DNA of 64,000 nucleotides from Pseudoxanthomonas sp. JBR18 (lineage in GTDB: Bacteria; Pseudomonadota; Gammaproteobacteria; Xanthomonadales; Xanthomonadaceae): assembly GCF_028198165.1 (NCBI RefSeq), contig NZ_CP116339.1, forward strand, positions 3,727,001 through 3,791,000. Direction: 5' to 3'. Below, in pieces: positions 1 through 64,000 of the stretch. Each line of letters opens with the position of its first letter. The stretch's first letter is position 1. The notes under the pieces are model-generated. The model did no database searches and was not told where the DNA came from. It was given only the letters and a program-made list of their open reading frames with translations. A program made the translations under genes and the position numbers.

Positions 1-519
1 CAGTTCGTCGCCCTGGTTCAGGCGCATGTTCTTCTGGCCCTGGACCACCAGGTTGCCGTTGGCCAGGCGCTGGACCACGGTCACCGTGATGCTGCCCTGC
101 ATCTTGTTGCTCTGGGCGGTGTTGCCCTTGCCGGCGAAGCTGCGATCGCCGGCGGTGTTGTTGTTGAGGATGCCCAGCCCGCCCACGCTCAGCGGTGCGC
201 CCAGCAGGGTGGGATTGGTCATGTCGACCGAGTCGGACTTGGTGATGGCCGTATTGGCGGTGGAGGAGGCGGTGGTGCTTTCCACCAGGGTGATCGTCAG
301 CAGGTCGCCCACGTCGCGGGCGCGACGATCGCCGTAGAGGTTCAGGCCCGGACCGGCGGCGTAGATCGCCCCGGCGCTGGGCTGGGCGACCGGCATGGCC
401 ACCGGCACGATCGGTGCCATCGGCGCGTAGGGGCGCACATCGCCGGCGGCCACGCAGCCGGAAAGCAGCGCGCTGGCGGTCACGGCGAGGACCACGGCAA
501 GGGAGGATGGACGGATCAT
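1..519 (-). CDS. flgH: Flagellar L-ring protein FlgH, partial (C-terminus outside window)
   Basis: FlgH is the outer-membrane lipoprotein that forms the L-ring bushing around the flagellar rod. The first 173 residues are visible. The protein opens with a lipoprotein signal peptide whose lipobox LLSGC places the acylated cysteine at residue 22. The conserved family segments GLNLYGDRRARDVGD and a later stretch ending QGQKNMRLNQGDEL are present, and the rest runs off the left edge. It follows flgG by 22 bp and is presumably transcribed from the flgG or flgB promoter. The ATG at 519 is preceded by a modest AGGA ribosome-binding site. Identification is firm from sequence and position. Confidence 0.95.
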   Translation of the reverse strand, partial: MIRPSSLAVVLAVTASALLSGCVAAGDVRPYAPMAPIVPVAMPVAQPSAGAIYAAGPGLNLYGDRRARDVGDLLTITLVESTTASSTANTAITKSDSVDMTNPTLLGAPLSVGGLGILNNNTAGDRSFAGKGNTAQSNKMQGSITVTVVQRLANGNLVVQGQKNMRLNQGDEL

Positions 520-541
520 GGCAGGAGGTCCTGGCAGCGCC

Positions 542-1327
542 TTAGACGTTGTTGTTGAGGTAACCGAGCATCGAGTCGGTGGTGGAGATGGCCTTGGCGT
601 TCATTTCGTAGGCGCGCTGGGTCTCGATCATGCTGACCAGCTCCTCGACCACGTTGACGTTGCTGCCTTCCAGGGCGCCCTGCACGGTGGTGCCCAGGCC
701 GTTGAGGCCCGGAGCGCCGTTCTGGGCCGGGCCCGAGGCGGTGGTTTCGGCGTAGAGGTTCTCGCCCTTGGCCTGCAGGCCGGCGGGATTGATGAAGTCG
801 GTCAGGGTCAGCGAGCCCACTTCCAGGGCCTGGGCCGAATCGGCCATCTGCACGGTGATCGTGCCGTCGTTGCCGATGGTCAGCGACTGGGCGCCTTCGG
901 GGATCTGGATGCCTGGCTGCACCGGATAGCCGGAGTTGGTGACCAGTTCGCCCTGCGAGTTGATCTGGAAGCTGCCGTCGCGGGTGTAGGCCGAGCTGCC
1001 GTCGGGCATCAGGACCTCGAAGAAGCCGCGGCCATTGACCATCACGTCCAGGGCGCGGCCGGTCTGCTGCTGGTTGCCCTGTTCGAAATCCTTGGAGGTG
1101 GACACCACGCGCACACCGGTGCCCAGCTGCAGGCCCGAGGGGAGCTGGGTCTGGGCCGAGGTCGAACCGCCGGGCTGGCGCACCTGCTGGTACAGCAGAT
1201 CCTCGAAGCTGGCGCGGTCGCGCTTGAAGCCGGTGGTGCTGGTGTTGGCCAGGTTGTTGGAGACGACCGACATGCGCGTCTGCTGCGCATCCAGTCCGGT
1301 CTTGGCGACCCACAAAGCCTGATTCAT
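542..1327 (-). CDS. flgG: Flagellar distal rod protein FlgG
   Basis: FlgG (261 aa) builds the distal rod of the flagellar axle. The N-terminus [16 protein letters not shown] and the [13 protein letters not shown] motif near residue 30 are the flagellar rod/hook signature. The C-terminal [13 protein letters not shown] segment is the FlgG-type coiled-coil end. The reading frame continues 15 codons upstream to 1372, but the conserved N-terminus and the family length (about 260 aa) fix the start at 1327. The 103-bp gap to flgF is large for this cluster and holds a sigma-54-type promoter, so flgG and flgH may form a separate transcription unit. Confidence 0.97.
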
Positions 1328-1381
1328 GACCCGATTCCTCTCAGTGATGGCCCCGCGTCTGGCGCCGGGCAATGAACCTGA

Positions 1382-1397
1382 TGCACGCGCCGTGCCA
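1382..1397 (-). promoter_or_regulatory. Candidate sigma-54 promoter for flgG-flgH
   Basis: The minus strand reads TGGCACG-GCGC-GTGCA, one mismatch (G for T) from the TGGCACG-N4-TTGCW sigma-54 consensus, with the right distance between the -24 GG and the -12 GC. Transcription would start near 1371, about 44 bp before the flgG start codon. It occupies the only sizeable gap inside flgFGH. The mismatch at the -12 element lowers certainty. Confidence 0.6.
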
Positions 1398-1430
1398 GAA
1401 CAGGCGACGGCTTTCCGGCGGGCCGCGGCC

Positions 1431-2186
1431 TTAGCCGCTCAGGCGCAGCAGGGTGTTGGCGGACTGCGCGTTGTCATCGCCATGCTTGATGACCTTGACC
1501 TGCATCTCGAACTGGCGCTGCAGCTGGATCATCTGCACCAGGGCGCCGGCGGCGTCGACGTTGCTGCCTTCCAGCACGCCGCTGTTGAGGGTCTTGCCCG
1601 GCGCCTGGGCGAAGGCCTGGGCCGGATCGGTGCTGACATTGCGCATCAGTCCGTCCAGGCCGCGGGTCAGGCGCTCGGGCGTGGCTTCCACGACCTTCAT
1701 CTGGCCCACGATGGTCATCGTGGCCGGGCCTTCGCCCTGCGGGATGATCGAGATCGTGCCGTCGTTGCCGATTTCCAGCGACTGGTGCGGCGGGATCGTC
1801 ATCGGATTGCCGTCCTGGTCCAGGACCGCGCGGCCGCTGGCGGTGACCAGTTGCCCGTTGGGCGTCAGGGCCAGCTCGCCGCCGCGGGTGTAGGCCTCGC
1901 TGCCGTCGGCCGACTGCACGGCCAGCCAGCGGTTGTCCAGGAACGAGACATCCAGCGGGTTGCCGGTGACCTGCTGGGAACCGACGTCGCGGTCGAAGCC
2001 CTGGTCCACATGCAGCGCATCGATGCGCGAGGGGTAGCCCGCACCGGGGATCTTGTAGGCCTCGGTGTTGGCCAGGGCCGCCTTGAAGCCGGCGGTGTCC
2101 ACGTTGGCCAGGTTGTGCGAGACGGTGGCCTGCGCCTGCAGGGAGGCGCGGGCGCCGGTCATCGCGACATAAAGTGCCTTGTCCAT
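1431..2186 (-). CDS. flgF: Flagellar proximal rod protein FlgF
   Basis: FlgF (251 aa) is a proximal rod subunit of the flagellar basal body. It begins [19 protein letters not shown] and carries the rod/hook motif [13 protein letters not shown] at about residues 24-36. The central FlgE/F/G-like domain contains the family's [21 protein letters not shown] loop. The C-terminus [16 protein letters not shown] matches the conserved tail of this family. It lies between flgE and flgG in the usual order. The sequence shows no defect. Confidence 0.97.
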
Positions 2187-2224
2187 GCGCTGCTCCGGAT
2201 CGGATCAGCCGCCCAGGGCCATCA

Positions 2225-3448
2225 TCAACGGATGTTGATGATGGTCTGGGTGACCTGGTCCTGGGTGGAAATCATCTGCGAATTGGCCTGGAAGTTGCGC
2301 TGGGCCACGATCATGTTGACCAGCTGTTCGGTCAGGTCCACGGTTGAGGACTCCAGGGCCCCGGACTGGATGTCGCCGAAGTCCGAGGTGCCCGGGGCAC
2401 CGGAACGCGCGCCGCCCGAGGTGGAGCTCTCGGCCCAGATGTTGTCGCCCAGCGAGCTCAGGCCCTGCGGATTGACGAAGTTGGTGATCGCCACCTGGCC
2501 CAGCGCCTTGTCGGCGTTGTTGGAGTAGCGCGCGTAGACCACGCCGTCTGCGTCGATGCTGATCGAGTTGAGCTTGCCGCTGGCAAAGCCGTCCTGGCGC
2601 GCATCGCGCAGGGCGAAGGCCTCGCCGTACTGGGTCGAACCGGTGATGTCCAACGTCATGTTCAAGGTGCCGGCGCCGGTGCTGGGCGTGAACGTGCCCA
2701 GGGCGATGCGCCCATCGGCCGGGGTCACCAGCGCGCCGCTGTCGGAGAACTGCAGCGTGGACGCGGCGCCCACCGCGGTGCCGTCGACATAGTTGTAGAC
2801 CTGCCATTCGTTCGGATTGGCGGTCTTGACGAAGTACGAGGTCTGGGTATGGGTCACGCCCAGCGAGTCGTAGACGGTGATGCCGCCGGTGGAGTGGTTG
2901 TAACTGTTGGCATCGGTCGGATCGAACGGGGTCACGCTCGGCCCGGAGGCGTTGCCGGGCAGGGTGACCATCAGGTTGGCGATGCTGGTCTGCTGCGGGG
3001 CGCTGTCGGTGGTGAGCAGCTGCAGGTCGGTCAGCGAGCCGACCGCGAACCCAGTGCCGTTGGCATTGGGTGGATACACCTGCAGGCGCGCACCCTGCGG
3101 ATTGACCACATAGCCGTTGGCATCGGTCTGGAAATTACCGGCGCGCGAATAGACCTTGGCGCCGTTGACCGTCAGGGTGAAGAACCCTTCGCCGGAGATG
3201 GCCAGGTCCAGGTTGCGTCCGGTCGGATCGACGTTGCCCTGCGAGAACTGCTGGGCCACGTTGCTCACCCGCACGCCCGAGCCCACCGCGTTGCGCGCCA
3301 GGCCGTAGCCGGTGGAGGAGAACAGGTCGGCGAACTCGGCGCGCGACTCCTTGAAGCCGGTCGTGTTCACGTTGGCGATGTTGTTGGCGGTGACATTCAG
3401 GTCGGTGTTGGCCGCCTTGATGCCGGACAGCGAAGTGTTGAAACCCAT
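2225..3448 (-). CDS. flgE: Flagellar hook protein FlgE
   Basis: FlgE (407 aa) polymerises into the flagellar hook outside the outer membrane. The N-terminus MGFNTSLSGIKAANTDLNV and the motif ANNIANVNTTGFKESRAEF are diagnostic of hook proteins. A long, more variable central domain holds the hook-specific FlgE D2 region, and the C-terminus NMIVAQRNFQANSQMI closes the coiled-coil core. The length is typical for a gammaproteobacterial hook protein. It is followed by flgF 38 bp downstream and preceded by the hook-cap gene flgD, consistent with co-transcription from the flgB promoter. Confidence 0.98.
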   Translation of the reverse strand: MGFNTSLSGIKAANTDLNVTANNIANVNTTGFKESRAEFADLFSSTGYGLARNAVGSGVRVSNVAQQFSQGNVDPTGRNLDLAISGEGFFTLTVNGAKVYSRAGNFQTDANGYVVNPQGARLQVYPPNANGTGFAVGSLTDLQLLTTDSAPQQTSIANLMVTLPGNASGPSVTPFDPTDANSYNHSTGGITVYDSLGVTHTQTSYFVKTANPNEWQVYNYVDGTAVGAASTLQFSDSGALVTPADGRIALGTFTPSTGAGTLNMTLDITGSTQYGEAFALRDARQDGFASGKLNSISIDADGVVYARYSNNADKALGQVAITNFVNPQGLSSLGDNIWAESSTSGGARSGAPGTSDFGDIQSGALESSTVDLTEQLVNMIVAQRNFQANSQMISTQDQVTQTIINIR

Positions 3449-3475
3449 GATGGACTCCTGTGTGGTTGTCCGGCG

Positions 3476-4153
3476 TCAGCTGACGCGGAGCACGTTGGCG
3501 AGCGGGGCGGTGCCCAGCCCGGTCAGATCGAGATAAATGCCGTCCGAGCCGACCGTCGCGCTTTCGACGGTCGCCTTGACGTAGGTGGACAGATCCGTGT
3601 CGGTCCCGCTGCTGTCGGTATAGGTGGCCGAGATGGAGTACTTGCCTGATGCCAGCCGCGTGCCATAGGCATCGGTGCCGTCCCAGTCGAAGGCCACCTC
3701 GCCGGCATCGCTGGCCTTGGCGGTGATCTGCTTGACCGCATTGCCGTTCGCGTCGGTGATGGTGAAGTTGACCGTGCCGGCGCCGGGCGCGGCGACCACG
3801 CCGGTGGCATGGCCGCCATCGGCCAGGGCCAGGTTGGGGGAGGGCACCAGCACCGAATGCCCGACCAGGGTCGAGGCACGCAGGATCTGGTCGGCCCCCA
3901 GCGAGCTGGAAAGGCCGGTGACGGTGGTGTTGAGGTCGCCGATGCCCTGCACGGTGGACAGCTGGGCCATCTGCGAGACCATCTGGCTGTTGTCCATCGG
4001 CTTGAGCGGGTCCTGGTGCTGGAGCTGCTCGGTCATCAGCTTGAGGAAGTCGGCCTGGCTGAGGGTGTCCGACTTGCTGGTCGACTTGCTGCTGCTGTTG
4101 GATGCGCCGGTCAGTCCCAGGCTGGAATAGACGTCGTTGGAAACGGTGCTCAT
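3476..4153 (-). CDS. flgD: Flagellar hook assembly scaffold FlgD
   Basis: FlgD (225 aa) is the hook cap under which FlgE subunits polymerise; it is lost from the finished flagellum. The conserved N-terminal segment FLKLMTEQLQHQDPLKPMD (about residues 36-54) is the FlgD hallmark. A Tudor/FnIII-like C-terminal domain follows, with the FLGD Ig-like motif FDWDGTDAYGTRLASGKY. The serine/lysine-rich first 30 residues are low complexity, as usual for this export signal region. It lies between flgC and flgE, in the expected order. Confidence 0.97.
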   Translation of the reverse strand: MSTVSNDVYSSLGLTGASNSSSKSTSKSDTLSQADFLKLMTEQLQHQDPLKPMDNSQMVSQMAQLSTVQGIGDLNTTVTGLSSSLGADQILRASTLVGHSVLVPSPNLALADGGHATGVVAAPGAGTVNFTITDANGNAVKQITAKASDAGEVAFDWDGTDAYGTRLASGKYSISATYTDSSGTDTDLSTYVKATVESATVGSDGIYLDLTGLGTAPLANVLRVS

Positions 4154-4192
4154 GGGAAGGTCCTAGGACGGATGTGCGGGAAACGGGCGCGG

Positions 4193-4600
4193 CTAGCGGC
4201 CCATCGTGAGCGTGGCAAGGGCAAGCTCCTTGGCGGTGTTGAGCACCTCGACGCCGGCCTGGTAATTGCGCGAGGCCGAGATGAGGTTGACCATCTGCGA
4301 GACCGGATCGACGTCGGGCTGGTAGACGTAGCCGTCGGCATCGGCCAGCGGGTGGCCCGGCTCGTAGCGTTTGATCGGCGGGTCCTTGCTCTGGGAAATT
4401 TCCTTGACGTTGACCCCGGTCAGGCTCTTGTCCTGGGAATTGGTCACCGCCTGGAAGATCGGTTCGATCGGCTTGTAGGCGGCCTCGGCCGAGCCGGCCA
4501 CCGAATCGGCGTTGGCCAGGTTGGAGGCAATGGTGCTCATGCGCACCGACTGGGCCTGCAGGGCGGAGCCGGCGACATCGAAGATGGGCAGGTTGCTCAT
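4193..4600 (-). CDS. flgC: Flagellar proximal rod protein FlgC
   Basis: FlgC (135 aa) is a proximal rod protein of the basal body. The sequence starts MSNLPIFDVAGSALQAQ, contains the rod motif ASNLANADSVAGS near residue 25, and ends with the conserved MVNLISASRNYQAGVEVLN tail. Length and order (flgB-flgC-flgD) agree with the family. It starts only 3 bp after the flgB stop codon, so translation is probably coupled to flgB. Confidence 0.97.
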   Translation of the reverse strand: MSNLPIFDVAGSALQAQSVRMSTIASNLANADSVAGSAEAAYKPIEPIFQAVTNSQDKSLTGVNVKEISQSKDPPIKRYEPGHPLADADGYVYQPDVDPVSQMVNLISASRNYQAGVEVLNTAKELALATLTMGR

Positions 4601-4603
4601 GGC

Positions 4604-5008
4604 TTATTGCCCCGTGATCGCGGTGAGCATGGTGCGGACCTTGCCCTCGACAAAGCTCAGCGAGGCGCGGTATTCCAGCGCCGCGCGGCCGTAGGCGGCG
4701 CGTTCTGCGTCGGGATCGACCGTGTTGCCGTCCAGGCTGGGCTGGCTGGCTTCGCGGGTGAACTGGAAGGGGTTCAGCCCGTCGCCATTGCCGCCGATGG
4801 GAAAGTGGCGCGTGTCGGTAACCTCCAGCCCGCTACCGTCACGCTGGCCCTGTGCCGCGCGCATGGCCGCATCGAAATCCAGATCCTGGGCCTTGTAGCC
4901 CGGGGTATCGACGTTGCTGAGGTTGCTGGCGATCAGCTTCATCCGCTGCTCGCGCAGCGGCAGGGCGTCGCCACTGACGCCCAGGAAGGATGAGATCGGA
5001 TTGGACAT
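4604..5008 (-). CDS. flgB: Flagellar proximal rod protein FlgB, first gene of the rod/hook operon
   Basis: FlgB (134 aa) is a proximal rod subunit. The N-terminal LREQRMKLIASNLSNVDTPG and the following GYKAQDLDFDAAM segment are the FlgB version of the rod motif. The C-terminal part AALEYRASLSFVEGKV is also typical. The ATG at 5008 has a GGGAG ribosome-binding site about 6 nt upstream. A strong sigma-54 promoter lies 35-49 bp upstream, making flgB the first gene of flgBCDEF(GH). Nothing unusual was seen. Confidence 0.97.
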   Translation of the reverse strand: MSNPISSFLGVSGDALPLREQRMKLIASNLSNVDTPGYKAQDLDFDAAMRAAQGQRDGSGLEVTDTRHFPIGGNGDGLNPFQFTREASQPSLDGNTVDPDAERAAYGRAALEYRASLSFVEGKVRTMLTAITGQ

Positions 5009-5042
5009 GACGCGCTCCCGCGATGTGGTGCAGGAGAGCGAG

Positions 5043-5057
5043 GCAAGAGCTGTGCCA
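5043..5057 (-). promoter_or_regulatory. Sigma-54 promoter of the flgB operon
   Basis: The minus strand reads TGGCACAGCTCTTGC, matching the sigma-54 consensus TGGCACG-N4-TTGC at all but one position, with correct GG/GC spacing. The predicted start near 5032 gives a leader of about 24 nt before the flgB ATG and its GGGAG ribosome-binding site. In this family of bacteria rod and hook operons are normally driven by sigma-54 with the activator FleQ; the activator site itself was not identified. Confidence 0.85.
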
Positions 5058-5131
5058 GAACGCGGGGAGGGGCCTGCGTCGGATGTCCGGCGCGGATCGG
5101 CGACCGGGTTTGAGCCGTAACCCGGTTGGAA

Positions 5132-6091
5132 TCAGGCCGCCTGGCTGGTGGCGACGGTGCGCAGGCGGGCCAGAACGTAGTCGGCCAGCTCATGGGGGCT
5201 GTACTTGGCCACGAAGGCATTGGCCCCCACACGCTCGACCATGGCGTTGTTGAACACCCCTGACAGCGAGGTGTGCAGCAACACGTACAGGTCCGCCAGC
5301 CCGGCGTGGCGCCGGATTTCCGTCGTCAGGGTGTAGCCGTCCATCGCCGGCATCTCGATATCGGAGATGACCATGGCGTAGCGATTGGCCGGGCGCTCGC
5401 CCGAGGCATGGATCTGCAAGAGGTGGTCCAGCGCCTGGCGGCCATCGGAGAGCAGGGTCGCGCCAACGCCCAGCTGGTCGAGCACGCTGCGGATCTGCTG
5501 GCGGGCCACGCGGGAGTCGTCCACGACCAGCACCTGCAGCTGCGGACCGTCCGGACCAAACGCCAGGGAGGGATCGATCCGGGCTTCCACGCGGGTCTGT
5601 GCGATGTCGGCCAGGACGCTTTCCACGTCGATGACCTGGATCAGCTCGCCCTGGAAACGCGTCACCGCGGTCAGGTACGTGGATTCGGCGCCGAGTTCCG
5701 GCGGCGGATGGATGTCCTCCACCGCGATGTTGACGATGCGCTCGACGCCGCTGACCAGGAAGCCCTGGACCGAGCGGTTGAATTCAGTGACCACCAGGTA
5801 TCCAGGGGCCCGGTCGGCGTCCGGCTCGCGCTCGGGGTGGCCGATGGCCATGCCCAGGTCCAGGACCGGGACCGACCGGCCCCGCACGTCGGCCACGCCG
5901 GAGAACTGCATGGGCAGGCCGGGGACCTGGAACAGCTCCGGGCGCCGCAGCACTTCCTGCACCTTGAAGACGTTGACGCCAAAAAGCTGGCGCCCGCCCA
6001 GCCGGAACAGCAGCAGGGCCAGCCGGTTATGGCCCGCCAGGCGGGTGCTCTGTTCGATGCGGTTGAGCAGATCGTGCGACATGGCGTTCAT
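5132..6091 (-). CDS. cheV: Chemotaxis coupling protein CheV (CheW domain plus receiver)
   Basis: CheV couples chemoreceptors to the kinase CheA and carries a phosphorylatable receiver domain that tunes the coupling. The protein (319 aa) has an N-terminal CheW-like domain (about residues 20-165) and a C-terminal receiver. The receiver keeps the acidic pair at 191-192, the phospho-acceptor D244 in VISDIEMP, T274 and K296. The frame stays open far upstream, but family length puts the start at 6091, or at the ATG at 6082 (MSHDLLNRIEQ). It is transcribed away from flgA and lies 123 bp upstream of flgB. A sigma-28-like motif overlaps the start. Confidence 0.95.
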   Translation of the reverse strand: MNAMSHDLLNRIEQSTRLAGHNRLALLLFRLGGRQLFGVNVFKVQEVLRRPELFQVPGLPMQFSGVADVRGRSVPVLDLGMAIGHPEREPDADRAPGYLVVTEFNRSVQGFLVSGVERIVNIAVEDIHPPPELGAESTYLTAVTRFQGELIQVIDVESVLADIAQTRVEARIDPSLAFGPDGPQLQVLVVDDSRVARQQIRSVLDQLGVGATLLSDGRQALDHLLQIHASGERPANRYAMVISDIEMPAMDGYTLTTEIRRHAGLADLYVLLHTSLSGVFNNAMVERVGANAFVAKYSPHELADYVLARLRTVATSQAA

Positions 6092-6117
6092 ATCGGCCCC
6101 TGCGGGAACAAACTTGA
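6090..6117 (-). promoter_or_regulatory. Possible sigma-28 promoter overlapping the cheV start
   Basis: The minus strand reads TCAAGTTT, a 12-nt spacer, then GCCGATAT, compared with the FliA consensus TAAAGTTT-N11-GCCGATAA. The -10 element runs into the first cheV ATG (6091), so a transcript from it would begin about at the second ATG (6082). The spacer is one base too long, so this is a candidate only. Confidence 0.4.
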
Positions 6118-6147
6118 GCGCGACAGTCGGGTTTGGCCGCGGGATTA

Positions 6148-6163
6148 CGGCACGCCGCTTGCA
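6148..6163 (+). promoter_or_regulatory. Sigma-54 promoter of flgA
   Basis: The plus strand carries CGGCACG-CCGC-TTGCA, one base off the consensus TGGCACG-N4-TTGCW. The predicted transcription start falls at about 6174. That coincides with an upstream in-frame ATG (6174) and therefore favours the second ATG at 6198 as the real flgA start, with a leader of about 24 nt. Confidence 0.82.
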
Positions 6164-6197
6164 TCGGCCTGGCATGTTTCGCTTTAGGGCTGCCACG

Positions 6198-6845
6198 ATG
6201 CGCCTGCTGCTCCTTATCACTGTTCTTATGGTGGCCGTGCCGGCCTGGGCATCGGATTTCCAGTCGATCGAATCGATCCGGGCCGCCGCCCTTTCCACGA
6301 TCGGCCCGGACGCCGAGGCCGAGGCTACCCTGGACCCCGCCATGCGGATGCCAGCCTGTGGTGCGCCGCTGGAAGCCCACCCGACCGGCACGACGACCGT
6401 GGAAGTCAGCTGCCCGCGCGAGGCGGGCTGGCGCCTGTTCGTGCCGGTGAAGATCCGGCGCCTGCAGCATGTGCTGGTCCTGGCCCGGGGCGTGGCTGCT
6501 GGAGAAACGCTGGGGCCGGCCGATATCGTGTCCGAGACCCGCGACGCCGCCCGGATCGTGGGCGCGCCGCTGCACACCCTGGACGACGCGGTGGGCAAGG
6601 TGGCCCGGCGCACGTTGCCGGCTGGCAGCCTCCTGTCGGGCAGTGACCTGGTCTCGCCGCGGCTGATCCGCCGGGGTGACAATGTCGCCCTGGTCGCCCG
6701 CAATGGCGGCCTGGAAGTGCGGATGGCCGGGCGCGCCCTGCAGGATGCCGGGCAGGACGACCGGGTCAGCGTGGAGAACCTCTCCTCGCATCGGATCGTG
6801 CAGGGAACGGTGGCGCAGAACGGGGATGTCGTGGTCAGTCGCTGA
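6198..6845 (+). CDS. flgA: Flagellar P-ring assembly chaperone FlgA
   Basis: FlgA is a periplasmic chaperone for assembly of the FlgI P-ring. The protein (215 aa) has a signal peptide MRLLLLITVLMVAVPAWA with a likely cleavage after residue 18. A SAF/chaperone domain follows with the family segments VLVLARGVAAGETLGPAD and LPAGSLLSGSDLV. The C-terminus GTVAQNGDVVV is typical. Start 6198 is preferred over 6174 because the sigma-54 promoter would start transcription at about 6174 and because it gives a clean signal peptide. It is divergent from cheV and followed by flgM after 64 bp. Confidence 0.95.
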   Translation: MRLLLLITVLMVAVPAWASDFQSIESIRAAALSTIGPDAEAEATLDPAMRMPACGAPLEAHPTGTTTVEVSCPREAGWRLFVPVKIRRLQHVLVLARGVAAGETLGPADIVSETRDAARIVGAPLHTLDDAVGKVARRTLPAGSLLSGSDLVSPRLIRRGDNVALVARNGGLEVRMAGRALQDAGQDDRVSVENLSSHRIVQGTVAQNGDVVVSR

Positions 6846-6851
6846 AACCCC

Positions 6852-6878
6852 TAAAGTTTGTCCAGGCGACGCCGTTAT
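6852..6878 (+). promoter_or_regulatory. Sigma-28 (FliA) promoter of flgM-flgN
   Basis: TAAAGTTT at 6852-6859, an 11-nt spacer and GCCGTTAT at 6871-6878 match the FliA consensus TAAAGTTT-N11-GCCGATAA at 14 of 16 positions with exact spacing. It gives a leader of about 25 nt before flgM. A sigma-28 promoter before the anti-sigma-28 gene is the classic feedback arrangement of flagellar regulons. Confidence 0.9.
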
Positions 6879-6909
6879 CCCTATCGAACCCGATGACAGG
6901 ACCCCACCG

Positions 6910-7227
6910 ATGAGCCAGAAAATCGAAGGAAGCGTGCCGACTCCGGCCAGTCTTCGTACCTCATCCGTCAATACCAAAGCAGCCACTGGCGTGTCCGACG
7001 AGGGCAAGACCCGCGCGGTCGACGCCACCGCCTCGGCCGACAGCCTGAGCCTGACTGGGCAGGCCTCGGGCCTGCAGACCCTGCAGCGCGAGCTGTCCAC
7101 CGCTCCGGCCGTGGACAGCAGCCGCGTCGAGGCGGTCCGCCAGTCCCTGCAGGACGGCAGCTACAAGATCAATCCCGACGCGATCGCCAGCCGCATGCTC
7201 GAGCTGGATCAGCAACTCGGCGGATGA
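6910..7227 (+). CDS. flgM: Anti-sigma-28 factor FlgM
   Basis: FlgM binds and inhibits the flagellar sigma factor FliA until hook completion allows its export. The protein (105 aa) is rich in S, T and A and probably disordered in its first half. The C-terminal FliA-binding segment VDSSRVEAVRQSLQDGSY followed by INPDAIASRMLELDQ is the conserved FlgM core. The start is MSQKIEGSVPTPAS at 6910; the longer upstream frame is rejected because it reads out of frame through flgA. It overlaps flgN by 4 bp (ATGA) and has its own sigma-28 promoter. Confidence 0.95.
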   Translation: MSQKIEGSVPTPASLRTSSVNTKAATGVSDEGKTRAVDATASADSLSLTGQASGLQTLQRELSTAPAVDSSRVEAVRQSLQDGSYKINPDAIASRMLELDQQLGG

Positions 7228-7574
7228 ACACCTCCGCCGCCAGTTCCGGCCTGCTGGACCAGCTCGGCGTCGCCCTCGCCGACGAGCGCCAGGCATTGCT
7301 CGACCACGACGTCGAAGGCCTGATGCGTGCCACGAGCGCCAAACTGGCGGCCCTGAAGGCCCTCGAATTCGACCTGCCCACAGAGGCCGAGGCCGGTGGA
7401 CGCCTGCGCGAGCTGGCCGAAGCCAACCGGGCCAATGGCGCACTGTTGTCGCGCCGCCGCCGCGAGGTCAATTGGGCGCTGCGCCACCTTGGGCGCAGCG
7501 AGAGCGCGCCGTCCTACGACGCCAAGGGCCAGTCGAACACACTCCAGGCCAGCCGCTCCCTGGCGGTCGCCTGA
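7224..7574 (+). CDS. flgN: Flagellar export chaperone FlgN-like protein
   Basis: FlgN-type chaperones hold the hook-filament junction proteins FlgK and FlgL for export. The product (116 aa) is almost entirely alpha-helical with a leucine/alanine heptad-like pattern (LLDQLGVALADERQALLDHD, then later KLAALKALEF), as expected of the FlgN family. The identification rests on this pattern, on length and on the 4-bp ATGA overlap with flgM, which is the usual flgMN arrangement. Pairwise similarity among FlgN proteins is low, so the name is slightly less certain than for its neighbours. Confidence 0.85.
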   Translation: MNTSAASSGLLDQLGVALADERQALLDHDVEGLMRATSAKLAALKALEFDLPTEAEAGGRLRELAEANRANGALLSRRRREVNWALRHLGRSESAPSYDAKGQSNTLQASRSLAVA

Positions 7575-7583
7575 TTCACGGAT

Positions 7584-7599
7584 CCTGCGTTCGCGCAGG
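7584..7599. terminator. Small perfect hairpin after flgN
   Basis: CCTGCG-TTCG-CGCAGG is a perfect 6-bp stem with a very stable UUCG tetraloop, 10 bp after the flgN stop. It is not followed by a T run, so intrinsic termination is uncertain; it may protect the 3' end of the flgMN transcript. Confidence 0.4.
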
Positions 7600-7667
7600 G
7601 GGACGCGTGGGCCGCTCGGCGGCTTCAGCCGGTATATTGACGTCCGGTCCACTGCCTGAACGACTTC

Positions 7668-8930
7668 GTGAATTCAATCTCACCCGACAAGACCGGGCCG
7701 GCCACCTTCCCTGATCGCGATGTGCTGCTCGCCCTCGGCGAGCTCATGCACGAAGGCGCCATGCTGTTCCAGGCCGATGGCCACCTGCTGTGGTCCAACG
7801 ACGCGGCCCGCACGCGCCTGTGCGAGCGTGACGACAGTGATCCGCGTCCGCTGGGCGAACGATTGACCCAGCGGCTGCCTGCCGACGCGCTGACGCAGGC
7901 CCGCTCGACCGGCCGCTGGGGTGGCAGCCTGCCGGTGGACGACAAGATCGTCCTGGCGCATCTGTACTTCCATGCCGGGACCACCGAGGGCGAGGGCTAC
8001 TTCCTGGCCCTGATCCAGGAGGTCAAGGGCGCGCAGGAATTCGAAGAAGAGCTACAGCTGCGGCACGCCGAGCTGCGCCAGGCCTACATGCGCCTGAGCG
8101 GTGCCCAGGACAAACTCCTGCAGTCCGAGAAGATGGCCTCGATCGGCCAGCTGGCCGCCGGCGTGGCCCATGAGATCAACAACCCGATTGGCTACGTGCA
8201 TTCCAATCTTGGCAGTCTGCAGGAATACCTGCGCAGCCTGTTCACCCTGATCGAAGCCTACGAGCGCGCGCTGCGCGCGCCGGATCCCAAGGCGATGATC
8301 GATGAGATCGACGACATCCGTGAGCGCTTCGACATCGACTTCATCAGCCGCGACCTGCCGCAGCTGATGTCCGAGTCGCGCGAGGGCATCGAGCGGGTCA
8401 CCCGCATCGTGCGTGACCTGAAGGACTTCTCCTACTTCGACCGGGCCGAGTCCTGGAAGCTGGTGGACCTGCACATGGGGCTGGAGTCCACGATCAACAT
8501 CATCTGGAACGAGCTCAAGTACAAGGTCACCCTGGAGCGGCGCTATGGCGAACTGCCGATGGTCGAGTGCCTGCCCTCGGAATTGAACCAGGTCTACATG
8601 AACCTGCTGCTCAATGCGGGCCAGGCCATCGGCGAGCGCGGCACCATCGCCATCAGCACCGGGGTGGACGACGATCACGTGTGGATCGAGTTCAAGGACT
8701 CCGGGCCGGGCATTCCGCCGGACCTGCTGCAGCGCATCTTCGACCCGTTCTTCACCACCAAGCCCGTGGGCAGTGGCACCGGGCTGGGTCTGTCGATCTC
8801 CTACGGCATCATCAACAAGCACCACGGGCGCATCGACGTCAGCAGCCCGGCAGGCGAGGGGGCATGCTTCCGCATCGTGCTGCCGATCCGCCAACCCGCG
8901 CGTGCCGATGCCGCCAAGGGCGCGACCTGA
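7668..8930 (+). CDS. Cytoplasmic PAS sensor histidine kinase
   Basis: Orthodox histidine kinase of 420 aa without predicted membrane helices. Residues about 15-120 resemble a PAS sensor domain (GELMHEGAMLFQADGHLLWS). A coiled segment (126-150) leads to the phospho-acceptor site QLAAGVAHEINNPIG with H168. The ATPase domain shows the N box around N316 (NLLLNAG), G1 DSGPGIP (344-350), F box FDPFFTTK (358-365) and G2 GSGTGLGLS (368-376). The HEINNP type H box is common in kinases working with NtrC-like or stand-alone receivers. It starts with GTG and lacks a clear ribosome-binding site. It ends 36 bp from the convergent EAL-receiver gene; no response regulator follows on its own strand, so its partner is unknown. 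Confidence 0.9.
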   Translation: MNSISPDKTGPATFPDRDVLLALGELMHEGAMLFQADGHLLWSNDAARTRLCERDDSDPRPLGERLTQRLPADALTQARSTGRWGGSLPVDDKIVLAHLYFHAGTTEGEGYFLALIQEVKGAQEFEEELQLRHAELRQAYMRLSGAQDKLLQSEKMASIGQLAAGVAHEINNPIGYVHSNLGSLQEYLRSLFTLIEAYERALRAPDPKAMIDEIDDIRERFDIDFISRDLPQLMSESREGIERVTRIVRDLKDFSYFDRAESWKLVDLHMGLESTINIIWNELKYKVTLERRYGELPMVECLPSELNQVYMNLLLNAGQAIGERGTIAISTGVDDDHVWIEFKDSGPGIPPDLLQRIFDPFFTTKPVGSGTGLGLSISYGIINKHHGRIDVSSPAGEGACFRIVLPIRQPARADAAKGAT

Positions 8931-8966
8931 GGGTTGCGCCAACGTCCTAGTGATGGCCGGGCCGGC

Positions 8967-10712
8967 TCAGGAGGGAGGATCGCGCCGCTGATCCTCGTGG
9001 GTCCTGAAGGCCTGGCGGATGTGCTTGCGCAGTTCCTCGTCGTTCCATGGCTTGGTCAGGAAGCGGTAGATCGAGCCGCGGTTGATCGCATCGGTGACCG
9101 TGGTCAGGTCCGTGTAGCCGGAGAGCACCAGCCGGATGGTGTCCGGATAGAGCATCTTCACCCGGCCCAGGAATTCGGTGCCGCTCATGTCGGACATGCG
9201 CTGGTCGGAAAGAATCACCTGCACGTCGTTGGTAGCCAGCAGGTCGAAGGCGTCGCGCACGTTGCCCGCCGCCAGGATCCGGTAGCCGTCGCGGCGGAAC
9301 AGCCGGACCAGTGAGCGCAGCACGTTCTCCTCGTCATCCAGCAGCAGCAGAGTCTTGTCCGGACTGGATTCGGCGAAGGACTCCGGGCGGATGTAGCGTC
9401 GGCGCAGCACCGTGCCGGCGGCTTCGGCCGACATCGGCTCACCGAACAGGTAGCCCTGGAACACGTCGCAGTCGCTGCGGCGCAGAAAGCCCAGCTGGGC
9501 CTGGGATTCGACACCGTTGGCGATGACGGTCATGCCCAACTGGTGGCCCATGGCGATGATGGTGCGGGCGATGGCCGCCTCGCGGTTGCCGGCCGGGGCG
9601 CTGTTGATGAAGCTGCGGTCGATCTTGAGCCGGTCGACCGGGTAGCGCACCAGGGCGCCCAGGCTGGAGTCACCGGTCCCGAAGTTGTCCAAGCTGAGAC
9701 TGACGCCCTCGCTGGAAAGCTTGGCCAGGGTCTCGTGCACGAAGTTCACGTTCTTGGTCAGGGCGCTTTCGTTGATCTCCAGCACCAGGGTCTGGGCCGG
9801 TACGCCGGTGGCCTGCAGGACCTGCATGACTTCGGAATAGAAGGTCGGCCGCAGCAACTGCAACGTGGAGACATTGACGGCGATGGTGAAGTCGTCGAAA
9901 CCCTGGTCGCGCCACTGCCGGGCCTGACGCAGGGCGCCCTCCAGGACCCAGGTGCCGATCTGCACCACCACGCCCAGGCGCTCGGCGGTCAGCATGAAGC
10001 GCTCGGGCACCAGCATGCCCAGGCTGGGTGACTGCCAGCGCACCAGCGATTCCATGCCGACCACGCGCCCGTCGCGCGCGCTGACCATCGGCTGGTAACG
10101 CAGACGCAGTTCGCCGTTGGGGATGGCGTCGACGATCTGGCGGGAAATGACCCGGTCGTTGTGCGCGCTCGGCGGCCCCCCCCGCTCGAACATCCGCACC
10201 ACGTTGCCGCCCTCGCGCGCGGCCTGGAGGACCGCCTGTTCGGCCAGGTCCATCAGCGGGGAGAGTTCGTCAGCGTGGTCGGGGTAGAGGCTGACCCCGA
10301 TCTTGCCGGTCATGAACAGGTTGTAGGGCAGCACCGACAGCGGCAGTTCGATCTGCTGCCGGATTTCCTCGGCAAACGCCTCCGGGCCGGGGACGCCGGG
10401 CAGGCACGGCACCGCGATCAGCAGTTCGTCGCTCCCGTGGCGCCACAGCAGGCCGCGCCCGGCCAGGTGCTCGCGTAGCCGCGCGGCCAGCAGCGCCAGC
10501 GCCTGGTCGCCGACCTCGTCGCTCATGGTCTCGTTGATCGAAGCGAAGTGGTCGATGTCCAGGTGCAGCAGCATCAAGCCATGTTCACCCTCGCGTGCCC
10601 GCGCCAGCATCTCCTCCAGCGCCGGATGCCCCGCGCCCAAGCGCGCAGGCAGGCTGCCTGGAGGGTTGGCAGGAGCATCCGGGTTCCACATGGGGTCAAG
10701 ATCCGAGGACAT
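8967..10712 (-). CDS. Degenerate GGDEF-EAL protein with C-terminal receiver domain
   Basis: A c-di-GMP-type regulator of 581 aa with three domains. A GGDEF-like domain (about 30-175) has HGSDE at 92-96 in place of GGDEF, so cyclase activity is unlikely. The EAL-like domain (190-435) has ESL at 221-223, DNFGTG at 342-347 where active enzymes have DDFGTG, and ANGVES where AEGVET is usual; metal and base residues are therefore lost. The C-terminal receiver (453-575) is intact: acidic pair 459-460, acceptor D503, S531 and K554. It probably works as a phosphorylation-controlled c-di-GMP binder or partner protein rather than as an enzyme. The start at 10712 overlaps the upstream kinase gene by 17 bp; 10736 and 10691 are alternatives. 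Confidence 0.88.
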   Translation of the reverse strand: MSSDLDPMWNPDAPANPPGSLPARLGAGHPALEEMLARAREGEHGLMLLHLDIDHFASINETMSDEVGDQALALLAARLREHLAGRGLLWRHGSDELLIAVPCLPGVPGPEAFAEEIRQQIELPLSVLPYNLFMTGKIGVSLYPDHADELSPLMDLAEQAVLQAAREGGNVVRMFERGGPPSAHNDRVISRQIVDAIPNGELRLRYQPMVSARDGRVVGMESLVRWQSPSLGMLVPERFMLTAERLGVVVQIGTWVLEGALRQARQWRDQGFDDFTIAVNVSTLQLLRPTFYSEVMQVLQATGVPAQTLVLEINESALTKNVNFVHETLAKLSSEGVSLSLDNFGTGDSSLGALVRYPVDRLKIDRSFINSAPAGNREAAIARTIIAMGHQLGMTVIANGVESQAQLGFLRRSDCDVFQGYLFGEPMSAEAAGTVLRRRYIRPESFAESSPDKTLLLLDDEENVLRSLVRLFRRDGYRILAAGNVRDAFDLLATNDVQVILSDQRMSDMSGTEFLGRVKMLYPDTIRLVLSGYTDLTTVTDAINRGSIYRFLTKPWNDEELRKHIRQAFRTHEDQRRDPPS

Positions 10713-12777
10713 CTGACGAAGCCGACACCATGGCATAAGGCAGGTGGAGCGTCACCCGGGTACCGTTCCCGGGAGCGGAGTCGATGTGCAAGGTGCCGCC
10801 GGCGGTCTGTGCGCGTTCGCGCATCACGATCAGGCCCAGTCCACGTGGTCCGGCCGGGTCGAACCCCTCGCCGTCGTCCACCACCTCCAGGCGCAGTTGC
10901 CGGTGTCCGGCTGGCTTGAGACGCAGGGTGACCGAGCCGGCGCGCGCGTGGCGCAGGGCGTTGGTCAGGCTTTCCTGGGCGATGCGGAAGCAGGCCTGTT
11001 CGGCCTCTGCATCGGGGCGCTCGGGCAGGGGATCGATGTCCAGCTGCAGCTCCACCTGCGAGGCGCGGAACAGCATGCCGGCCTGCCAGCGCACCGCCGC
11101 CTCCAGGCCCAGGGCATCCAGTTGGGGCGGACGCAGCAGCATGGCGAGATTGCGGAGCTTGTCGATGCTCGCATCGGCGAGCTGGACGATGTGGGCCAGG
11201 TCGTCGCGCTGCCTGCCCGGGTCGGTTTCCCCCTGCGCGGCGTGGGCCGAGAGTTTCATGGCGGTGATCGCCTGCCCGACGTCGTCGTGCAGGTCGCGGG
11301 AAAGCGCCCGGCGCTCATCCTCCTGCAGGGAAAACAGGCGGCGTGCCATGGCCTGCAGTTCGCGGTTGCTCTGCTCCAGCGCATCGCGCATGCGCTCGGG
11401 TTCGCTGAGGTCGCGCACGATCAGCAGGCGGCAGTCGCGGCCGCTGTAGCGGACCTCGCCCAGCGACAGGCCCGCGTGGAAGACGCTGCCGTCCTGGCGG
11501 CGCATGCGCAGGGCCGTGCCGATCCCGACGGTGGTGTCCGGTCGGTGCATCTGGTCGCGGACATGTTCCAGATCCTGGGCGGGTACCAGACGCTCCAGCG
11601 ACTCGCCCAGCAGGGTTTCACTGGTGTATCCAAGCTGCTGGGCGCAGGCCGCATTGGCATAGAGCACGTGCTCGCCATGCAGGATCAGCACGCCGTCGGG
11701 CAGCACGCGAACCAGTTCCTTGAACTGCGCTTCGCGCTCGTGCAGCAGGCGACGCGCGTCCTCGCGCTCGGTCACGTCCTGCAGCGTGCCACGCACCGCC
11801 GATCCGCTGTCGCGTTGGGATGCGTTGGCGCGCAGGTGCACGGTGAGCGCGCGTCCATCGGCGGACTGCAGTGGCACCAGCGCGTCCATGCAGACCGGAC
11901 CGGCCCCGCGCAGCGGGGTCAGCAGCGCCTGCAGCTGGGCCGCGCCCTGTGCATCGCCAGCCGAGAGCAGATCTTCGAACCGATGCCGCCGCAGCGCGTC
12001 CGGCGGCGGGCGGCGCCCAAGCATCCGGTAGATCTGCTTTGAGTAGACCCCCAGCCCGGTGTCCGGATCGAACTCCCACCAACCCAATCGGGCGATGTCC
12101 TGGGCTTCCTCCAGTCGCGCCAGCGCCTGGTCCCGTCGCGCGCGCGCATCCTGCTCGGCGGTGCGATCGTCGATCACGACCAGTCGTGCATCGCGGCCTT
12201 CGCGACGCATGGGCGCATCGCGAACCTCGACCACGCGTTGGCGACCGTCGAGCAGCACGGCCTGGCCGGTTCGCAGGTGTTGGCCCTCCGCGTTCGCGAC
12301 GATCGGTTGGTCCACGCCAGACCACAGGCCGTCCAGCGACCGGCCCAACAACTGGCTGCGCGAGAAGCCAAAAAAAGCGAGCGCCGCGGGGTTGGCGTCG
12401 ACGATCCGCAGCTCGGGCATCTCACAGACCAGCATCGGCCCAGGATTGGTCCGGAACATCCGTCGGTAATCGGTCTTGGTCGCCGCCAACCGACGATGCG
12501 TGCGCGTGATGCGGCGGACGAGGGCGCGCAGCACGATCGAAAGTGCCAGGGTGCTGACCGCCATGAACACCAGGCCGCTGCCCAACTGGATCGCCGTCCA
12601 GCGCCCCGGCGCTCCCGTGCCGGCCCCGATCAGCAGCGGGCCGCCGATCGCCCAGGCCAGTCCCAGCGCGCCGTACACGGTGACGATCCGACGCGTCCAG
12701 CGCGTGAGCGCGTAGTGGAGCCGGCGTTCGGAGCGGTACGGGCGCGCAGCGTGGGGGGAAGCTGGAGGGGTCGCCAT
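10696..12777 (-). CDS. Membrane PAS sensor kinase of the NarL/HisKA_3 class
   Basis: Sensor kinase of 693 aa. Two membrane helices lie in residues about 30-90 (AIGGPLLIGAG and GLVFMAVSTLALSIVL regions) with a very short periplasmic loop. Three PAS-like domains follow (about 105-215, 225-345 and 350-470). The HisKA_3 phospho-acceptor motif RDLHDDVGQ places the histidine at 497, and the ATPase domain has DDGEGFD and GLGLIVMRERAQ. This kinase type normally pairs with NarL/LuxR-family regulators. None is adjacent; instead the next gene, overlapping by 17 bp, is the EAL-receiver protein, a plausible phosphorylation target. Confidence 0.9.
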   Translation of the reverse strand: MATPPASPHAARPYRSERRLHYALTRWTRRIVTVYGALGLAWAIGGPLLIGAGTGAPGRWTAIQLGSGLVFMAVSTLALSIVLRALVRRITRTHRRLAATKTDYRRMFRTNPGPMLVCEMPELRIVDANPAALAFFGFSRSQLLGRSLDGLWSGVDQPIVANAEGQHLRTGQAVLLDGRQRVVEVRDAPMRREGRDARLVVIDDRTAEQDARARRDQALARLEEAQDIARLGWWEFDPDTGLGVYSKQIYRMLGRRPPPDALRRHRFEDLLSAGDAQGAAQLQALLTPLRGAGPVCMDALVPLQSADGRALTVHLRANASQRDSGSAVRGTLQDVTEREDARRLLHEREAQFKELVRVLPDGVLILHGEHVLYANAACAQQLGYTSETLLGESLERLVPAQDLEHVRDQMHRPDTTVGIGTALRMRRQDGSVFHAGLSLGEVRYSGRDCRLLIVRDLSEPERMRDALEQSNRELQAMARRLFSLQEDERRALSRDLHDDVGQAITAMKLSAHAAQGETDPGRQRDDLAHIVQLADASIDKLRNLAMLLRPPQLDALGLEAAVRWQAGMLFRASQVELQLDIDPLPERPDAEAEQACFRIAQESLTNALRHARAGSVTLRLKPAGHRQLRLEVVDDGEGFDPAGPRGLGLIVMRERAQTAGGTLHIDSAPGNGTRVTLHLPYAMVSASSDVLGS

Positions 12778-12850
12778 CGTCCGCCCATCCGGGCCGGCAA
12801 GTCACGTGTGGTCGTGATCTTAACGGCAAGCGCCGACGGGCCCAACGGGC

Positions 12851-12877
12851 TCAACTAAAAGCAGGGGCGGCCGATAT
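12851..12877 (+). promoter_or_regulatory. Sigma-28 promoter of the GGDEF-EAL gene
   Basis: TCAA at 12851-12854, exactly 15 nt, then GCCGATAT at 12870-12877 match the sigma-28 pattern TAAA-N15-GCCGATAA with two mismatches. Transcription would start near 12884, giving a leader of about 40 nt before the GTG start. This places the downstream c-di-GMP enzyme in the late flagellar class. Confidence 0.72.
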
Positions 12878-12925
12878 GACTTTCGTCCGTCAGCGTCCCA
12901 GGCGGTTCAGAAGGAGCACTCCGGC

Positions 12926-15370
12926 GTGGATCACGGCGTCATTGCAAGCTTGCTGCGGCATCCGGTTGGGTCGGCCTTCGTCCTGTTGGACGTCGAAGGC
13001 CGCCCGCTGGCTTCCAACGGCGCGGCCCAGGCCATGGGCCTTCCCGGCGCCATCGAGGCCTACATGGATCTGCTGGCCCAGGCCGGCGGGCCCTCGCTCG
13101 CGGCCGGACGCATGGTGCCTTGCGTGTTGCCGGGGCCGCAGGCCGCCTCCCTGGAGGGGTGGCTGAGCGCGGTGCATGACGAGCACGGCCAGATCCTGGC
13201 CTATACCTTGAGCGTGCCGGAGGCATCCCCGGGCGCCGGTGCGCGGCCTGCGGTGCCGGCGCGCCTGCAGGCCCAGCTGGGGGAACAGGAAGTCATGCTG
13301 CGCGAGGCCCAGCGCATCGCCGGCATGGGCGACTGGTCGTGGGAGCTGAGCAGCGACAAAGTCGTGCTGTCCGGCGAACTGCCGACGGCGCATGGCCTGG
13401 CCACCGATCCGATGGGCGGCCGCCAATTTCTGCAACTGCTCACCCGGGCGTCCGCCGCAACGTTGGTCCGCGCGATCAGGCGCATGAAGCAGGAGTCGGT
13501 GCCGATTTCACTGGACCTGGAACTGGCCGTGCGGCGGGAAGCGCTCATGCAGGTCCGCGTCTGGGGCCGCCCGGTGCATGCGCCCGACGGACGCCTGTCC
13601 CGGATCGTGGGGCAGGTTCTCAACATCACCGCCCAGCGCCAGACCGACGCACTGATCCGCTGGCGCACTGAACTGCTCAATCGCGTCTCGGCCCTGGGCA
13701 AGATCGGAGGGTGCGAGATCGAGGTCGACACCCGCGACCTGCAATGCACCGAGGAGTGCTACCGCATTCACGGCTTGCGCAAGGAGGCGGTGTCGCTGGA
13801 CCAGCTGTTGTCGCTGTATACGCACGAGTCGCGGGAGGCCTTCCAGGCCGCGCTGGCCCAGATCGCGCACGGCAGCCTGCCCGAGCAACTGGACCTGTGC
13901 TTCCACCGCCCCTCCGGACTGCGGGTCTGGGTCCAGGTCCTGATTGAACTGGACAAGCGCGACGGCCTGCCGCCGCGCTTCGTCGTGCTCTTCCGCGATA
14001 TCTCGCGCGAGCGCGAGGCGAGCGAACGGATCGATAAGCTGGCCCACTACGACCTGCTCACCGGGCTTCCCAACCGCGCCCTGCTGCGCGAGCAGGCCGA
14101 GGACGCCATCCGCGAGGCGGTGGAGCAGGGCAGCACCCTGGCGGTGCTGTTCGTGGACCTGGACGGCTTCAAGAACATCAACGATTCCTATGGCCACGCC
14201 ACCGGCGACATGCTGCTCAAGCTCGCGGCCGGGCGGATGCACCAGCACCTGCGCACCAGCGACCTGTTCAGCCGCTTCAGCGGCGACGAGTTCGTCATCG
14301 TGCTGCGCGACCTGGCCGATCCCGGCGATGCCGGCCATGTGGCCCGCAAGCTGATCGCGGCCCTGGCCGAGCCGCTGGAGTGGGGCGATGGGATGATCAA
14401 GCTGAGTGCGAGCATCGGAATCGCCCTGGTCGACGCCAACCACCAGGACTTCGATGGCCTGCTGCGTGCCGCCGACGCGGCGATGTACGCGGCCAAGGAG
14501 TCCGGCCGCAACACCTCCCACTATTACAGCCAGGACGTCCTGCTGCGCGCCCAGCGCCGGCGCGAGATCGAGAACGCGCTGCACGGCGCGCTGGAGCGCG
14601 AGGAGTTTTCGCTGGTGTACCAGCCGTTGGCCCACACCGCCGGCCAACGCGCCCCGGCGGTCGAAGCGCTGCTGCGATGGCACCGTCCGGGGCACGGGTT
14701 CTGCAGCCCCGCCGAATTCATTCCCATCGCCGAGCGCTGCGGTGAAATCGTGCGCATCGGCGATTGGGTGATCAGTGAGGCGTGCCGCCAGGCGGCCGCC
14801 TGGGATGCGGCCGGCCTGCGCTTCGACCGCATCTCGGTCAACGTCTCGGCCATGCAGCTGCGCGACCGCGGATTTGCCGAGCGCGTGCTGGCCATCTGCC
14901 ATGCCCATGGCTGGTCGCCGACCCGGCTGGAGCTGGAGCTCACCGAGTCGGCGCTGATCCGCGACACCGAGGCCCTGCGGCACTGCTTCGATCTGTTCGA
15001 AAAGCACGGCGTACCGCTTGCCGTGGACGATTTCGGGACCGGCTTTTCCAACCTGCACTATCTCAACCGGTTCCCCGTGCACCGCCTGAAGATCGATCGC
15101 AGCTTCGTGCAGGACATGCTGCATGACCTGGGGACGGCCAAGGTCACCCAGGCCATCATCCAACTGGGGCATGCGCTGGGGATGCAGGTGGTCGCCGAGG
15201 GCGTGGAAACCGTGCAGGAAGACGCGCTGCTGCGCGAACAGGGCTGCGACGAGATCCAGGGCTACCTGTACTCGCGGCCGTTGCCGCCGCGGGAGATGTC
15301 GATCTTTCTGCGCGGTCGCCAGGACAGCCTGGTGACCGTTGCGCCGACCATGGCCGTCGCCGAGCACTAA
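12926..15370 (+). CDS. PAS-GGDEF-EAL c-di-GMP cyclase/phosphodiesterase
   Basis: A composite c-di-GMP protein of 814 aa. The N-terminal 360 residues contain up to three PAS-like sensor segments (for example AQRIAGMGDWSWELSSDK and the later GKIGGCEIEVDTR). A GGDEF domain follows (about 370-530) with SGDEF in the signature position, a tolerated variant. The EAL domain (about 545-800) looks intact: EALLRW, LELTESAL, DDFGTGFSNL, KIDRSFV, VVAEGVET and QGYLYSRPLP. No membrane helices are seen. The start is GTG with AAGGAG 9 nt upstream. The sigma-28 promoter ties it to motility; its net activity cannot be told from sequence. Confidence 0.92.
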   Translation: MDHGVIASLLRHPVGSAFVLLDVEGRPLASNGAAQAMGLPGAIEAYMDLLAQAGGPSLAAGRMVPCVLPGPQAASLEGWLSAVHDEHGQILAYTLSVPEASPGAGARPAVPARLQAQLGEQEVMLREAQRIAGMGDWSWELSSDKVVLSGELPTAHGLATDPMGGRQFLQLLTRASAATLVRAIRRMKQESVPISLDLELAVRREALMQVRVWGRPVHAPDGRLSRIVGQVLNITAQRQTDALIRWRTELLNRVSALGKIGGCEIEVDTRDLQCTEECYRIHGLRKEAVSLDQLLSLYTHESREAFQAALAQIAHGSLPEQLDLCFHRPSGLRVWVQVLIELDKRDGLPPRFVVLFRDISREREASERIDKLAHYDLLTGLPNRALLREQAEDAIREAVEQGSTLAVLFVDLDGFKNINDSYGHATGDMLLKLAAGRMHQHLRTSDLFSRFSGDEFVIVLRDLADPGDAGHVARKLIAALAEPLEWGDGMIKLSASIGIALVDANHQDFDGLLRAADAAMYAAKESGRNTSHYYSQDVLLRAQRRREIENALHGALEREEFSLVYQPLAHTAGQRAPAVEALLRWHRPGHGFCSPAEFIPIAERCGEIVRIGDWVISEACRQAAAWDAAGLRFDRISVNVSAMQLRDRGFAERVLAICHAHGWSPTRLELELTESALIRDTEALRHCFDLFEKHGVPLAVDDFGTGFSNLHYLNRFPVHRLKIDRSFVQDMLHDLGTAKVTQAIIQLGHALGMQVVAEGVETVQEDALLREQGCDEIQGYLYSRPLPPREMSIFLRGRQDSLVTVAPTMAVAEH

Positions 15371-15403
15371 GCCACACGCGTCAACATGGTTGCGTCGCCC
15401 GAA

Positions 15404-15433
15404 GAAGCCCGCGCCTTGCGCGGGCTTCGCGTT
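15404..15433 (+). terminator. Rho-independent terminator after the GGDEF-EAL gene
   Basis: GAAGCCCGCG, a 5-nt loop and CGCGGGCTTC form a perfect 10-bp stem, followed by GCGTTT. It lies 34 bp after the stop codon. The T tract is short, but the stem is strong and the position is right. Confidence 0.75.
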
Positions 15434-15852
15434 TGAGAGCGCCTAAGACGGGGCTGACCGATTAGCTGGGGTTTGCGCCGCGCGGCGCTTCGGATGGGCT
15501 TCGTTGGCCTGCGCGCCGCAAGCGAACGCGGGATATCACGGTCCATGGTCTTGACCGCTCCATGGGTAGCGGCCAGGCGCGGGCGAGGATCTGCTCACTC
15601 AGCGCCGCCCGGCGCATTGATGCCAGAACAGGATCCGGCTGTTGCCGGGTTCATCCCAAGGAGGGCGATGCGCCGATGTCGAATGTCGGGGCCGGCGCCC
15701 AGGCGATGCCGACGCCCAGGCGCATCTGCCGCGTGCGCTTCACGATCAGCGGACAGCTGCGCGCAACCCGCCGGATTCAGTCGTTCTGAACATCCGCCGG
15801 CCAGGCGTGGCGGGCTTCAATCCGTTCCTGGCCTTCAATCGGCCCGGTTGCC
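15434..15852. other. Intergenic region without a supported gene
   Basis: About 420 bp between the terminator and the small minus-strand gene. The only candidate is a 38-codon plus-strand frame from about 15676 (MSNVGAGAQAMPTPRRICRV and on to a TGA) preceded by AAGGAG, too far upstream to be convincing. No promoter, RNA gene or repeat was recognised. Composition is like the neighbours, so a decayed gene is possible but cannot be shown. Confidence 0.5.
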
Positions 15853-16089
15853 TTATTGGCTGTCCGTGGTCGCAACACCCATGGCCTGCAGGGCATGGCC
15901 ATCCAGGCCCAGATCCCACGCCAGGGAGGCGAGGACCGGGTCGAGCTTGGCCTGCGGCGGCGTGCTTGCGGTGGCCTGGGCGCGTAGCTGGCCCAGTTCC
16001 GCGCGGGCCAGGGCCTCGAGCCGCTGGAGGGCCGGGGCGTCATCGGAAGGCACGGATTCGTTGGGCTGGCGGGTGAAGGCTTGGATCAT
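15853..16089 (-). CDS. Small hypothetical protein downstream of a chemoreceptor
   Basis: An unrecognised protein of 78 aa. It begins MIQAFTRQPNESVPSDD and continues with an alanine/leucine-rich, probably helical middle (ALQRLEALARAELGQLRA), then a short C-terminal part ending GVATTDSQ. There is no signal peptide or membrane helix. The frame extends upstream to 16290, but that part is arginine/proline-rich and overlaps the receptor gene, so the ATG at 16089 is preferred although no clear ribosome-binding site is seen. It lies 157 bp downstream of the chemoreceptor on the same strand and could be co-transcribed from the sigma-28 promoter. Function unknown. Confidence 0.5.
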   Translation of the reverse strand: MIQAFTRQPNESVPSDDAPALQRLEALARAELGQLRAQATASTPPQAKLDPVLASLAWDLGLDGHALQAMGVATTDSQ

Positions 16090-16246
16090 GGGAGGCGATG
16101 GCCGAAACCAGTGCGCAGAGGGGAGAGGTCGGGGATGACGGGGGTCGATGCCGTCAGCATTGCTGACGTCCAACGGACGAACGACCCGGCCAGGCGCAGG
16201 GCCGGACCGGGTCGCTCGATGCCGCGGATCTTGCGTGGGCGCTGGC

Positions 16247-17437
16247 TCAGAACAACTCCACCGTGCCCGCGCCCATGTCCTGCTGTGCAACCGGCTTGTG
16301 CGGCGGACGCTCCCACTCCACGCGCATCTCGCGCAAGCGGGTCCCCACCCGCTGCAGTGCCGCGATCAGTTCGCCGTCGAACACCCCGCCACTGCGATGC
16401 AGCAGTTCCTGCAGGCCGACCGCCTCGCGGTTGATCGCGGTCAGGCGGTCCAGGTGGGTGTGGACGCCGCCCAGGGCCTGGGTGGCGATGTCCTCGAACT
16501 GCAAGGCGCGCACGGCTTCGGCGACGCTGCTGTCGATCGAGCGGCCGCACTCGGAGATCTCGCGCACGCCCTCGCCCAGGGAGCGGTTGATCGCCGCGAC
16601 GTTGTCCAGCATCGCCGCTGCCTCGTGACGCGCTTCACGTGAGCGGTCCATGTCGCGCGAGGCCATGTTGGAGACCGTCTCGCGGACCTTGGCAATGGCG
16701 TCCTTGGAGCTGTGCGCCAGTTTGCGGATCTGCTCGTTGAAGCTGGTCGAGCGCTCGGACAGGTTGCGGACCTCGTCGGCGACCACCGCGAAGCCGCGCC
16801 CGGCTTCACCGGCGCGCGCCGCTTCGATCGCCGCGTTCAGCGCCAGCAGGTTGGTCTGGTCGGCGATCGACTTGACGTCCTCCAGCAGGGCGAAGATGCC
16901 GTCCAGGTGCTGGGCCATCTCGTCGATGTGCTGGACCGTGGTGCTGCTCTGGCCGCTGACCTGCTCCAGCGCCTCGACCAGTTGTTCCATGCGCGAACTG
17001 GCATGCTGGGCGAAGCGGGCCACGTCGATGCCCGACCCGCCTTCCTCGCCGGTCCGGTCCACGATGCGGGCCAGCGCCTGGCTCTGCTGGCGCGACTTGC
17101 GGTTCATGGCCTCGAAACTGCCGCCCAGACCGGACACCGCCTGGCGGATCAGCTCGCGGGCACGCTCGATCTCGCTACGCGAGCCGTCGATCTCGTTGCT
17201 GACGAAGCTGCGCAGGTCCGAGAGCAACTGGTCCTGCTCGCGCATCGCCTTGCTTTGCTCCGGGGAGCGGCGTGAGTGGCTGTAGGTCACCCAGCCGGCA
17301 TAGCCCAGCCAGCTCAGTGTCATGGTGGTGAGGATCGCCCAGCGCATGGCGGCGGGCCAATCCAGCGCCGTGGCCAGGGGGAAGAGCAGCGTCAGGACCA
17401 GCGGAGCGGCCAGACGGATGAGGAGGCGTGAGTACAT
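16247..17437 (-). CDS. Methyl-accepting chemotaxis protein without periplasmic sensor domain
   Basis: A chemoreceptor of about 396 aa. Two closely spaced membrane helices lie at the N-terminus (around residues 8-26 and 34-52) with no periplasmic domain. The cytoplasmic signalling part contains the hairpin tip [20 protein letters not shown], the universal receptor signature for CheA/CheW contact. Helical regions on both sides would carry methylation sites. It probably senses an internal or membrane signal. The frame continues to a GTG at 17458, but the sigma-28 promoter would start transcription at about 17460, so the ATG at 17437 with GAGAA upstream is preferred. Confidence 0.92.
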
Positions 17438-17465
17438 GGTCGTTCTCGGCAGAGTCACGATTGCT

Positions 17466-17492
17466 GTATCGGCCGCCCCCCCTGGGTCTTTA
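17466..17492 (-). promoter_or_regulatory. Sigma-28 promoter of the chemoreceptor gene
   Basis: On the minus strand TAAA (17492-17489), exactly 15 nt, then GCCGATAC (17473-17466) match the FliA consensus TAAA-N15-GCCGATAA at all but the last base. The predicted start near 17460 gives a 22-nt leader to the ATG at 17437. Confidence 0.85.
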
Positions 17493-17611
17493 GTCGGCCG
17501 GGTGCATCTGCGACGCCGTTCGCACCGCGTTCCAGCGCATTGGGGCGTGCGCTGGAGATGACGAAATTGAAAGGCGCGCTGCGCGATCCGCCGCTTGGTG
17601 CGTTGCGCGGC

Positions 17612-18226
17612 TTACGCCCCCAGCCAGCTGCGTGCGGCCTGGACCATGGCCTTGCGCGAGAACACGAAGTCCCAAAGGCTGCCCCCCAGCTGACGCCACA
17701 GCACCGCGGCGCGCACGGCCGCCAGCAGGATTGCGCGGATCTCCGAGACCACGCCGGGTTGGCCCAGGTAATGCGGGTTTCCCTGGATCATCACCCGCGG
17801 CCGCAGGTGACTGATCGTGTCCGAGTAGAGCGTGCCCAGAGCCGTCAGGACATCCGGATGGGTGCTGCCGCGCTCGGCGGCCTGGGGGGCGATTTCCTCC
17901 AGGCCACCGCTCACGGCGCGGACCGTGTCGGTTTCCCGGACGAAGCGGCGTTCGACCTGCAGCACCGAGAGCGCCAGGCGGGGCAGGGACGCGTCCTTGT
18001 TCTGGCCTTCGAAGTAATCACGCAGCAGGCGCAGCCCCGGCGCCAGGGACGAGGCACGGGCGTAGACGGCCTCCGTGGAAGCGGCATCGACACGGAACAC
18101 ACTGTCCAGCACCGCGCTGGCCGCACCGTCCTCGGACTGCCCGGTTTCGGCGATCCGACGCACCTGTGCCAGCGATTGGGCCAGGGCGGCCAACGCGAGC
18201 ACGCGCTCATTCAGTGGCGCGCTCAT
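17612..18226 (-). CDS. hflD: HflD homologue (YcfC family)
   Basis: HflD (204 aa) is a membrane-associated protein known in E. coli for binding phage lambda CII; its basic role is unclear. The sequence is helical and contains the family stretch [14 protein letters not shown] and the conserved [20 protein letters not shown] segment, followed by [16 protein letters not shown]. The length equals the usual 200-215 aa. Its start overlaps the mnmA stop by 4 bp (ATGA), the same mnmA-hflD arrangement as in many gammaproteobacteria. Confidence 0.95.
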
Positions 18227-19344
18227 GCCGCCTGCTCCCGCAGACGCAATTCCAGCGGCGCGTTGGTCGAGGCGATCACCGCCCCGCCCAGGCAGTCCTG
18301 CCCGTCGTACAGCACCACCGATTGGCCGGGGGTGACCGCGCGTTGTGGGCGTGCAAATTCGATATCCAGTGTTCCGTCCTCAAGTACATGCACCGTGCAG
18401 GGCTCTGCGGCCTGCCGGTAGCGGGTCTGCGCACTGCAGTCGATGCGGGCGGCGGGCGCGGCGCCGGCGACCCAATGCATCGATTCACTGCGCAGGCGGG
18501 TGGAGTGCAGATAGGGACTGGCGGTGTCCTGATCGACATAGAGCACATTGCCGGTCACGTCCTTACCCACGACATACCAGGGCGCCGCGGCACGCCCGCG
18601 GACGCCGCCGATGTTCAGCCCCTCGCGCTGCCCCAGGGTAAAGAAGAACACGCCGGGATGCTGGCCGATGACCGCGCCATCCGGGTCGCGCATCTCCCCG
18701 GTCTTGGCTGGCAGGTACTGGCCGAGGAACTGGCGGAAATCGCGCTCGCCGATGAAGCAGATGCCGGTCGAATCCTTCTTGTCGTGGACCGGCAGCCCAG
18801 CCTGGCGTGCGATTCCGCGCAGATCCGGCTTGTGCAGGTGGCCGATCGGAAACAGGGTCGCGGCCAGCTGCTCCTGCCCGAGCTGATGCAGGAAGTAGCT
18901 CTGGTCCTTGGCCGTGTCCACCCCGCGCAGCAGGTGCCAGCGGCGTCCCCGCTGCTCGACCCGGGCGTAGTGGCCGGTGGCGATCTTCTCGGCGCCCAGT
19001 TCACGGGCCGCGTCGATGAAATGCTTGAACTTGACCTCGCGGTTACACAGCACGTCCGGGTTGGGCGTGCGCCCAGCGGCGTATTCCGCCAGGAAATGCG
19101 CGAACACCCCATTCCAGTATTCCTGCGAGAAATCGCGAAAGTGAAAGGGCAAGCCCAGCCGCCCGCAAACCGCCACCGCGTCGCGCCGGTCGTCCTCGGC
19201 GCGGCAATCGCCGCTGCCGTCGTCGGACCAGTTCTGCATGAACAGCCCCGCGGCCGGAACCCCCGAGCGGACCAGTTCCAGCGCGGCCACCGACGAGTCG
19301 ACCCCGCCGGACACACCGACCACCACGCGCGGGGCGGTGCTCAT
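18223..19344 (-). CDS. mnmA: tRNA-specific 2-thiouridylase MnmA
   Basis: MnmA adds sulfur to U34 of tRNA for Lys, Glu and Gln. The 373-aa protein has the PP-loop [10 protein letters not shown] (10-19), the tRNA-binding segment [16 protein letters not shown] with catalytic C100, and the second catalytic cysteine C196 in STGICFIGE. The length fits the family. The ATG at 19344 forms an ATGA overlap with the Nudix gene upstream, and the stop overlaps the hflD start in the same way, so the three genes are one translationally coupled operon nudJ-mnmA-hflD. Confidence 0.97.
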
Positions 19345-19802
19345 GCCAGCTGCGCCACCGCGGACAGCGGCAAGCGGCGTCCGGCCAGGTAATCGGCGGC
19401 CACCCGCCACACCAGCGGACTGCGATGTCGCGCCTGCGCCTGGCGCAGTTCGTCCGGCGTCATCCACAGTGCCCGGACGATGCCCTCGTCGAGCGCGCGC
19501 GCCGCGTCGTGGGAGACCGGCTCGCCTGCGAAAGCAAAGCGCAGGTAGTGCCGGCCGGTTTCGGCCTTCCACTGGTAGGCGCCTACGAAATGGGTCAGGC
19601 GCACCGTCCAGCCGCTTTCCTCGAGCGTCTCCCGCAAGGCGGCGTCCTGCAGGCTCTCGTCTGGCTCGAGGTGGCCGGCTGGCTGGTTCAGGACCAGTCG
19701 TCCCTCGGCGTGCTCCTCGACCAGCAGCAGGCGCCCGTCGCGCACCACGATGGTCGCCACCGTGGTATCGGGCTGCCAAAAACGGTCATCCGGGAAGCTC
19801 AT
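19341..19802 (-). CDS. nudJ: Nudix hydrolase, NudJ type
   Basis: A Nudix phosphohydrolase of 153 aa. The Nudix box spans about residues 43-65: [17 protein letters not shown] followed by LEESGW, which satisfies the G-x5-E-x7-REUxEExGU rule for Mg-dependent pyrophosphate cleavage. [17 protein letters not shown] at the start and the GHL box are characteristic of NudJ/YmfB, which hydrolyses nucleoside di- and triphosphates and HMP-PP. It precedes mnmA with a 4-bp overlap, as nudJ does in E. coli. It is transcribed away from clpS. Confidence 0.92.
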
Positions 19803-19932
19803 CGTGATCCATTCCTTGTCGACATTGGCCCGATATTGGGACAGTCGCAGGTGAAATCATCCTGGCGGTAAAACGGGCGGGCAGGGCACATCGTGCAAAT
19901 TGTGCGTGCGCGGACGCAGCCCGTCCATTCCG

Positions 19933-19938
19933 TATAAT
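19933..19938 (+). promoter_or_regulatory. -10 element of clpS, six bases before the start codon
   Basis: A perfect TATAAT lies 6 nt upstream of the clpS ATG, so transcription should start at or within a base of the A of the ATG. No clear -35 element and no ribosome-binding site are visible. The layout indicates a leaderless mRNA. Confidence 0.65.
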
Positions 19939-19944
19939 TGCCGC

Positions 19945-20265
19945 ATGCCCCGCACCCCCGAACACGAGCAAGACCATGGCGTCCTGGTGGAAACCGGAAA
20001 GCCGGAGGTCACCCCGCCGCCCCTGTATCAGGTCCTGCTGCTCAACGACGACTACACACCGATGGATTTCGTGATCACGGTGCTGCAGCAGTTCTTCAAC
20101 ATGGACCTGGAGAAGGCCACCCAGGTGATGCTGCACGTCCACACCCGCGGACGCGGCGTGTGCGGCGTCTACACACGCGAAGTGGCAGAGTCGAAGGTGG
20201 CCCAGGTCAACGAGTATTCGAGGATGAGTCAGCATCCTTTGCTGTGCACGATGGAACAGTCCTGA
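19945..20265 (+). CDS. clpS: ClpAP adaptor protein ClpS
   Basis: ClpS (106 aa) binds N-degron substrates and passes them to ClpA. After a variable 30-residue N-terminal tail, the core shows [17 protein letters not shown] and [17 protein letters not shown], which contain the residues that hold the N-terminal hydrophobic residue of substrates; the end is [10 protein letters not shown]. The frame continues upstream to 19900, but a perfect TATAAT lies between, so the ATG at 19945 is chosen. It has no Shine-Dalgarno and is probably leaderless. clpA follows 109 bp downstream. Confidence 0.96.
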
Positions 20266-20290
20266 GCCAGCCGCCCGTATCGCGCAACCC

Positions 20291-20309
20291 GCGCTGAATA
20301 GGTCAGCGC
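20291..20309. terminator. Hairpin between clpS and clpA
   Basis: GCGCTGA, a 5-nt loop and TCAGCGC form a perfect 7-bp stem 26 bp after clpS. There is no T tract, so it may attenuate read-through or stabilise the clpS 3' end rather than terminate fully. Confidence 0.4.
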
Positions 20310-20374
20310 AAGGCAGTTGTGGAAATTCCCGCTACAGGCCGCATATTGTTGGCAACAGCAGTTGGGAGCGACCC

Positions 20375-22660
20375 ATGTTCAGCAAAGATCTCGAGCAGAC
20401 GATCGGCCAGTGCTACAAGCGTGCCCGCGAGGCGCGGCACGAATTCATGACGGTCGAACACTTGCTGCTCGCCCTCCTCGACAACCCGTCCGCGCAGGCG
20501 GTCCTGAAGGCCACCGGCGCCGACACCGGGCGTTTGCGCCTGGATCTGGACCAGGCGGTCGAGGCCTCGGTCTCGCGCCTGGCCGAGGACGATGGACGCG
20601 ACACCCAGCCCACGCTGGGCTTCCAGCGCGTGCTGCAGCGGGCCGTCTACCACGTCCAGTCCTCCGGCAAGAAGGAAGTCACCGGCGCCAATGTGCTGGT
20701 GGCGATCTTCGGCGAGAAGGATTCCCACGCGGTGTACTTCCTGAATCAGCAGGACGTCACCCGCCTGGACATCGTCAATTACCTGTCCCACGGCATCGCC
20801 CGGCAGGGCGAGGGCGAGGCGCAGGGATCGGCCGAACCCGGCGAGGGCAAGGCAGAAGGCGGCGAAAGCGAAGCCAAGGGCGACGCGTTGGCCGAATACG
20901 CCAGCAACCTCAACGACGCGGCCCGCAACGGCAGGATCGATCCGCTGGTCGGGCGCGGCGAGGAAATCGAGCGCACCATCCAGGTCCTGTGCCGCCGCCG
21001 CAAGAACAATCCGCTCTACGTCGGCGAGGCCGGCGTGGGCAAGACGGCCCTGGCCGAAGGTCTGGCCAAGCGCATCGTCGACGGCGAGGTGCCCGAAGTC
21101 CTGGAGGATGCTGTCATCTATTCGTTGGACCTGGGCGCGCTGGTTGCGGGGACCAAGTATCGCGGCGACTTCGAAAAGCGTCTCAAGGCCGTGCTGAGCG
21201 CGCTGAAGAAGGTGCCCAATGCGGTGCTGTTCATCGACGAGATCCACACGATCATCGGCGCCGGATCGGCCTCTGGCGGCACCATGGATGCCTCCAATCT
21301 GATCAAGCCGGCCCTGGCGTCGGGCGAGCTGCGCTGCATCGGGTCGACCACCTTCCAGGAATATCGCGGCATCTTCGAAAAGGACCGCGCCCTGGCGCGC
21401 CGTTTCCAGAAGATCGACGTGGTCGAGCCGACCATCAGCGAGACCTACGAGATTTTGCTGGGCCTGAAGGCCAAGTACGAGTCGCACCACAACGTCAGCT
21501 ACGCCGACGAGGCGCTGCAGGCCGCGGTGGACCTGTCGGTCAAGCACATCGGGGACCGCTTGCTGCCGGACAAGGCGATCGACGTGATCGACGAAGCCGG
21601 TGCCCGACAGCGCCTGCTGCCTGAAGAGCAGCGCAAGACCCTGATCGACGTGGAAGAGATCGAGACCATCGTGGCCAAGATGGCGCGCATCCCGGCCAAG
21701 CAGGTCAGTGCGACCGACAAGGACGTGCTGCAGCATCTGGATCGCAACCTGAAGATGGTCATCTTCGGCCAGGATCCGGCGATCGATTCGCTGGCGTCGG
21801 CCATCAAGCTGGCGCGCAGCGGCCTGGGCAATCCGGACAAGCCGATCGGCAACTTCCTGTTCGCGGGCCCGACCGGCGTGGGCAAGACCGAGGTGACCCG
21901 CCAGTTGGCCATGCAGCTGGGCATCGAGCTGGTGCGCTTCGACATGTCCGAGTACATGGAGCCGCATTCGATCAGCCGCCTGATCGGTGCGCCTCCCGGC
22001 TACGTCGGATTCGACCAGGGCGGTTTGCTGACCGAGAAGATCGTCAAGACGCCGCACTGCGTGCTGCTGCTGGACGAGGTCGAGAAGGCGCACCCCGACA
22101 TCTTCAACATCCTGCTGCAGGTCATGGACCGCGGCGTGCTAACCGACACCAACGGGCGCGAGGCCAACTTCAAGAACGTGATCCTAGTGATGACGACCAA
22201 TGCGGGTGCGGCGCAGGCCTCGCGTCGGTCGATCGGCTTCACCAAGCAGGATCACTCCACCGATGCGATGGAAGTCATCCGCCGCGGCTTCACCCCGGAA
22301 TTCCGCAATCGCCTGGATGCGATCGTGCAGTTCCAGGCACTGGGCTTCGACCACATCCTGCGCGTGGTCGACAAGTTCATGATCGAACTGGAGATGCTGC
22401 TACACGAAAAGCACGTCACCCTGTCGGCCACGCCCGAGGCGCGCGACTGGCTGGCCCAGCATGGTTTCGATCCGCAGATGGGCGCCCGCCCGATGGCCCG
22501 CGTGATCCAGGACAAGATCAAGCGTCCGCTGGCTGACGAGCTGCTGTTTGGCAAGCTGATAGAGGGCGGCAAGGTCAGCATCGACGTCAAGGACGACGAG
22601 CTCGTCGTCACCGCCCAGCCCGAGCCCGAGCGGCTGCTGCCGGCGACCGTGGAGGACTGA
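20375..22660 (+). CDS. clpA: ATP-dependent Clp protease ATPase subunit ClpA
   Basis: ClpA (761 aa) is the AAA+ unfoldase that feeds substrates, including ClpS cargo, to ClpP. Domains in order: Clp_N double repeat (about 1-145), AAA1 with Walker A GEAGVGKT (about 217) and Walker B LFIDEIH (about 286), and AAA2 with Walker A GPTGVGKT (about 499) and Walker B LLLLDEVEK (about 563). A C-terminal D2-small domain with FDPQMGARPMARVIQ follows. An acidic, glycine-rich linker (about 148-170) joins the N domain. The ribosome-binding site GGGAGCG precedes the ATG. The length matches the family. Confidence 0.98.
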   Translation: MFSKDLEQTIGQCYKRAREARHEFMTVEHLLLALLDNPSAQAVLKATGADTGRLRLDLDQAVEASVSRLAEDDGRDTQPTLGFQRVLQRAVYHVQSSGKKEVTGANVLVAIFGEKDSHAVYFLNQQDVTRLDIVNYLSHGIARQGEGEAQGSAEPGEGKAEGGESEAKGDALAEYASNLNDAARNGRIDPLVGRGEEIERTIQVLCRRRKNNPLYVGEAGVGKTALAEGLAKRIVDGEVPEVLEDAVIYSLDLGALVAGTKYRGDFEKRLKAVLSALKKVPNAVLFIDEIHTIIGAGSASGGTMDASNLIKPALASGELRCIGSTTFQEYRGIFEKDRALARRFQKIDVVEPTISETYEILLGLKAKYESHHNVSYADEALQAAVDLSVKHIGDRLLPDKAIDVIDEAGARQRLLPEEQRKTLIDVEEIETIVAKMARIPAKQVSATDKDVLQHLDRNLKMVIFGQDPAIDSLASAIKLARSGLGNPDKPIGNFLFAGPTGVGKTEVTRQLAMQLGIELVRFDMSEYMEPHSISRLIGAPPGYVGFDQGGLLTEKIVKTPHCVLLLDEVEKAHPDIFNILLQVMDRGVLTDTNGREANFKNVILVMTTNAGAAQASRRSIGFTKQDHSTDAMEVIRRGFTPEFRNRLDAIVQFQALGFDHILRVVDKFMIELEMLLHEKHVTLSATPEARDWLAQHGFDPQMGARPMARVIQDKIKRPLADELLFGKLIEGGKVSIDVKDDELVVTAQPEPERLLPATVED

Positions 22661-22711
22661 TCTTCGGTCCATCTGGCGCCGGCGATTGGCCAAAGCCAAT
22701 ATAAGAAGAAG

Positions 22712-22743
22712 GGAAGGCGGCCTTGCGTCGTCTTCCTCGTTTT
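22712..22743 (+). terminator. Weak candidate terminator of clpA
   Basis: GGAAG and CTTCC pair across a 15-nt GC-rich loop and are followed by CGTTTT about 80 bp after the clpA stop. A second perfect hairpin (ATTGGC-CAAA-GCCAAT, 22685-22700) lies just before it. Either or both may end the clpA transcript in front of the convergent infA gene. Confidence 0.35.
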
Positions 22744-22813
22744 CCAGGCTGAGAGGCGGATCCGTGCGCCGTCGTTTGCAGCGGTGCCAGGGGCGCGCTC
22801 CTCGACGTAACGC

Positions 22814-22839
22814 AAAAAGGCAGCCTCTCGGCTGCCTCT
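22814..22839 (-). terminator. Rho-independent terminator of infA
   Basis: On the minus strand GGCAGCC-GAGA-GGCTGCC is followed directly by TTTTTG. This is a textbook intrinsic terminator 30 bp after the infA stop codon. Confidence 0.92.
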
Positions 22840-22865
22840 GCGGTCGGCGCTGCAAGCGCGGCCCG

Positions 22866-23084
22866 TTATTTCATGCGGTAGGTGATGCGGCCCTTGGTCA
22901 GGTCGTAGGGCGTCATTTCGACCTTCACCCGGTCACCGGTCAGGATGCGAATGTAGTTCTTGCGCATGCGGCCGGAGATATGGGCGATGATCTCGTGGCC
23001 GTTTTCCAGGCGCACGCGGAACATGGTGTTGGGCAGCGTCTCGGTGACGGCGCCTTCGAATTCGATTGAATCGTCTTTCGACAT
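22866..23084 (-). CDS. infA: Translation initiation factor IF-1
   Basis: IF-1 (72 aa) occupies the ribosomal A site during initiation. The sequence is a full-length S1/OB-fold protein of exactly the canonical length, with [19 protein letters not shown] at the start, [17 protein letters not shown] in the middle and [18 protein letters not shown] at the end. It is monocistronic: an intrinsic terminator follows it, and a sigma-70 promoter precedes it. It normally neighbours aat in this family; here a foreign insert lies between, starting only 7 bp upstream of the -35 box. Confidence 0.98.
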
Positions 23085-23134
23085 GGATGCCTGCTGAGAG
23101 TGCGGGCGGACCGGGCGGGCCCGCGAAGCCAGTC

Positions 23135-23163
23135 ATTATAACCTGAAGCTGGTGTCACCGCAA
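23135..23163 (-). promoter_or_regulatory. Sigma-70 promoter of infA
   Basis: On the minus strand TTGCGG (23163-23158), a 17-nt spacer and a perfect TATAAT (23140-23135). The predicted start near 23128 gives a leader of about 44 nt. The duplicated aat end begins at 23171, so the insertion left this promoter intact. Confidence 0.82.
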
Positions 23164-23170
23164 AAAATGC

Positions 23171-23519
23171 GTTAAGCCACGCACAGTGTGGCGGCTGGCA
23201 GATGACCCACCGGCGTGGTCCAGGGGCCGATCCGGCCCTCCTGCTTCACCAAGCCTGCAATCTTGCGCAGGAAGCGGTCTCGTGGCATCGGCTCGGCGCC
23301 CATGCGGGTCAGGTGATCGTTGGCGACCTGGGCGTCGATCAGCGGCCAGCCCCAGCCCCGCAGCACGTGGGACAGGCCTGCGAGGGCGGCTTTCGAACCT
23401 CCCGAGCATGCCGAGAACATGCTCTCCCCGAAAAACATGCGACCGATCGCCACGCCGTAGATGCCGCCGACGAGCGTGCCGGTGTCATCCCAGAACTCCA
23501 GCGAATGCGCGTGTCCGAG
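23171..23519. repeat. Direct repeat copy 1 (aat 3' end), 349 bp
   Basis: This segment aligns without gaps to 25701-26049, with 14 mismatches by eye (about 96 % identity). It begins one base beyond the aat stop codon and ends inside the gene. Both edges on the insert side are sharp. The two copies frame the 2181-bp foreign segment. Confidence 0.93.
23172..23519 (-). pseudogene. aat 3'-end fragment (duplicate, lacks the 5' half)
   Basis: The last 116 codons of leucyl/phenylalanyl-tRNA--protein transferase, including EFWDDTGTLVGGIYGVAIG and the end PAATLCVA, are present without a start or the N-terminal half. Most of its differences from the intact gene at 25702-26448 are silent or conservative. 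It is joined at 23519/23520 to the C-terminal part of a broken lysR gene. It cannot make a working enzyme. Its location next to infA is the native place of an aat 3' end, so it marks the left edge of an integration event. Confidence 0.92.
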
Positions 23520-23996
23520 ACCATGTCCTGCGGAATCGTCTCCATCAGGCGCACGCCTGCATCGAACCCCTATTCCACGACATCGACGAGACGTCCTTCC
23601 GAAACCAGATCGAGCTCGACGTCGGGATAGCGATCCAGGAACGGAGGCACGACGTGTCTCGGGAGGATACGGGCACCGCTCTTGTTGGCATTGATCCGCA
23701 GCGTGCCGGTCGGCATGCCGCGCTCCTCAGAAAGGGTATCGAGCGCCTGATCGAGATCCTGAAGAACCGGGTGGAACCGGGTGGAACCGAGCGAGCATCC
23801 GGGCGCCAGCCTGGGTCAGTGACACGCGGCGTGTCGTCCGGTCGAAAAGCCGGATGCCCAGTTTGCCCTCGAGTCCGATGATCGTGTGGCTGAGCGCGGA
23901 GCGCGAGACCCCCATGACGTCTGCCGCCCTGCGAAAGCTGAGGTGACTGGCCACTGCCGTGAAGGCGGCCAGGTCATTCAGGCTGGGACGCACCAT
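23520..23996 (-). pseudogene. LysR-family regulator, broken three times
   Basis: The N-terminal winged helix is intact (LNDLAAFTAVASHLSFRRAA, then MGVSRSALSHTIIGLEGKLG). After about 75 residues a 10-bp tandem duplication (23765-23784) shifts the frame. Removing one unit restores a normal LysR linker and effector domain, reading through TLRINANKSGARILPRHVV. A TAG at 23570-23572 then interrupts that restored frame before GFDAGVRLMETIPQDMV. The gene finally ends at the junction with the aat fragment and lacks most of its effector domain. It is divergent from the lipocalin and SDR genes, the usual place for their regulator. It is non-functional as sequenced. Confidence 0.9.
23765..23784. repeat. 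10-bp tandem duplication that frameshifts lysR
   Basis: Two adjacent copies of AACCGGGTGG, followed by the partial third unit AACCG. Removing one copy restores the LysR reading frame, which shows the duplication is the causal lesion or a sequencing artefact. Confidence 0.85.
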
Positions 23997-24212
23997 TCGT
24001 GATTATTCCTCACCACCTCATCCCATATTGAAGATCTTATAACACCAACCCCCGTGATTTACATTCGCAGACTTGCAAACGGGTAATCGCCTGAAGAAAA
24101 CATGGTTCATCACCGGCAGGCACTCGAGGCGCAGTGGGAAGTCGCCCATTCCACCGACCGCCAGGCTCCGTGAAGTCGCCGCAACCTAGACACCAGGAAC
24201 AGAGGAAAAAAC
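23997..24212. promoter_or_regulatory. AT-richer divergent control region between lysR and the lipocalin gene
   Basis: About 216 bp without a gene. It contains the palindrome AAGATCTT (24031-24038) embedded in ATTG-N-ATCTTATAAC, plausible as a LysR-type T-N11-A site, and several AT-rich -10-like strings (CATATT, TATAAC). The ribosome-binding site GAGGAA lies just before the lipocalin ATG. The regulatory role is inferred from layout only. Confidence 0.4.
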
Positions 24213-24710
24213 ATGTCTATTCGTCCCGTCATGCTGGCGCTCGCCCTCGGCACCTTGTCCTCATTCGCCTTCGCACAGACCAGCGCTGAAAATCAGGTAC
24301 TGGGCACATGGAAAATGGTATCGGCGACGATTGACCCTGCCGGAAAGAATATTACCGCCTATGGAGAAAAGCCCAACAGTCTCCTCGTCTTTACGCCCGA
24401 TATGCACTTCGTGGAGGTACTTACCGACGCCGACACGCCTCGTTTTGCGTCCAATGCGCGCGGTGAGGGGACGGATAAAGAGAACCGTATGGCGATGTCA
24501 CGCAGTATCGGATTCTTCGGCACCTATACTGTCGACAGCAATGGAGAATTTAGCGGAAACCGTGTCTTGGGTTCGACATTCCCAAATTGGGTGGGCAGCG
24601 TGCGGACCCGTGACGATCTGACGCTTACTGTTGATGGTGACCGCATGTCCGAGAGATTTCGGCGGCCCGAGGGCACCGAGATCCAGATCGAATGGCGACG
24701 CGTCAAATAA
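24213..24710 (+). CDS. Secreted lipocalin-like domain protein
   Basis: A protein of 165 aa with a clear signal peptide (MSIRPVMLALALGTLSSFAFA, cleavage after about residue 21). The mature part opens ENQVLGTWKMVSATID, the GxW start of lipocalin-like beta barrels, and continues with a barrel-like pattern ending IQIEWRRVK. Proteins of this family are often encoded beside SDR oxidoreductases under LysR control, as here; the ligand is unknown. It has a good GAGGAA ribosome-binding site. Codon use is less GC-biased than in flanking genes, consistent with transfer. Confidence 0.75.
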   Translation: MSIRPVMLALALGTLSSFAFAQTSAENQVLGTWKMVSATIDPAGKNITAYGEKPNSLLVFTPDMHFVEVLTDADTPRFASNARGEGTDKENRMAMSRSIGFFGTYTVDSNGEFSGNRVLGSTFPNWVGSVRTRDDLTLTVDGDRMSERFRRPEGTEIQIEWRRVK

Positions 24711-24766
24711 GGTGAGAGGCCGCAGGACTGCGGACGGCAAGGCCCCCTTCATCGAGTTGAACAATC

Positions 24767-25492
24767 ATGCAGCACATCCAGAAGCCTTTGGCAAAGGTCA
24801 TCCTCATCACAGGCGCTGGACGCGGCATCGGCGCTGCGCTCGCTGTCGCGGCTGCGTCCGAGGGGCACTATGTCGCTGTAAATTATCGCTCTCAGAGCGC
24901 CGAAGTCGATCAGTTGGTGTCTTGCTTGAATGACGGCATCGGTATTCGGGCGGATGTCAGCATCGCCGAGGATGCTCAGCGGCTTATTAATGAAACGCTC
25001 GCGCACTTCGGTCGCATCGACTGCGTGATCAACAACGCGGGCATCGGCGAAGTATGCCCGATCGACCGTCTCGATCTCGCGCATTTCCAGAAGACGCTTC
25101 ATGCAAACTTGACGAGCGCTTTTCTTGTCTCGCAAGCGGCATGGCCTCACATGACGCGAGACGGTGGCCGGCTTATCTTCATGTCGTCCGCCGCCGCCCG
25201 CACCGGCGGGGGACTTTCAGCCGCCTATGCCGCTTCGAAAGGCGGCGTCGAGAGCCTGATGCATGCCTATGCCACTGCACTGCGCCAGCACCGCATTACC
25301 GCCAACGCCATAGCCCCCGCGTTGATCGAAAGCAGAATGGCCAAAGCGATTGCTTCAGGTCCCACCGAAAACCTTCCACTAGGGCGTTTGGGTCGCCCTG
25401 AAGAACTCTGGCCGGCGACACGGATGATCATCGAGACCGAATATCTAACAGGCCAAACCATTCATGTCGATGCCGGCAGATTCATGACCTGA
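24767..25492 (+). CDS. Short-chain dehydrogenase/reductase (SDR) in the insert
   Basis: Classical SDR of 241 aa. The cofactor motif TGAGRGIG is at residues 15-22, NNAG near 90, the catalytic serine in MSSAAARTGG, and YAASKGG gives the YxxxK pair. The C-terminal GQTIHVDAGRFM corresponds to the usual TGQxxxVDGG end. Substrate cannot be assigned. It lies 56 bp after the lipocalin gene and is followed by the truncated flavin reductase, so a redox operon regulated by the divergent lysR was probably captured in part. The gene itself looks intact. Confidence 0.85.
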   Translation: MQHIQKPLAKVILITGAGRGIGAALAVAAASEGHYVAVNYRSQSAEVDQLVSCLNDGIGIRADVSIAEDAQRLINETLAHFGRIDCVINNAGIGEVCPIDRLDLAHFQKTLHANLTSAFLVSQAAWPHMTRDGGRLIFMSSAAARTGGGLSAAYAASKGGVESLMHAYATALRQHRITANAIAPALIESRMAKAIASGPTENLPLGRLGRPEELWPATRMIIETEYLTGQTIHVDAGRFMT

Positions 25493-25558
25493 ATGCGTGG
25501 CGAACGGGCCGCCAGCGATCCAAAAAAGATAAATCACATTGATCCAGGAAGACCGGTT

Positions 25559-25705
25559 ATGTATGCGCATCACTTCTATGAGTCAAGCAAAGGGCATGGC
25601 CTTCAACATGACCCCTTGAATTCGATCGTCGCGCCACGCCCGATTGGCTGGATCAGCACCCTAAGCGAGGACGGGAAAGCGAACCTGGCTCCATACGGCT
25701 GTTAA
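25559..25705 (+). pseudogene. Truncated flavin reductase-like gene
   Basis: The first 47 codons encode the start of a flavin reductase-like FMN-binding protein (FYESSKGHGLQHDPLN, then VAPRPIGWISTLSEDG and NLAPYG). An intact member has about 200 residues and continues NLAPYSFFN. Here the frame runs into the aat duplicate at 25701 and ends at once with a TAA created by the junction. The ATG at 25559 is preceded by AGGAAG. It is a remnant. Confidence 0.85.
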
Positions 25706-26049
25706 GCCACGCACAGTGTGGCGGCTGGCAGATGACCCACCGACGTGGTCCAGGGGCCGATCCGGCCCTCCTGCTTCACCAAGTCTGCGATCTTGCGCAG
25801 GAAGCGGTCTCGTTGCATCGGCTCGGCGCCCATGCGGGTCAGGTGATCGTTGGCGACCTGGGCGTCGATCAGCGGCCAGCCCCAGCCCCGCAGCACGTGG
25901 GACAGGCCTGCGAGGGCGGCTTTCGAGCCTCCTGAGCATGCCGAGAACATGCTCTCGCCAAAAAACATGCGGCCGATGGCGATGCCGTAGATGCCGCCGA
26001 CGAGCGTGCCGCTGTCATCCCAGACCTCCAGCGAATGCGCGTGTCCGAG
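25701..26049. repeat. Direct repeat copy 2 (aat 3' end), 349 bp
   Basis: This is the copy joined to the intact 5' half of aat. It matches 23171-23519 without gaps. The mismatches are unevenly spread: more than half lie in the last 120 bp on the 5' side of the gene. At both copies the repeat starts with GTTAAGCCAC just outside or at the stop codon. Confidence 0.93.
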
Positions 26050-26448
26050 TCGGTGCAGCTGTCCGTAGGCGTGCGCCATGTCCGCGGTGATCCATGTGCC
26101 GTCCTGGCCGGGACGCGGCGCGGTGGCGCAGGCCTGGAGCACTTGGTCGAACGCGGTATCGGCACGTAGGACCCAGGCACTGCCGCGCAGCTGGCGGCGG
26201 AATCGGGAGGACAGGAGAACGCGGCCGGTGGAAAAGACGGTGCGCGGGTCCGGGGACCACCACAACGGCGGCTGGCCGTCCGAGAACCAGGGAAAGATGC
26301 CAGCTCGATAGGCGTTGAGCAGGCGCGGTGGTGACAGGTCACCGCCCACGGCCAGCAGGCCGTCGGGTTCCGTGAGCGCCAGGGAGGGGTCGGGAAAGGG
26401 GGCGTCCTGCGCGGGGCCGAGCAGGAAGGGCAGGGATCGGGGCGCCAT
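25702..26448 (-). CDS. aat: Leucyl/phenylalanyl-tRNA--protein transferase
   Basis: Aat adds Leu or Phe to proteins with N-terminal Arg or Lys, creating N-degrons for ClpS/ClpAP, whose genes lie nearby. The 248-aa protein has the family motifs GLLAVGGDLSPPRLLNAYR, GIFPWFSDGQP, WWSPDPR, and GGIYGIAIGRMFFGESMFS. The start MAPRSLPFLLG (26448) agrees with family length; the frame runs on upstream into the acyltransferase gene. It begins 8 bp after that gene ends. Its 3' half is one of two repeats flanking the foreign insert; the insert removed its usual neighbour infA. Confidence 0.96.
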   Translation of the reverse strand: MAPRSLPFLLGPAQDAPFPDPSLALTEPDGLLAVGGDLSPPRLLNAYRAGIFPWFSDGQPPLWWSPDPRTVFSTGRVLLSSRFRRQLRGSAWVLRADTAFDQVLQACATAPRPGQDGTWITADMAHAYGQLHRLGHAHSLEVWDDSGTLVGGIYGIAIGRMFFGESMFSACSGGSKAALAGLSHVLRGWGWPLIDAQVANDHLTRMGAEPMQRDRFLRKIADLVKQEGRIGPWTTSVGHLPAATLCVA

Positions 26449-26456
26449 GGGGCCGG

Positions 26457-27584
26457 TCACGCCAGCGGCGAGCGGAACGGGGAGCGTTGTGCGAGGATCA
26501 GCGCGTGCTCGCGCACCGAGGCGTCCTCCTCGGCGCACCAGCGCGCAAGCGCCTCGCGAAAAGCCTCATCGCCGATCCAGTGGCGGCTGCGCACGAAGCT
26601 CGGCAAGAAGCCCCGCGCGATCTTGTGCACGCCCTGGGCCCCGGGTTCGAAGTGGGTCAGACCCTCGCGCAGGCAGTAGTCGATCCCCTGGTAGTAGCAG
26701 GTCTCGAAGTGCAGCCCGGCCAGGCTGGCGTCCGCGCCCCAGTAGCGGCCATAGAGGCTGTTCCCACCGCGCAGGCAGAGGGCGCCGGCAACCGGGCGCC
26801 CTTCGTACTCGGCCAGAAAGATCACCAGCGCACGCGGCATGCGCAGGGCCAGGGCCTGCAGGAATTCCAGGGTCAGCGCAGGCGAATTGCCGTACTCGTG
26901 GAAGGTCTGCAGGTAGAAGCCATACATCGCCTCCAGGTCGTCATCGCTGGCCTCGTCGCCGTGGACCACCCGGAAGCGCACGCCGGCGCGCGCCACCTTG
27001 GCCCGTTCCTGGCGGATGTTCTTGCGATGCTTGTGGTCCATTGCGGCCAGGAAGTCATCGAAGGTCCGCCAGCCGGCCGTATTGCGCCACTGGTACTGCA
27101 CGTCGGTACGCGCCAGCCACTCGGCGCCGAACGCGGCGTCCTCGGCCTCGTTATAGAAGTTCACGTGCGCCGAGGACAGTCCGTGGCGCCCGACATGCGC
27201 CTGCATGGCCAGCAGCAGCGCCTGGCGCAGCGTTGGGGTGGGTGCGAGCAGGCGCGGGCCGGTCACTGGCGAATAGGGCACCGCGCACAGCCACTTGGGG
27301 AAGTAGTCCTGGCCATAGCGCGCATAGGCATGGGCCCAGGCATGGTCGAACACGAACTCGCCATGCGAGTTGGTCTTGAGATAGCCCGGTGCGGCGGCCA
27401 CCAGCCGATCGCCTTCCCACAGGGTCAGGTGCTGCGGTGTCCATCCCCAATCAGTCCGCAGGCACCCGGTCTGTTCCAGGCCTGACAGGAAAGCGTGGTG
27501 GAGGAAGGGGTTGCTGCCGTCGTGCAGCGCATCCCACTGTGTCGCTTCAAGCCCGTCCAGCGCCCGGATCCAGCGTGCTTCCAT
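26457..27584 (-). CDS. FemAB-like N-acyltransferase (PF04339-type)
   Basis: A protein of 375 aa of the family described as peptidoglycan biosynthesis/recognition, a double GNAT-fold FemAB relative. Visible family segments are NPFLHHAFLSGLEQ near the start, ARYGQDYFPKWLCAVPYSPV, HRKNIRQERAKV, and the C-terminal YYQGIDYCLREGLTHFEPG with GVHKIARGFLP. No signal peptide or membrane helix. The exact substrate is unknown. The ATG at 27584 shares one base with the stop of the upstream DUF2254 gene; a TTG one codon earlier is also possible. The gene lies 8 bp before aat, so they are probably co-transcribed. Confidence 0.85.
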   Translation of the reverse strand: MEARWIRALDGLEATQWDALHDGSNPFLHHAFLSGLEQTGCLRTDWGWTPQHLTLWEGDRLVAAAPGYLKTNSHGEFVFDHAWAHAYARYGQDYFPKWLCAVPYSPVTGPRLLAPTPTLRQALLLAMQAHVGRHGLSSAHVNFYNEAEDAAFGAEWLARTDVQYQWRNTAGWRTFDDFLAAMDHKHRKNIRQERAKVARAGVRFRVVHGDEASDDDLEAMYGFYLQTFHEYGNSPALTLEFLQALALRMPRALVIFLAEYEGRPVAGALCLRGGNSLYGRYWGADASLAGLHFETCYYQGIDYCLREGLTHFEPGAQGVHKIARGFLPSFVRSRHWIGDEAFREALARWCAEEDASVREHALILAQRSPFRSPLA

Positions 27585-28879
27585 CAAGACCGCTCCGGCG
27601 CCGCTGCCCCATGCGCCCCCGGTTCCACGCCGTTCTCCCGTGCCGCGACCTCCTGCAGGCGCTTGCGGTCCGGGGCAAAGTCCATGTGCTGCAGCGCCCG
27701 GTCCAGGGACAGGCCGGCATGGAGATGCGCCGACCGGCGCATGGGGGCGTAACCAGAGGCCGCCAGCGCCGCATAGGCCTTCTGCAGGCGAACCTGGACT
27801 TCGAGCGAGGTGGCCGCCTCACGTGAGATCAGTGGAAACACGTCGTCGAACATGTCGGTTTCGTCCAAGGGGGCGACGTGGACGCGGGGGTACTTCACCT
27901 CCGGCATCTCGCCCTGTGCGCACTTGCCTGCCCAGCCGGACAGCAGCCGCACGCAGGTGCCGACCACGTCGATGCAGGTGCCGGGGTCGTTGATCGCCGG
28001 GGACATCGCCCGCAGCGCGATCTCGGTCAGCACCACCAGGCCGTAGCGGGGATCGTTCTCGATCGTGCGTGCGTCGGCCAGGCTGATGGCGGCACGCAGC
28101 TGCTCGGTGAGTTCCTGATCGGGCTGGCCTTGGATATGGAGCAACGGACGGTCCGGGGTGGCGAAAGTGCCGGGCTGGCAGGCCACGTGCACGGTGAGGT
28201 CGTGTTCTTCGGCCAGGGCGTGCAGTCGCGCGGTATCGATGTGCTCCACATAGCCGACCTGGCGCGCGCCGATCGGCTGGGTGTCGGCGGGAAGGGCATC
28301 GAGGCAATGCATGCCGCCCAGCAGCGGGTCCTCCGCACGCCGCTGCATCGCTGCCCGCGTGGCGCGCTCGACCAAGTCCACGGTTTCGCCCATACGCCCG
28401 AAGCGCGAGAGCTGTTCGATCGAGCGCAGCAGGGTGACGGTGATCAGCACGATCACCACGATGGTGGCGCCGAACAGCACCAGCCGCCCACTGTCGCCGT
28501 AGATGCCCGTGCTGAGCGCAATCAGGCCGACGATGGAAAACAGGAAGGCGCCGATGAAGGTGGCCAGCGCCCCTTGCGCGCGCGTGTCCTCGATCAGCAG
28601 GCGCGCGGCGCGCGGCGTGGCACTGCTGGAGGCCGAGCCGTAAGCCGAGACCATGGTGGACAGGGAGAAGGTGGTCACCGTCAGCATCGAGGCGGCCAGG
28701 ATGCCCAGGATGTTGCCGACCGAATCCGCGCCGATCTTGCCGGCCAGGCCGACGGGCAGCAGGAACTTCACGAAGGCACCGGCCAGCGCGGTCACCACGC
28801 CGAGCGCCCCGTAGAGCGTGGCGCGGAACCACATCCTGCGCGTGATCCTGGCCCAGGCCAGCTTCCACTTGGACATCAT
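27584..28879 (-). CDS. DUF2254 membrane protein
   Basis: A predicted inner-membrane protein of 431 aa. Four hydrophobic helices lie in the first 170 residues (for example VTALAGAFVKFLLPVGLAG, NILGILAASMLTVTTFSLS and GRLVLFGATIVVIVLITVTL). The family-typical segment SSSATPRAARLLIEDTRAQG is in the loop. The remaining 260 residues are cytoplasmic and contain IENDPRYGLVVLTEIALRA and SPAINDPGTCIDV, both DUF2254 hallmarks. Function unknown; it has been described as a predicted membrane protein only. It overlaps the acyltransferase gene by one base. Confidence 0.88.
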   Translation of the reverse strand: MMSKWKLAWARITRRMWFRATLYGALGVVTALAGAFVKFLLPVGLAGKIGADSVGNILGILAASMLTVTTFSLSTMVSAYGSASSSATPRAARLLIEDTRAQGALATFIGAFLFSIVGLIALSTGIYGDSGRLVLFGATIVVIVLITVTLLRSIEQLSRFGRMGETVDLVERATRAAMQRRAEDPLLGGMHCLDALPADTQPIGARQVGYVEHIDTARLHALAEEHDLTVHVACQPGTFATPDRPLLHIQGQPDQELTEQLRAAISLADARTIENDPRYGLVVLTEIALRAMSPAINDPGTCIDVVGTCVRLLSGWAGKCAQGEMPEVKYPRVHVAPLDETDMFDDVFPLISREAATSLEVQVRLQKAYAALAASGYAPMRRSAHLHAGLSLDRALQHMDFAPDRKRLQEVAARENGVEPGAHGAAAPERS

Positions 28880-28975
28880 CGGGGCAGGGTGGACCAGCAG
28901 CGGAGACAGTCCACAGTATGCCCAGCCTCATCGCGAGCGGGGTGTAGAAGGTGGTGCTGCACGGAGTGGAAACGT

Positions 28976-29875
28976 CTAGGGACGCAGTTCGAGCAGGTCG
29001 ATCACGGGAGGATCGAACAACCGCACCGGCAAGCCGCTCTCGCCCAGGCCGGAGGTCGTGTAGACGCGGATGCGTCCACGCGGGCCCGCATACCATTGCT
29101 CGCCCCGATCGAAGCCATGGCGCACCGGGAGCACCTGCCTGTACAGCCACGGGATCCGCAGTTGACCCCCGTGCGTATGTCCGGCCAGAAGCAACAGGTG
29201 TTCACGCGGCTGCAGGCGATCGGCGCTGTCCGGGCTGTGCGCAAGGACCAGCAGGGGCCGGCTGGACGGGATCCGGGCGAGAAAACCGGCATCGTCCTTG
29301 CCGGCCCAGCGATCTCCCAGTCCGGCAAGCTCGAACCCGTGCAACTGCGTCGTGCGTCCTTCGATCACCGCGACGCCCTGCGCGCGCAGGGCCGCACGCA
29401 AGGCTAAGTCGATCTCCGGACCAGGCTTTTGCTCATCGTGATTGCCCAGGACCGCGTAGGTCGGGGGCTTGAGGGCGGCCAGTGGCGCGAACAGGGTATC
29501 GAGCGACTGCCCCTGCGGTTCGTAGGTCAGATCGCCGGCGATCAACACCGCGTCGGCCTGCAGGGGATTGATCCGCGCCACGACGCGCCGCAGGAAGTCG
29601 GCGCCCTTGAACATGCCCAGGTGCGGATCGGCGATCAGCACGATGCGTGCCGCGCCGCCGGTGCCGTGCAGCACGGTGTGACGAACCACGATCAGGTTGG
29701 GCTCGGCAAACCGTGCCCACAGGAACAGCAGCGTGGCGGCGCATAGCCCTGCCAGGGCGACGCGCGTCTTGCGCTGCCTGCATCGCCACAGGCCAATGAG
29801 CAGCAGGGCGGCGGCCGGCCAGGCCAGCCAGCCGCCGTGGAGCACGGCCGCGCGCAGAACGTCGTGGGAATCCAT
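28976..29875 (-). CDS. Membrane-anchored metallophosphoesterase
   Basis: A calcineurin-type phosphoesterase of 299 aa. Two hydrophobic stretches (about 16-30 and 38-52) anchor it to the membrane. The metal-binding motifs follow in order: IADPHLGMF, AGDLTYEP, LGNHDEQKPG and LAHSPDSADRL, then GHTHGGQLRIP. Relatives (YaeI-like) cleave phosphodiesters, some acting on UDP-diacylglucosamine or lipids; the substrate here is not known. A GTG at 29890 with GGAA upstream is an alternative start. It lies 28 bp downstream of trxB. Confidence 0.87.
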   Translation of the reverse strand: MDSHDVLRAAVLHGGWLAWPAAALLLIGLWRCRQRKTRVALAGLCAATLLFLWARFAEPNLIVVRHTVLHGTGGAARIVLIADPHLGMFKGADFLRRVVARINPLQADAVLIAGDLTYEPQGQSLDTLFAPLAALKPPTYAVLGNHDEQKPGPEIDLALRAALRAQGVAVIEGRTTQLHGFELAGLGDRWAGKDDAGFLARIPSSRPLLVLAHSPDSADRLQPREHLLLLAGHTHGGQLRIPWLYRQVLPVRHGFDRGEQWYAGPRGRIRVYTTSGLGESGLPVRLFDPPVIDLLELRP

Positions 29876-29903
29876 TCCCAGCGAGATCACCGTGTGTTCC
29901 GGC

Positions 29904-31079
<1,176 letters not shown>

Positions 31080-31111
31080 CTAACGAAGTATTTCTGAGGT
31101 CGGATCCCAAG

Positions 31112-33478
31112 GTGGCAAAAGCGCTCCCGGAACGCGGCAAGTCAAAGGACGCCCCCAAGGCGCGCCGCAACACGCCGACATCGCCACCCAATCCCGGTCG
31201 CCAGCGCCTGTGGCGTGATCTGGCACTGATCGTGATTGCGCCGGTGCTGCTGTATCTGCTGGCGTGCCTGTTCACGTATTCGCCCCAGGATCCCAGCTGG
31301 TCCAAGGCCGGCAGCCTGACCACGCCGATCCACAACCTGGGCGGGCACGTGGGGGCGATGGTCGCCGACATGCTGTTGGGCTTCTGCGGCTACGTGGCGT
31401 TCGTGCTGCCGGTGATCCTGGGAGCCATCGCCTGGATCGCCCTGTTTGGCATGGACAAGGGCGAGCAGGGCGAGGCCGACCTGGGGCCGGCGCTGCGCCT
31501 GGTGGGGATGGTGGGCTTTTTGATTTCGGCGTCGGGTCTGCTGCATATGCGCGGCCTGGCGGCCAACGATTTTTCGGCGGGCGCGGGCGGCATCCTGGGC
31601 CGGTTGGTCGGTAACTCGCTGACCACGCTGTTCGGCGCGCTCGGCTCCAGCCTGTTCCTGCTGGCTCTGTTTCTGGTGTCGATCACCCTGGCGACGGGGC
31701 TGTCGTGGTTCGCGGTGATGGAGCGTATCGGGGCGGGGGTCGTGGCCCTGCCGGCGTTGTTGCGGCGGGGCAGCAAGCAGGCCGAGGACTGGCAGAAGAC
31801 CCGCGCGATCCGCGAACAGCGCGAGGAGGTCCGCAAGGCCGACACCGTGGCCCGGGCCAAGCGCGAGCCGGTCAAGATCGAGGCCCCCGTTGCCGTGGTG
31901 GTCGAGAAGAGCGAACGGGCCAAGCGCGAGACCCAGATCCCGCTGTTCCACGGCACCGGCGCCACGGCCGACGGACTGCCGCCGCTGGCCCTGCTGGACG
32001 ATCCCAAGCCGCAGGCCAAGGGCTATTCCGAGGAAACCCTGGAGACCCTGTCGCGGCAGATCGAGTTCAAGCTCAAGGATTTCCGCATCGACGTGCAGGT
32101 GGTCGGGGCCTATCCCGGCCCGGTCATCACCCGCTTCGAGCTGGAGCCGGCGCCGGGCGTGAAGGTCAGCCAGATCAGTTCGCTGGACAAGGACCTGGCG
32201 CGTGGCCTGTCGGTCAAATCCGTGCGCGTGGTGGACGTGATCCCGGGCAAGACCGTGATCGGCCTGGAAATCCCCAATACCAGCCGCGAGATGATCTATC
32301 TCTCCGAGCTGCTGCGCTCACGCGAGTACGACAAGTCCGCCAGCCACCTGACCCTGGCGCTGGGCAAGGGCATCGCCGGGCAGCCGACCGTGGCCGACCT
32401 GGCGCGCATGCCGCACCTGCTGGTAGCCGGTACGACCGGTTCGGGCAAGTCGGTGGCGGTCAACGCCATGGTGCTGAGCCTGCTGTATAAGGCCAGCCCG
32501 AAAGACCTGCGGATGCTGATGATCGACCCGAAGATGCTGGAGCTCAGCGTCTACGAGGGCATCCCGCACCTGCTGGCGCCGGTGGTCACCGACATGAAGG
32601 AGGCTGCCAACGGCCTGCGCTGGTGCGTGGCCGAGATGGAGCGTCGCTACAAGCTGATGAGCGCGGTCGGCGTGCGCAACCTGGCCGGCTTCAACAAGAA
32701 GGTCAAGGACGCTCTGGAAGCCGGGCAGCCGCTGATGGACCCGCTGTTCAAGCCCAACCCGGACCTGGACGAGATGCCACGGCAGCTGGAGCCGCTGCCC
32801 TTCATCGTGATCTTCATCGACGAATTCGCCGACATGATGATGATCGTCGGCAAGAAGGTCGAAGAACTCATCGCGCGCCTGGCGCAGAAGGCGCGCGCCG
32901 CCGGCATCCACCTGATCCTGGCCACCCAGCGCCCGTCGGTGGACGTGATCACCGGCCTGATCAAGGCCAACATCCCCACGCGCATCGCCTTCCAGGTCAG
33001 CTCCAAGATCGACTCGCGCACCATCCTCGACCAGTCCGGCGCCGAAACCCTGCTCGGCCATGGCGACATGCTGTACCTGCCCCCCGGCACGGCGATGCCG
33101 GACCGCGTGCACGGCGCCTTCGTCTCCGACGAGGAAGTGCATCGCGTGGTCGAGCACCTCAAGGCCAGCGGCCCGGTGGATTACATCGAGGGCGTGCTGG
33201 AGGAGGTCCAGACCATGGGCGACGGCGTGGTGGTCGGCGCGACCGGCCTGCCCGAGACCAGTGGCGGCGGCGGAGATGAAAGCGATCCGCTCTACGACGA
33301 GGCGGTCAAGGTGGTCACCGAAACCCGGCGTGCGTCGATCTCCGGCGTGCAGCGGCGGCTGAAGATCGGCTACAACCGCGCCGCGCGGTTGGTGGAAGCC
33401 ATGGAGGCGGCCGGGGTGGTCAGTCCGCCCGAACACAATGGTGATCGCAGCGTGCTGGCGCCGCCGCCGCCACGGTGA
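31112..33478 (+). CDS. ftsK: DNA translocase FtsK
   Basis: FtsK (788 aa) pumps DNA at the division septum and activates XerCD at dif. Four membrane helices lie in about residues 35-195, followed by a short charged linker, so it is the compact form without the very long linker of E. coli. The motor has Walker A GTTGSGKS (about 439-446), Walker [10 protein letters not shown] (about 566), and [19 protein letters not shown]. The C-terminal winged-helix gamma domain (about 725-780, [17 protein letters not shown]) reads KOPS DNA. GTG start, with TGAGGT about 11 nt upstream. An imperfect operator-like inverted repeat TTAGT-N7-ACTAA lies at 31067-31083. Confidence 0.97.
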
Positions 33479-33564
33479 ACCTCGCCGACTTTGCATCCGT
33501 CCGGCCGGGAACCAAACCGGGGGCGCGGACTCCAATGCCGCTCCCCCGATCCGGAATCCCGCTC

Positions 33565-35490
33565 ATGCGCCGACTGCTGATCCTGTGTTGCGTCTGGCTG
33601 TGCTGGCCAGCGCTGGCCCAGACCGGCGACGGCGAAGCGGGCAGGGCGCCCGCCGATGAAGCCAGCACCAATTTCAGCTTCGTCCGCTCCCTGGCCGACT
33701 ACGTCGTCGCGCCCGATTACACCAGTACGCAGACCGACGAATACGAGATCCTGGTGCGGACCAAGGCTGGCGTGGATGCCTGGAGCCAAGTGCGCCTGAG
33801 CTACAGCGAGAAAATGGAGCGCCTGAAGGTCCTGGCCGCCTACACGGTGACCCCGGACGGCGTACGCCATGACGTGGCACCGGACCGCATCTACACGCAG
33901 GAAAGCTATTCCAGCGCCTCGGCGGCGATGTATGCCGACCGCAAGGTCAAGGTCATCGTCTTCCCGAACCTGGCGCCGGGCACGCGGCTGGTCTATCGCT
34001 ACAGCACCCATCAGGTGCAACCGTACTTCCCGGGTTACTTCAGTCTGTGGGAGAGCTTCCCGCGGATGCAGCAGTTCGACCAGGCCAAGGTCACGCTGAC
34101 CGCGCCGGCGGACATGCCGATGTTCCTGCACGCCACCGGGATGCAGGGCGGCGCGCGGACGGTGAAGGACGGCCAGGCCCATTGGACCTGGACCTATCGC
34201 AATCCCACGCCGATGGAGCCGCAGCCGTGGAGCGTGCCGGCCTGGGAATACAGCCCGGGGATCACGGCCAGCACCTTCCAGACCTGGGGGCAGCTGGGGC
34301 GGGCCTACCAGGTGGCCGCGGGCAAGGCCGCGCAGGTCACGCCCGCCATCCAGCGCCAAGCCGATGCGATCACGGCGGGGATCGACGACCGCCAGGGCCA
34401 GGCGCGGGCCCTCTACGAATGGGTCGCCACCCATATCCGCTACGTCGCGGTGTACCTGGGCAACGGCGGGCTGGAGCCCAACCCGGCCGACGCGATCCTG
34501 GCCAACCGTTACGGCGACTGCAAGGACCACACCGTGATCCTGGAGGCGCTGCTGGCGGCCAAGGGCATCGCCAGTTCGCCGGTGCTCATCGGTGCCGGCG
34601 GCGGTCCGGTCCTGCCGCCTGGCGTGGTGCTTGGGCGCTTCAACCATGCCATCACCTGGGTGCCCGAGTTCGGCCTATACCTGGACTCGACCGATCCTTA
34701 TGCGCCTTTCGGGCAATTGCCTGCGTCCGACCTGGACGCGCCGGTGGTGCATACCGCCGATGGCCTGGTGGCGCGCACCCCGCCGAACGACCCTTCGCGC
34801 AGTGCCTACCGCGCCATCAGCACCTTCGATTACGACGACAAGGGGAATGTCAGCGGGCATACGCAGATCGATAGCGGTCCGACGGGGGAGATCGGCCTGC
34901 GTGGCACGTTCTCGCAACTGACCGTGCAGAACCGCCAGCGCATCGAAGACTCGATCATGGCCGGCTCGGGGCTGGACGGCCAGGGCCACCTGCAGTTGCG
35001 TGGCCGCGCCGACGACCTGGAGCATCCCTTTGGCTACGCGTTCGACTTCAGCGCGCGTGACGAGGTCGATTTCTCCACCGTCGGTGGCATGACCCTGCCC
35101 GACATGCCCGGTGCCGACTCCATGCGGGGCCTGTATGCCAAGGCCGTGGCCCCGACCAATCTCACGCCCTTCCAGTGCAACCAGACCCTGCGTGAGGAAA
35201 CCTACGTGCTGCGCTTCCCGGACTCGGTGCCGATCATCGCCATCCCGCGCAGCGCCCATTACGCCAACGCGGCCGGACGCTACGAGGTGACCTGGACGCG
35301 GGACGGGCAGCAGATCACCGCCACCCACCGCCTGCAGCTCAACGCGATGCGCGGGCCGGATCAGCGTTGCCAGCCGCAGGACTACGCCGCGTTCCGTGCG
35401 CTCTACCAGGACGTGCGCCGCGGCTTCCGCGGGCAGGTGCTCTATGGCGACCTGTCCACGGTGCAGACGGCCTCCGGCGCGTCGCGCTGA
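33565..35490 (+). CDS. Periplasmic DUF3857 / transglutaminase-like protein
   Basis: A protein of 641 aa with a signal peptide (MRRLLILCCVWLCWPALA, cleavage after ALA). The N-terminal DUF3857 domain follows (about 55-240), then a transglutaminase-like domain. ARALYEWVATHIRYVAVYLG leads to RYGDCKDHTVILEALLAAKG, with the catalytic cysteine near 319 and the histidine in RFNHAITWV. The C-terminal third resembles the second DUF3857-associated beta domain. The substrate is unknown; such proteins are common in Xanthomonadaceae. The frame reaches back to 33475, overlapping ftsK, but the signal peptide favours 33565. Probably co-transcribed with ftsK and lolA. Confidence 0.87.
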   Translation: MRRLLILCCVWLCWPALAQTGDGEAGRAPADEASTNFSFVRSLADYVVAPDYTSTQTDEYEILVRTKAGVDAWSQVRLSYSEKMERLKVLAAYTVTPDGVRHDVAPDRIYTQESYSSASAAMYADRKVKVIVFPNLAPGTRLVYRYSTHQVQPYFPGYFSLWESFPRMQQFDQAKVTLTAPADMPMFLHATGMQGGARTVKDGQAHWTWTYRNPTPMEPQPWSVPAWEYSPGITASTFQTWGQLGRAYQVAAGKAAQVTPAIQRQADAITAGIDDRQGQARALYEWVATHIRYVAVYLGNGGLEPNPADAILANRYGDCKDHTVILEALLAAKGIASSPVLIGAGGGPVLPPGVVLGRFNHAITWVPEFGLYLDSTDPYAPFGQLPASDLDAPVVHTADGLVARTPPNDPSRSAYRAISTFDYDDKGNVSGHTQIDSGPTGEIGLRGTFSQLTVQNRQRIEDSIMAGSGLDGQGHLQLRGRADDLEHPFGYAFDFSARDEVDFSTVGGMTLPDMPGADSMRGLYAKAVAPTNLTPFQCNQTLREETYVLRFPDSVPIIAIPRSAHYANAAGRYEVTWTRDGQQITATHRLQLNAMRGPDQRCQPQDYAAFRALYQDVRRGFRGQVLYGDLSTVQTASGASR

Positions 35491-35581
35491 ACATCCGGAC
35501 GCGTCCTGCCCGGGGATGGAATGCCGATTCAGGCACGCCGCGTCACACTTGGCACCGGAAATAACACGACAGGGGTTTCCC

Positions 35582-36211
35582 ATGATTCGCACACTGCGAC
35601 TGGCCGTTCTGGGAACGGTCCTGCTGGCCGGCACCGCCCTGGCCGGCGCGCGTGACCAGCTGACTACCTTCACCAGTGGCCTGAAGGGCCTGGATGGGCA
35701 GTTCACGCAGAAGGTCTACAACGGCAACGGCGGGCTCAAGGAACAGTCGAGCGGGCGCGTGGCGCTGTCGGCACCGGACCTGTTCCGCTGGGAATACGCC
35801 AAACCCTACGAGCAGCTCATCGTGGCCGACGGCAAGAAGGTCTGGATTTACGAGCCTGACTTGCAGCAGGCCACTGTGCGTGCGCAGGGCAACGAAGCCC
35901 AGACCAGCCCGCTGGCCGCGCTGATGAAGCCGGCCGAGCTGGACAGCAAGTTCGATGTCAGCCAGGGCCCGGACGAAGCCGGCCTGGAATGGATGACGCT
36001 CACCCCTAAGCGCAGCGACGACAGCAGTGGCTTCGAGGTGGCGCGCCTTGGCTTTGCCGATGGGCAGCTCAAGCGCATGGAGTTCACCGATGCGGTGGGA
36101 CAGCGCACCGAGGTCGCCTTCAGTGGTTGGAAGCGCAATCCTTCCTTCCCGAGCGGGACCTTCCGTTACGCGCCGGGCAAGGACGTGGACGTGGTGGGCG
36201 ACGTCAACTGA
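35582..36211 (+). CDS. lolA: Outer-membrane lipoprotein carrier protein LolA
   Basis: LolA (209 aa) ferries lipoproteins through the periplasm from LolCDE to LolB. It has a signal peptide cleaved after about residue 21 (LLAGTALA), the early FTSGLKGLDGQFTQKVY segment, and RWEYAKPYEQLIVADGKKVW followed by IYEPDLQQATV, all conserved in LolA. The end FPSGTFRYAPGKDVDVVGD is typical. The order ftsK-(DUF3857)-lolA-rarA is the widespread gammaproteobacterial ftsK-lolA-rarA block with one inserted gene. The start codon has AGGGG upstream. Confidence 0.96.
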   Translation: MIRTLRLAVLGTVLLAGTALAGARDQLTTFTSGLKGLDGQFTQKVYNGNGGLKEQSSGRVALSAPDLFRWEYAKPYEQLIVADGKKVWIYEPDLQQATVRAQGNEAQTSPLAALMKPAELDSKFDVSQGPDEAGLEWMTLTPKRSDDSSGFEVARLGFADGQLKRMEFTDAVGQRTEVAFSGWKRNPSFPSGTFRYAPGKDVDVVGDVN

Positions 36212-36325
36212 CGCCGTCCAACGGCGGCGTGCTGGCGCGGGCGTCGTGAGCCTGCCGCGCCAGCAATCCGTCGGAATCGGCAGGCCGGGGCTGCCAGTTT
36301 CGACAGGGCATTTGCGGCGCCGCGA

Positions 36326-36331
36326 TACAAT
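36326..36331 (+). promoter_or_regulatory. -10 element of rarA, six bases before the GTG start
   Basis: TACAAT lies exactly 6 nt upstream of the rarA GTG, the same geometry as at clpS. There is no ribosome-binding site. A -35 is not clear (TCGACA is 20 nt upstream). Confidence 0.5.
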
Positions 36332-36337
36332 GCCGGC

Positions 36338-37699
36338 GTGGCCAGAGCCAAGACCTTTCCCGATGACGCGCCCGACCTGCTGAGCGTGGACCGTAGCGCC
36401 ATGCAGCCGCTGGCCGAGCGCATGCGGCCGCAGACGCTGGACGAGATGGTCGGTCAGCGCCGGCTGCTGGCGCCGGGCACTGCGTTGCGGCGTGCGGTCG
36501 AATCCGGCCGGGTGCATTCGATGATCCTGTGGGGGCCGCCGGGGTGCGGCAAGACCACCTTGTCCCTGCTGTTGGCCCAGTACGCCGATGCCGAGTTCAA
36601 GGCGATCTCCGCCGTGTTGTCTGGTTTGCCGGAGGTGCGCCAGGTGCTGGCCGAGGCCGCACATCGCTTTGCCCAGGGACGGCGCACGGTCCTGTTCGTC
36701 GATGAGGTGCATCGGTTCAACAAGGGCCAGCAGGACGCGTTCCTGCCGCATATCGAGCGCGGCACGATCCTGTTCGTCGGCGCGACGACCGAGAATCCCT
36801 CCTTCGAACTGAATTCCGCGCTGCTCTCGCGTTGCCGCGTGCACGTGATGGAGGCGGTCTCGCCGGCCGACATCGCCCAGGCGCTGCGCCATGCGCTGGG
36901 CGATGCCGAACGCGGCCTGGGCGGACAGGATCTGCGGATCTCCGACGAGGCCCTGCTGCAGATCGCCGGGGCGGCCGATGGCGACGTGCGCCGCGCGCTG
37001 ACCCTGCTGGAAATCGCCGCGGAACTGGCGGTGGACGAGGGTGGCGAAATCACCGAGGCCACCCTGGTCCAGGTCCTGGCCGACCGCACGCGCCGCTTCG
37101 ACAAGGGTGGGGAGCAGTTCTACGACCAGATCTCGGCACTGCACAAATCCGTGCGCAGCTCGAATCCGGACTCGGCCCTGTACTGGCTCACGCGCATGCT
37201 CGATGGCGGCTGCGACCGCGCCTACCTGGCCCGGCGGCTGACGCGCATGGCGATCGAGGACATCGGCCTGGCCGACCCGCGCGCGCAGCAGATGGCACTG
37301 GAAGCCTGGGACATCTACGAGCGCCTGGGCAGTCCGGAAGGCGAGCTGGCGCTGGCCCAGCTGGTGCTGTACCTGGCGGCCACGGCCAAGTCCAATGCCG
37401 GCTATTCCGCCTTCAACCTGGCCAAGGCCGAGGTACGCCAGACCGGGACCCAGGAGGTGCCGATGCACCTGCGCAACGCGCCGACCAAGCTGATGAAGGG
37501 CCTGGGCTACGGCGACGGTTACCAGTACGACCACGACGCCGAAGGCGGCATCGCCCTGGACCAGACCGGCTTTCCCGATGCGATGGGCGAGCGGGTCTAT
37601 TACGAGCCGGTCGAGCGGGGCATGGAGATCAAGCTCAAGCAGAAACTCGATGCGCTGCGCGCGGCGCGGGCGCAGGCGCGGGCTGACAAGGGCCGCTGA
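36338..37699 (+). CDS. rarA: Replication-associated recombination protein RarA (MgsA)
   Basis: RarA (453 aa) is an AAA+ ATPase that acts at stalled replication forks. Motifs: MRPQTLDEMVGQ, Walker A GPPGCGKTT (about 66), Walker B LFVDEVHRFNKGQQDAFLP (about 122), sensor 1 GATTENPSFELNSALLSR. The C-terminal tetramerisation/MgsA domain includes ISALHKSVRSSNPDSALYW and PMHLRNAPTKLMKGLGYG. GTG start. The 3' end overlaps the -35 region of the crcB promoter. It follows lolA after 126 bp and probably has its own promoter. Confidence 0.96.
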   Translation: MARAKTFPDDAPDLLSVDRSAMQPLAERMRPQTLDEMVGQRRLLAPGTALRRAVESGRVHSMILWGPPGCGKTTLSLLLAQYADAEFKAISAVLSGLPEVRQVLAEAAHRFAQGRRTVLFVDEVHRFNKGQQDAFLPHIERGTILFVGATTENPSFELNSALLSRCRVHVMEAVSPADIAQALRHALGDAERGLGGQDLRISDEALLQIAGAADGDVRRALTLLEIAAELAVDEGGEITEATLVQVLADRTRRFDKGGEQFYDQISALHKSVRSSNPDSALYWLTRMLDGGCDRAYLARRLTRMAIEDIGLADPRAQQMALEAWDIYERLGSPEGELALAQLVLYLAATAKSNAGYSAFNLAKAEVRQTGTQEVPMHLRNAPTKLMKGLGYGDGYQYDHDAEGGIALDQTGFPDAMGERVYYEPVERGMEIKLKQKLDALRAARAQARADKGR

Positions 37700-37712
37700 G
37701 CGTCGGTATATT
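37683..37712 (+). promoter_or_regulatory. Sigma-70 promoter of the fluoride riboswitch-crcB unit
   Basis: CTGACA (37683-37688), an 18-nt spacer and TATATT (37707-37712), each one base from consensus. The -35 lies inside the last codons of rarA. The predicted start near 37719 falls right at the beginning of the riboswitch, which supports the assignment. Confidence 0.8.
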
Positions 37713-37717
37713 GCGCG

Positions 37718-37782
37718 GCCACAGGAGATGGCATTCCTCCTTGAACCGCCGGCGTGACCCGTCGTGCTGATGATGCCTGCCA
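37718..37782 (+). ncRNA. Fluoride riboswitch aptamer (crcB motif)
   Basis: The segment contains the invariant crcB-motif blocks: ACAGGAGATGGCATTCCTCC, then AACCGCC, then CTGATGATGCCT at 37767-37778. GGAG pairs with CUCC in the first stem, and the CUGAUG block forms the pseudoknot and closing parts. It lies 5 nt downstream of a promoter and upstream of the crcB fluoride channel gene, the standard target. Fluoride binding should turn on expression. Confidence 0.93.
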
Positions 37783-37817
37783 ACCCCCACGCCGGGGCGG
37801 CAGGCGCGTGCCCCGGC
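37775..37817 (+). promoter_or_regulatory. Expression platform with two competing hairpins
   Basis: GCCTGCC at 37775-37781, which includes the last aptamer bases, is complementary to GGCAGGC at 37799-37805. GCCGGGGC at 37791-37798 is perfectly complementary to GCCCCGGC at 37810-37817, and the loop of that hairpin contains 37799-37805. The two helices exclude each other sterically or would form a pseudoknot. A switch linking aptamer state to access of the AAGGAG at 37829-37834 is plausible. Confidence 0.6.
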
Positions 37818-37840
37818 ATTCCGATCCCAAGGAGACCGTC

Positions 37841-37903
37841 ATGCCGCAACACGCTTCGCTTCTTCCGTCCTTCTCGTCGGTGTGTGTCGGGAGAAACGCA
37901 TGA
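37841..37903 (+). CDS. 20-residue leader peptide coupled to crcB
   Basis: A short ORF with a consensus AAGGAG 6 nt upstream of its ATG. It encodes MPQHASLLPSFSSVCVGRNA. Its TGA overlaps the crcB ATG as ATGA, so ribosomes finishing the leader can restart on crcB. The crcB ribosome-binding site GGGAG lies inside the leader. No homology is recognised; it is probably a translational coupling device of the riboswitch rather than a functional peptide, although a small protein cannot be excluded. Confidence 0.6.
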   Translation: MPQHASLLPSFSSVCVGRNA

Positions 37904-38304
37904 ACCCCGCGATCTGGTGGCAACAGCTGGCGCTGGTGATGTGCGGCGGCGCGATTGGGGCCGCTACGCGATTCTGGGTGGGTGGGCAGCTTGTGCGGCA
38001 CTTCGGCGCCGGGTTTCCATACGGCACGATGGCGGTGAATTTCCTCGGATCGCTGGTAGGCGGCTTCCTGCTGGTCTGGCTGGAGGATCGCGGACCGGCC
38101 GCGCTCTACCTGCGCGCCTTCCTCATCGTGGGAATCATGGGCGGCCTGACCACGTTCTCCTCGCTGATGATGGAGAGCCTGATGCTGCTGCGCGAGGGCC
38201 GCGGTCTTGCGGTGCTGGCCAACCTGGGCGTCAGCATTGCCGGCGGATTGCTGCTGGTCGGCCTGGGCGCGTGGTTGGCCATGCAGCTTCGTCCGGCCCC
38301 CTGA
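37900..38304 (+). CDS. crcB: Fluoride ion channel CrcB/FluC
   Basis: CrcB/FluC (134 aa) is a dimeric fluoride exporter channel of the inner membrane. Four hydrophobic helices are visible. The family motifs are GGAIGAATRFWVGGQL (first helix and loop), GTMAVNFLGSLVGGFLL with the pore asparagine, and GGLTTFSSLMMES with the central Na-binding and phenylalanine-box region. Length is normal. It is controlled by the fluoride riboswitch upstream and starts inside the end of the leader ORF. It is convergent with the cyclopropane synthase-like gene. Confidence 0.97.
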   Translation: MNPAIWWQQLALVMCGGAIGAATRFWVGGQLVRHFGAGFPYGTMAVNFLGSLVGGFLLVWLEDRGPAALYLRAFLIVGIMGGLTTFSSLMMESLMLLREGRGLAVLANLGVSIAGGLLLVGLGAWLAMQLRPAP

Positions 38305-38318
38305 TCCAGGGTCGCGTG

Positions 38319-38344
38319 GCGCCGGTGTCGCTGGACACCGGCGC
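38319..38344. terminator. Strong hairpin between convergent crcB and the Cfa-type gene
   Basis: GCGCCGGTGTC, a GCTG loop and GACACCGGCGC form a perfect 11-bp GC-rich stem exactly in the 48-bp gap between the two convergent genes. No T tract on either strand, but position and strength suggest a shared transcription stop. Confidence 0.6.
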
Positions 38345-38352
38345 TGGGCAGC

Positions 38353-39426
38353 TCAGCGCTTGAAGCGATAGTGGGCGACCATCCACTCATTGCCGCCCGA
38401 GTAACCGAACAGCTCCGCACAGGCCATCCAGAACATGCGCCAGCGCTGGTACCAGCGCCCGGCATCGGCCACGCCGTAGGTCTGGCGCATCAGGCCCATG
38501 ACCTGGTCGCGATTGGCATCCTGCTTTTCCAGCCAGGCGTTGGCGGTCTTCTCGTAATGCGTGCCCGACAGCAGCCAGCGCTCCTCGATGGTCAGCTGGT
38601 CCTGGAACTTGAGCAGCGTATCGGCGGCTGGCATCAGCCCGCCGGTAAAGAAGTGTCGTCCCATCCAGTTGTCACTGCCCTCGGTCTCGAACAGATACAG
38701 CAGTTCGCGGTGGCAGAAGATGTGCACGAACAGCTTGCCGCCGGGCTTGAGCCAGCCGGCGACCTTGGACAGCAGCGCCTGGTAGTTGCGCATGTGCTCG
38801 AACATCTCGATCGAGATCACCCGGTCGAACATCTCGGCGGGCAATTGCAGGGCGTTGACGTCGGCGGTGATGACCTCGACGTTGAAGACGGCGCGCTCCC
38901 GGCAGCGGGCCTCGATGAAGGCTTTCTGCGAGGCCGAGTTGGAGACCGCCGTGATCATCAGCTGCGGATAGCGTTCGGCCATCCACAGGGTCATCGAACC
39001 CCAGCCGCAGCCCAGCTCCAGCACGCGGCTGGCATTGGCCAACTGGGCGTGCTCGCAGTACAGACGCAGCATCTTTTCCTCGGCCTGGGTCAGGTCGCGG
39101 GTCGAGTCGTCCCAGAAACAGGCGCTGTACTTGAGGTGCTTGCCCAGGCACAGGCGGAAGAACTCCGGCGGCAACTCGTAGTGTTGGCGGTTGGCGGCCT
39201 CGGTCTCGACCGCGATGGCGTCCTCGCGCAGGCCATCCAGCCAGGCCTGCTGACGCGCGAAAACGGCCTCCGGGCCGCCCTTGCGCTCGTCCTTGAGGCG
39301 TTGGGCGCACAGGCGGCGGATGCCCATGCGCAGCAGCGGGTCGGGCAGGCGGCCGGACTCGGCCAGGCGCGTGGCCAGGCTCTCGCGGGTGGGGGCTTGT
39401 TCGGTGAACGGGGTGGGTGCGGACAT
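38353..39426 (-). CDS. Cfa-family SAM methyltransferase (second paralogue)
   Basis: A SAM-dependent methyltransferase of 357 aa of the cyclopropane-fatty-acid synthase family. HYELPPEFFRLCLGKHLKYS is the lipid-binding front of the family, here replacing the HYD of true Cfa enzymes. SAM motif I is LELGCGWGSMTLWMAE (about 135-150), and FDRVISIEMFEHMRNY follows. The protein resembles the shorter methyltransferases encoded in these lipid clusters rather than housekeeping Cfa. The ATG at 39426 has GGAGAGA upstream. It starts 22 bp after the DUF1295 gene. The modification (methylation, cyclopropane or furan precursor) is not determined by sequence. Confidence 0.85.
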   Translation of the reverse strand: MSAPTPFTEQAPTRESLATRLAESGRLPDPLLRMGIRRLCAQRLKDERKGGPEAVFARQQAWLDGLREDAIAVETEAANRQHYELPPEFFRLCLGKHLKYSACFWDDSTRDLTQAEEKMLRLYCEHAQLANASRVLELGCGWGSMTLWMAERYPQLMITAVSNSASQKAFIEARCRERAVFNVEVITADVNALQLPAEMFDRVISIEMFEHMRNYQALLSKVAGWLKPGGKLFVHIFCHRELLYLFETEGSDNWMGRHFFTGGLMPAADTLLKFQDQLTIEERWLLSGTHYEKTANAWLEKQDANRDQVMGLMRQTYGVADAGRWYQRWRMFWMACAELFGYSGGNEWMVAHYRFKR

Positions 39427-39448
39427 CGTCTGATTCTCTCCAGCTCGA

Positions 39449-40231
39449 TCAACGTTTGGGTGGGCGCGGGAAGAAGGCGCTGGTCGTGCGCTGGTAACGC
39501 GCATAGTCCTCGCCGCGGCTGCGCAGTGATTGCGCTTCTGTGTATGGGATCCCGGTGACACGGTACAGAAAGGCCAGCATCAACGCCGGGCCGCACAGGC
39601 TGCCCAGGACCCAGCCCCAGGGCAGGCCGACGGCCAGGCACACATAGGCGAACCAGTGCAGCCATTCGAAGAAATAATTCGGATGACGCGAATAACGCCA
39701 CAGCCCGTCCCGGCAGGTCTCACCTTTGTGAGCGGGGTCGCGCTTCCAGGCCGCCAGTTGGCGGTCGGCCAGGCTCTCACCCGCGACCGACATGGCCCAG
39801 ATCAGGACACCCAGCGTGGTCCACAGGCTCCAGTCGCCGCGTGGGTTGTGGGCGACGATCCAGAACGGGATCGACAGCAGCACGATCATCAGCGCCTGGG
39901 CCAGGAAGAACAGCAGGAACTTGCCCTGGGCATCGTCCCAATGCTTGCGCAGGTACGCGTAGCGCCCATCCTCGTGTGCATCGCCGAACACGCGGGTGCC
40001 CAGGTGCCAGGCCAGGCGCAGGCCCCAGGCGCCGCCGAGCACGGCCACCAGCAGCCGGGGCAGCAAGGCTCCGTCGAGCAGCACGGCGTAGGTCATCGCA
40101 CTGGCGGCCATGCCGAACGACCACACCACATCGACCACGCCCGCGTTGCGGGTGCGCAACTGCCAGGCCCATGCCAGCAGCATCAGCGCGACGGCGCCCA
40201 GGAAAATCCAGAGCAGGGGCCAGGCGTTCAT
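39449..40231 (-). CDS. DUF1295 membrane protein (steroid-reductase/isoprenylcysteine methyltransferase fold)
   Basis: An integral membrane protein of 260 aa with about six hydrophobic segments (WPLLWIFLGAVALMLLAWAW first). The C-terminal catalytic-like region carries GLWRYSRHPNYFFEWLHWFA, the DUF1295 hallmark shared with 5-alpha-reductase and isoprenylcysteine carboxyl methyltransferase families, and ends with IPYTEAQSLRSRGEDYARYQ. It may reduce or methylate a lipid. It overlaps the DUF2878 gene by 4 bp (ATGA) and precedes a Cfa-type gene, so it belongs to the lipid-modification operon. Confidence 0.88.
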   Translation of the reverse strand: MNAWPLLWIFLGAVALMLLAWAWQLRTRNAGVVDVVWSFGMAASAMTYAVLLDGALLPRLLVAVLGGAWGLRLAWHLGTRVFGDAHEDGRYAYLRKHWDDAQGKFLLFFLAQALMIVLLSIPFWIVAHNPRGDWSLWTTLGVLIWAMSVAGESLADRQLAAWKRDPAHKGETCRDGLWRYSRHPNYFFEWLHWFAYVCLAVGLPWGWVLGSLCGPALMLAFLYRVTGIPYTEAQSLRSRGEDYARYQRTTSAFFPRPPKR

Positions 40232-40779
40232 GAGGGGCCCACCGGGTGGACGCGGGGGACGCGTGGCGTGTGCAGGGCTGCCATGGCCAGCACCCCGGTT
40301 GCCGCGGCCCAAAGCGCGCCGAGTGTCACCAGGCCGGCAAAGGTCGGGGCAGAGAATCGCACCGCATCGAATCCGCTCTGCGCGCCAAGGTAGGACACCG
40401 GTCCGCCGATACCCATGACCAGCACTGCCAGCGGCGGGCGACGCATCAGCCAGGCCAGCGAATGGCGAAGCGTGAGCGCCAGGCCCGCCCACAGCGCCAG
40501 GATCCAGGCCGGCGCCAGATGCGACCAGGGCAATGGCGCGGCGTAGTGCACCAGGCCACTGGCCGCCATCACCGAATCGACCAGGGCGCCCAGCAACACC
40601 GCCAGTCCCACCAACCCGGCCTCACGGCGCAGCGAACCGCCAAGGGCGACATGCACCAGGGCGAAGCCGGCCAGCGCCACCAGAGACGGCCACCACAGGC
40701 CGCGACCCGCACCCCAGACCGCGAAGAGCCACTGGGCCTGCAGCGCGAGATAGTTGACCAGATGGCGCGAGGTCGGCAT
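40228..40779 (-). CDS. DUF2878 membrane protein
   Basis: A membrane protein of 183 aa with five or six hydrophobic helices (for example LVALAGFALVHVALGGSL and VGLAVLLGALVDSVMAASGL). The DUF2878-type segments are NYLALQAQWLFAVWGAGRG at the start and LTLRHSLAWLMRRPPLAVL in the second half. No catalytic motif is recognisable. Its start shares one base with the stop of the upstream Cfa-type gene and its stop overlaps the DUF1295 start, so expression is coupled. In related clusters it always accompanies Cfa and DUF1365 genes; function unknown. Confidence 0.82.
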   Translation of the reverse strand: MPTSRHLVNYLALQAQWLFAVWGAGRGLWWPSLVALAGFALVHVALGGSLRREAGLVGLAVLLGALVDSVMAASGLVHYAAPLPWSHLAPAWILALWAGLALTLRHSLAWLMRRPPLAVLVMGIGGPVSYLGAQSGFDAVRFSAPTFAGLVTLGALWAAATGVLAMAALHTPRVPRVHPVGPS

Positions 40780-42074
40780 CACACGTGCGCCAAGGCGTAG
40801 GGATACTGCGCCGCGCGCGCACCGGGCTTGGTGAGCCACAGGTGCACATCGCCGATGGAGCGCTCCAGGAAGCCCGCCTCGCAGTACACCAGGTAGAACT
40901 CCCACATCCGGATGAAGCGTGCGTCGTAACCCAGCGCCCGCACCTGGTCGAGCTTGCCCAGGAAGCGCTGGCGCCACGCACGCAGGGTCAGCGCGTAGCT
41001 GGGCCCGATGTCCTCCAGGTTGAACAGGCGCAGGTCGCTGGCGCGGGCGATGGCGCCGGTCATGGCCGCCACCGAGGGGATAAAGCTCCCCGGGAAGATA
41101 TGCCGCTTGATGAAGTCCACCGAGTCGCGCGCCTGCGCGTAGCGGTGGTCTTCGATGGTGATGGCCTGGATCAGGGCCTGGCCGTCGGGGGCGAGCAGGT
41201 CGGAGACCTTGGCGAAATAGGTGTCCAGGTACTGATGGCCGATGGCTTCGATCATCTCGATCGAGACGACCCGGTCGAAGCAGCCCTCCAGATCGCGGTA
41301 ATCCTGCATCAGCAGGGTGATGCGCTCGCCCAGGCCGGCGGCGGCGATGCGCTGGGCCGCTAGGTCGTGCTGCTCGCGCGAGATCGTGGTGGTGGTGACA
41401 TGGCAGCCGTACTTGCCCGCCGCATGCAGGGCGAAGCCGCCCCAGCCGGTGCCGATCTCCACGACGCGATGCTCCGGGCCGAGCTGCAGCTTCTGGCAGA
41501 TGCGGTCCAGCTTGCGGGTGGCGGCGGTTTCCAGCGACTCGTCGGCGTGTTCGTAGATGGCCGATGAGTACATCAGGTTCTCGTCCAGGAACAGCGAGAA
41601 CAGCGGGTTGCCCAGGTCGTAGTGCGCGGCGATGTTGCGTCGGCTGCCGGTGCGGGTATTGCGTGACAGTGCGTGCAAGGCCTTCATCGCCACTGCGCCT
41701 ACCCGCGCGGTGCCGCTGTCGAGCGCATCGAGCAGGTCGCGATTGCGCACCAGCATGCGCATCAGGGCGACCAGATCGTCGCAGTCCCACAGGCCTTCCA
41801 TGTACGCCTCGCCGGCGCCGACGCTGCCGTTGAGTGCGGCCATGCGCCAGAACGCCGGGGCGTGGACGCGCATATGTGCCTGCAGCGGAGTGGCTCCTGT
41901 GGCATCGGGCTGGCCGAGCACGTGGACTTGGCCGGCGTCCTCCACCACCAGGCGGCAGCCGCGCAGGCCCGAGAGCGTGTCCAGCAGGCGGCGGCGCAGG
42001 ATCCGTTCGGCCATCGAACCGCGCGCGGCCGGGGGCGTGGCGACGGGCGTGGTGGCGGCATCGATGCGGCTCAT
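40779..42074 (-). CDS. Cyclopropane-fatty-acyl-phospholipid synthase family protein
   Basis: A 431-aa member of the Cfa family, which transfers a methylene or methyl group from SAM to the double bond of membrane phospholipid acyl chains. The family signature IAAHYDLGNPLFSLFLDEN, SAM motif VVEIGTGWGGFALHAA, and FDRVVSIEMIEAIGHQYLDT are present. The C-terminal WEFYLVYCEAGF and RSIGDVHLWLTKPG match the subfamily found beside DUF1365. The start is ATGA-coupled to the DUF1365 gene. It is probably the main methylating enzyme of the cluster. Confidence 0.92.
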   Translation of the reverse strand: MSRIDAATTPVATPPAARGSMAERILRRRLLDTLSGLRGCRLVVEDAGQVHVLGQPDATGATPLQAHMRVHAPAFWRMAALNGSVGAGEAYMEGLWDCDDLVALMRMLVRNRDLLDALDSGTARVGAVAMKALHALSRNTRTGSRRNIAAHYDLGNPLFSLFLDENLMYSSAIYEHADESLETAATRKLDRICQKLQLGPEHRVVEIGTGWGGFALHAAGKYGCHVTTTTISREQHDLAAQRIAAAGLGERITLLMQDYRDLEGCFDRVVSIEMIEAIGHQYLDTYFAKVSDLLAPDGQALIQAITIEDHRYAQARDSVDFIKRHIFPGSFIPSVAAMTGAIARASDLRLFNLEDIGPSYALTLRAWRQRFLGKLDQVRALGYDARFIRMWEFYLVYCEAGFLERSIGDVHLWLTKPGARAAQYPYALAHV

Positions 42075-42946
42075 GGCGTGGGCCTCTTGTCGGGATGGTC
42101 GTGAACGGGGTTGCCGCGCAGCCACAGGCGCAGCGCATGCCAGTGGATCGCCAGGACGACCTGTACGGTCATCAACGGATAGCGCAGCAGGACGGCGGCC
42201 ATCTCTGCGGAGCGCATCCGGCGACGCTGCAGGCTCAGCGTGGCATCGAACCGCTTCGGCGCGAGGTTTCCGGCGTGGTCCGGCCGGCAGAGGACATCCA
42301 TGTGCACCCGCAGCGTCCCGGCCGGCAGCTCGAAACGCCATGCGTAGTCATGGTCCATGCCCATGAACGGGGACACATGGAAGGTCTTGTCGAAGCGCCA
42401 GGACAAGCGCGCCCCGTCCCGTTCGGCGGTCGAGGCGGGCAGCACATAGGTGTGGCGCTGCTTCCACGGCGTATTGGTGATCTGTGCGACCAGCGTCTCC
42501 AGGGTGCGGCCATCGGCGGCGAAGCAGTAGTAGAACGTCACCGGATTGAACACATGGCCGAACATGCGCAGATGGGTGAGCATCCGCACTGGACCGTCGG
42601 GGCGATGTCCGGTCTCAGTTTCCACGCAGTCGCGGACCGCCTGGTCCAGCGGCACGGACGGATCGCCCAGATAGTCCGAGCGGCGGAATTCGACCACGTT
42701 GCGTCGGCCCACCGACCACAGCCAACGCCGTGCGAACACACGGTCCAACTCGCCCAGGTCCAGATAGGCCATGAACAGCGGCCAGTTGAAGGCATGCGGC
42801 CTGGGCGCGTGGCGGCGATGCCGCACCTGGCCGACATACAGGGCGCTGGCCAGGCTTGCGTCGGACACGGTGCCCGCCGCAGCGACTCCACGGGAGAGCT
42901 CGTCTGTGTCGCGGCCGGAGCGCAAAGGGGCCCGCAGCTGGTTCAT
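42071..42946 (-). CDS. DUF1365 protein
   Basis: A protein of 291 aa of the DUF1365 family. Typical segments: SALYVGQVRHRRHAPRPHAF, MLTHLRMFGHVFNPVTFYYC, and HVSPFMGMDHDYAWRF. No signal peptide. DUF1365 genes almost always lie between an FAD-dependent oxidoreductase gene and a cfa-like gene, as here, and are thought to act on lipid substrates; no activity is assigned by sequence. The ATG at 42946 makes a 4-bp overlap with the oxidoreductase gene; an ATG two codons earlier is possible. Confidence 0.9.
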   Translation of the reverse strand: MNQLRAPLRSGRDTDELSRGVAAAGTVSDASLASALYVGQVRHRRHAPRPHAFNWPLFMAYLDLGELDRVFARRWLWSVGRRNVVEFRRSDYLGDPSVPLDQAVRDCVETETGHRPDGPVRMLTHLRMFGHVFNPVTFYYCFAADGRTLETLVAQITNTPWKQRHTYVLPASTAERDGARLSWRFDKTFHVSPFMGMDHDYAWRFELPAGTLRVHMDVLCRPDHAGNLAPKRFDATLSLQRRRMRSAEMAAVLLRYPLMTVQVVLAIHWHALRLWLRGNPVHDHPDKRPTP

Positions 42947-44190
42947 GGCCATGCCGCGCCCAACGCCCGGGCGACCTGGATACCGCTGCGCAGGCCGTCT
43001 TCATGGAAGCCAAACCCCCAGCCCGCACCGGCGTGCCACACATGACCGCGTCCCTGGATCTCCGGCAGCGCCGCCTGCGCGGTGACCGTGGCAGGGGTCT
43101 GGTGTGGATGGCGGTAGTGCATGCGCCGCAACACCTTGGTCGGGTCGATGTCGGCGGCCTGGTTGAGGCTGACGATAAAGTCCTGTGGCGCATCGAGCGA
43201 CTGCAGGGCGTTCATCCAGTAGCTCACCGTGCACGGGGCGTCTGGTTGCGCGGGGACGCGCGCATTCCACGCCGCCCAGGCGCGTCGGTCGCAGGGCAGG
43301 ACACGGCGGTCGGTGTGCAGCAGGGTCTCGTTGGACTGGTAGGTAATCCCGCCCAGCACCGCGCGCTCCTGGTCGTCGGCATCGGTCAGCAGGGTGAGTG
43401 CATCGTCGGCATGGCAGGCCAGGACGACCTCGTCGAATGCATGCTCCTCGGTGCCGGCATACAGCTGCACGCGGCCATCGATGCGGCGCACCTGCTGGAC
43501 CGGACAGCCCAACTGCAGGTCCACCTTCCAGAGCCGGCGCAACGCATGCACGTACTGGCTGGAGCCGCCGCTGACCACGCGCCACGCCGGGCGGCCGGTG
43601 AGCTGCAGCATGTGGTGGTTGTCCATGAAGCGCACCAGGTGCTGCATGGGAAAATCGAGGATCGTCGAGGAGGGCGAGGACCACAGCGCCGAGGCCATCG
43701 GCACGATATGCGCGTCGCGGAACATCATCGAGTAGCCGCGCAGGGCCAGATAGTCCCCCAGGGTCGGACCGGGCGCAGGCTCGGCCAGGACGGCGGGGGC
43801 CTGCCGGTAGAAGCGCCGCAGGTCGGCCAGCATCCTCCAGAACGCGGGGCTGACCAGATTGCGCTTTTGGCAGAACAGCCCCGCCAGGTCGCCGGCGTTG
43901 TACTCCAGACCGGTGCGCGCATCACTGACCGAAAAGCTCATCGTGGTCGGCTGCGAAGCGACGTCCAGCTCTTCGAACAGCCGGCTGAGCAGCGGATAGT
44001 TGTCCGGATTGAACACGATGAAGCCGCTGTCCACCGCGTACTGGCGATCGCCCAGGACGATGTCGTGGGTATGGGTGTGCCCGCCGAGGTCATCGCCCGC
44101 TTCGAACAGCGTGACCGCGTGCTGGCGAGACAGGGCCCAGGCGGCTCCCATGCCGGCGATGCCGCCGCCGACCACGGCGATCCGGCTCAT
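42943..44190 (-). CDS. FAD-dependent amine-oxidase-like oxidoreductase
   Basis: A flavoprotein of 415 aa. The Rossmann FAD motif GGGIAGMGAAWALS starts at about residue 8, followed by GDDLGGHTHTHDI and VDSGFIVFNPDNYPLLSRLF. The C-terminal FAD-closing motif is HAGAGWGFGFHEDGLRSG. These are the features of the NAD(P)-binding FAD oxidoreductases linked to DUF1365 and Cfa genes; they resemble carotenoid/amine oxidases and may desaturate or oxidise fatty acyl chains. The start is ATGA-coupled to the desaturase gene. Confidence 0.9.
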   Translation of the reverse strand: MSRIAVVGGGIAGMGAAWALSRQHAVTLFEAGDDLGGHTHTHDIVLGDRQYAVDSGFIVFNPDNYPLLSRLFEELDVASQPTTMSFSVSDARTGLEYNAGDLAGLFCQKRNLVSPAFWRMLADLRRFYRQAPAVLAEPAPGPTLGDYLALRGYSMMFRDAHIVPMASALWSSPSSTILDFPMQHLVRFMDNHHMLQLTGRPAWRVVSGGSSQYVHALRRLWKVDLQLGCPVQQVRRIDGRVQLYAGTEEHAFDEVVLACHADDALTLLTDADDQERAVLGGITYQSNETLLHTDRRVLPCDRRAWAAWNARVPAQPDAPCTVSYWMNALQSLDAPQDFIVSLNQAADIDPTKVLRRMHYRHPHQTPATVTAQAALPEIQGRGHVWHAGAGWGFGFHEDGLRSGIQVARALGAAWP

Positions 44191-45173
44191 TGCCGGCTCC
44201 GCGAGGTCCTGACCAGCCCGGCGGGGACCGGCTTGAGATCTCGGACCAGGCCCAGCCAGCTCAGGAGCTTCAGCCCGTACCAAGTCAGGTCGACCTCCCA
44301 CCAGCGGAAGCCCTGCCGGGCGGAGCCGGGGAAATAATGGTGGTTGTTGTGCCAGCCTTCGCCGAAGGTGAGCAGCGCCAGCATCCAGTTGTTGCGGCTG
44401 TCGTCGCGCGTGTCGAAGCGCCGCGACCCGAACCGATGCGACAGCGAATTGATGGTGACCGTGGCGTGGAACAGCACGATGGTGGAGACGAAGAAACCCC
44501 ATACCAAGAGCTGCCAGCCGTTGGTCTCCAGGCCGGGCGCGGCGTCTTCCAGCCAGGCGCCCAGGGCAAATAGACCCAGGGCCAGCAGGACCGGCATCAG
44601 GATGTCAAAGCGGTCCAGGAAGCGCAGTTCCGGGAAGCGGCGAAGGTCGGGGATGGCGTCCCAGTTGGTGCGAAACCCGCGCGGGGTGAGGAACCACCCC
44701 ATGTGGCTCCACCAGAACCCATGCTGGCCGGGCGAATGCGGATCGGCGGGCGTATCGGTGACCCGATGATGGTGTCGATGATGGGCGGCCCACCACAGCG
44801 GTCCGCGTTGCACGCTGCTGGCGCCGATCGCGGCGAACACGAACTGCACCGGCCGCGAGGTCTTGAATGCCTTGTGCGAGAAATACCGATGGTAGAAACC
44901 GGTGATGGCGAACATGCGTACCGCGTACAGCGCGACCGCCACTGCGACCGCAAACCAGGACGCCTCCACCCAGATGACCGCCAGGCAGGCCACATGCATC
45001 AGGGCGAAGGGCAGGGCGCGCAGCCAGTCGATACGGTCGGCGCCGGCCTCGTTCAACGTCGTTGGCCCGGCCGTGTCGAACCAGCGCACCACGCTGGCCC
45101 ACCATCCTGTCGGCCGCGCGGGCAAGCGAGCCTGCGCGTTTAGGGAAGGGGCATTGAGCGGCGAATCCGGCAC
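44187..45173 (-). CDS. Membrane fatty-acid desaturase (acyl-CoA desaturase type)
   Basis: A di-iron membrane desaturase of 328 aa. The three histidine boxes are complete: HRYFSH, HHRHHH (in WWAAHHRHHH) and HNNHH (in FGEGWHNNHHYFPGSARQG). Hydrophobic helices lie between boxes. It should introduce a cis double bond, usually delta-9, into acyl chains. The ORF is open far upstream, but a GTG at 45173 with an AAGGAG 5 nt upstream gives the normal length. It is the first gene of the overlapping lipid operon and lies 71 bp downstream of the anti-sigma gene. Confidence 0.93.
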   Translation of the reverse strand: MPDSPLNAPSLNAQARLPARPTGWWASVVRWFDTAGPTTLNEAGADRIDWLRALPFALMHVACLAVIWVEASWFAVAVAVALYAVRMFAITGFYHRYFSHKAFKTSRPVQFVFAAIGASSVQRGPLWWAAHHRHHHRVTDTPADPHSPGQHGFWWSHMGWFLTPRGFRTNWDAIPDLRRFPELRFLDRFDILMPVLLALGLFALGAWLEDAAPGLETNGWQLLVWGFFVSTIVLFHATVTINSLSHRFGSRRFDTRDDSRNNWMLALLTFGEGWHNNHHYFPGSARQGFRWWEVDLTWYGLKLLSWLGLVRDLKPVPAGLVRTSRSRQ

Positions 45174-45244
45174 ACAGGCTCCTTGGATGCCCTGGGGAAT
45201 GCAACATGTACGACGGCCGCGCGCGTTCGGATGCAGTCCGGCCG

Positions 45245-46054
45245 TCAGGGACTGAGAGCAAGCGCCGTGATACCACCCTTGGCCACGACCGCACCGGTGG
45301 CCACGCCGCCGGGCGCGCCGCCCGGCGGTTCCATGGTCACCGCCAGCAGGGCGTCGGTACTGAGCAGATCCCGCAGGCGGGCAGGCAGGGTGTGCTGCTG
45401 CGGATGGTCCGGATCGAGCAGGCCCATGGAGATGGCCTTGCCGCCCTTCGGGATGATCCACAATTCGGGCACGCGGCCCGGCTCACGAGCCGGGTGCATG
45501 GGCATGATCGTCATGCGTCCGCTGCGGGTATCCATCGTGGCCACATAGCCGGTCTGTCCGTCGTCGCTGGCCAGCGAGGCGACCATCTGCGGGATCGGCT
45601 GAGCGGGCGGTGTCGGCGCCTGCTGCGCGACCGGAGGCGTTGCGGTCGGGGGTGCCTGGCGCAGGAGCGAGACCAGGGCCAGCACCGCCACCATCGCCGT
45701 GGCCAGCCCGCCAATGCCAACGCCGCGCCACAGCCCAAGATTGTTCCAGAAGCCGGTGCGCGGCGATGATGCGGTGGCATGTCCGCCTCTGTCAGGCGCC
45801 GGTTGCAGCAGCCCCAGCGCGCTGCCGATACGGATCCAGAGATAGTCGGGCACCTCGATCGGCGCCACCTGGTCGACCAGCGGGGCAAGATGTTGCTCCC
45901 ATCGCTGCACGTCGGCGGCGAAGGCGGGATCCTGTTCAACCCGCGCGCGGGCGGCGGCATGCGCCTGCGGCTCCAGCACACCGAGCACGAACTCGCCGGC
46001 CAGGACCGATTCGCCAGGCGGATCCTGCTCGATGGTGTCAGGGGTCATGTTCAT
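45245..46054 (-). CDS. Anti-sigma factor (RskA-like), single-pass membrane protein
   Basis: A 269-aa protein with an N-terminal cytoplasmic anti-sigma domain (about 1-90; AGEFVLGVLEPQAHAAARAR, DVQRWEQHLAPLVDQV), one membrane helix (GVGIGGLATAMVAVLALVSL, about 110-130) and a periplasmic RskA domain that ends with MEPPGGAPGGVATGAVVAKG. The last motif is typical of RskA domains. The start overlaps the stop of the ECF sigma gene by 4 bp, so sigma and anti-sigma are co-translated. There is no zinc HxxxCxxC motif, so it is not of the ChrR type. Confidence 0.92.
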   Translation of the reverse strand: MNMTPDTIEQDPPGESVLAGEFVLGVLEPQAHAAARARVEQDPAFAADVQRWEQHLAPLVDQVAPIEVPDYLWIRIGSALGLLQPAPDRGGHATASSPRTGFWNNLGLWRGVGIGGLATAMVAVLALVSLLRQAPPTATPPVAQQAPTPPAQPIPQMVASLASDDGQTGYVATMDTRSGRMTIMPMHPAREPGRVPELWIIPKGGKAISMGLLDPDHPQQHTLPARLRDLLSTDALLAVTMEPPGGAPGGVATGAVVAKGGITALALSP

Positions 46055-46620
46055 CGTTCCAGGCACGCCTTGAGCTTGGCCAGGCTGCGGCGGATCCAGC
46101 TCTTGACCGTCCCCAAGGGCGTGCCGCTGCGGGTGGCGAGTTCTTCGTAGGTGCTGCCTTCGAAGAAGGCGGTGCGCACCAGGAGTCGACGGCGCGGCTC
46201 CAGCTCTTCCAGGCAGACGTCCAGGCCGTGGGCGTCCTGCGCGGCCTCGGTCACCTGATCGGCCCGCGGCGCGCCGTCCACCAGTTCCGGGCCAAGGTCG
46301 ATCGGGATGGCGCCGCGCTCCATGCGCGAGGCGCGCAGATGGTCGATCGCACGGTTGCGGGCCATCATCGCCATCCAGGTCAGGCCGCTGGCCTTGGCCG
46401 GATCGAACTGGCCGGCCTTGCGCCAGACATTGCTGTAGACCTCCTGCAGCACGTCCTCGGCTTCGCTGCGCTGGGACAGCAAGCGCATGCAGACCGCGAA
46501 CAGCCGTGGCGAGGTCATGCGATAGAGACGTTCAAAGGCGACCCCGTCGCCGCGTGCCGTGGCCAGCAACAACTGGTCGGCTTCGTCGGCAGCCCGGCTG
46601 CGCTCGGTGGAGTCCGCCAT
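46051..46620 (-). CDS. ECF-type RNA polymerase sigma factor
   Basis: An extracytoplasmic-function sigma factor of 189 aa. Region 2 is at about 25-95 (AFERLYRMTSPRLFAVCMRL, then SEAEDVLQEVYSNVWRKAGQ) and region 4 at about 135-185 (RTAFFEGSTYEELATRSGTP, then LGTVKSWIRRSLAKLKACL). This is the SigK/RpoE-like type that normally pairs with RskA anti-sigma factors; its partner is the next gene, with a 4-bp overlap. The lipid-modification operon follows at once and is a likely target. No autoregulatory promoter could be recognised with confidence upstream. Confidence 0.94.
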   Translation of the reverse strand: MADSTERSRAADEADQLLLATARGDGVAFERLYRMTSPRLFAVCMRLLSQRSEAEDVLQEVYSNVWRKAGQFDPAKASGLTWMAMMARNRAIDHLRASRMERGAIPIDLGPELVDGAPRADQVTEAAQDAHGLDVCLEELEPRRRLLVRTAFFEGSTYEELATRSGTPLGTVKSWIRRSLAKLKACLER

Positions 46621-46702
46621 GCGGTGTTGGCCTTGTGAGGTCGTGGTGGCTTGTGGGTTCCGCGATCCTACAGAAATCACCGTCAACCCCGCCTCGACAT
46701 CT

Positions 46703-47083
46703 TCATGTGTGCTTGTTGCGCCATCGCAGGAACAGGGCCAGGCCGGAGAGGAACAGCACCCATTCGGCCGCGGCCAGCCCGATGGTCGTGGACTCCAACG
46801 GCCCATAACGGCTGATCGCGTAAGCCCGCCAGGCCACGATGGGTGCGTAGAACACCATCCCCAGGACCAGTCCGTTGCGTGGCTGCCGGCTGACGGCGAA
46901 GTAAGCAAAGAGGACGCCGATCCCGAATTCCATGCCGCCATAGACCGCCAGGAACTCGGTCTGGCCAGACGGCGTGAGCGCGGTGAAACCCACCGCATGG
47001 GCAGTGGCATCAGGCGCGACCGTGCACCAGATGGCCAGGCCGATGTAGAGCAGGGCGTTGAGCCACAGGTAAACGTTGACCAT
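46703..47083 (-). CDS. DUF4345-like small membrane protein
   Basis: A protein of 126 aa with four hydrophobic helices (VYLWLNALLYIGLAIWCTVA, FGIGVLFAYFAV, LGMVFYAPIVAWRAY and AEWVLFLSGLALFLRW). The arrangement and the EFLAVYGGMEFGIG motif match the DUF4345 family, which has no known function. A good GGGAGGA ribosome-binding site lies about 5 nt before the ATG. It is upstream of the ECF sigma gene on the same strand with an 82-bp gap, so the two could be independent. Confidence 0.75.
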   Translation of the reverse strand: MVNVYLWLNALLYIGLAIWCTVAPDATAHAVGFTALTPSGQTEFLAVYGGMEFGIGVLFAYFAVSRQPRNGLVLGMVFYAPIVAWRAYAISRYGPLESTTIGLAAAEWVLFLSGLALFLRWRNKHT

Positions 47084-47179
47084 GTCGATCCTCCCAATGA
47101 AAGCTGACGCGAAGGCCGCATCAGCGGCTGATACGCCTGCGATGCGTGAGGCGCGGTGTCACGGGCGATTGGCGCAAGC

Positions 47180-47917
47180 CTACGCGGCACAGGTGCTCAC
47201 CAGTGGCATGGAGGATGCTTCCTGCATCTGGGCCTGGGTCGCGGTGCCAACCGTGTTGGCCGGAAATTCGATCCGGACCTTGGGATAGCGGCCCTTGGCA
47301 TCGCGGATATTGCCGACGCCTTCGAAACGCAGCAGGCGGCGGCTGTCATTGTCGTAAGTGACGGTGATGCTGGGTGCGATGCCGCCGTACCACGCGTCCA
47401 GGGTCAATCTGAATTGGCGGGTCCGGTCCTTGGCGGCGCCCGCCGCGATGCGCAGGTCCAGGTTGGCCTGCCGCGCGGGCACCAGAAATGCGATCCGGGT
47501 GTCCTGGTCCTTGGCCAGCGCCGTCCAGTGGTCGCGCACGTAGCGGTCGAAGCCCGCATCGATGACCTGGGCCGAGGCGCGCGGCAGCACCGCGGAGCGC
47601 TCCTTGCCGTCGGTGGCGCTGAAGACCTTTCGTGCGCTGCCGTGGCCACGCACGCCTTCGCGATATCGGGACCGTGCGTCGACCAGCTCGAAATCCGGTG
47701 CCGCGCTGCCGTCGGACACCCGCTTGCGCGCGAAGGGCTGGCCGTTTGGGCAGCGATAGAGCACGGTGCGTTGGCCGCCTTCGCCAATCCAATGCGATTC
47801 GGTGTACAGCATCCTGCCCGAGGCCGCGTACGCCTTGCCTTCGTAATGCGTGACGCCGGGCACGGCCGGGTCGGCCGCGGCCACCAGCGTCAAGGCGAGC
47901 GCTGTCAGCTTGAACAT
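47180..47917 (-). CDS. Hypothetical periplasmic protein
   Basis: A protein of 245 aa that I do not recognise. The first 15 residues (MFKLTALALTLVAAA) form a short signal peptide. The mature protein contains YRCPNGQPFARKRV near residue 55, a basic middle region, FDRYVRDHWTALAKDQDT and a C-terminal beta-rich part (LTLDAWYGGIAPSITVTYDN). Two cysteines (in YRCPNG and the final STCAA) could form a disulfide. Neighbours give no hint of function; it is transcribed away from the DUF4124 gene. Confidence 0.72.
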   Translation of the reverse strand: MFKLTALALTLVAAADPAVPGVTHYEGKAYAASGRMLYTESHWIGEGGQRTVLYRCPNGQPFARKRVSDGSAAPDFELVDARSRYREGVRGHGSARKVFSATDGKERSAVLPRASAQVIDAGFDRYVRDHWTALAKDQDTRIAFLVPARQANLDLRIAAGAAKDRTRQFRLTLDAWYGGIAPSITVTYDNDSRRLLRFEGVGNIRDAKGRYPKVRIEFPANTVGTATQAQMQEASSMPLVSTCAA

Positions 47918-48076
47918 GTCCCACCTGTGCGATCTGCGATGCCCTGCTTACGCAGCCGGCGTCGGCTTGGATGCAGCCGGGCGGTTGTCTGACCCGCCGG
48001 CAGGCCTGGCCCCGATGGCGCGTTGGCGTCCTCGCCCTGAAGCTGGCAGCACCCAGGCGTGCAAAGGAGTGCCGCG

Positions 48077-48493
48077 ATGAAGATGCTGCTGATCGTCGGG
48101 CTTTGCCTGATGGCCGGACATGGCGCTGCGCAAACGGTCTACAAATGTCGCCACGCGAACGGCGAAGTGGTCTACCAGTCCGCGGTCTGCCCGGGATTCA
48201 CCGAGAAACAATGGACGGCCACTCCAGCGCCTGCAGCAGGAAGCGGCGCCTCCCTGGCGCGTGCAGCGGCCGAACGCAGCATCGAGCGCGACCGCCAGTC
48301 CCTGAAGGACAGCAACCGCGCCGCCCCCGTGCGCCCAGGCCGTCACGCCAAGATGCGCGCCACGCGCAGGGCGCCCACTGCATGTGAACGCGCACGCCTC
48401 GCACGCGCAGCCGCGCACGAGCGGCGTGGCGTGCGCTGGTCCTTCGACGATGCCTCGAGGTCCGATGCGCGGGTGTTCAAGGCTTGCCGATGA
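48077..48493 (+). CDS. DUF4124 domain protein
   Basis: A secreted protein of 138 aa. The signal peptide is MKMLLIVGLCLMAGHGAAQ. The DUF4124 motif TVYKCRHANGEVVYQSAVCP follows directly; this small domain occurs in many periplasmic proteins of beta- and gammaproteobacteria, with two cysteines probably joined. The rest is basic and alanine/arginine-rich. AAGGAG lies 7 nt before the ATG at 48077; the three codons upstream are not needed. Function unknown. Confidence 0.8.
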   Translation: MKMLLIVGLCLMAGHGAAQTVYKCRHANGEVVYQSAVCPGFTEKQWTATPAPAAGSGASLARAAAERSIERDRQSLKDSNRAAPVRPGRHAKMRATRRAPTACERARLARAAAHERRGVRWSFDDASRSDARVFKACR

Positions 48494-48561
48494 AACCTGG
48501 CCATGATTTGACTGGCTTGATCATCGCGACGCGACGCACCCGATGGCCAGAGCCTCAGACG

Positions 48562-48596
48562 CCGGCCCGTTGGACAGCGTCGCTGCGGCGGGCCGG
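48562..48596. terminator. Long hairpin between convergent genes
   Basis: CCGGCCCG (48562-48569) and CGGGCCGG (48589-48596) are perfectly complementary, and an inner CAGC-GTC-GCTG stem extends the structure. It lies between the convergent DUF4124 and carrier-thioesterase genes. No T tract, so termination is inferred from position only. Confidence 0.4.
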
Positions 48597-48661
48597 TCAT
48601 TGCGTCCAGGCCAGCGCAACCAGGTTGGCGTGTTCCCGGAAGAACACGCCGGGGATCGACG

Positions 48662-49690
48662 CTACTGAAGCACTGCTTCCATCAATTCGGCTTCAGCCGG
48701 CGGGCTGCCCGCTGTCCTGCGCACCGCCGCCTCGATGATCGGCGTAATGATCAGGATGGAACTGCGTCGCAGCAACTCCGTGTGGAGGGTTGGCAGGCGC
48801 ACGGTCTCGATGCCAGGGCAGAGTTCAGCCCAGCGCGTTGCAGTGCGCGGACTGAGCTCTTCGCTGAGCACCAACAGTGCTGGGCCCTCGAACGGGAGTG
48901 GATGCCAGCGCTCCAGGGCGCTCAGTCGGAAGCGCCAGATCAACGAGCGCTGGCAGCGCACGACCCAACTGGGCCGCAAGCGTTCGAGCGCGGCCATGAC
49001 CAGCCGACGACCGAGGCGGGTGGCGCCCATCAGATGCAAGGCAAAGGTGCTCCAGTCGCGATACCGCTGGCGCCATTTGGCCGCGTCGGGCACCACCGGC
49101 GTGTCGAAAATGCCGAGCCACGCGACACGGCGCCCGGAGGATCTCAGCACGTGAGCGGCCTGGACGGCAGCGGCACCTCCGAAGCTGTAGCCCGCCAGAA
49201 AGAGATCGCCCGTGGGAGCGACGCGTTCAATCTCCGCGACGCCAAGCGCAGCGGTGGCAACCAGATCGGTCAGCACGGCGGTGGGCGCATCGAGGCCAGG
49301 CGGCTCGATGGTGTGAAAGCGGACCCGGTCTCCGAACGAGCGCCTGAATTCAGCCAGCATCGGCTCATCGCCGAAAATCCCGGTAAACAGGAAGATCGTC
49401 ACCACGCCTTCGGCCGTGGTACGGGGTGCACCACCCGTGTTTTCGGTGGAGCTTCCCAACGAGCTTGCCAGTTCGATCGCCGTCAACTGCGGGTCGAATT
49501 GATCGTATGAAAGCCTGCGGCCGAGTGCCTTCTCCAGCCCCAGCAGCAGGTGCAAGGTGCACAGCGAATCGCCGCCGGCATCCTCCCAGCTTTGCGTCTC
49601 ATCGCAGGGAAACCCGAGCACTTCGCTCCAGACTTCCTGGACCGTCGTCAACAGCTTTGGCTGTTCTATCGAGCGCACTGGGGTATTCAT
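48662..49690 (-). CDS. Carrier protein-thioesterase (T-TE) of an NRPS-like system
   Basis: A protein of 342 aa with two domains. Residues about 12-80 form a phosphopantetheine carrier domain with the motif WEDAGGDSLCTLHLL, whose serine would carry the arm. Residues about 95-325 are a type I-like thioesterase: TIFLFTGIFGDEPMLAEF, then GYSFGGAAAVQAAH with the nucleophile serine, an aspartate in FDTPVV, and LPTLHTELL as the likely catalytic histidine. The start overlaps the stop of the adenylation gene by 4 bp. Together they make an A / T-TE assembly with no condensation domain. Product unknown. Base composition looks lower in GC than the core genes. Confidence 0.85.
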   Translation of the reverse strand: MNTPVRSIEQPKLLTTVQEVWSEVLGFPCDETQSWEDAGGDSLCTLHLLLGLEKALGRRLSYDQFDPQLTAIELASSLGSSTENTGGAPRTTAEGVVTIFLFTGIFGDEPMLAEFRRSFGDRVRFHTIEPPGLDAPTAVLTDLVATAALGVAEIERVAPTGDLFLAGYSFGGAAAVQAAHVLRSSGRRVAWLGIFDTPVVPDAAKWRQRYRDWSTFALHLMGATRLGRRLVMAALERLRPSWVVRCQRSLIWRFRLSALERWHPLPFEGPALLVLSEELSPRTATRWAELCPGIETVRLPTLHTELLRRSSILIITPIIEAAVRRTAGSPPAEAELMEAVLQ

Positions 49691-51312
49691 GCGATGCTGA
49701 CCGAGACGTCAGGCGTGTTGAGGCGGGCCAGCAACGACAGGCCGTCGAGCTTGCCGTTCGGCAATCGCGGCATGGCATCGACCACAAGGATCCTGGAAGG
49801 GATCATGAAGCTGGGCAGCACACGCCGTAGTTCGGCACGCAACAGCGCGGGCAGCTTCGCCCCGTCGCACCGCGGGTCGGCAACGACGAAGGCCAGCAGT
49901 CGCGGCCCTTCGCTGCGGGGTTCGACGACGACTTCGGCTTCGCGGACTTCGGGCAATGCACGCAGGGCCACTTCGATCTCGCCTGGCTCCAGACGCTGGC
50001 CATTGACCTTGATCATCCGATCCTTGCGGCCCAGGACGGTAAAGACACCATCCCCGTGGTAACGGGCCACATCGCCCGTCTTATAGATGCGTGAGCCAGC
50101 GTCGTCCTGGTCCGGCAACAGGCGCCCTGGGACCAACTGGTCATCGTTCCATTCGCCGAGCGCATTGTATCTGCTGCGAATCCACAGTTCGCCCGGTTCG
50201 CCGTCGCTGCAGCTGATGCCATCGTCGCCGACGATGGCGGCCATGGTGTCCGGTTGAAGGATGCCGGCCGCCACGCGCACCGGGTCGTACGCATCGTCAT
50301 CATCTGCAAACCACTGCAGACCGCTCGATTCAGTCGCGCCATACGTGGACCGGATGAAGCATCCTTCCGGCAGCGACTGGCGCAGCGCCACGACGTCGGC
50401 CTTGAGCAGCGGCTCGCCGTAAGCGTGCACCACGCGCAGGCCTGCGAAGCTGCTGCGTGCTTCGGGAAGGCGCGCCAGGCCGCGCAGCATCGAGGGTGCT
50501 GCGCGCAGTTGGGTGACCGGCCTGGACGCCAAGGTCTCGAGCAGGCCGCCGAGCCCAGCGCTTTTGATATCCACGACCTGGGTGGCCGCAGCGGCCAGCG
50601 GCGCGCTCAGGAACCCCGCGAAACCGGCCAGGGATGCGGGCGACGACAGCGACAGCATCCGGTCGTGATGGGTCAAGTGCACCGAATCATGGTGAATGCG
50701 GACCCAGTTCATCATCGCGCGTTGGCTGTGCACGATCAGCTTGGGGCGACCCGAGCTGCCCGAAGTGCAGACGATGACGGCAGGAGCGTCCAGATCGACC
50801 GGGAGGGTCTGGAACTCGGGCTGCGAGCCGCAGGCAACGCGTGGATCGACCGCCAGCACCAAGGCTCCCGCATACGCGGAACGGTGATGATGCGGCTCGG
50901 CCAGCACCAGCTTGATGCGGGCCCGTTCGACGATGTCCATATTGCGCGCATCGGGCGAAGCCGCATCGAGTGGCACCATGACCCGACCCGCCATCAGGCA
51001 GGCGAACACGGCGACCATGTAGGCAGCGCCGGCCGGCAGCAGAAGGCCGACATGGGAGTCCTCTGGCACGGCGTGGGTGATCTGGCCAGCCAGCCCCGCG
51101 GCGCGTTGCCAAAGGTCCTCCAGGGTCGTCACGCCGCCAGCTTCTTCGACTGCGATGGCTTCGGGCCACTGGACAACCATCTCTCGCAGGCTGTCGACCA
51201 GGGGGCGCCCAGTCGCCGGATCGCCAAAAGGCTGGTAATCGTGGTCGACCGGACCACGGTGGTCCGGCGGGATGTGGGGCGTCGCAATCCAGTGCATCGG
51301 GGCGTTGGTCAT
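49687..51312 (-). CDS. Stand-alone adenylation domain protein (NRPS-like)
   Basis: An acid-activating AMP-forming enzyme of 541 aa. Core motifs: A3 CTSGSSGRPKLIVHS, A5 STYGATESSGLQW, A7 YKTGDVARYHGDG, A8 GRKDRMIKVNGQRLEPGEIE and A10 PNGKLDG with the catalytic lysine. At the A4 position, where amino-acid enzymes have FDxS, the sequence is SPASLAGFAG, with proline in place of the aspartate that binds the alpha-amino group. So the substrate may be a keto, aryl or hydroxy acid. No condensation or carrier domain is present; the carrier is the next gene. A -10-like CAATAT lies 6 nt before the ATG, without a ribosome-binding site. Confidence 0.87.
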   Translation of the reverse strand: MTNAPMHWIATPHIPPDHRGPVDHDYQPFGDPATGRPLVDSLREMVVQWPEAIAVEEAGGVTTLEDLWQRAAGLAGQITHAVPEDSHVGLLLPAGAAYMVAVFACLMAGRVMVPLDAASPDARNMDIVERARIKLVLAEPHHHRSAYAGALVLAVDPRVACGSQPEFQTLPVDLDAPAVIVCTSGSSGRPKLIVHSQRAMMNWVRIHHDSVHLTHHDRMLSLSSPASLAGFAGFLSAPLAAAATQVVDIKSAGLGGLLETLASRPVTQLRAAPSMLRGLARLPEARSSFAGLRVVHAYGEPLLKADVVALRQSLPEGCFIRSTYGATESSGLQWFADDDDAYDPVRVAAGILQPDTMAAIVGDDGISCSDGEPGELWIRSRYNALGEWNDDQLVPGRLLPDQDDAGSRIYKTGDVARYHGDGVFTVLGRKDRMIKVNGQRLEPGEIEVALRALPEVREAEVVVEPRSEGPRLLAFVVADPRCDGAKLPALLRAELRRVLPSFMIPSRILVVDAMPRLPNGKLDGLSLLARLNTPDVSVSIA

Positions 51313-51318
51313 TTTTTT

Positions 51319-51324
51319 ATATTG
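51319..51324 (-). promoter_or_regulatory. -10 element of the adenylation gene, six bases before the ATG
   Basis: On the minus strand CAATAT is followed by six A and then the ATG. The key A at position 2 and T at position 6 are present. There is no Shine-Dalgarno, so a leaderless transcript is possible. Confidence 0.45.
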
Positions 51325-51453
51325 TGTCGCAGTCGAAAATTTTTATGTGAAGCCAGCTTGATGCGCCGCGAGCCTGACTGGCCGTATGTGCGCCCCCGGG
51401 TATGGGGAACGCATTTAGCGTCGGAATCCTGACAAGTTGGACAGAATCGAAAT

Positions 51454-51470
51454 GGTCCAGCCATTGGACC
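51454..51470. promoter_or_regulatory. Operator-like inverted repeat
   Basis: GGTCCA, a 5-nt spacer, TGGACC, a perfect dyad. A further half-site TTGGAC lies 17 nt to the left (51437-51442). It is about 140 bp upstream of the adenylation gene and might bind a dimeric regulator; none is encoded nearby. Confidence 0.4.
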
Positions 51471-51623
51471 GGCCAGGAATCAGCCGCGCTAACGCAGCCG
51501 AGCGTCGCCGGCGGTCCGCGCCAGGCGCGCACCGACTGACCGGGACGAGGGATGCGCGGCAAAGCCCAGCGGCGCTGGCCGCGCGAGACGGTGAGGGCCG
51601 GCGCCGGACAGTGGTTCTAGACG

Positions 51624-51752
51624 TATCGATCGACGGGGCGATACCTGCAAGCCAACGTAGGGCTGCCCAGCAGCGCAGATCACGACGGTCTTCAGGAGGG
51701 CTCGATCTTTCACCACGACCGCGTTCTTACCGCCCATTCCCAGGCACGCACC
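51624..51752 (-). pseudogene. Possible remnant of an aldehyde-dehydrogenase-like gene
   Basis: A minus-strand frame contains GACLGMGGKNAVVVKDRA and then VVICAAGQPYVGLQVSPRRS. The first part resembles the LELGGKNAVVVxDDAD block of the aldehyde dehydrogenase family, and AAGQ the region before the catalytic cysteine, but the cysteine is missing and the surrounding sequence has no further similarity. If real, it is a heavily decayed fragment. The evidence is one short motif. Confidence 0.3.
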
Positions 51753-51764
51753 GGTGCTTCGACT

Positions 51765-51778
51765 GATGCATATGCATC
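51765..51778. promoter_or_regulatory. 14-bp perfect palindrome upstream of paoA
   Basis: GATGCATATGCATC is its own reverse complement and lies about 165 bp before the paoA start, followed by CATATG. In a GC-rich genome such an AT-rich palindrome stands out and may be an operator. No regulator gene is adjacent. Confidence 0.35.
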
Positions 51779-51941
51779 CATATGACCCATGACGTTGCGC
51801 GATGCGACAGGGCACGCAATGGGCGATCCGCTCCCAGGATCGGGGGCCATGCGCGCCCTCGGATTCACGCATGCCTGACCCTGGTTGGTGGAGGCTAGGG
51901 CATCACGCAAATCCCCCACCCAGCTAGAGGACTAGCCAGGC

Positions 51942-52601
51942 ATGAACAATCCCTTGCACGACCTCAAGATCACCCGTCGCGAAATGATCGCCGCCAGCGG
52001 GGTTTCGGCCGCCGGCGTTGCGGCAGGCAGCATGGTCGCTGCCCCCGTGCAGGCGATGGTCGCCAGGGCCCCCAGAGCCGAGACCGTCTCAACCGCCAAG
52101 GTCACGCTGGAGGTCAACGGCAAGCCGACCACGTTGGAACTGGACACACGCACCACGCTGCTCGACGCACTGCGTGAGCACCTCAAGCTCACCGGAACGA
52201 AGAAGGGCTGCGATCACGGCCAATGTGGGGCCTGCACGGCCATCGTCGATGGCCGCCGCATCAATACCTGCCTGACCTTCGCGGTCATGCACGATGGCGC
52301 GAAGATCACCACGATTGAAGGGCTGGGCCAGCCCGATGCGCTGCATCCCATGCAGGCGGCGTTCGTCAAGCACGACGGCTATCAGTGCGGCTACTGCACC
52401 CCGGGCCAGATCTGCTCGGCGGTGACTGTGCTGGAAGAGATCAAGCAGGGCATTCCCAGCCACGTCACCGAAGACCTGAACGCCCCTGGCAAGTTCACGC
52501 CGGAGGAAGTGCGCGAGCGCATGAGCGGCAACATCTGCCGCTGCGGTGCGTACTCCAACATCCTGGATGCGATCAGCGAAGTGGCGGGGGAGAACGCATG
52601 A
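51942..52601 (+). CDS. paoA: Periplasmic aldehyde oxidase, 2Fe-2S subunit PaoA
   Basis: PaoA (219 aa) is the iron-sulfur subunit of the molybdenum aldehyde oxidase PaoABC, which detoxifies aromatic aldehydes in the periplasm. A Tat-type signal ([10 protein letters not shown], residues 11-20, then a hydrophobic alanine-rich stretch) explains export of the folded complex. The plant-type 2Fe-2S cluster is bound by C90, C95, C98 and C110 ([14 protein letters not shown]), and the second by C149, C152, C199 and C201. It overlaps paoB by 4 bp. Confidence 0.95.
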
Positions 52602-53548
52602 AAGCCTTCACATACGCGCGCGCGAGCTCCGCAGCCGAGGCCGCGCAGGCGCTGACGGACCATCCGGATGCGAAATTCATCGCCGGCGGGACCAACCTGA
52701 TCGACCTGATGAAGCTGCAGATCGAGACGCCGACCCATCTGGTGGATGTCAACGCCTTGGAACTCGATGCGATCGAGCCGATCGAAGACGGCGGCCTGCG
52801 GATTGGCGCACTGGTTCGCAACACCGACCTGGCCGCCGATGCACGGGTGCGCAAGGACTATCCGCTGTTGACCCGCGCCCTGGTGGCCGGCGCGTCCGGT
52901 CAGCTGCGCAACAAGGCCACGACAGCCGGCAATCTGCTGCAGCGCACGAGGTGCCCGTATTTCTACGACACCAACCAGGCCTGCAACAAACGCCTGCCGG
53001 GCAGTGGCTGTGCCGCCGCGGAAGGCTTCAACCGGCAGCTGGCCATTGTCGGTGCCAGCCCCGCATGTATCGCCACCCATCCCAGCGACATGGCCGTGGC
53101 CATGCGCGCACTGGACGCCAAGGTGGAGACGGTCAAGCCGGACGGACAGACCCGCGTGATTGCCCTGGACCAGTTGTATCGCGCACCGGGGACCACGCCG
53201 CACCTGGAGACCACGCTGGAGCGCGGTGAACTGATCACCGCGGTGACCCTGCCCAAGCCGGCGGGCGGCAAGCAGGTCTACCACAAGGTCCGCGACCGCG
53301 CGTCCTATGCTTTTGCCCTGATCTCCGTGGCCGCGATCGTGCAGCCCGACGGCACCGGCGCGGTCGCACTTGGCGGCGTGGCCTATAAGCCGTGGCGCGA
53401 CCCCGCCGCCGACGCCCAGATGCCCAACGGGGCCAAGGCCGTGGTGGACACCCTCCTGGCCGGCGCCAAAACCACCGAACACAACGCCTTCAAGCTGCCG
53501 CTGGTGGAGCGGACGCTGGGCGCCATCCTGGCCGAAGCGAGGGCATGA
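52598..53548 (+). CDS. paoB: Periplasmic aldehyde oxidase, FAD subunit PaoB
   Basis: PaoB (316 aa) carries FAD and, unlike xanthine dehydrogenase subunits, a 4Fe-4S cluster. The FAD loop [12 protein letters not shown] is at 28-39. The cysteine-rich insertion [20 protein letters not shown] with C119, C129 and C138 corresponds to the 4Fe-4S binding segment of E. coli PaoB. It has no signal peptide and is exported with PaoA. The start ATG overlaps the paoA stop (ATGA), and the frame upstream of it is not used. Confidence 0.95.
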
Positions 53549-53549
53549 G

Positions 53550-55757
53550 ATGAAATTCGACACGCCAGCCACGACCAACCCCATCGATAAGGGCCGGATC
53601 GTCGGCAAACCCCACGACCGCATCGATGGTCCGCTCAAGACCACCGGCACCGCGCCCTACGCGTACGAGCGCCACGACGTGGCCCCCGATGCCGCCTACG
53701 GCTACGTGGTCTGTGCCGCGATCCCCAAGGGACGCATCCGTGCGATGGATCTGGCCGCCGCCAAGGCTGCGCCGGGCGTACTGGGCATCGTCACCGCGCA
53801 GAACGCGGGCAAGCTGGGCAAGGGCCAGTTCAATACCGCCACCTTGCTCGGAGGGCCCGAGATCGAGCATTACCACCAGGCGGTCGCCATCGTGGTGGCC
53901 GAATCCTTCGAGCAGGCCCGGGCAGCGGCCGCCCTGGTGAAGGTGGATTACGTGCGCCAGCAGGGAAAGTACGACCTGGCGGCCGCGCGCGACACCGCGA
54001 AGATGCCTGAAGGCGACAGCAACAAGGACACCGCGGTCGGCGACTTCGCCGGGGCCTTCGCCGCGGCGCCCGTGCAGTTGGACGCGACCTATCACACCCC
54101 GGACCATTCCCACGCGATGATGGAGCCGCATGCCTCCATCGCCCGGTGGGACGGCGACAAGGTGACCCTGTGGACCTCGAACCAGATGATCGCCTGGGGG
54201 CGTGGGGATGTGGCCAAGACGTTGGGCTTGCCGAAGGAGAACGTCCGCCTGATATCGCCTTACTTGGGCGGCGGTTTCGGCGGCAAGCTGTTCGTGCGCA
54301 CCGACGCCATCCTGGCCGCGCTCGGGGCCAAGCACGTGGGGCGTCCGGTCAAGGTGACCCTGGCCAGACCGCAGGTGTTCAACAACACGACCCACCGGCC
54401 GGCCACGCTGCAGCGCCTGCGCATTGGCGCTACCCGTGACGGCAAGATCACCGCCATCGGCCATGAGAGCTGGTCCGGCAATCTGCCGGGCGGCGATCCA
54501 GAAACCGCCGTCGCCCAGACCCAGTTGCTCTATGCCGAGCCCAATCGGATGACCGCCATGCGTCTGGCGATGCTGGACCTGCCGGAGGGCAATGCCATGC
54601 GCGCGCCCGGCGAGGCCCCCGGGCTGATGGCCCTGGAGATCGCCATGGATGAAATGGCCGAAAAGCTGGCCATGGATCCGGTCAAGTTTCGTGTGCTTAA
54701 CGACACCCAGGTCGATCCGGCCAAGCCCGAGCGCCCGTTTTCCCAGCGACGCCTGGTGGAATGCCTGGAGCAGGGGGCCGAGCGCTTCGGCTGGGACAAA
54801 CGCACCAAGCCTGCGATGCGCCGCGAAGGACGCTGGCTGATCGGTATGGGCATGGCAGCGGCCTTCCGCAACAACCTCAACATGAAATCCGGCGCGCGGG
54901 TCACGCTGGACAACGCCGGTCTGGTGACGGTGGAAACCGATATGACCGACATCGGGACCGGAACCTACACCATCATCGCCCAGACCGCGGCGGAAATGAT
55001 GGGCGTGCCCATGTCGCAGGTGAAGGTCGTGCTGGGCGATTCGGCGTTCCCCGTGTCGGCCGGCTCGGGCGGGCAGTGGGGTGCCAACAGCTCCACGGCC
55101 GGCGTCTATGCGGCCTGCATGAAATTGCGCGAAGCGGTCGCGGCCAAGCTCGGTCTCGATCCTGCGCAGGCGGATTTCAGCGACGGCATGGTGCAGGTGG
55201 GCGCACAGCGCAAGCGGCTTGCCGACGCCGCCAGTGCCGGCCCGCTGACCGTCGAGGACACCATGGAATACGGCGACCTGGCCGAGCGCTACCAGCAATC
55301 GACCTTCGGCGGACACTTCGTCGAGGTCGCGGTGGACAGCTATACCGGCGAGATCCGCATCCGGCGCATGCTGGCGGTGTGCGCGGCCGGTCGCATCCTC
55401 AATCCCAAGTCGGCGCGCAGCCAGGTCATCGGGGCCATGACCATGGGTGCCGGTGCGGCCCTCATGGAGGAACTGGTGATCGACAAGCGGCTTGGGTATT
55501 TCGTCAACCATGACCTGGCCGGCTACGAGGTGCCCGTGCATGCGGACATCCCGCACCAGGAAGTCGTCTTTCTCGAAGAGACGGATCCGACCAGTTCGCC
55601 GATGAAGGCCAAGGGCGTCGGGGAATTGGGCATTTGCGGCGTCGCCGCTGCCGTGGCCAATGCGGTCTACAACGCCACCGGCGTGCGGATCCGTGATTAC
55701 CCAGTGACGCTGGACAAGCTGTTGGACAAGCTGCCTCGGCCGGCGTTGACGGCTTGA
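53550..55757 (+). CDS. paoC: Periplasmic aldehyde oxidase, molybdenum subunit PaoC
   Basis: PaoC (735 aa) binds molybdenum molybdopterin cytosine dinucleotide and oxidises aldehydes to acids. Motifs include SPYLGGGFGGKLFVRTDA (about 235-252), MRAPGEAPGLMALEIAMDEM, GSGGQWGANSSTAG, and the catalytic glutamate in KGVGELGICGVAAAVANAVY near residue 692. It lies 1 bp after paoB. The accessory chaperone gene paoD, which inserts the cofactor, is not in the window after paoC, so it must be elsewhere. A strong intrinsic terminator follows. Confidence 0.95.
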   Translation: MKFDTPATTNPIDKGRIVGKPHDRIDGPLKTTGTAPYAYERHDVAPDAAYGYVVCAAIPKGRIRAMDLAAAKAAPGVLGIVTAQNAGKLGKGQFNTATLLGGPEIEHYHQAVAIVVAESFEQARAAAALVKVDYVRQQGKYDLAAARDTAKMPEGDSNKDTAVGDFAGAFAAAPVQLDATYHTPDHSHAMMEPHASIARWDGDKVTLWTSNQMIAWGRGDVAKTLGLPKENVRLISPYLGGGFGGKLFVRTDAILAALGAKHVGRPVKVTLARPQVFNNTTHRPATLQRLRIGATRDGKITAIGHESWSGNLPGGDPETAVAQTQLLYAEPNRMTAMRLAMLDLPEGNAMRAPGEAPGLMALEIAMDEMAEKLAMDPVKFRVLNDTQVDPAKPERPFSQRRLVECLEQGAERFGWDKRTKPAMRREGRWLIGMGMAAAFRNNLNMKSGARVTLDNAGLVTVETDMTDIGTGTYTIIAQTAAEMMGVPMSQVKVVLGDSAFPVSAGSGGQWGANSSTAGVYAACMKLREAVAAKLGLDPAQADFSDGMVQVGAQRKRLADAASAGPLTVEDTMEYGDLAERYQQSTFGGHFVEVAVDSYTGEIRIRRMLAVCAAGRILNPKSARSQVIGAMTMGAGAALMEELVIDKRLGYFVNHDLAGYEVPVHADIPHQEVVFLEETDPTSSPMKAKGVGELGICGVAAAVANAVYNATGVRIRDYPVTLDKLLDKLPRPALTA

Positions 55758-55765
55758 CGCAGCGG

Positions 55766-55793
55766 ACGCGGGTCTTTCAGGGACCCGCGTTTT
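55766..55793 (+). terminator. Rho-independent terminator of paoABC
   Basis: ACGCGGGTC, a 7-nt loop, GACCCGCGT form a perfect 9-bp stem followed by TTTC. It lies 8 bp after the paoC stop codon. Confidence 0.88.
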
Positions 55794-56097
55794 CCCGCCG
55801 ACACGGCGCAGACGCCTGGCTGAATTGTAAGGGGGCGGTGGACACCGCCGACCTAGCACCAGGGTCCATTTTTCCTGGATTGGCAGGCGCCGCGGCGCGT
55901 GGAAACGCGATCCATCCCTGGTCAGGATGATGAAGGTTTTGTTTATGCTTTTCTGCCCATCATCTGACACTGTATTTGCAACATGCGCGGCCGATATCGT
56001 GCATGCCGGTTCGGATACATGGATGCAGGATGTGGCGTCAGCCACGCGGGGATGGAGTGCGACCGGGGTGGCCGTGCCTTGACAGGGGGAAATCGTG
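55794..56097. other. Intergenic region upstream of the FecR operon
   Basis: About 300 bp without a gene. It contains a hairpin GGCGGT-GGAC-ACCGCC (55834-55849) and an AT-rich stretch at 55925-55980. GCCGATAT at 55990-55997 resembles a sigma-28 -10 element, but the bases 15 nt upstream are TGTA, a poor -35. An AGGGGGAA ribosome-binding site precedes the next gene. Confidence 0.5.
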
Positions 56098-56556
56098 ATG
56101 AAGCTTTGCCTGCGCCTGGTGGCGCTGTTGTGTCTGGTATGCCTGGCCATTCCCGTGCTGGCCGCGGAAAGCACCATCGATGATGGGCATGTCGCGCTGG
56201 TCAAACAGGCGCGCGGGTCGGTGACGATCACGCGCGGTGGCAAGACGCTCGAGGCGGCCGGAGGCGCGCAACTTGAGGTCTCCGATCGGGTGGTCACCGG
56301 CGCAGGTGCCACCGCATCGATCGTGTTCCGTGATGGCACGTTGCTGACGCTGGGGCAGGACGCGGACATCGTGGTGCGCGATTACGTCTTCGCGCCGAAG
56401 GAGGACAAGTTCTCCTTCTCGCTCTACATGACCCGCGGCTCGGCGATCTACGAGTCCGGCAAGATCGGCAAGCTTGATCCTGAGTCGGTGAAGATCGAGA
56501 CGCCCAAGGCCACTGTGGGCGTGCGTGGTACCCGGTTCCTCATCGAAGCCAACTGA
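56098..56556 (+). CDS. FecR-domain periplasmic protein
   Basis: A secreted protein of 152 aa. The signal peptide is MKLCLRLVALLCLVCLAIPV with cleavage after LAA. The FecR domain fills the rest: ALVKQARGSVTITRGGKTLE, VSDRVVTGAGATASIVFRDG, LLTLGQDADIVVRDYVF, and the end ETPKATVGVRGTRFLIEAN. Free FecR domains are thought to sense or bind in the periplasm and often precede CHASE2-containing genes, as here. A GTG one codon upstream (56095) is an alternative start. First gene of a three-gene operon. Confidence 0.9.
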   Translation: MKLCLRLVALLCLVCLAIPVLAAESTIDDGHVALVKQARGSVTITRGGKTLEAAGGAQLEVSDRVVTGAGATASIVFRDGTLLTLGQDADIVVRDYVFAPKEDKFSFSLYMTRGSAIYESGKIGKLDPESVKIETPKATVGVRGTRFLIEAN

Positions 56557-56563
56557 GCTAACC

Positions 56564-57181
56564 ATGTCTGTCATGCGATTCCGTGGCGCCGGGCGACTGG
56601 CCCTGTCGTGCGTGGCGGCAATGACGCTGGGCGCCTGCGCCTCGGCGCCCACGCGGGTGACGCTGCTGCCCGACCAGGAGGGGCACGTCGGCGCGGTCGT
56701 GGTGTCCAACGGCCAGGGCAGCCAGCGCATCGACCAGGCATACGCCGCTGTGGAAATCGCGCCGTCCGCCGCCGCGCCCAAGCCGCCGCACGCCCAGGAT
56801 CAGGCGCGCTTCGACGCGGCCCATCGGGCCCTGCTGGATGCCCAGCCCACCCCGCCGCGCAGCTTCGTACTGAATTTCCTATTCGACAGCATGGAATTGA
56901 CGCCCGAATCCAAGCGCCTGCTGCCGCAGGTGCTGGAAGCCGTGCGCGACCGTCTGCCGACCGAGGTGACCGTCTTCGGCTACGCCGATGCGGCGGGCAC
57001 GGCGGCGTACAACCTGTCGCTGTCGGCCCAACGCGCCCGTGTCGTGGCCAAATTGCTTAAGCAGATCGACCCGGAGCTGCCGGTGGATGTGCAGTATTTC
57101 GGTGACAAGGCACCGCTGGTCCCGACGCGGCCGGGGGTGCCCGAGCCCCGCAATCGCCGTGCGGAAATCGTGATCCTGTGA
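56564..57181 (+). CDS. OmpA-family outer-membrane lipoprotein
   Basis: A protein of 205 aa. The lipobox MTLGAC (cysteine about residue 25) follows a typical signal peptide. A linker of 80 residues leads to the C-terminal OmpA domain (about 105-205) with NFLFDSMELTPESKRLLPQV, VTVFGYADAAGTAAYNLSLS and the peptidoglycan-binding end PEPRNRRAEIVIL. It should anchor the outer membrane to peptidoglycan. It starts 7 bp after the FecR gene and ends 13 bp before the CHASE2 gene. Confidence 0.9.
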   Translation: MSVMRFRGAGRLALSCVAAMTLGACASAPTRVTLLPDQEGHVGAVVVSNGQGSQRIDQAYAAVEIAPSAAAPKPPHAQDQARFDAAHRALLDAQPTPPRSFVLNFLFDSMELTPESKRLLPQVLEAVRDRLPTEVTVFGYADAAGTAAYNLSLSAQRARVVAKLLKQIDPELPVDVQYFGDKAPLVPTRPGVPEPRNRRAEIVIL

Positions 57182-57194
57182 GTCCGCACGCGCC

Positions 57195-59234
57195 ATGAGC
57201 ACCTTCATCCCTACCGCCCCCGTGCCACGGCGCACCATCGTCGCCTGCCTGTTGGCCGCGCTTGGCGTCGCCGCCCTGATCGGGCTGGCTGGACGCAGTG
57301 GCCTGGGTCCGGCTGGCGCGCTGGATCGTTGGTTGCTGGACACCTTGCTGGTGCGCAGCGCCTCGCAGGCACCGGCGCCGGACGTGGTCGTGGTCGATAT
57401 CGACGAGGTCAGCCTGGCCTCGGTCGGGCAGTGGCCGTGGCCGCGCTATCGGGTCGCCTCCCTGGTGGAAGGCGTCGCCGCCGCCAAGCCGGCCGCCCTC
57501 GCGCTGGATGTGTTGTTCCCGGAGCCGGACCGGACCTCGCTGGTCGATATCCGGCAGGCATTCAAGCGGGATTTCGACCTGGACATCGGGATCCCGGGCG
57601 TCCCCGAAGGCCTGCAGGACAATGACGGCTACCTGGGGCAGGCGATGGCCCGATCCGACGCGATCGGCGCGCGCTACTTCTATTTCGACCACCAGACCGC
57701 GCCCCGGGCGCTGCGGCCTGGGTTCGGGTTCGATGGCCGGCTGGACCTGATGACGCTCGAGCAGGCCCCCGGGGTGATGGAGAACACGCCGGCCGTGGCC
57801 GCGCAGACCCGGGTGAGCGGCTTCGTGAACAGCCGCCTGGATGCGGACGGGGTGCTGCGTAGGTTGCCGCTGCTGATCGAACACCAGGGGGTGGTCTATC
57901 CGAGTCTGGCGCTGGCCGCGACGATGCGGGCGCTGGGTGTCCAGTCCGGGACGGTGGAAGCCGGCCGCGATGGGCTATCGCTGAAGATCGGCGAGCATCG
58001 CATTCCCATCGATCGGAGCGGCTACGCGCTGTTGCGTTTCAATGGCCCCTCGCGCGTGTACAGCAGCGTGCCGGCGGTCGAGGTGCTCAGCGGCCAGGTC
58101 CGACCGAAGGATCTGGCCGGCAAGATCGTCTTCATAGGATCCTCCGCGGTCGGCTTGAACGATGTCCATGCCACGGCCGTCGACGCGGAATTCTCCGGTC
58201 TCAAGATCCAGTCGGTCATGGCCCAGAACATCCTGGACGATGCCTTGGTGCGCGTGCCTGTGTGGGGTGGCGGCCTCGCACTTGCGTTGGGCCTGCTGGT
58301 GGCGGCGGTGTTCGGTCTGCTGTGCGTCTCCGGCTATCGCCTGACGGTGGTGAGCCTGGCCACGGTGATGGCCGCGTCCGCGCTGCTGGGAAGCATGGCC
58401 ATGGCCTTCCAGCACACGGGCCTGTTCCTGCCGATGGGCGGGCCGCTGCTGACGCTGTGTGTCGTGCTGGTGGGCGGTTTCGCGTTGCGCTTTGTCTTCA
58501 GCCAGCGACAGGCGCTGCGCTGGCGCAGGCAGCTGGCCAATGCCCGGCAGGTGGCCATCGAGTCGATGGCCGCGGTGGCCGAAACGCGGGACCCGGAAAC
58601 CGGCGCGCATATCAAGCGCACCCAGCACTACGTGCGCGCCATCGCCGAGGAGTTGCGCAGGACCAAGCAGCATCCCGCGCTACTGACCGAGGAATACATC
58701 GAGCTGCTGTTCCTGTCCGCGCCGCTGCATGACATCGGCAAGGTCGGTGTGCCCGACCACATCCTGCTCAAGCCCGGTCCGCATACGCCCGAGGAGCGGG
58801 AGATCATGCGCGGACATGCGCATTTCGGCCGCAAGATCATCTACAGCACTGCGCGCAGCATCGAAGGCGACAACTTCCTGCGCATCGCCGGCGAGATCGC
58901 CGCCACCCACCACGAGAAGTGGGATGGCACCGGTTATCCGGACGGCCTGCAGGGCGAGCAGATTCCCCTGTCGGGCCGGATCATGGCGGTGGCCGACATC
59001 TACGATGCGCTGATCAGCCGGCGCTGCTACAAGGACCCGTATCCGCACGAGCGGGCCAAGGCGATGATGCAGGAACTGCGTGGGACGACCTTCGACCCTG
59101 CGGTCCTGGATGCGTTCTTCGCCATCGAAGCGCAGGTTGTCGCCATCGCCGAGCGGTATCGGGACGACGACGCGCCGCTCCCGGTCGCCACGAAGGCCGT
59201 GGAGGCCACGGGCGCACGGCTGGTGCCAGGCTGA
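57195..59234 (+). CDS. CHASE2 sensor with HD-GYP phosphodiesterase output
   Basis: A membrane protein of 679 aa. An N-terminal helix (about 14-32) precedes a periplasmic CHASE2 domain (about 45-340; VVVVDIDEVSLASVGQWPWP is its start). Three further helices (about 355-440) cross the membrane. The cytoplasmic HD-GYP domain has LHDIGKVGVPDHILLKPG (about 511-528), HEKWDGTGYPDGLQGEQIPL near 572 and ADIYDALISRRCYKDPY. All metal-binding residues appear present, so c-di-GMP hydrolysis is likely. CHASE2 with FecR/OmpA neighbours suggests envelope-stress or surface sensing. Confidence 0.93.
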   Translation: MSTFIPTAPVPRRTIVACLLAALGVAALIGLAGRSGLGPAGALDRWLLDTLLVRSASQAPAPDVVVVDIDEVSLASVGQWPWPRYRVASLVEGVAAAKPAALALDVLFPEPDRTSLVDIRQAFKRDFDLDIGIPGVPEGLQDNDGYLGQAMARSDAIGARYFYFDHQTAPRALRPGFGFDGRLDLMTLEQAPGVMENTPAVAAQTRVSGFVNSRLDADGVLRRLPLLIEHQGVVYPSLALAATMRALGVQSGTVEAGRDGLSLKIGEHRIPIDRSGYALLRFNGPSRVYSSVPAVEVLSGQVRPKDLAGKIVFIGSSAVGLNDVHATAVDAEFSGLKIQSVMAQNILDDALVRVPVWGGGLALALGLLVAAVFGLLCVSGYRLTVVSLATVMAASALLGSMAMAFQHTGLFLPMGGPLLTLCVVLVGGFALRFVFSQRQALRWRRQLANARQVAIESMAAVAETRDPETGAHIKRTQHYVRAIAEELRRTKQHPALLTEEYIELLFLSAPLHDIGKVGVPDHILLKPGPHTPEEREIMRGHAHFGRKIIYSTARSIEGDNFLRIAGEIAATHHEKWDGTGYPDGLQGEQIPLSGRIMAVADIYDALISRRCYKDPYPHERAKAMMQELRGTTFDPAVLDAFFAIEAQVVAIAERYRDDDAPLPVATKAVEATGARLVPG

Positions 59235-59247
59235 GGTCGGGTGGCAG

Positions 59248-59289
59248 CGCGGAGCACGGAAGCAGCCGCTTCGCCTCACCCGCTCCGCG
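59248..59289. terminator. Nested hairpin between convergent genes
   Basis: CGCGGAGC (59248-59255) pairs with GCTCCGCG (59282-59289), and inside it GAAGC-AGCC-GCTTC forms a second stem. It lies in the 70-bp gap between the convergent HD-GYP and sialidase-like genes. No T tract on either strand. Confidence 0.4.
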
Positions 59290-59304
59290 GCGCAGGACCC
59301 GTGG

Positions 59305-60372
59305 TCAAGGTGCCACGCGCAGGCGACCGAACCTAAACTCCACATTGCGTCCGACGTTGCTGAGCTGGGCGATCTCGCCATCGCCCAGGTCGTACAGGGC
59401 CGGCCAGCTGTGGAGGAAGCCGACGGGACCCGGCGCCGACGGCAGGGGCCGCCACTTGGCGCCAGCGTCCTGGCTGGCCTCGATCCGGTTGGCGCAGGAC
59501 GTCGCCAGGAGCGTGCCTTCGAGCGCCAGCACCGAAGGCGCGCAGCGCAGGCCGCCCATCGGCATGCCCAGGCCCTCGTCCCAATGGACGCCATCGTCGG
59601 AATATTTCATCGACACCGGGCATTGCGGATCGCGGCCGCAGATCTCGAACGCCATCAGCCATCGGCCATCGACCAATCGGGTCATCACCGGCATGCCCGG
59701 GCGCAGGTGGCCGCCGCCGGGTTCGGCGGCGACCACCCGGCGATCGTCCCAGCTGCGTCCACCGTCTTCCGAGATGCGCTGCGCGACCACCTGGGCGTAG
59801 GCGGGGCTGGCGTCGGCCAGGGTTTCGTCGGCATAGAGCACCGTCAGCCGCCCGTCGGGCAACAGGTAAAGCTTGGGCTCCCATACGCCGCGATCGGTGC
59901 GTCCCCGCGGCTCCTCGTTGCGGGCGATCACGCTCAGGGGCTGCCAGTGAAGGCCTTGATCGTCACTGGCGTAAAGCACCAGCCGATAGGAGCGATGCTC
60001 GATGAGTGAGCGCATCGCCAGCAGGATGCGGCCGTCCGGCAATTGCAGCAGTTCGCCGTTGTCCAGTCGGCGTCCGGCCTCGACCACTTGCCCGCGGAGC
60101 GTCCAGGTGCGGGCACGGTCCTCGCTGATGCGCAGCTCCAACGGCGTACCCTCCTGCGCGACGCCGAAGCGGGTATTCACCGCCAGCCAGCGGCCGTCCT
60201 GCAGCCGCGTCATCCGGCCCCAGCCAGCGCCGTCGCGGGCCAGCACCGCGCGTCGGCCCCAATCAACCCGGACGGCTTCCGCGGCCGCGGCGGACCACGG
60301 CAGGGCCATGTGCGCCAGCACCATTCCAGCGAGCGCCACGCCTGCGCGCCATCGCGCCGCGAGCGGGCTCAC
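59305..60372 (-). CDS. Secreted BNR-repeat (sialidase-like) protein
   Basis: A protein of 355 aa with an N-terminal signal peptide (VALAGMVLAHMALPWSAAAA region). It has a six-bladed beta-propeller pattern with Asp boxes S-x-D-x-G-x-x-W at SDDQGLHW and SEDGGRSW, and SQDAGAKW near the C-terminus, plus degenerate ones. Such proteins include exo-alpha-sialidases, but the catalytic arginine triad and tyrosine cannot be confirmed, so another glycosidase or a carbohydrate lyase-like role is possible. GTG start with GTGA overlap to the symporter gene. The operon context (symporter, lactonase, dgoD) suggests it processes a galactose-containing glycan. Confidence 0.78.
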   Translation of the reverse strand: MSPLAARWRAGVALAGMVLAHMALPWSAAAAEAVRVDWGRRAVLARDGAGWGRMTRLQDGRWLAVNTRFGVAQEGTPLELRISEDRARTWTLRGQVVEAGRRLDNGELLQLPDGRILLAMRSLIEHRSYRLVLYASDDQGLHWQPLSVIARNEEPRGRTDRGVWEPKLYLLPDGRLTVLYADETLADASPAYAQVVAQRISEDGGRSWDDRRVVAAEPGGGHLRPGMPVMTRLVDGRWLMAFEICGRDPQCPVSMKYSDDGVHWDEGLGMPMGGLRCAPSVLALEGTLLATSCANRIEASQDAGAKWRPLPSAPGPVGFLHSWPALYDLGDGEIAQLSNVGRNVEFRFGRLRVAP

Positions 60373-61928
60373 CAGAAGGTCACGTACAGCGCCGTCAGGA
60401 TCGCCACCACCGCAAGCGCGGCCACGTTGAACGAGGGCGTGGTGTGGTAGCTGACATCACGGGTCTGGATGCGGTCGCGGTCGCCGCTGGCCTTGGTGAC
60501 CAGCGACACCACGATCGCCAGGACCAGTGACAACAGGAAAACCAGCCCGATGCGGTTCATGAACGGCACGTCCGGCAGCGCCACCTTGAGCACCAGGGAC
60601 AGGACAAACGAGGCGATGGCGGCGGTCAGGGCGCCGGCTTCGTTGGCCCGTTTCCAGAACATGCCCAGGAAGAAGATCACCACGATGCCCGGGGTGAAGA
60701 AGCCGGTGAACTCCTGGATGTACTGGAAGCCCTGGTCGAAGCCGCCCAGCAGCGGCCGGGCGGTCAGCACGCCGATGACGATCGCGGTGATCGCGGTGAT
60801 GCGTCCGACCATCACCAGGCGCTTCTGCGACGCCTCGGGGGCGCGCTTGGCATAGAAGTCCAGGGTGAAGATGGTCGCCACCGAATTGATCTTGGACGCC
60901 AGCGAGGCCACGATCGCGGCGATCAGCGCGGCGAAGACCAGCCCCAGCACGCCGCTGGGCAGCAGCCGCATCATCGTCGGATAGGCCTCATCGGGGCGCT
61001 CCAGCCCCGGGGCCAGCATCACCGCCGCGATGCCCGGCAGCACCACGATCACCGGGATCAGCAGCTTGAGGAAGGCGGCGAATACGATGCCCTTCTGCGC
61101 TTCGGGCACGTCCTTGGCGGCCAGGGCGCGCTGGATGATGTATTGGTTGAAGCCCCAGTAGCTCAGGTTGGCGATCCACAGCCCACCGATCAGCACCGAC
61201 AGGCCCGGCAGGTCCTTGTAGAAGGGGTTGTCGGGCTTGAGGATCATCTGGAAGCGGCCCGGTTCCTGCGCCAGCAGGGTGGTGAAGCCGGCCACCACGC
61301 TGCCATCCCCGATCTTGCTCAGCGTAATGACCGTGACCATCATGCCGCCGATGACCAGCAGCGAGACCTGCACGATGTCGGTCAGGGCCACGGCCTTGAG
61401 TCCGCCATAGAGCTGATAGAACAGGGCGAAGGCGCCCAGCAACACCAGCGCCAGCATCTGGTCCATCCCGGTGACCTGGGCGATGGCGATCGAGCCCAGC
61501 CACAGGATCGAGGTGAGGTTGACGAACACGTACAGCGCTAGCCAGAAGATCGCCATGACCGTGCGGATGCGCGTGCCGTAACGCTCCTCCAGGAACTGCG
61601 GCATGGTGGTGATGCGGTTGCGCAGGAAGATCGGCAGGAACCACTTGCCGACGATCAGCAGGGTCAGGGCCGCCATCCACTCGTAGGAGGCGATGGCCAG
61701 GCCGATGGCATAGCCCGAGCCGGACATGCCGATGATTTGCTCGGCCGAGATGTTGGCCGCGATCAGCGAAGCGCCGATGGCCCACCAGGGCAGGCTGCGG
61801 CTGGCCAGGAAGTAGTCCTGAGCGGACTTCTCACGGCCACCCTTCTCGCGCGAGACCACTTGGGCCAGCACGAAGATGCCGGTCAGGTAGACCAGCACGA
61901 TGGTGATGTCGAGGGGGGAAAGACGCAT
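60369..61928 (-). CDS. Sodium/sugar symporter (SSS family, SGLT-like)
   Basis: An integral membrane protein of 519 aa with about 13-14 helices. The SSS family signature is seen in YGGLKAVALTDIVQVSLLVI and FAALIAAIVASLASKINSVA, with DFYAKRAPEASQKRLVMVGR in the following loop. The early SLPWWAIGASLIAANISAEQ is typical of SGLT-type galactose/glucose symporters such as vSGLT. It should import a sugar with Na+. It lies 30 bp downstream of the lactonase gene and overlaps the sialidase-like gene by 4 bp. Confidence 0.93.
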   Translation of the reverse strand: MRLSPLDITIVLVYLTGIFVLAQVVSREKGGREKSAQDYFLASRSLPWWAIGASLIAANISAEQIIGMSGSGYAIGLAIASYEWMAALTLLIVGKWFLPIFLRNRITTMPQFLEERYGTRIRTVMAIFWLALYVFVNLTSILWLGSIAIAQVTGMDQMLALVLLGAFALFYQLYGGLKAVALTDIVQVSLLVIGGMMVTVITLSKIGDGSVVAGFTTLLAQEPGRFQMILKPDNPFYKDLPGLSVLIGGLWIANLSYWGFNQYIIQRALAAKDVPEAQKGIVFAAFLKLLIPVIVVLPGIAAVMLAPGLERPDEAYPTMMRLLPSGVLGLVFAALIAAIVASLASKINSVATIFTLDFYAKRAPEASQKRLVMVGRITAITAIVIGVLTARPLLGGFDQGFQYIQEFTGFFTPGIVVIFFLGMFWKRANEAGALTAAIASFVLSLVLKVALPDVPFMNRIGLVFLLSLVLAIVVSLVTKASGDRDRIQTRDVSYHTTPSFNVAALAVVAILTALYVTFW

Positions 61929-61958
61929 CGGGGAAACTCTCCGCAGGTCGGATCGGGA

Positions 61959-62855
61959 TCAGGAGCGCAATGCGGCGTTGGGATCGCCGGCAAAGCGCGC
62001 TTCGGGCAGGCCGCGCACGCCGGCCGGCGCGGCGAAGACATCGCCGGCGGCTGGATCACGGTCACTCCCCACCAGGCCGTCGTGGGCACTGGTGATGTAC
62101 AGCGTGGACAGGTCCGCACCACCCAGCGCCGGCCGTGTGGGCTGGGCGGTAGGGAGATGGATATCGCGATCGTGTTGGCCGTCGGGCAGATAGCGCGTCA
62201 CCCGGGCCGCGCCCCATTGCGCGCTCCAGAGGCCGCCTTGGGCGTCCACCGCCGCGCCGTCCGGCTCGCCGGGGTGATCGGACAGGTCGACGAACGTGGC
62301 GGGCACACCCAGCGTGTCGCCATATGCGACGTGCTGGATGCGCCGGTCCAGCGAATCGCAGAAGTACATCGTGTCGCCAGCCGGGCTGAAGGCGATGCTG
62401 TTGGAGATCGCCACGCCGGGCAGCGGCAGCGCCTCCAAAGTCAGATCCGCATTGAGCCGGAAGAAGCCGCCGACCTTGTGCTTGGGACCCTGCGCCGGCT
62501 CGTGCAGCGTGCCGAACACGAAGCGACCCTGCCGGTCGCCGCCCCCATCGTTGGCGCGCGTATCGGGCGCACGTGGGATGTCGCATAGCGGGCGTAGTTC
62601 CCCAGTGTCCAGGTGAAAGAAGGCAAGCCTGGAGGCCAGCGCCAGCAGCAGCCAGCCATCGGCCTGGCACAGCGCGAACGAGGCCAGCCGCTCGGGCATC
62701 GGCCATTGCTGCGTGTGACCGGTGGCCGGGACGTGGCGCCACAGCACCGCGTTGTGGATGTCCGTCCACAGCAGGGCGCCGGTGCGCTCGCACCACACCA
62801 CGCCTTCGCCCAGGCGGTTGCCGGCAGCCACGACCGTGCGTGCGTCGTCGCTCAC
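61959..62855 (-). CDS. SMP-30/gluconolactonase-like sugar lactonase
   Basis: A calcium-dependent lactonase-type beta propeller of 298 aa. Motifs: NRLGEGVVWCERTGALLWTD with the metal-ligand glutamate, ANDGGGDRQGRFVFGTLHEP, ISNSIAFSPAGDTMYFCDS and EPDGAAVDAQGGLWSAQWGA with the catalytic-site aspartate. It should open a sugar lactone, here probably galactonolactone, the step between the dehydrogenase and DgoD. GTG start overlapping the SDR stop (GTGA). The frame continues upstream inside the SDR gene, which is not used. Confidence 0.92.
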   Translation of the reverse strand: MSDDARTVVAAGNRLGEGVVWCERTGALLWTDIHNAVLWRHVPATGHTQQWPMPERLASFALCQADGWLLLALASRLAFFHLDTGELRPLCDIPRAPDTRANDGGGDRQGRFVFGTLHEPAQGPKHKVGGFFRLNADLTLEALPLPGVAISNSIAFSPAGDTMYFCDSLDRRIQHVAYGDTLGVPATFVDLSDHPGEPDGAAVDAQGGLWSAQWGAARVTRYLPDGQHDRDIHLPTAQPTRPALGGADLSTLYITSAHDGLVGSDRDPAAGDVFAAPAGVRGLPEARFAGDPNAALRS

Positions 62856-63652
62856 ACCCAGCCCCCATCCACGATGAACTGCTGGCCGGTGCACATGCGG
62901 CTGTCGTCGGCCGCCAGGAACAGCGCCATCCGCGCCAGGTCCTCGACCTGCAGGTAGCCGGGCAGGCACTGCGACTGGGCGATCTGCGCCTTGCCGGCAT
63001 CGTCCAGCCACAGGCGACGCTGCTTGTCGGTGATCACCCAGCCGGGCACCAGCGCGTTGATGCGGATGCGGTCGGCGCCCAGCTCGCGGGCCAGGCCGTT
63101 GACCAGGCCGTGCACGGCCGACTTGGCCATGGCGTACATCGGGTAGCCGGCATTCTTGATCATCCAACCGGTGGAACCCAGGCAGATGACCGAGCCACCA
63201 CCGGCTGCGCGCATGTCGCCGACCACCGACTGGGTGGCGAAGTACTGGTGGCGCAGGTTGACCGCGATGTTGCGTTCGAACTCAGCCGCGGTGGTCTGAC
63301 CGAAACGATGGCGCACGTCATTGGCCGCGTTGTTGACCAGCACGGTGATCGGCCCGAGCTGCGCACGGGCCTCGGCGATCGCCGTCTCTAGCGCCTCCAG
63401 ATCCGTGGCATCGCAGTGCCGGTAGAGCGGGACGTGTTCCGCATCGGCCAGGGTGGCCTGCAAGGCCTGCGCGCCGGCGTCGTCGATGTCCAGGAACGCT
63501 ACGCGCGCGCCCTGCCGCGCGAAGTGCGCGACGAAACCAGCGCCGATGCCGGTGGCGCCGCCGGTGACCAGCACCGTCCTCCCGGCCAGGCTGGGGTAGC
63601 GCGCCATCGACGCGGTCTCGGTGTGTTCGATGTCCTCCCTCATCGCACTCAC
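62852..63652 (-). CDS. SDR sugar dehydrogenase (galactose/aldose 1-dehydrogenase-like)
   Basis: A classical SDR of about 266 aa. Cofactor motif TGGATGIG near residue 31, NNAAND in place of NNAG, the serine in CLGSTGWMIKN, YAMAKSA as YxxxK, and the C-terminal GQQFIVDGGW. Together with the lactonase and galactonate dehydratase genes it fits oxidation of galactose (or arabinose or fucose) to the lactone. Two GTG codons (63655, 63652) and an ATG (63643) are possible starts; 63652 forms a GTGA overlap like the next gene junctions. Confidence 0.88.
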   Translation of the reverse strand: MSAMREDIEHTETASMARYPSLAGRTVLVTGGATGIGAGFVAHFARQGARVAFLDIDDAGAQALQATLADAEHVPLYRHCDATDLEALETAIAEARAQLGPITVLVNNAANDVRHRFGQTTAAEFERNIAVNLRHQYFATQSVVGDMRAAGGGSVICLGSTGWMIKNAGYPMYAMAKSAVHGLVNGLARELGADRIRINALVPGWVITDKQRRLWLDDAGKAQIAQSQCLPGYLQVEDLARMALFLAADDSRMCTGQQFIVDGGWV

Positions 63653-64000
63653 CACTCGGCCACGCTGCCATCGGCATGCCGCCAGATGGGGTTACGCCAT
63701 CGGTGGCCCTCGGCGACGCGTTCGTCCACATAGGCCTGGTTGATCTCGATGCCCAGGCCCGGGCCGCCGGGGATGGCGACATAACCGTCCTGGTAGGCGA
63801 ACGGCGAACGGTCCACCAGGTAATCCAGCAGATCGTTGGAGGCGTTGTAATGGATCCCCAGGCTTTGTTCCTGGATGAAGGCGTTGTAGCAGACCGCGTC
63901 GATCTGCAGGTTGGCCGCCAGCGCGATGGGCCCGAGCGGGCAATGCAGGGCGAGCGCCACGTCGAAGGCTTCGGCCATCGCGGCGATCTTGCACGTCTCG
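63649..64000 (-). CDS. dgoD: D-galactonate dehydratase, partial (N-terminus outside window)
   Basis: The last 116 residues of an enolase-superfamily sugar-acid dehydratase are visible. ALHCPLGPIALAANLQID followed by AVCYNAFIQEQSLGIHYN and DGYVAIPGGPGLGIEINQ is nearly identical in pattern to D-galactonate dehydratases, and the end HRWRNPIWRHADGSVAEW is the characteristic DgoD C-terminus with its histidine/tryptophan lid. It would convert galactonate to 2-keto-3-deoxygalactonate. It overlaps the dehydrogenase gene and is upstream in the operon; the start lies beyond the right window edge. Confidence 0.94.
   Translation of the reverse strand, partial: ETCKIAAMAEAFDVALALHCPLGPIALAANLQIDAVCYNAFIQEQSLGIHYNASNDLLDYLVDRSPFAYQDGYVAIPGGPGLGIEINQAYVDERVAEGHRWRNPIWRHADGSVAEW

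Follow-up and report, generated by a model that had tools for sequence, protein, structure and literature searches.

The e14 prophage in icd and other islands lodged in the 3' ends of genes share a simple geometry, in which a complete gene lies on one side of the element and the displaced 3' end on the other. Islands at the 3' end of trmE are also known (PMC8409611). A comparable arrangement has been produced experimentally in Escherichia coli. Linearised plasmids carrying the end of lacZ (the lacZ-end of pJA2) were introduced, and 56 of 60 selected clones gave a PCR product diagnostic of lacZ-end duplication. In 14 sequenced clones the gene-end duplications measured 109-950 bp, and the authors explained them by partial degradation, re-circularisation and a single crossover (PMC3240628). 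In Streptococcus pneumoniae, clone R3022 acquired a 3276-bp duplication together with an added cassette, by a mechanism that the authors found unclear (PMC3784515).

The aat locus of Pseudoxanthomonas sp. JBR18 seems to be a naturally occurring case of an already described type of event, and not a mobile element of a new kind. With the lacZ-end clones it shares a partial gene-end duplication, of 349 bp, around foreign DNA and the lack of a recombinase. The selected E. coli clones were Lac-minus, whereas aat is whole here; the present case is moreover natural and decayed, its additional aat end seemingly comes from a sister lineage, and we infer the circle from the product. The geometry is also that of e14 in icd and the 3'-end islands, but no integrase, conserved core or relatives were found, the repeat is long and imperfect, and the cargo is of an ordinary metabolic type. 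The transformation-made tandem duplications of S. pneumoniae likewise involve a chromosomal segment duplicated on cassette entry; they differ (PMC3784515) in extending over kilobases to hundreds of kilobases and in involving an essential gene under selection.

The duplicated aat end and its junction with infA

The window, that is, the whole stretch of 64,000 nucleotides analysed, covers positions 3727001-3791000 of a 4.60-Mb single-contig genome. Within it, the 3' end of aat (leucyl/phenylalanyl-tRNA--protein transferase) occurs in two direct copies on the minus strand, at 23171-23519 and 25701-26049. They align without gaps over 349 bp at 96% identity, with 14 mismatches, and the repeat edge falls a single base beyond the stop codon of aat (25702-25704), all of which agrees with the preliminary description. 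Among families of at least 40 bp this is by a wide margin the longest direct repeat in the window (the runner-up is 93 nt at 63-71% identity), and a duplication of this size is well outside chance. The second copy forms the 3' end, plus one base beyond the stop, of a complete aat gene at 25702-26538 on the minus strand (PF03588, 2.6e-65). The nearest aat protein found, P0001, a JGI sequence on a 12.8-kb and probably metagenomic contig, is 95% identical to its product over 252 residues (27-278); since the first residue of P0001 aligns there, the true start of aat may lie near residue 27. The first copy is a detached aat 3' end adjoining infA, which encodes IF-1 (22866-23084, minus strand; PF01176, 4e-29). 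Hence, aat stands whole on one side of the insert and the displaced old 3' end on the other.

Comparison of the infA-aat junction in relatives, proposed in the preliminary description, clarified which end is native. The 138 fetched loci yielded 124 distinct aat sequences, and infA lay within the locus in 121. The gap between aat and infA was 130 bp or less in 111 of these 121, with a median of 86 bp. The ten wider gaps comprise nine of 144-359 bp and a single gap of 1977 bp, from a metagenome bin, that contains other genes. A second aat piece was found in none of the 124 distinct sequences, within the DNA fetched around each locus, and no relative was seen to carry the insert at this site. Named loci were taken as the 80 top-ranking of the 555 that encode a relative, and 69 of them have the order fem-aat-infA-clpA-clpS. 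In the other 11 at least one of these genes escaped detection, and those found kept their order. The named relatives belong mostly to Xanthomonadaceae genera, and the nearest named aat proteins are those of Pseudoxanthomonas, at 72-75% identity. Because relatives combine a short aat-infA gap with a single aat end, the insert is new at this locus, recent on the scale of the relatives compared and strain-specific among the genomes compared, and the extra fragment retains the native infA side. The detached copy, by its spacing, is the native infA-side aat end, as its 87-bp gap to infA corresponds to that of the relatives.

The insertion has probably harmed neither neighbour: it lies just past the aat stop codon, with the spare aat end toward infA, and the probable infA promoter sits intact beyond the repeat. 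This promoter candidate, TTGCGG-17-TATAAT at 23135-23163 on the minus strand, was recognised by visual inspection of relatives' upstream regions and lies 8 bp outside the repeat, toward infA. A two-way pattern of this promoter type was found in 64 of 121 relatives, and similar sequences are visible by eye in relatives of the genus. The element was not among the sites reported by a consensus promoter scan, and the literature matches listed held nothing on an aat-infA promoter.

Foreign genes between the two copies

The DNA between the copies (23520-25700, 2181 bp) has a G+C content of 0.581, against 0.668 and 0.676 in the flanking 10 kb on either side, and both of its outer genes are cut at the junctions, as had been noted at the outset. 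At the left joint lies a lysR regulator remnant (23520-23996, minus strand; PF00126, 4.5e-21), identified also by alignment to two homologues, L174 and L191. It comprises the N-terminal part of the gene and terminates at the aat junction. A 10-bp tandem duplication near 23764-23789 is missing from the related copies in genomes G721 and G810. A first short-chain dehydrogenase/reductase (SDR) gene survives as a remnant at 24091-24173 on the plus strand; relative to the intact copies in G721 and G810, about 750 bp are gone, apparently in two steps, and the start codon is lost. Two plus-strand genes are intact, one for a lipocalin-like protein of 165 aa (24213-24710; PF13924, 3.1e-14) and one for a second SDR oxidoreductase of 241 aa (24767-25492; PF13561). 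At the right joint, the N-terminal 48 codons of a flavin reductase (25559-25700, plus strand) break off where the homologues L192 and L193 read LAPYSFFN. This fragment was recognised by tblastn, with 76% amino acid identity to an Agrobacterium plasmid, and had no match in a Pfam search. The insert as a whole is a short run of foreign metabolic genes in decay.

Genome and plasmid comparisons show the foreign origin of this DNA. The left 1191 bp match G810 at 92% and 96% DNA identity, the latter across the lipocalin gene, and G721 at 89% and 92%; both genomes belong to another gammaproteobacterial genus. The genus is probably Salinicola, since the closest named lipocalin outside the own genome is from Salinicola sp. 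(89% aa). Matches to the left half occur in 4 of 18 genomes of this genus, where the right half is unmatched. A total of 50 plasmid records matched, and against the three Rhizobium plasmids compared the left part reaches 74-83% DNA identity. The lysR-SDR-lipocalin cluster of these plasmids and of the G721/G810 genus has the same genes in the same orientation as the insert, which differs in that its middle SDR is nearly all deleted, its lysR is truncated, and the lipocalin gene is followed by another SDR and part of a flavin reductase gene. The second SDR is nearest to rhizobial sequences among named ones, with 80% DNA identity to a Rhizobium plasmid and 90% aa identity to a Shinella sumterensis protein.

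The whole insert in its gene order was carried by none of the genomes or plasmid records searched. A single contiguous donor was absent from 297 family genomes, of which 16 gave partial matches, from 398 phylum genomes, of which 6 matched (both figures count the own genome), from the 18 genomes of the G721 genus and from the plasmid records. The own genome holds no second copy, merely partial matches at 68-82%. As the two halves have different best matches, the insert is possibly a mosaic. In Rhizobium sp. CC-CFT758 both halves occur about 5 kb apart and are arranged differently.

The question of a site-specific element

The arrangement was initially attributed to a Campbell-type integration of a circle carrying its own aat end, on the model of e14 in icd. 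That idea is probably right in outline, in its homologous form, and probably wrong in its site-specific version. The restored gene and the displaced 3' end expected of an e14-type event are present; a recombinase in the insert and a conserved, reused core were not found. No recombinase was found in the ORF list of the insert or by Pfam and PHROGs searches of its four readable genes, in keeping with the initial reading. Two of the four proteins have PHROGs matches, to a FabG-like reductase family and, for the LysR piece, to a family with no assigned function; neither is an integrase. A prophage or phage island was rejected on these matches and on phage records that returned no match. In viral contigs, a query with a single protein, suited to close relatives, gave 8 pattern stretches with aat relatives confirmed in none, and a search for exact matches to the junction sequences found none.

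Islands ending in an aat 3' fragment and still carrying a tyrosine recombinase had been suggested as a search target. With a cut-off of E 1e-8, no detached aat 3' piece turned up in the 394 family genomes other than the own; tails of att-core size would escape this threshold. A second aat match was present in 6 of 395 family genomes, own included, and 13 of the 395 had no aat match at all. The second matches in the other five genomes were rejected as tails: they are 41-55% identical, have open frames of at least 257 aa and lie on other contigs, and we read them as probable paralogues or mixed assemblies. Plasmid records gave four weak aat matches only, at 72-83%. A literature search under one spelling of the gene name found no report of aat as an island or integrase attachment site among the best matches listed.

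The dyad GCCAC-N7-GTGGC at the stop codon was put forward in the preliminary description as a possible crossover core. It occurs in the JBR18 sequence and in none of 26 genus relatives (26 of 28 fetched genus loci, with L003 and L028 excluded). A crossover at the dyad would also fail to explain the other ~330 bp of the aat duplication.

A site-specific, e14-like element is unlikely, since recombinase, viral or phage relative, aat-end piece in the 394 genomes (at the threshold applied) and conserved dyad all failed to appear. The same observations weigh on a decayed version of this explanation, in which a tyrosine-recombinase island targeting the aat 3' end brought along a substitute end, after which the integrase and the bulk of the cargo disappeared. 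Such a relic would fit the whole gene on one side and the 3' fragment on the other, with the trmE 3'-end islands (PMC8409611) as a precedent, but we consider it quite improbable. The locus is a reminder that a displaced gene 3' end alone does not prove a site-specific island.

A transposon insertion was rejected separately. No transposase is present among the genes found and the duplication is 349 bp long. When the outermost 40 bp at either end were compared in inverted orientation, exact identity extended over no more than 5 nt, off the tips.

Differences between the copies and the proposed route of capture

The origin of the two copies was addressed through their 14 differences. The preliminary description held that these mismatches argue against a simple recent duplication, and that copies more similar to each other than to any other aat would point to an internal one. 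By DNA, the copies are indeed closest to each other, at 96%, against 79% or less for any relative compared. By protein the comparison goes the other way: each copy is identical to P0001 at 112 of 115 residues (3 differences), whereas the copies agree with each other at 109 of 115 (6 differences). At three of these six residues (176, 186 and 242) P0001 has the state of the detached copy, at the other three (172, 252 and 266) that of the complete one.

Codons of relatives were also compared, with counts that are approximate because the 137 loci include some genomes twice and one row (L003) is misaligned in codons. Judged in this way, the detached copy is odd at codons 172, 189, 194 and 204. The complete copy is odd at 193, at 242 and at the first base of 186, where the third base points weakly the same way; codons 176, 187, 202, 250, 252 and 266 are not polarised by the relatives. 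The derived states of the complete gene include an altered codon 186 and, at 242, glutamine in place of proline. The mismatches look allelic, as expected if a circle with its own aat end had integrated. As both copies carry derived changes and each is closer by protein to P0001 than to the other, six residues and one protein favour old alleles over a recent duplication in place, and the copies are not clearly sisters. Plain decay could also account for the three residues found in the detached copy alone.

These data bear most directly on a duplication in place, in which foreign DNA was taken up at a broken site or stalled fork within aat, the mismatches following later. The duplication could have been made by staggered fill-in and end joining, or by a template switch that restarted 349 bp upstream. 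The DNA-level similarity of the copies agrees with this explanation, as do the Ku protein encoded in the genome and the possibly mosaic insert, whose halves best match different groups. A recent duplication predicts that changes fall mostly in the dead copy, however, and about 4-5 derived changes are seen in the complete copy against 6 in the dead one. Moreover, at none of the 115 residues, admittedly small numbers, do both copies agree against P0001. As a limit on the allele argument, the three changes in the complete copy would, under a clock, all postdate a duplication later than the split from P0001 with an estimated probability of up to about one in eight. Overall, we regard an origin in place as doubtful.

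The best reading, to which we assign a probability of about 0.5, is the illegitimate closure of a circle bearing the aat end of a sister lineage, followed by one homologous crossover. On the incoming fragment, the small foreign oxidoreductase cluster would have been attached, a single base beyond the stop codon, to an aat 3' end from a closely related strain. Illegitimate joining of its two ends would have made the circle and created the lysR/aat joint at 23519-23520. This joint fits end joining, because the nearest lysR homologue and aat have one exact base in common there, within a loosely similar stretch; at the other joint (25700/25701) the flavin reductase homologues compared are too diverged for such a reading. 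Ku could have closed the circle. A single RecA-type crossover between the circle and the chromosomal aat, within the shared 349 bp, would then have yielded a complete hybrid aat, followed by the insert and by the detached aat 3' end with the native infA promoter and infA. With aat whole and infA under its own promoter, selection may have tolerated the product, and the foreign genes would have decayed after entry. Direct homologous copies framing the insert, with the target gene whole at one side, are what a Campbell-type homologous integration leaves, and as the crossover accounts for the geometry, no element-borne enzyme is needed. No donor strain or intermediate was found; nor was a matching circle among plasmid and phage records, an absence that carries little weight.

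A further route starts from linear DNA. In homology-facilitated illegitimate recombination during transformation, the incoming aat would pair normally and the foreign end would join the sister chromosome 349 bp upstream, leaving a small duplication around the insert. ComEC is encoded in the genome, and the cassette-linked duplication of pneumococcal clone R3022 (3276 bp), small and formed without flanking repeats (PMC3784515), offers a parallel. ComEC alone is no proof of competence, however, and the route requires an unequal joint with the sister chromosome. In the E. coli conjugation test the one-sided illegitimate type accounted for only 4 of 60 clones, and these had deletions (PMC3240628). 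We rank this route last, as very improbable; closure of a circle with a homologous crossover is preferred, followed by duplication in place and then by a lost site-specific element.

Strain-specific genes without a recombinase often go unexplained. If the circle and crossover are correct, a gene-end duplication with allelic mismatches becomes a readable scar of homologous foreign-DNA capture that could be searched for genome-wide. The locus might also be one visible case of a general route in the genus, by which foreign DNA first settles next to a housekeeping gene of a sister strain, then spreads between strains through homologous gene-end pickup and leaves allele-marked duplications as a record of both donor and crossover; this seems unlikely on present evidence.

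The distribution of the differences cuts both ways. Third codon positions account for 8 of the 14 (one-sided P 0.058), which speaks for the preferred route. Ten of the 14 fall inside 100 bp (P 0.017 under a uniform model, 0.040 when weighted by site variability), and the longest difference-free gap gives P values of 0.050 (uniform) and 0.082 (weighted). Because the differences cluster, gene conversion or a later exchange of alleles may have been mixed into the history of the two copies.

The aat-infA junction in other lineages

Insertions at the aat-infA junction also occur in other lineages. In the metagenome bin of a distant proteobacterium (locus L105), aat and infA are separated by 1977 bp (about 2344-4320), a gap in which two other reading frames lie, one of 226 aa and one of 318 aa; the junction is therefore open to insertion outside the present lineage.

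Boundaries of the two aat copies

Where the detached aat piece beside infA ends, there is a terminator-like stem bearing a T run (23167-23184). Across the scanned stretch, three terminator-like sites were found versus 2.6 expected by chance. The listed start of the complete aat (25702-26538, minus strand) falls, at 26457-26538, within the upstream FemAB-like gene. Because the closest Aat protein (P0001, a JGI sequence of probable metagenomic origin) begins 26 residues downstream of that position, the start may have been listed too early.

Relatives of the inserted genes

The second SDR of the insert (24767-25492) may be distributed much more widely than its host, since its 90% cluster comprises 68 sequences, compared with seven for the lipocalin and five for the P0001 Aat. 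Pieces related to the lysR and lipocalin genes of the insert are present in the genomes G035 and G103, which are among the 297 family genomes searched. A second stretch with lysR, 68-71% similar, lies elsewhere in the genome that carries the insert (G000:C1:1892788-1893279; loci L112 and L113).

Repeats elsewhere in the window

Repeats in three copies of 65-93 nt, with 63-74% identity, occupy positions 587-3392. They lie in register, resembling a row of similar genes, which are perhaps flagellar.
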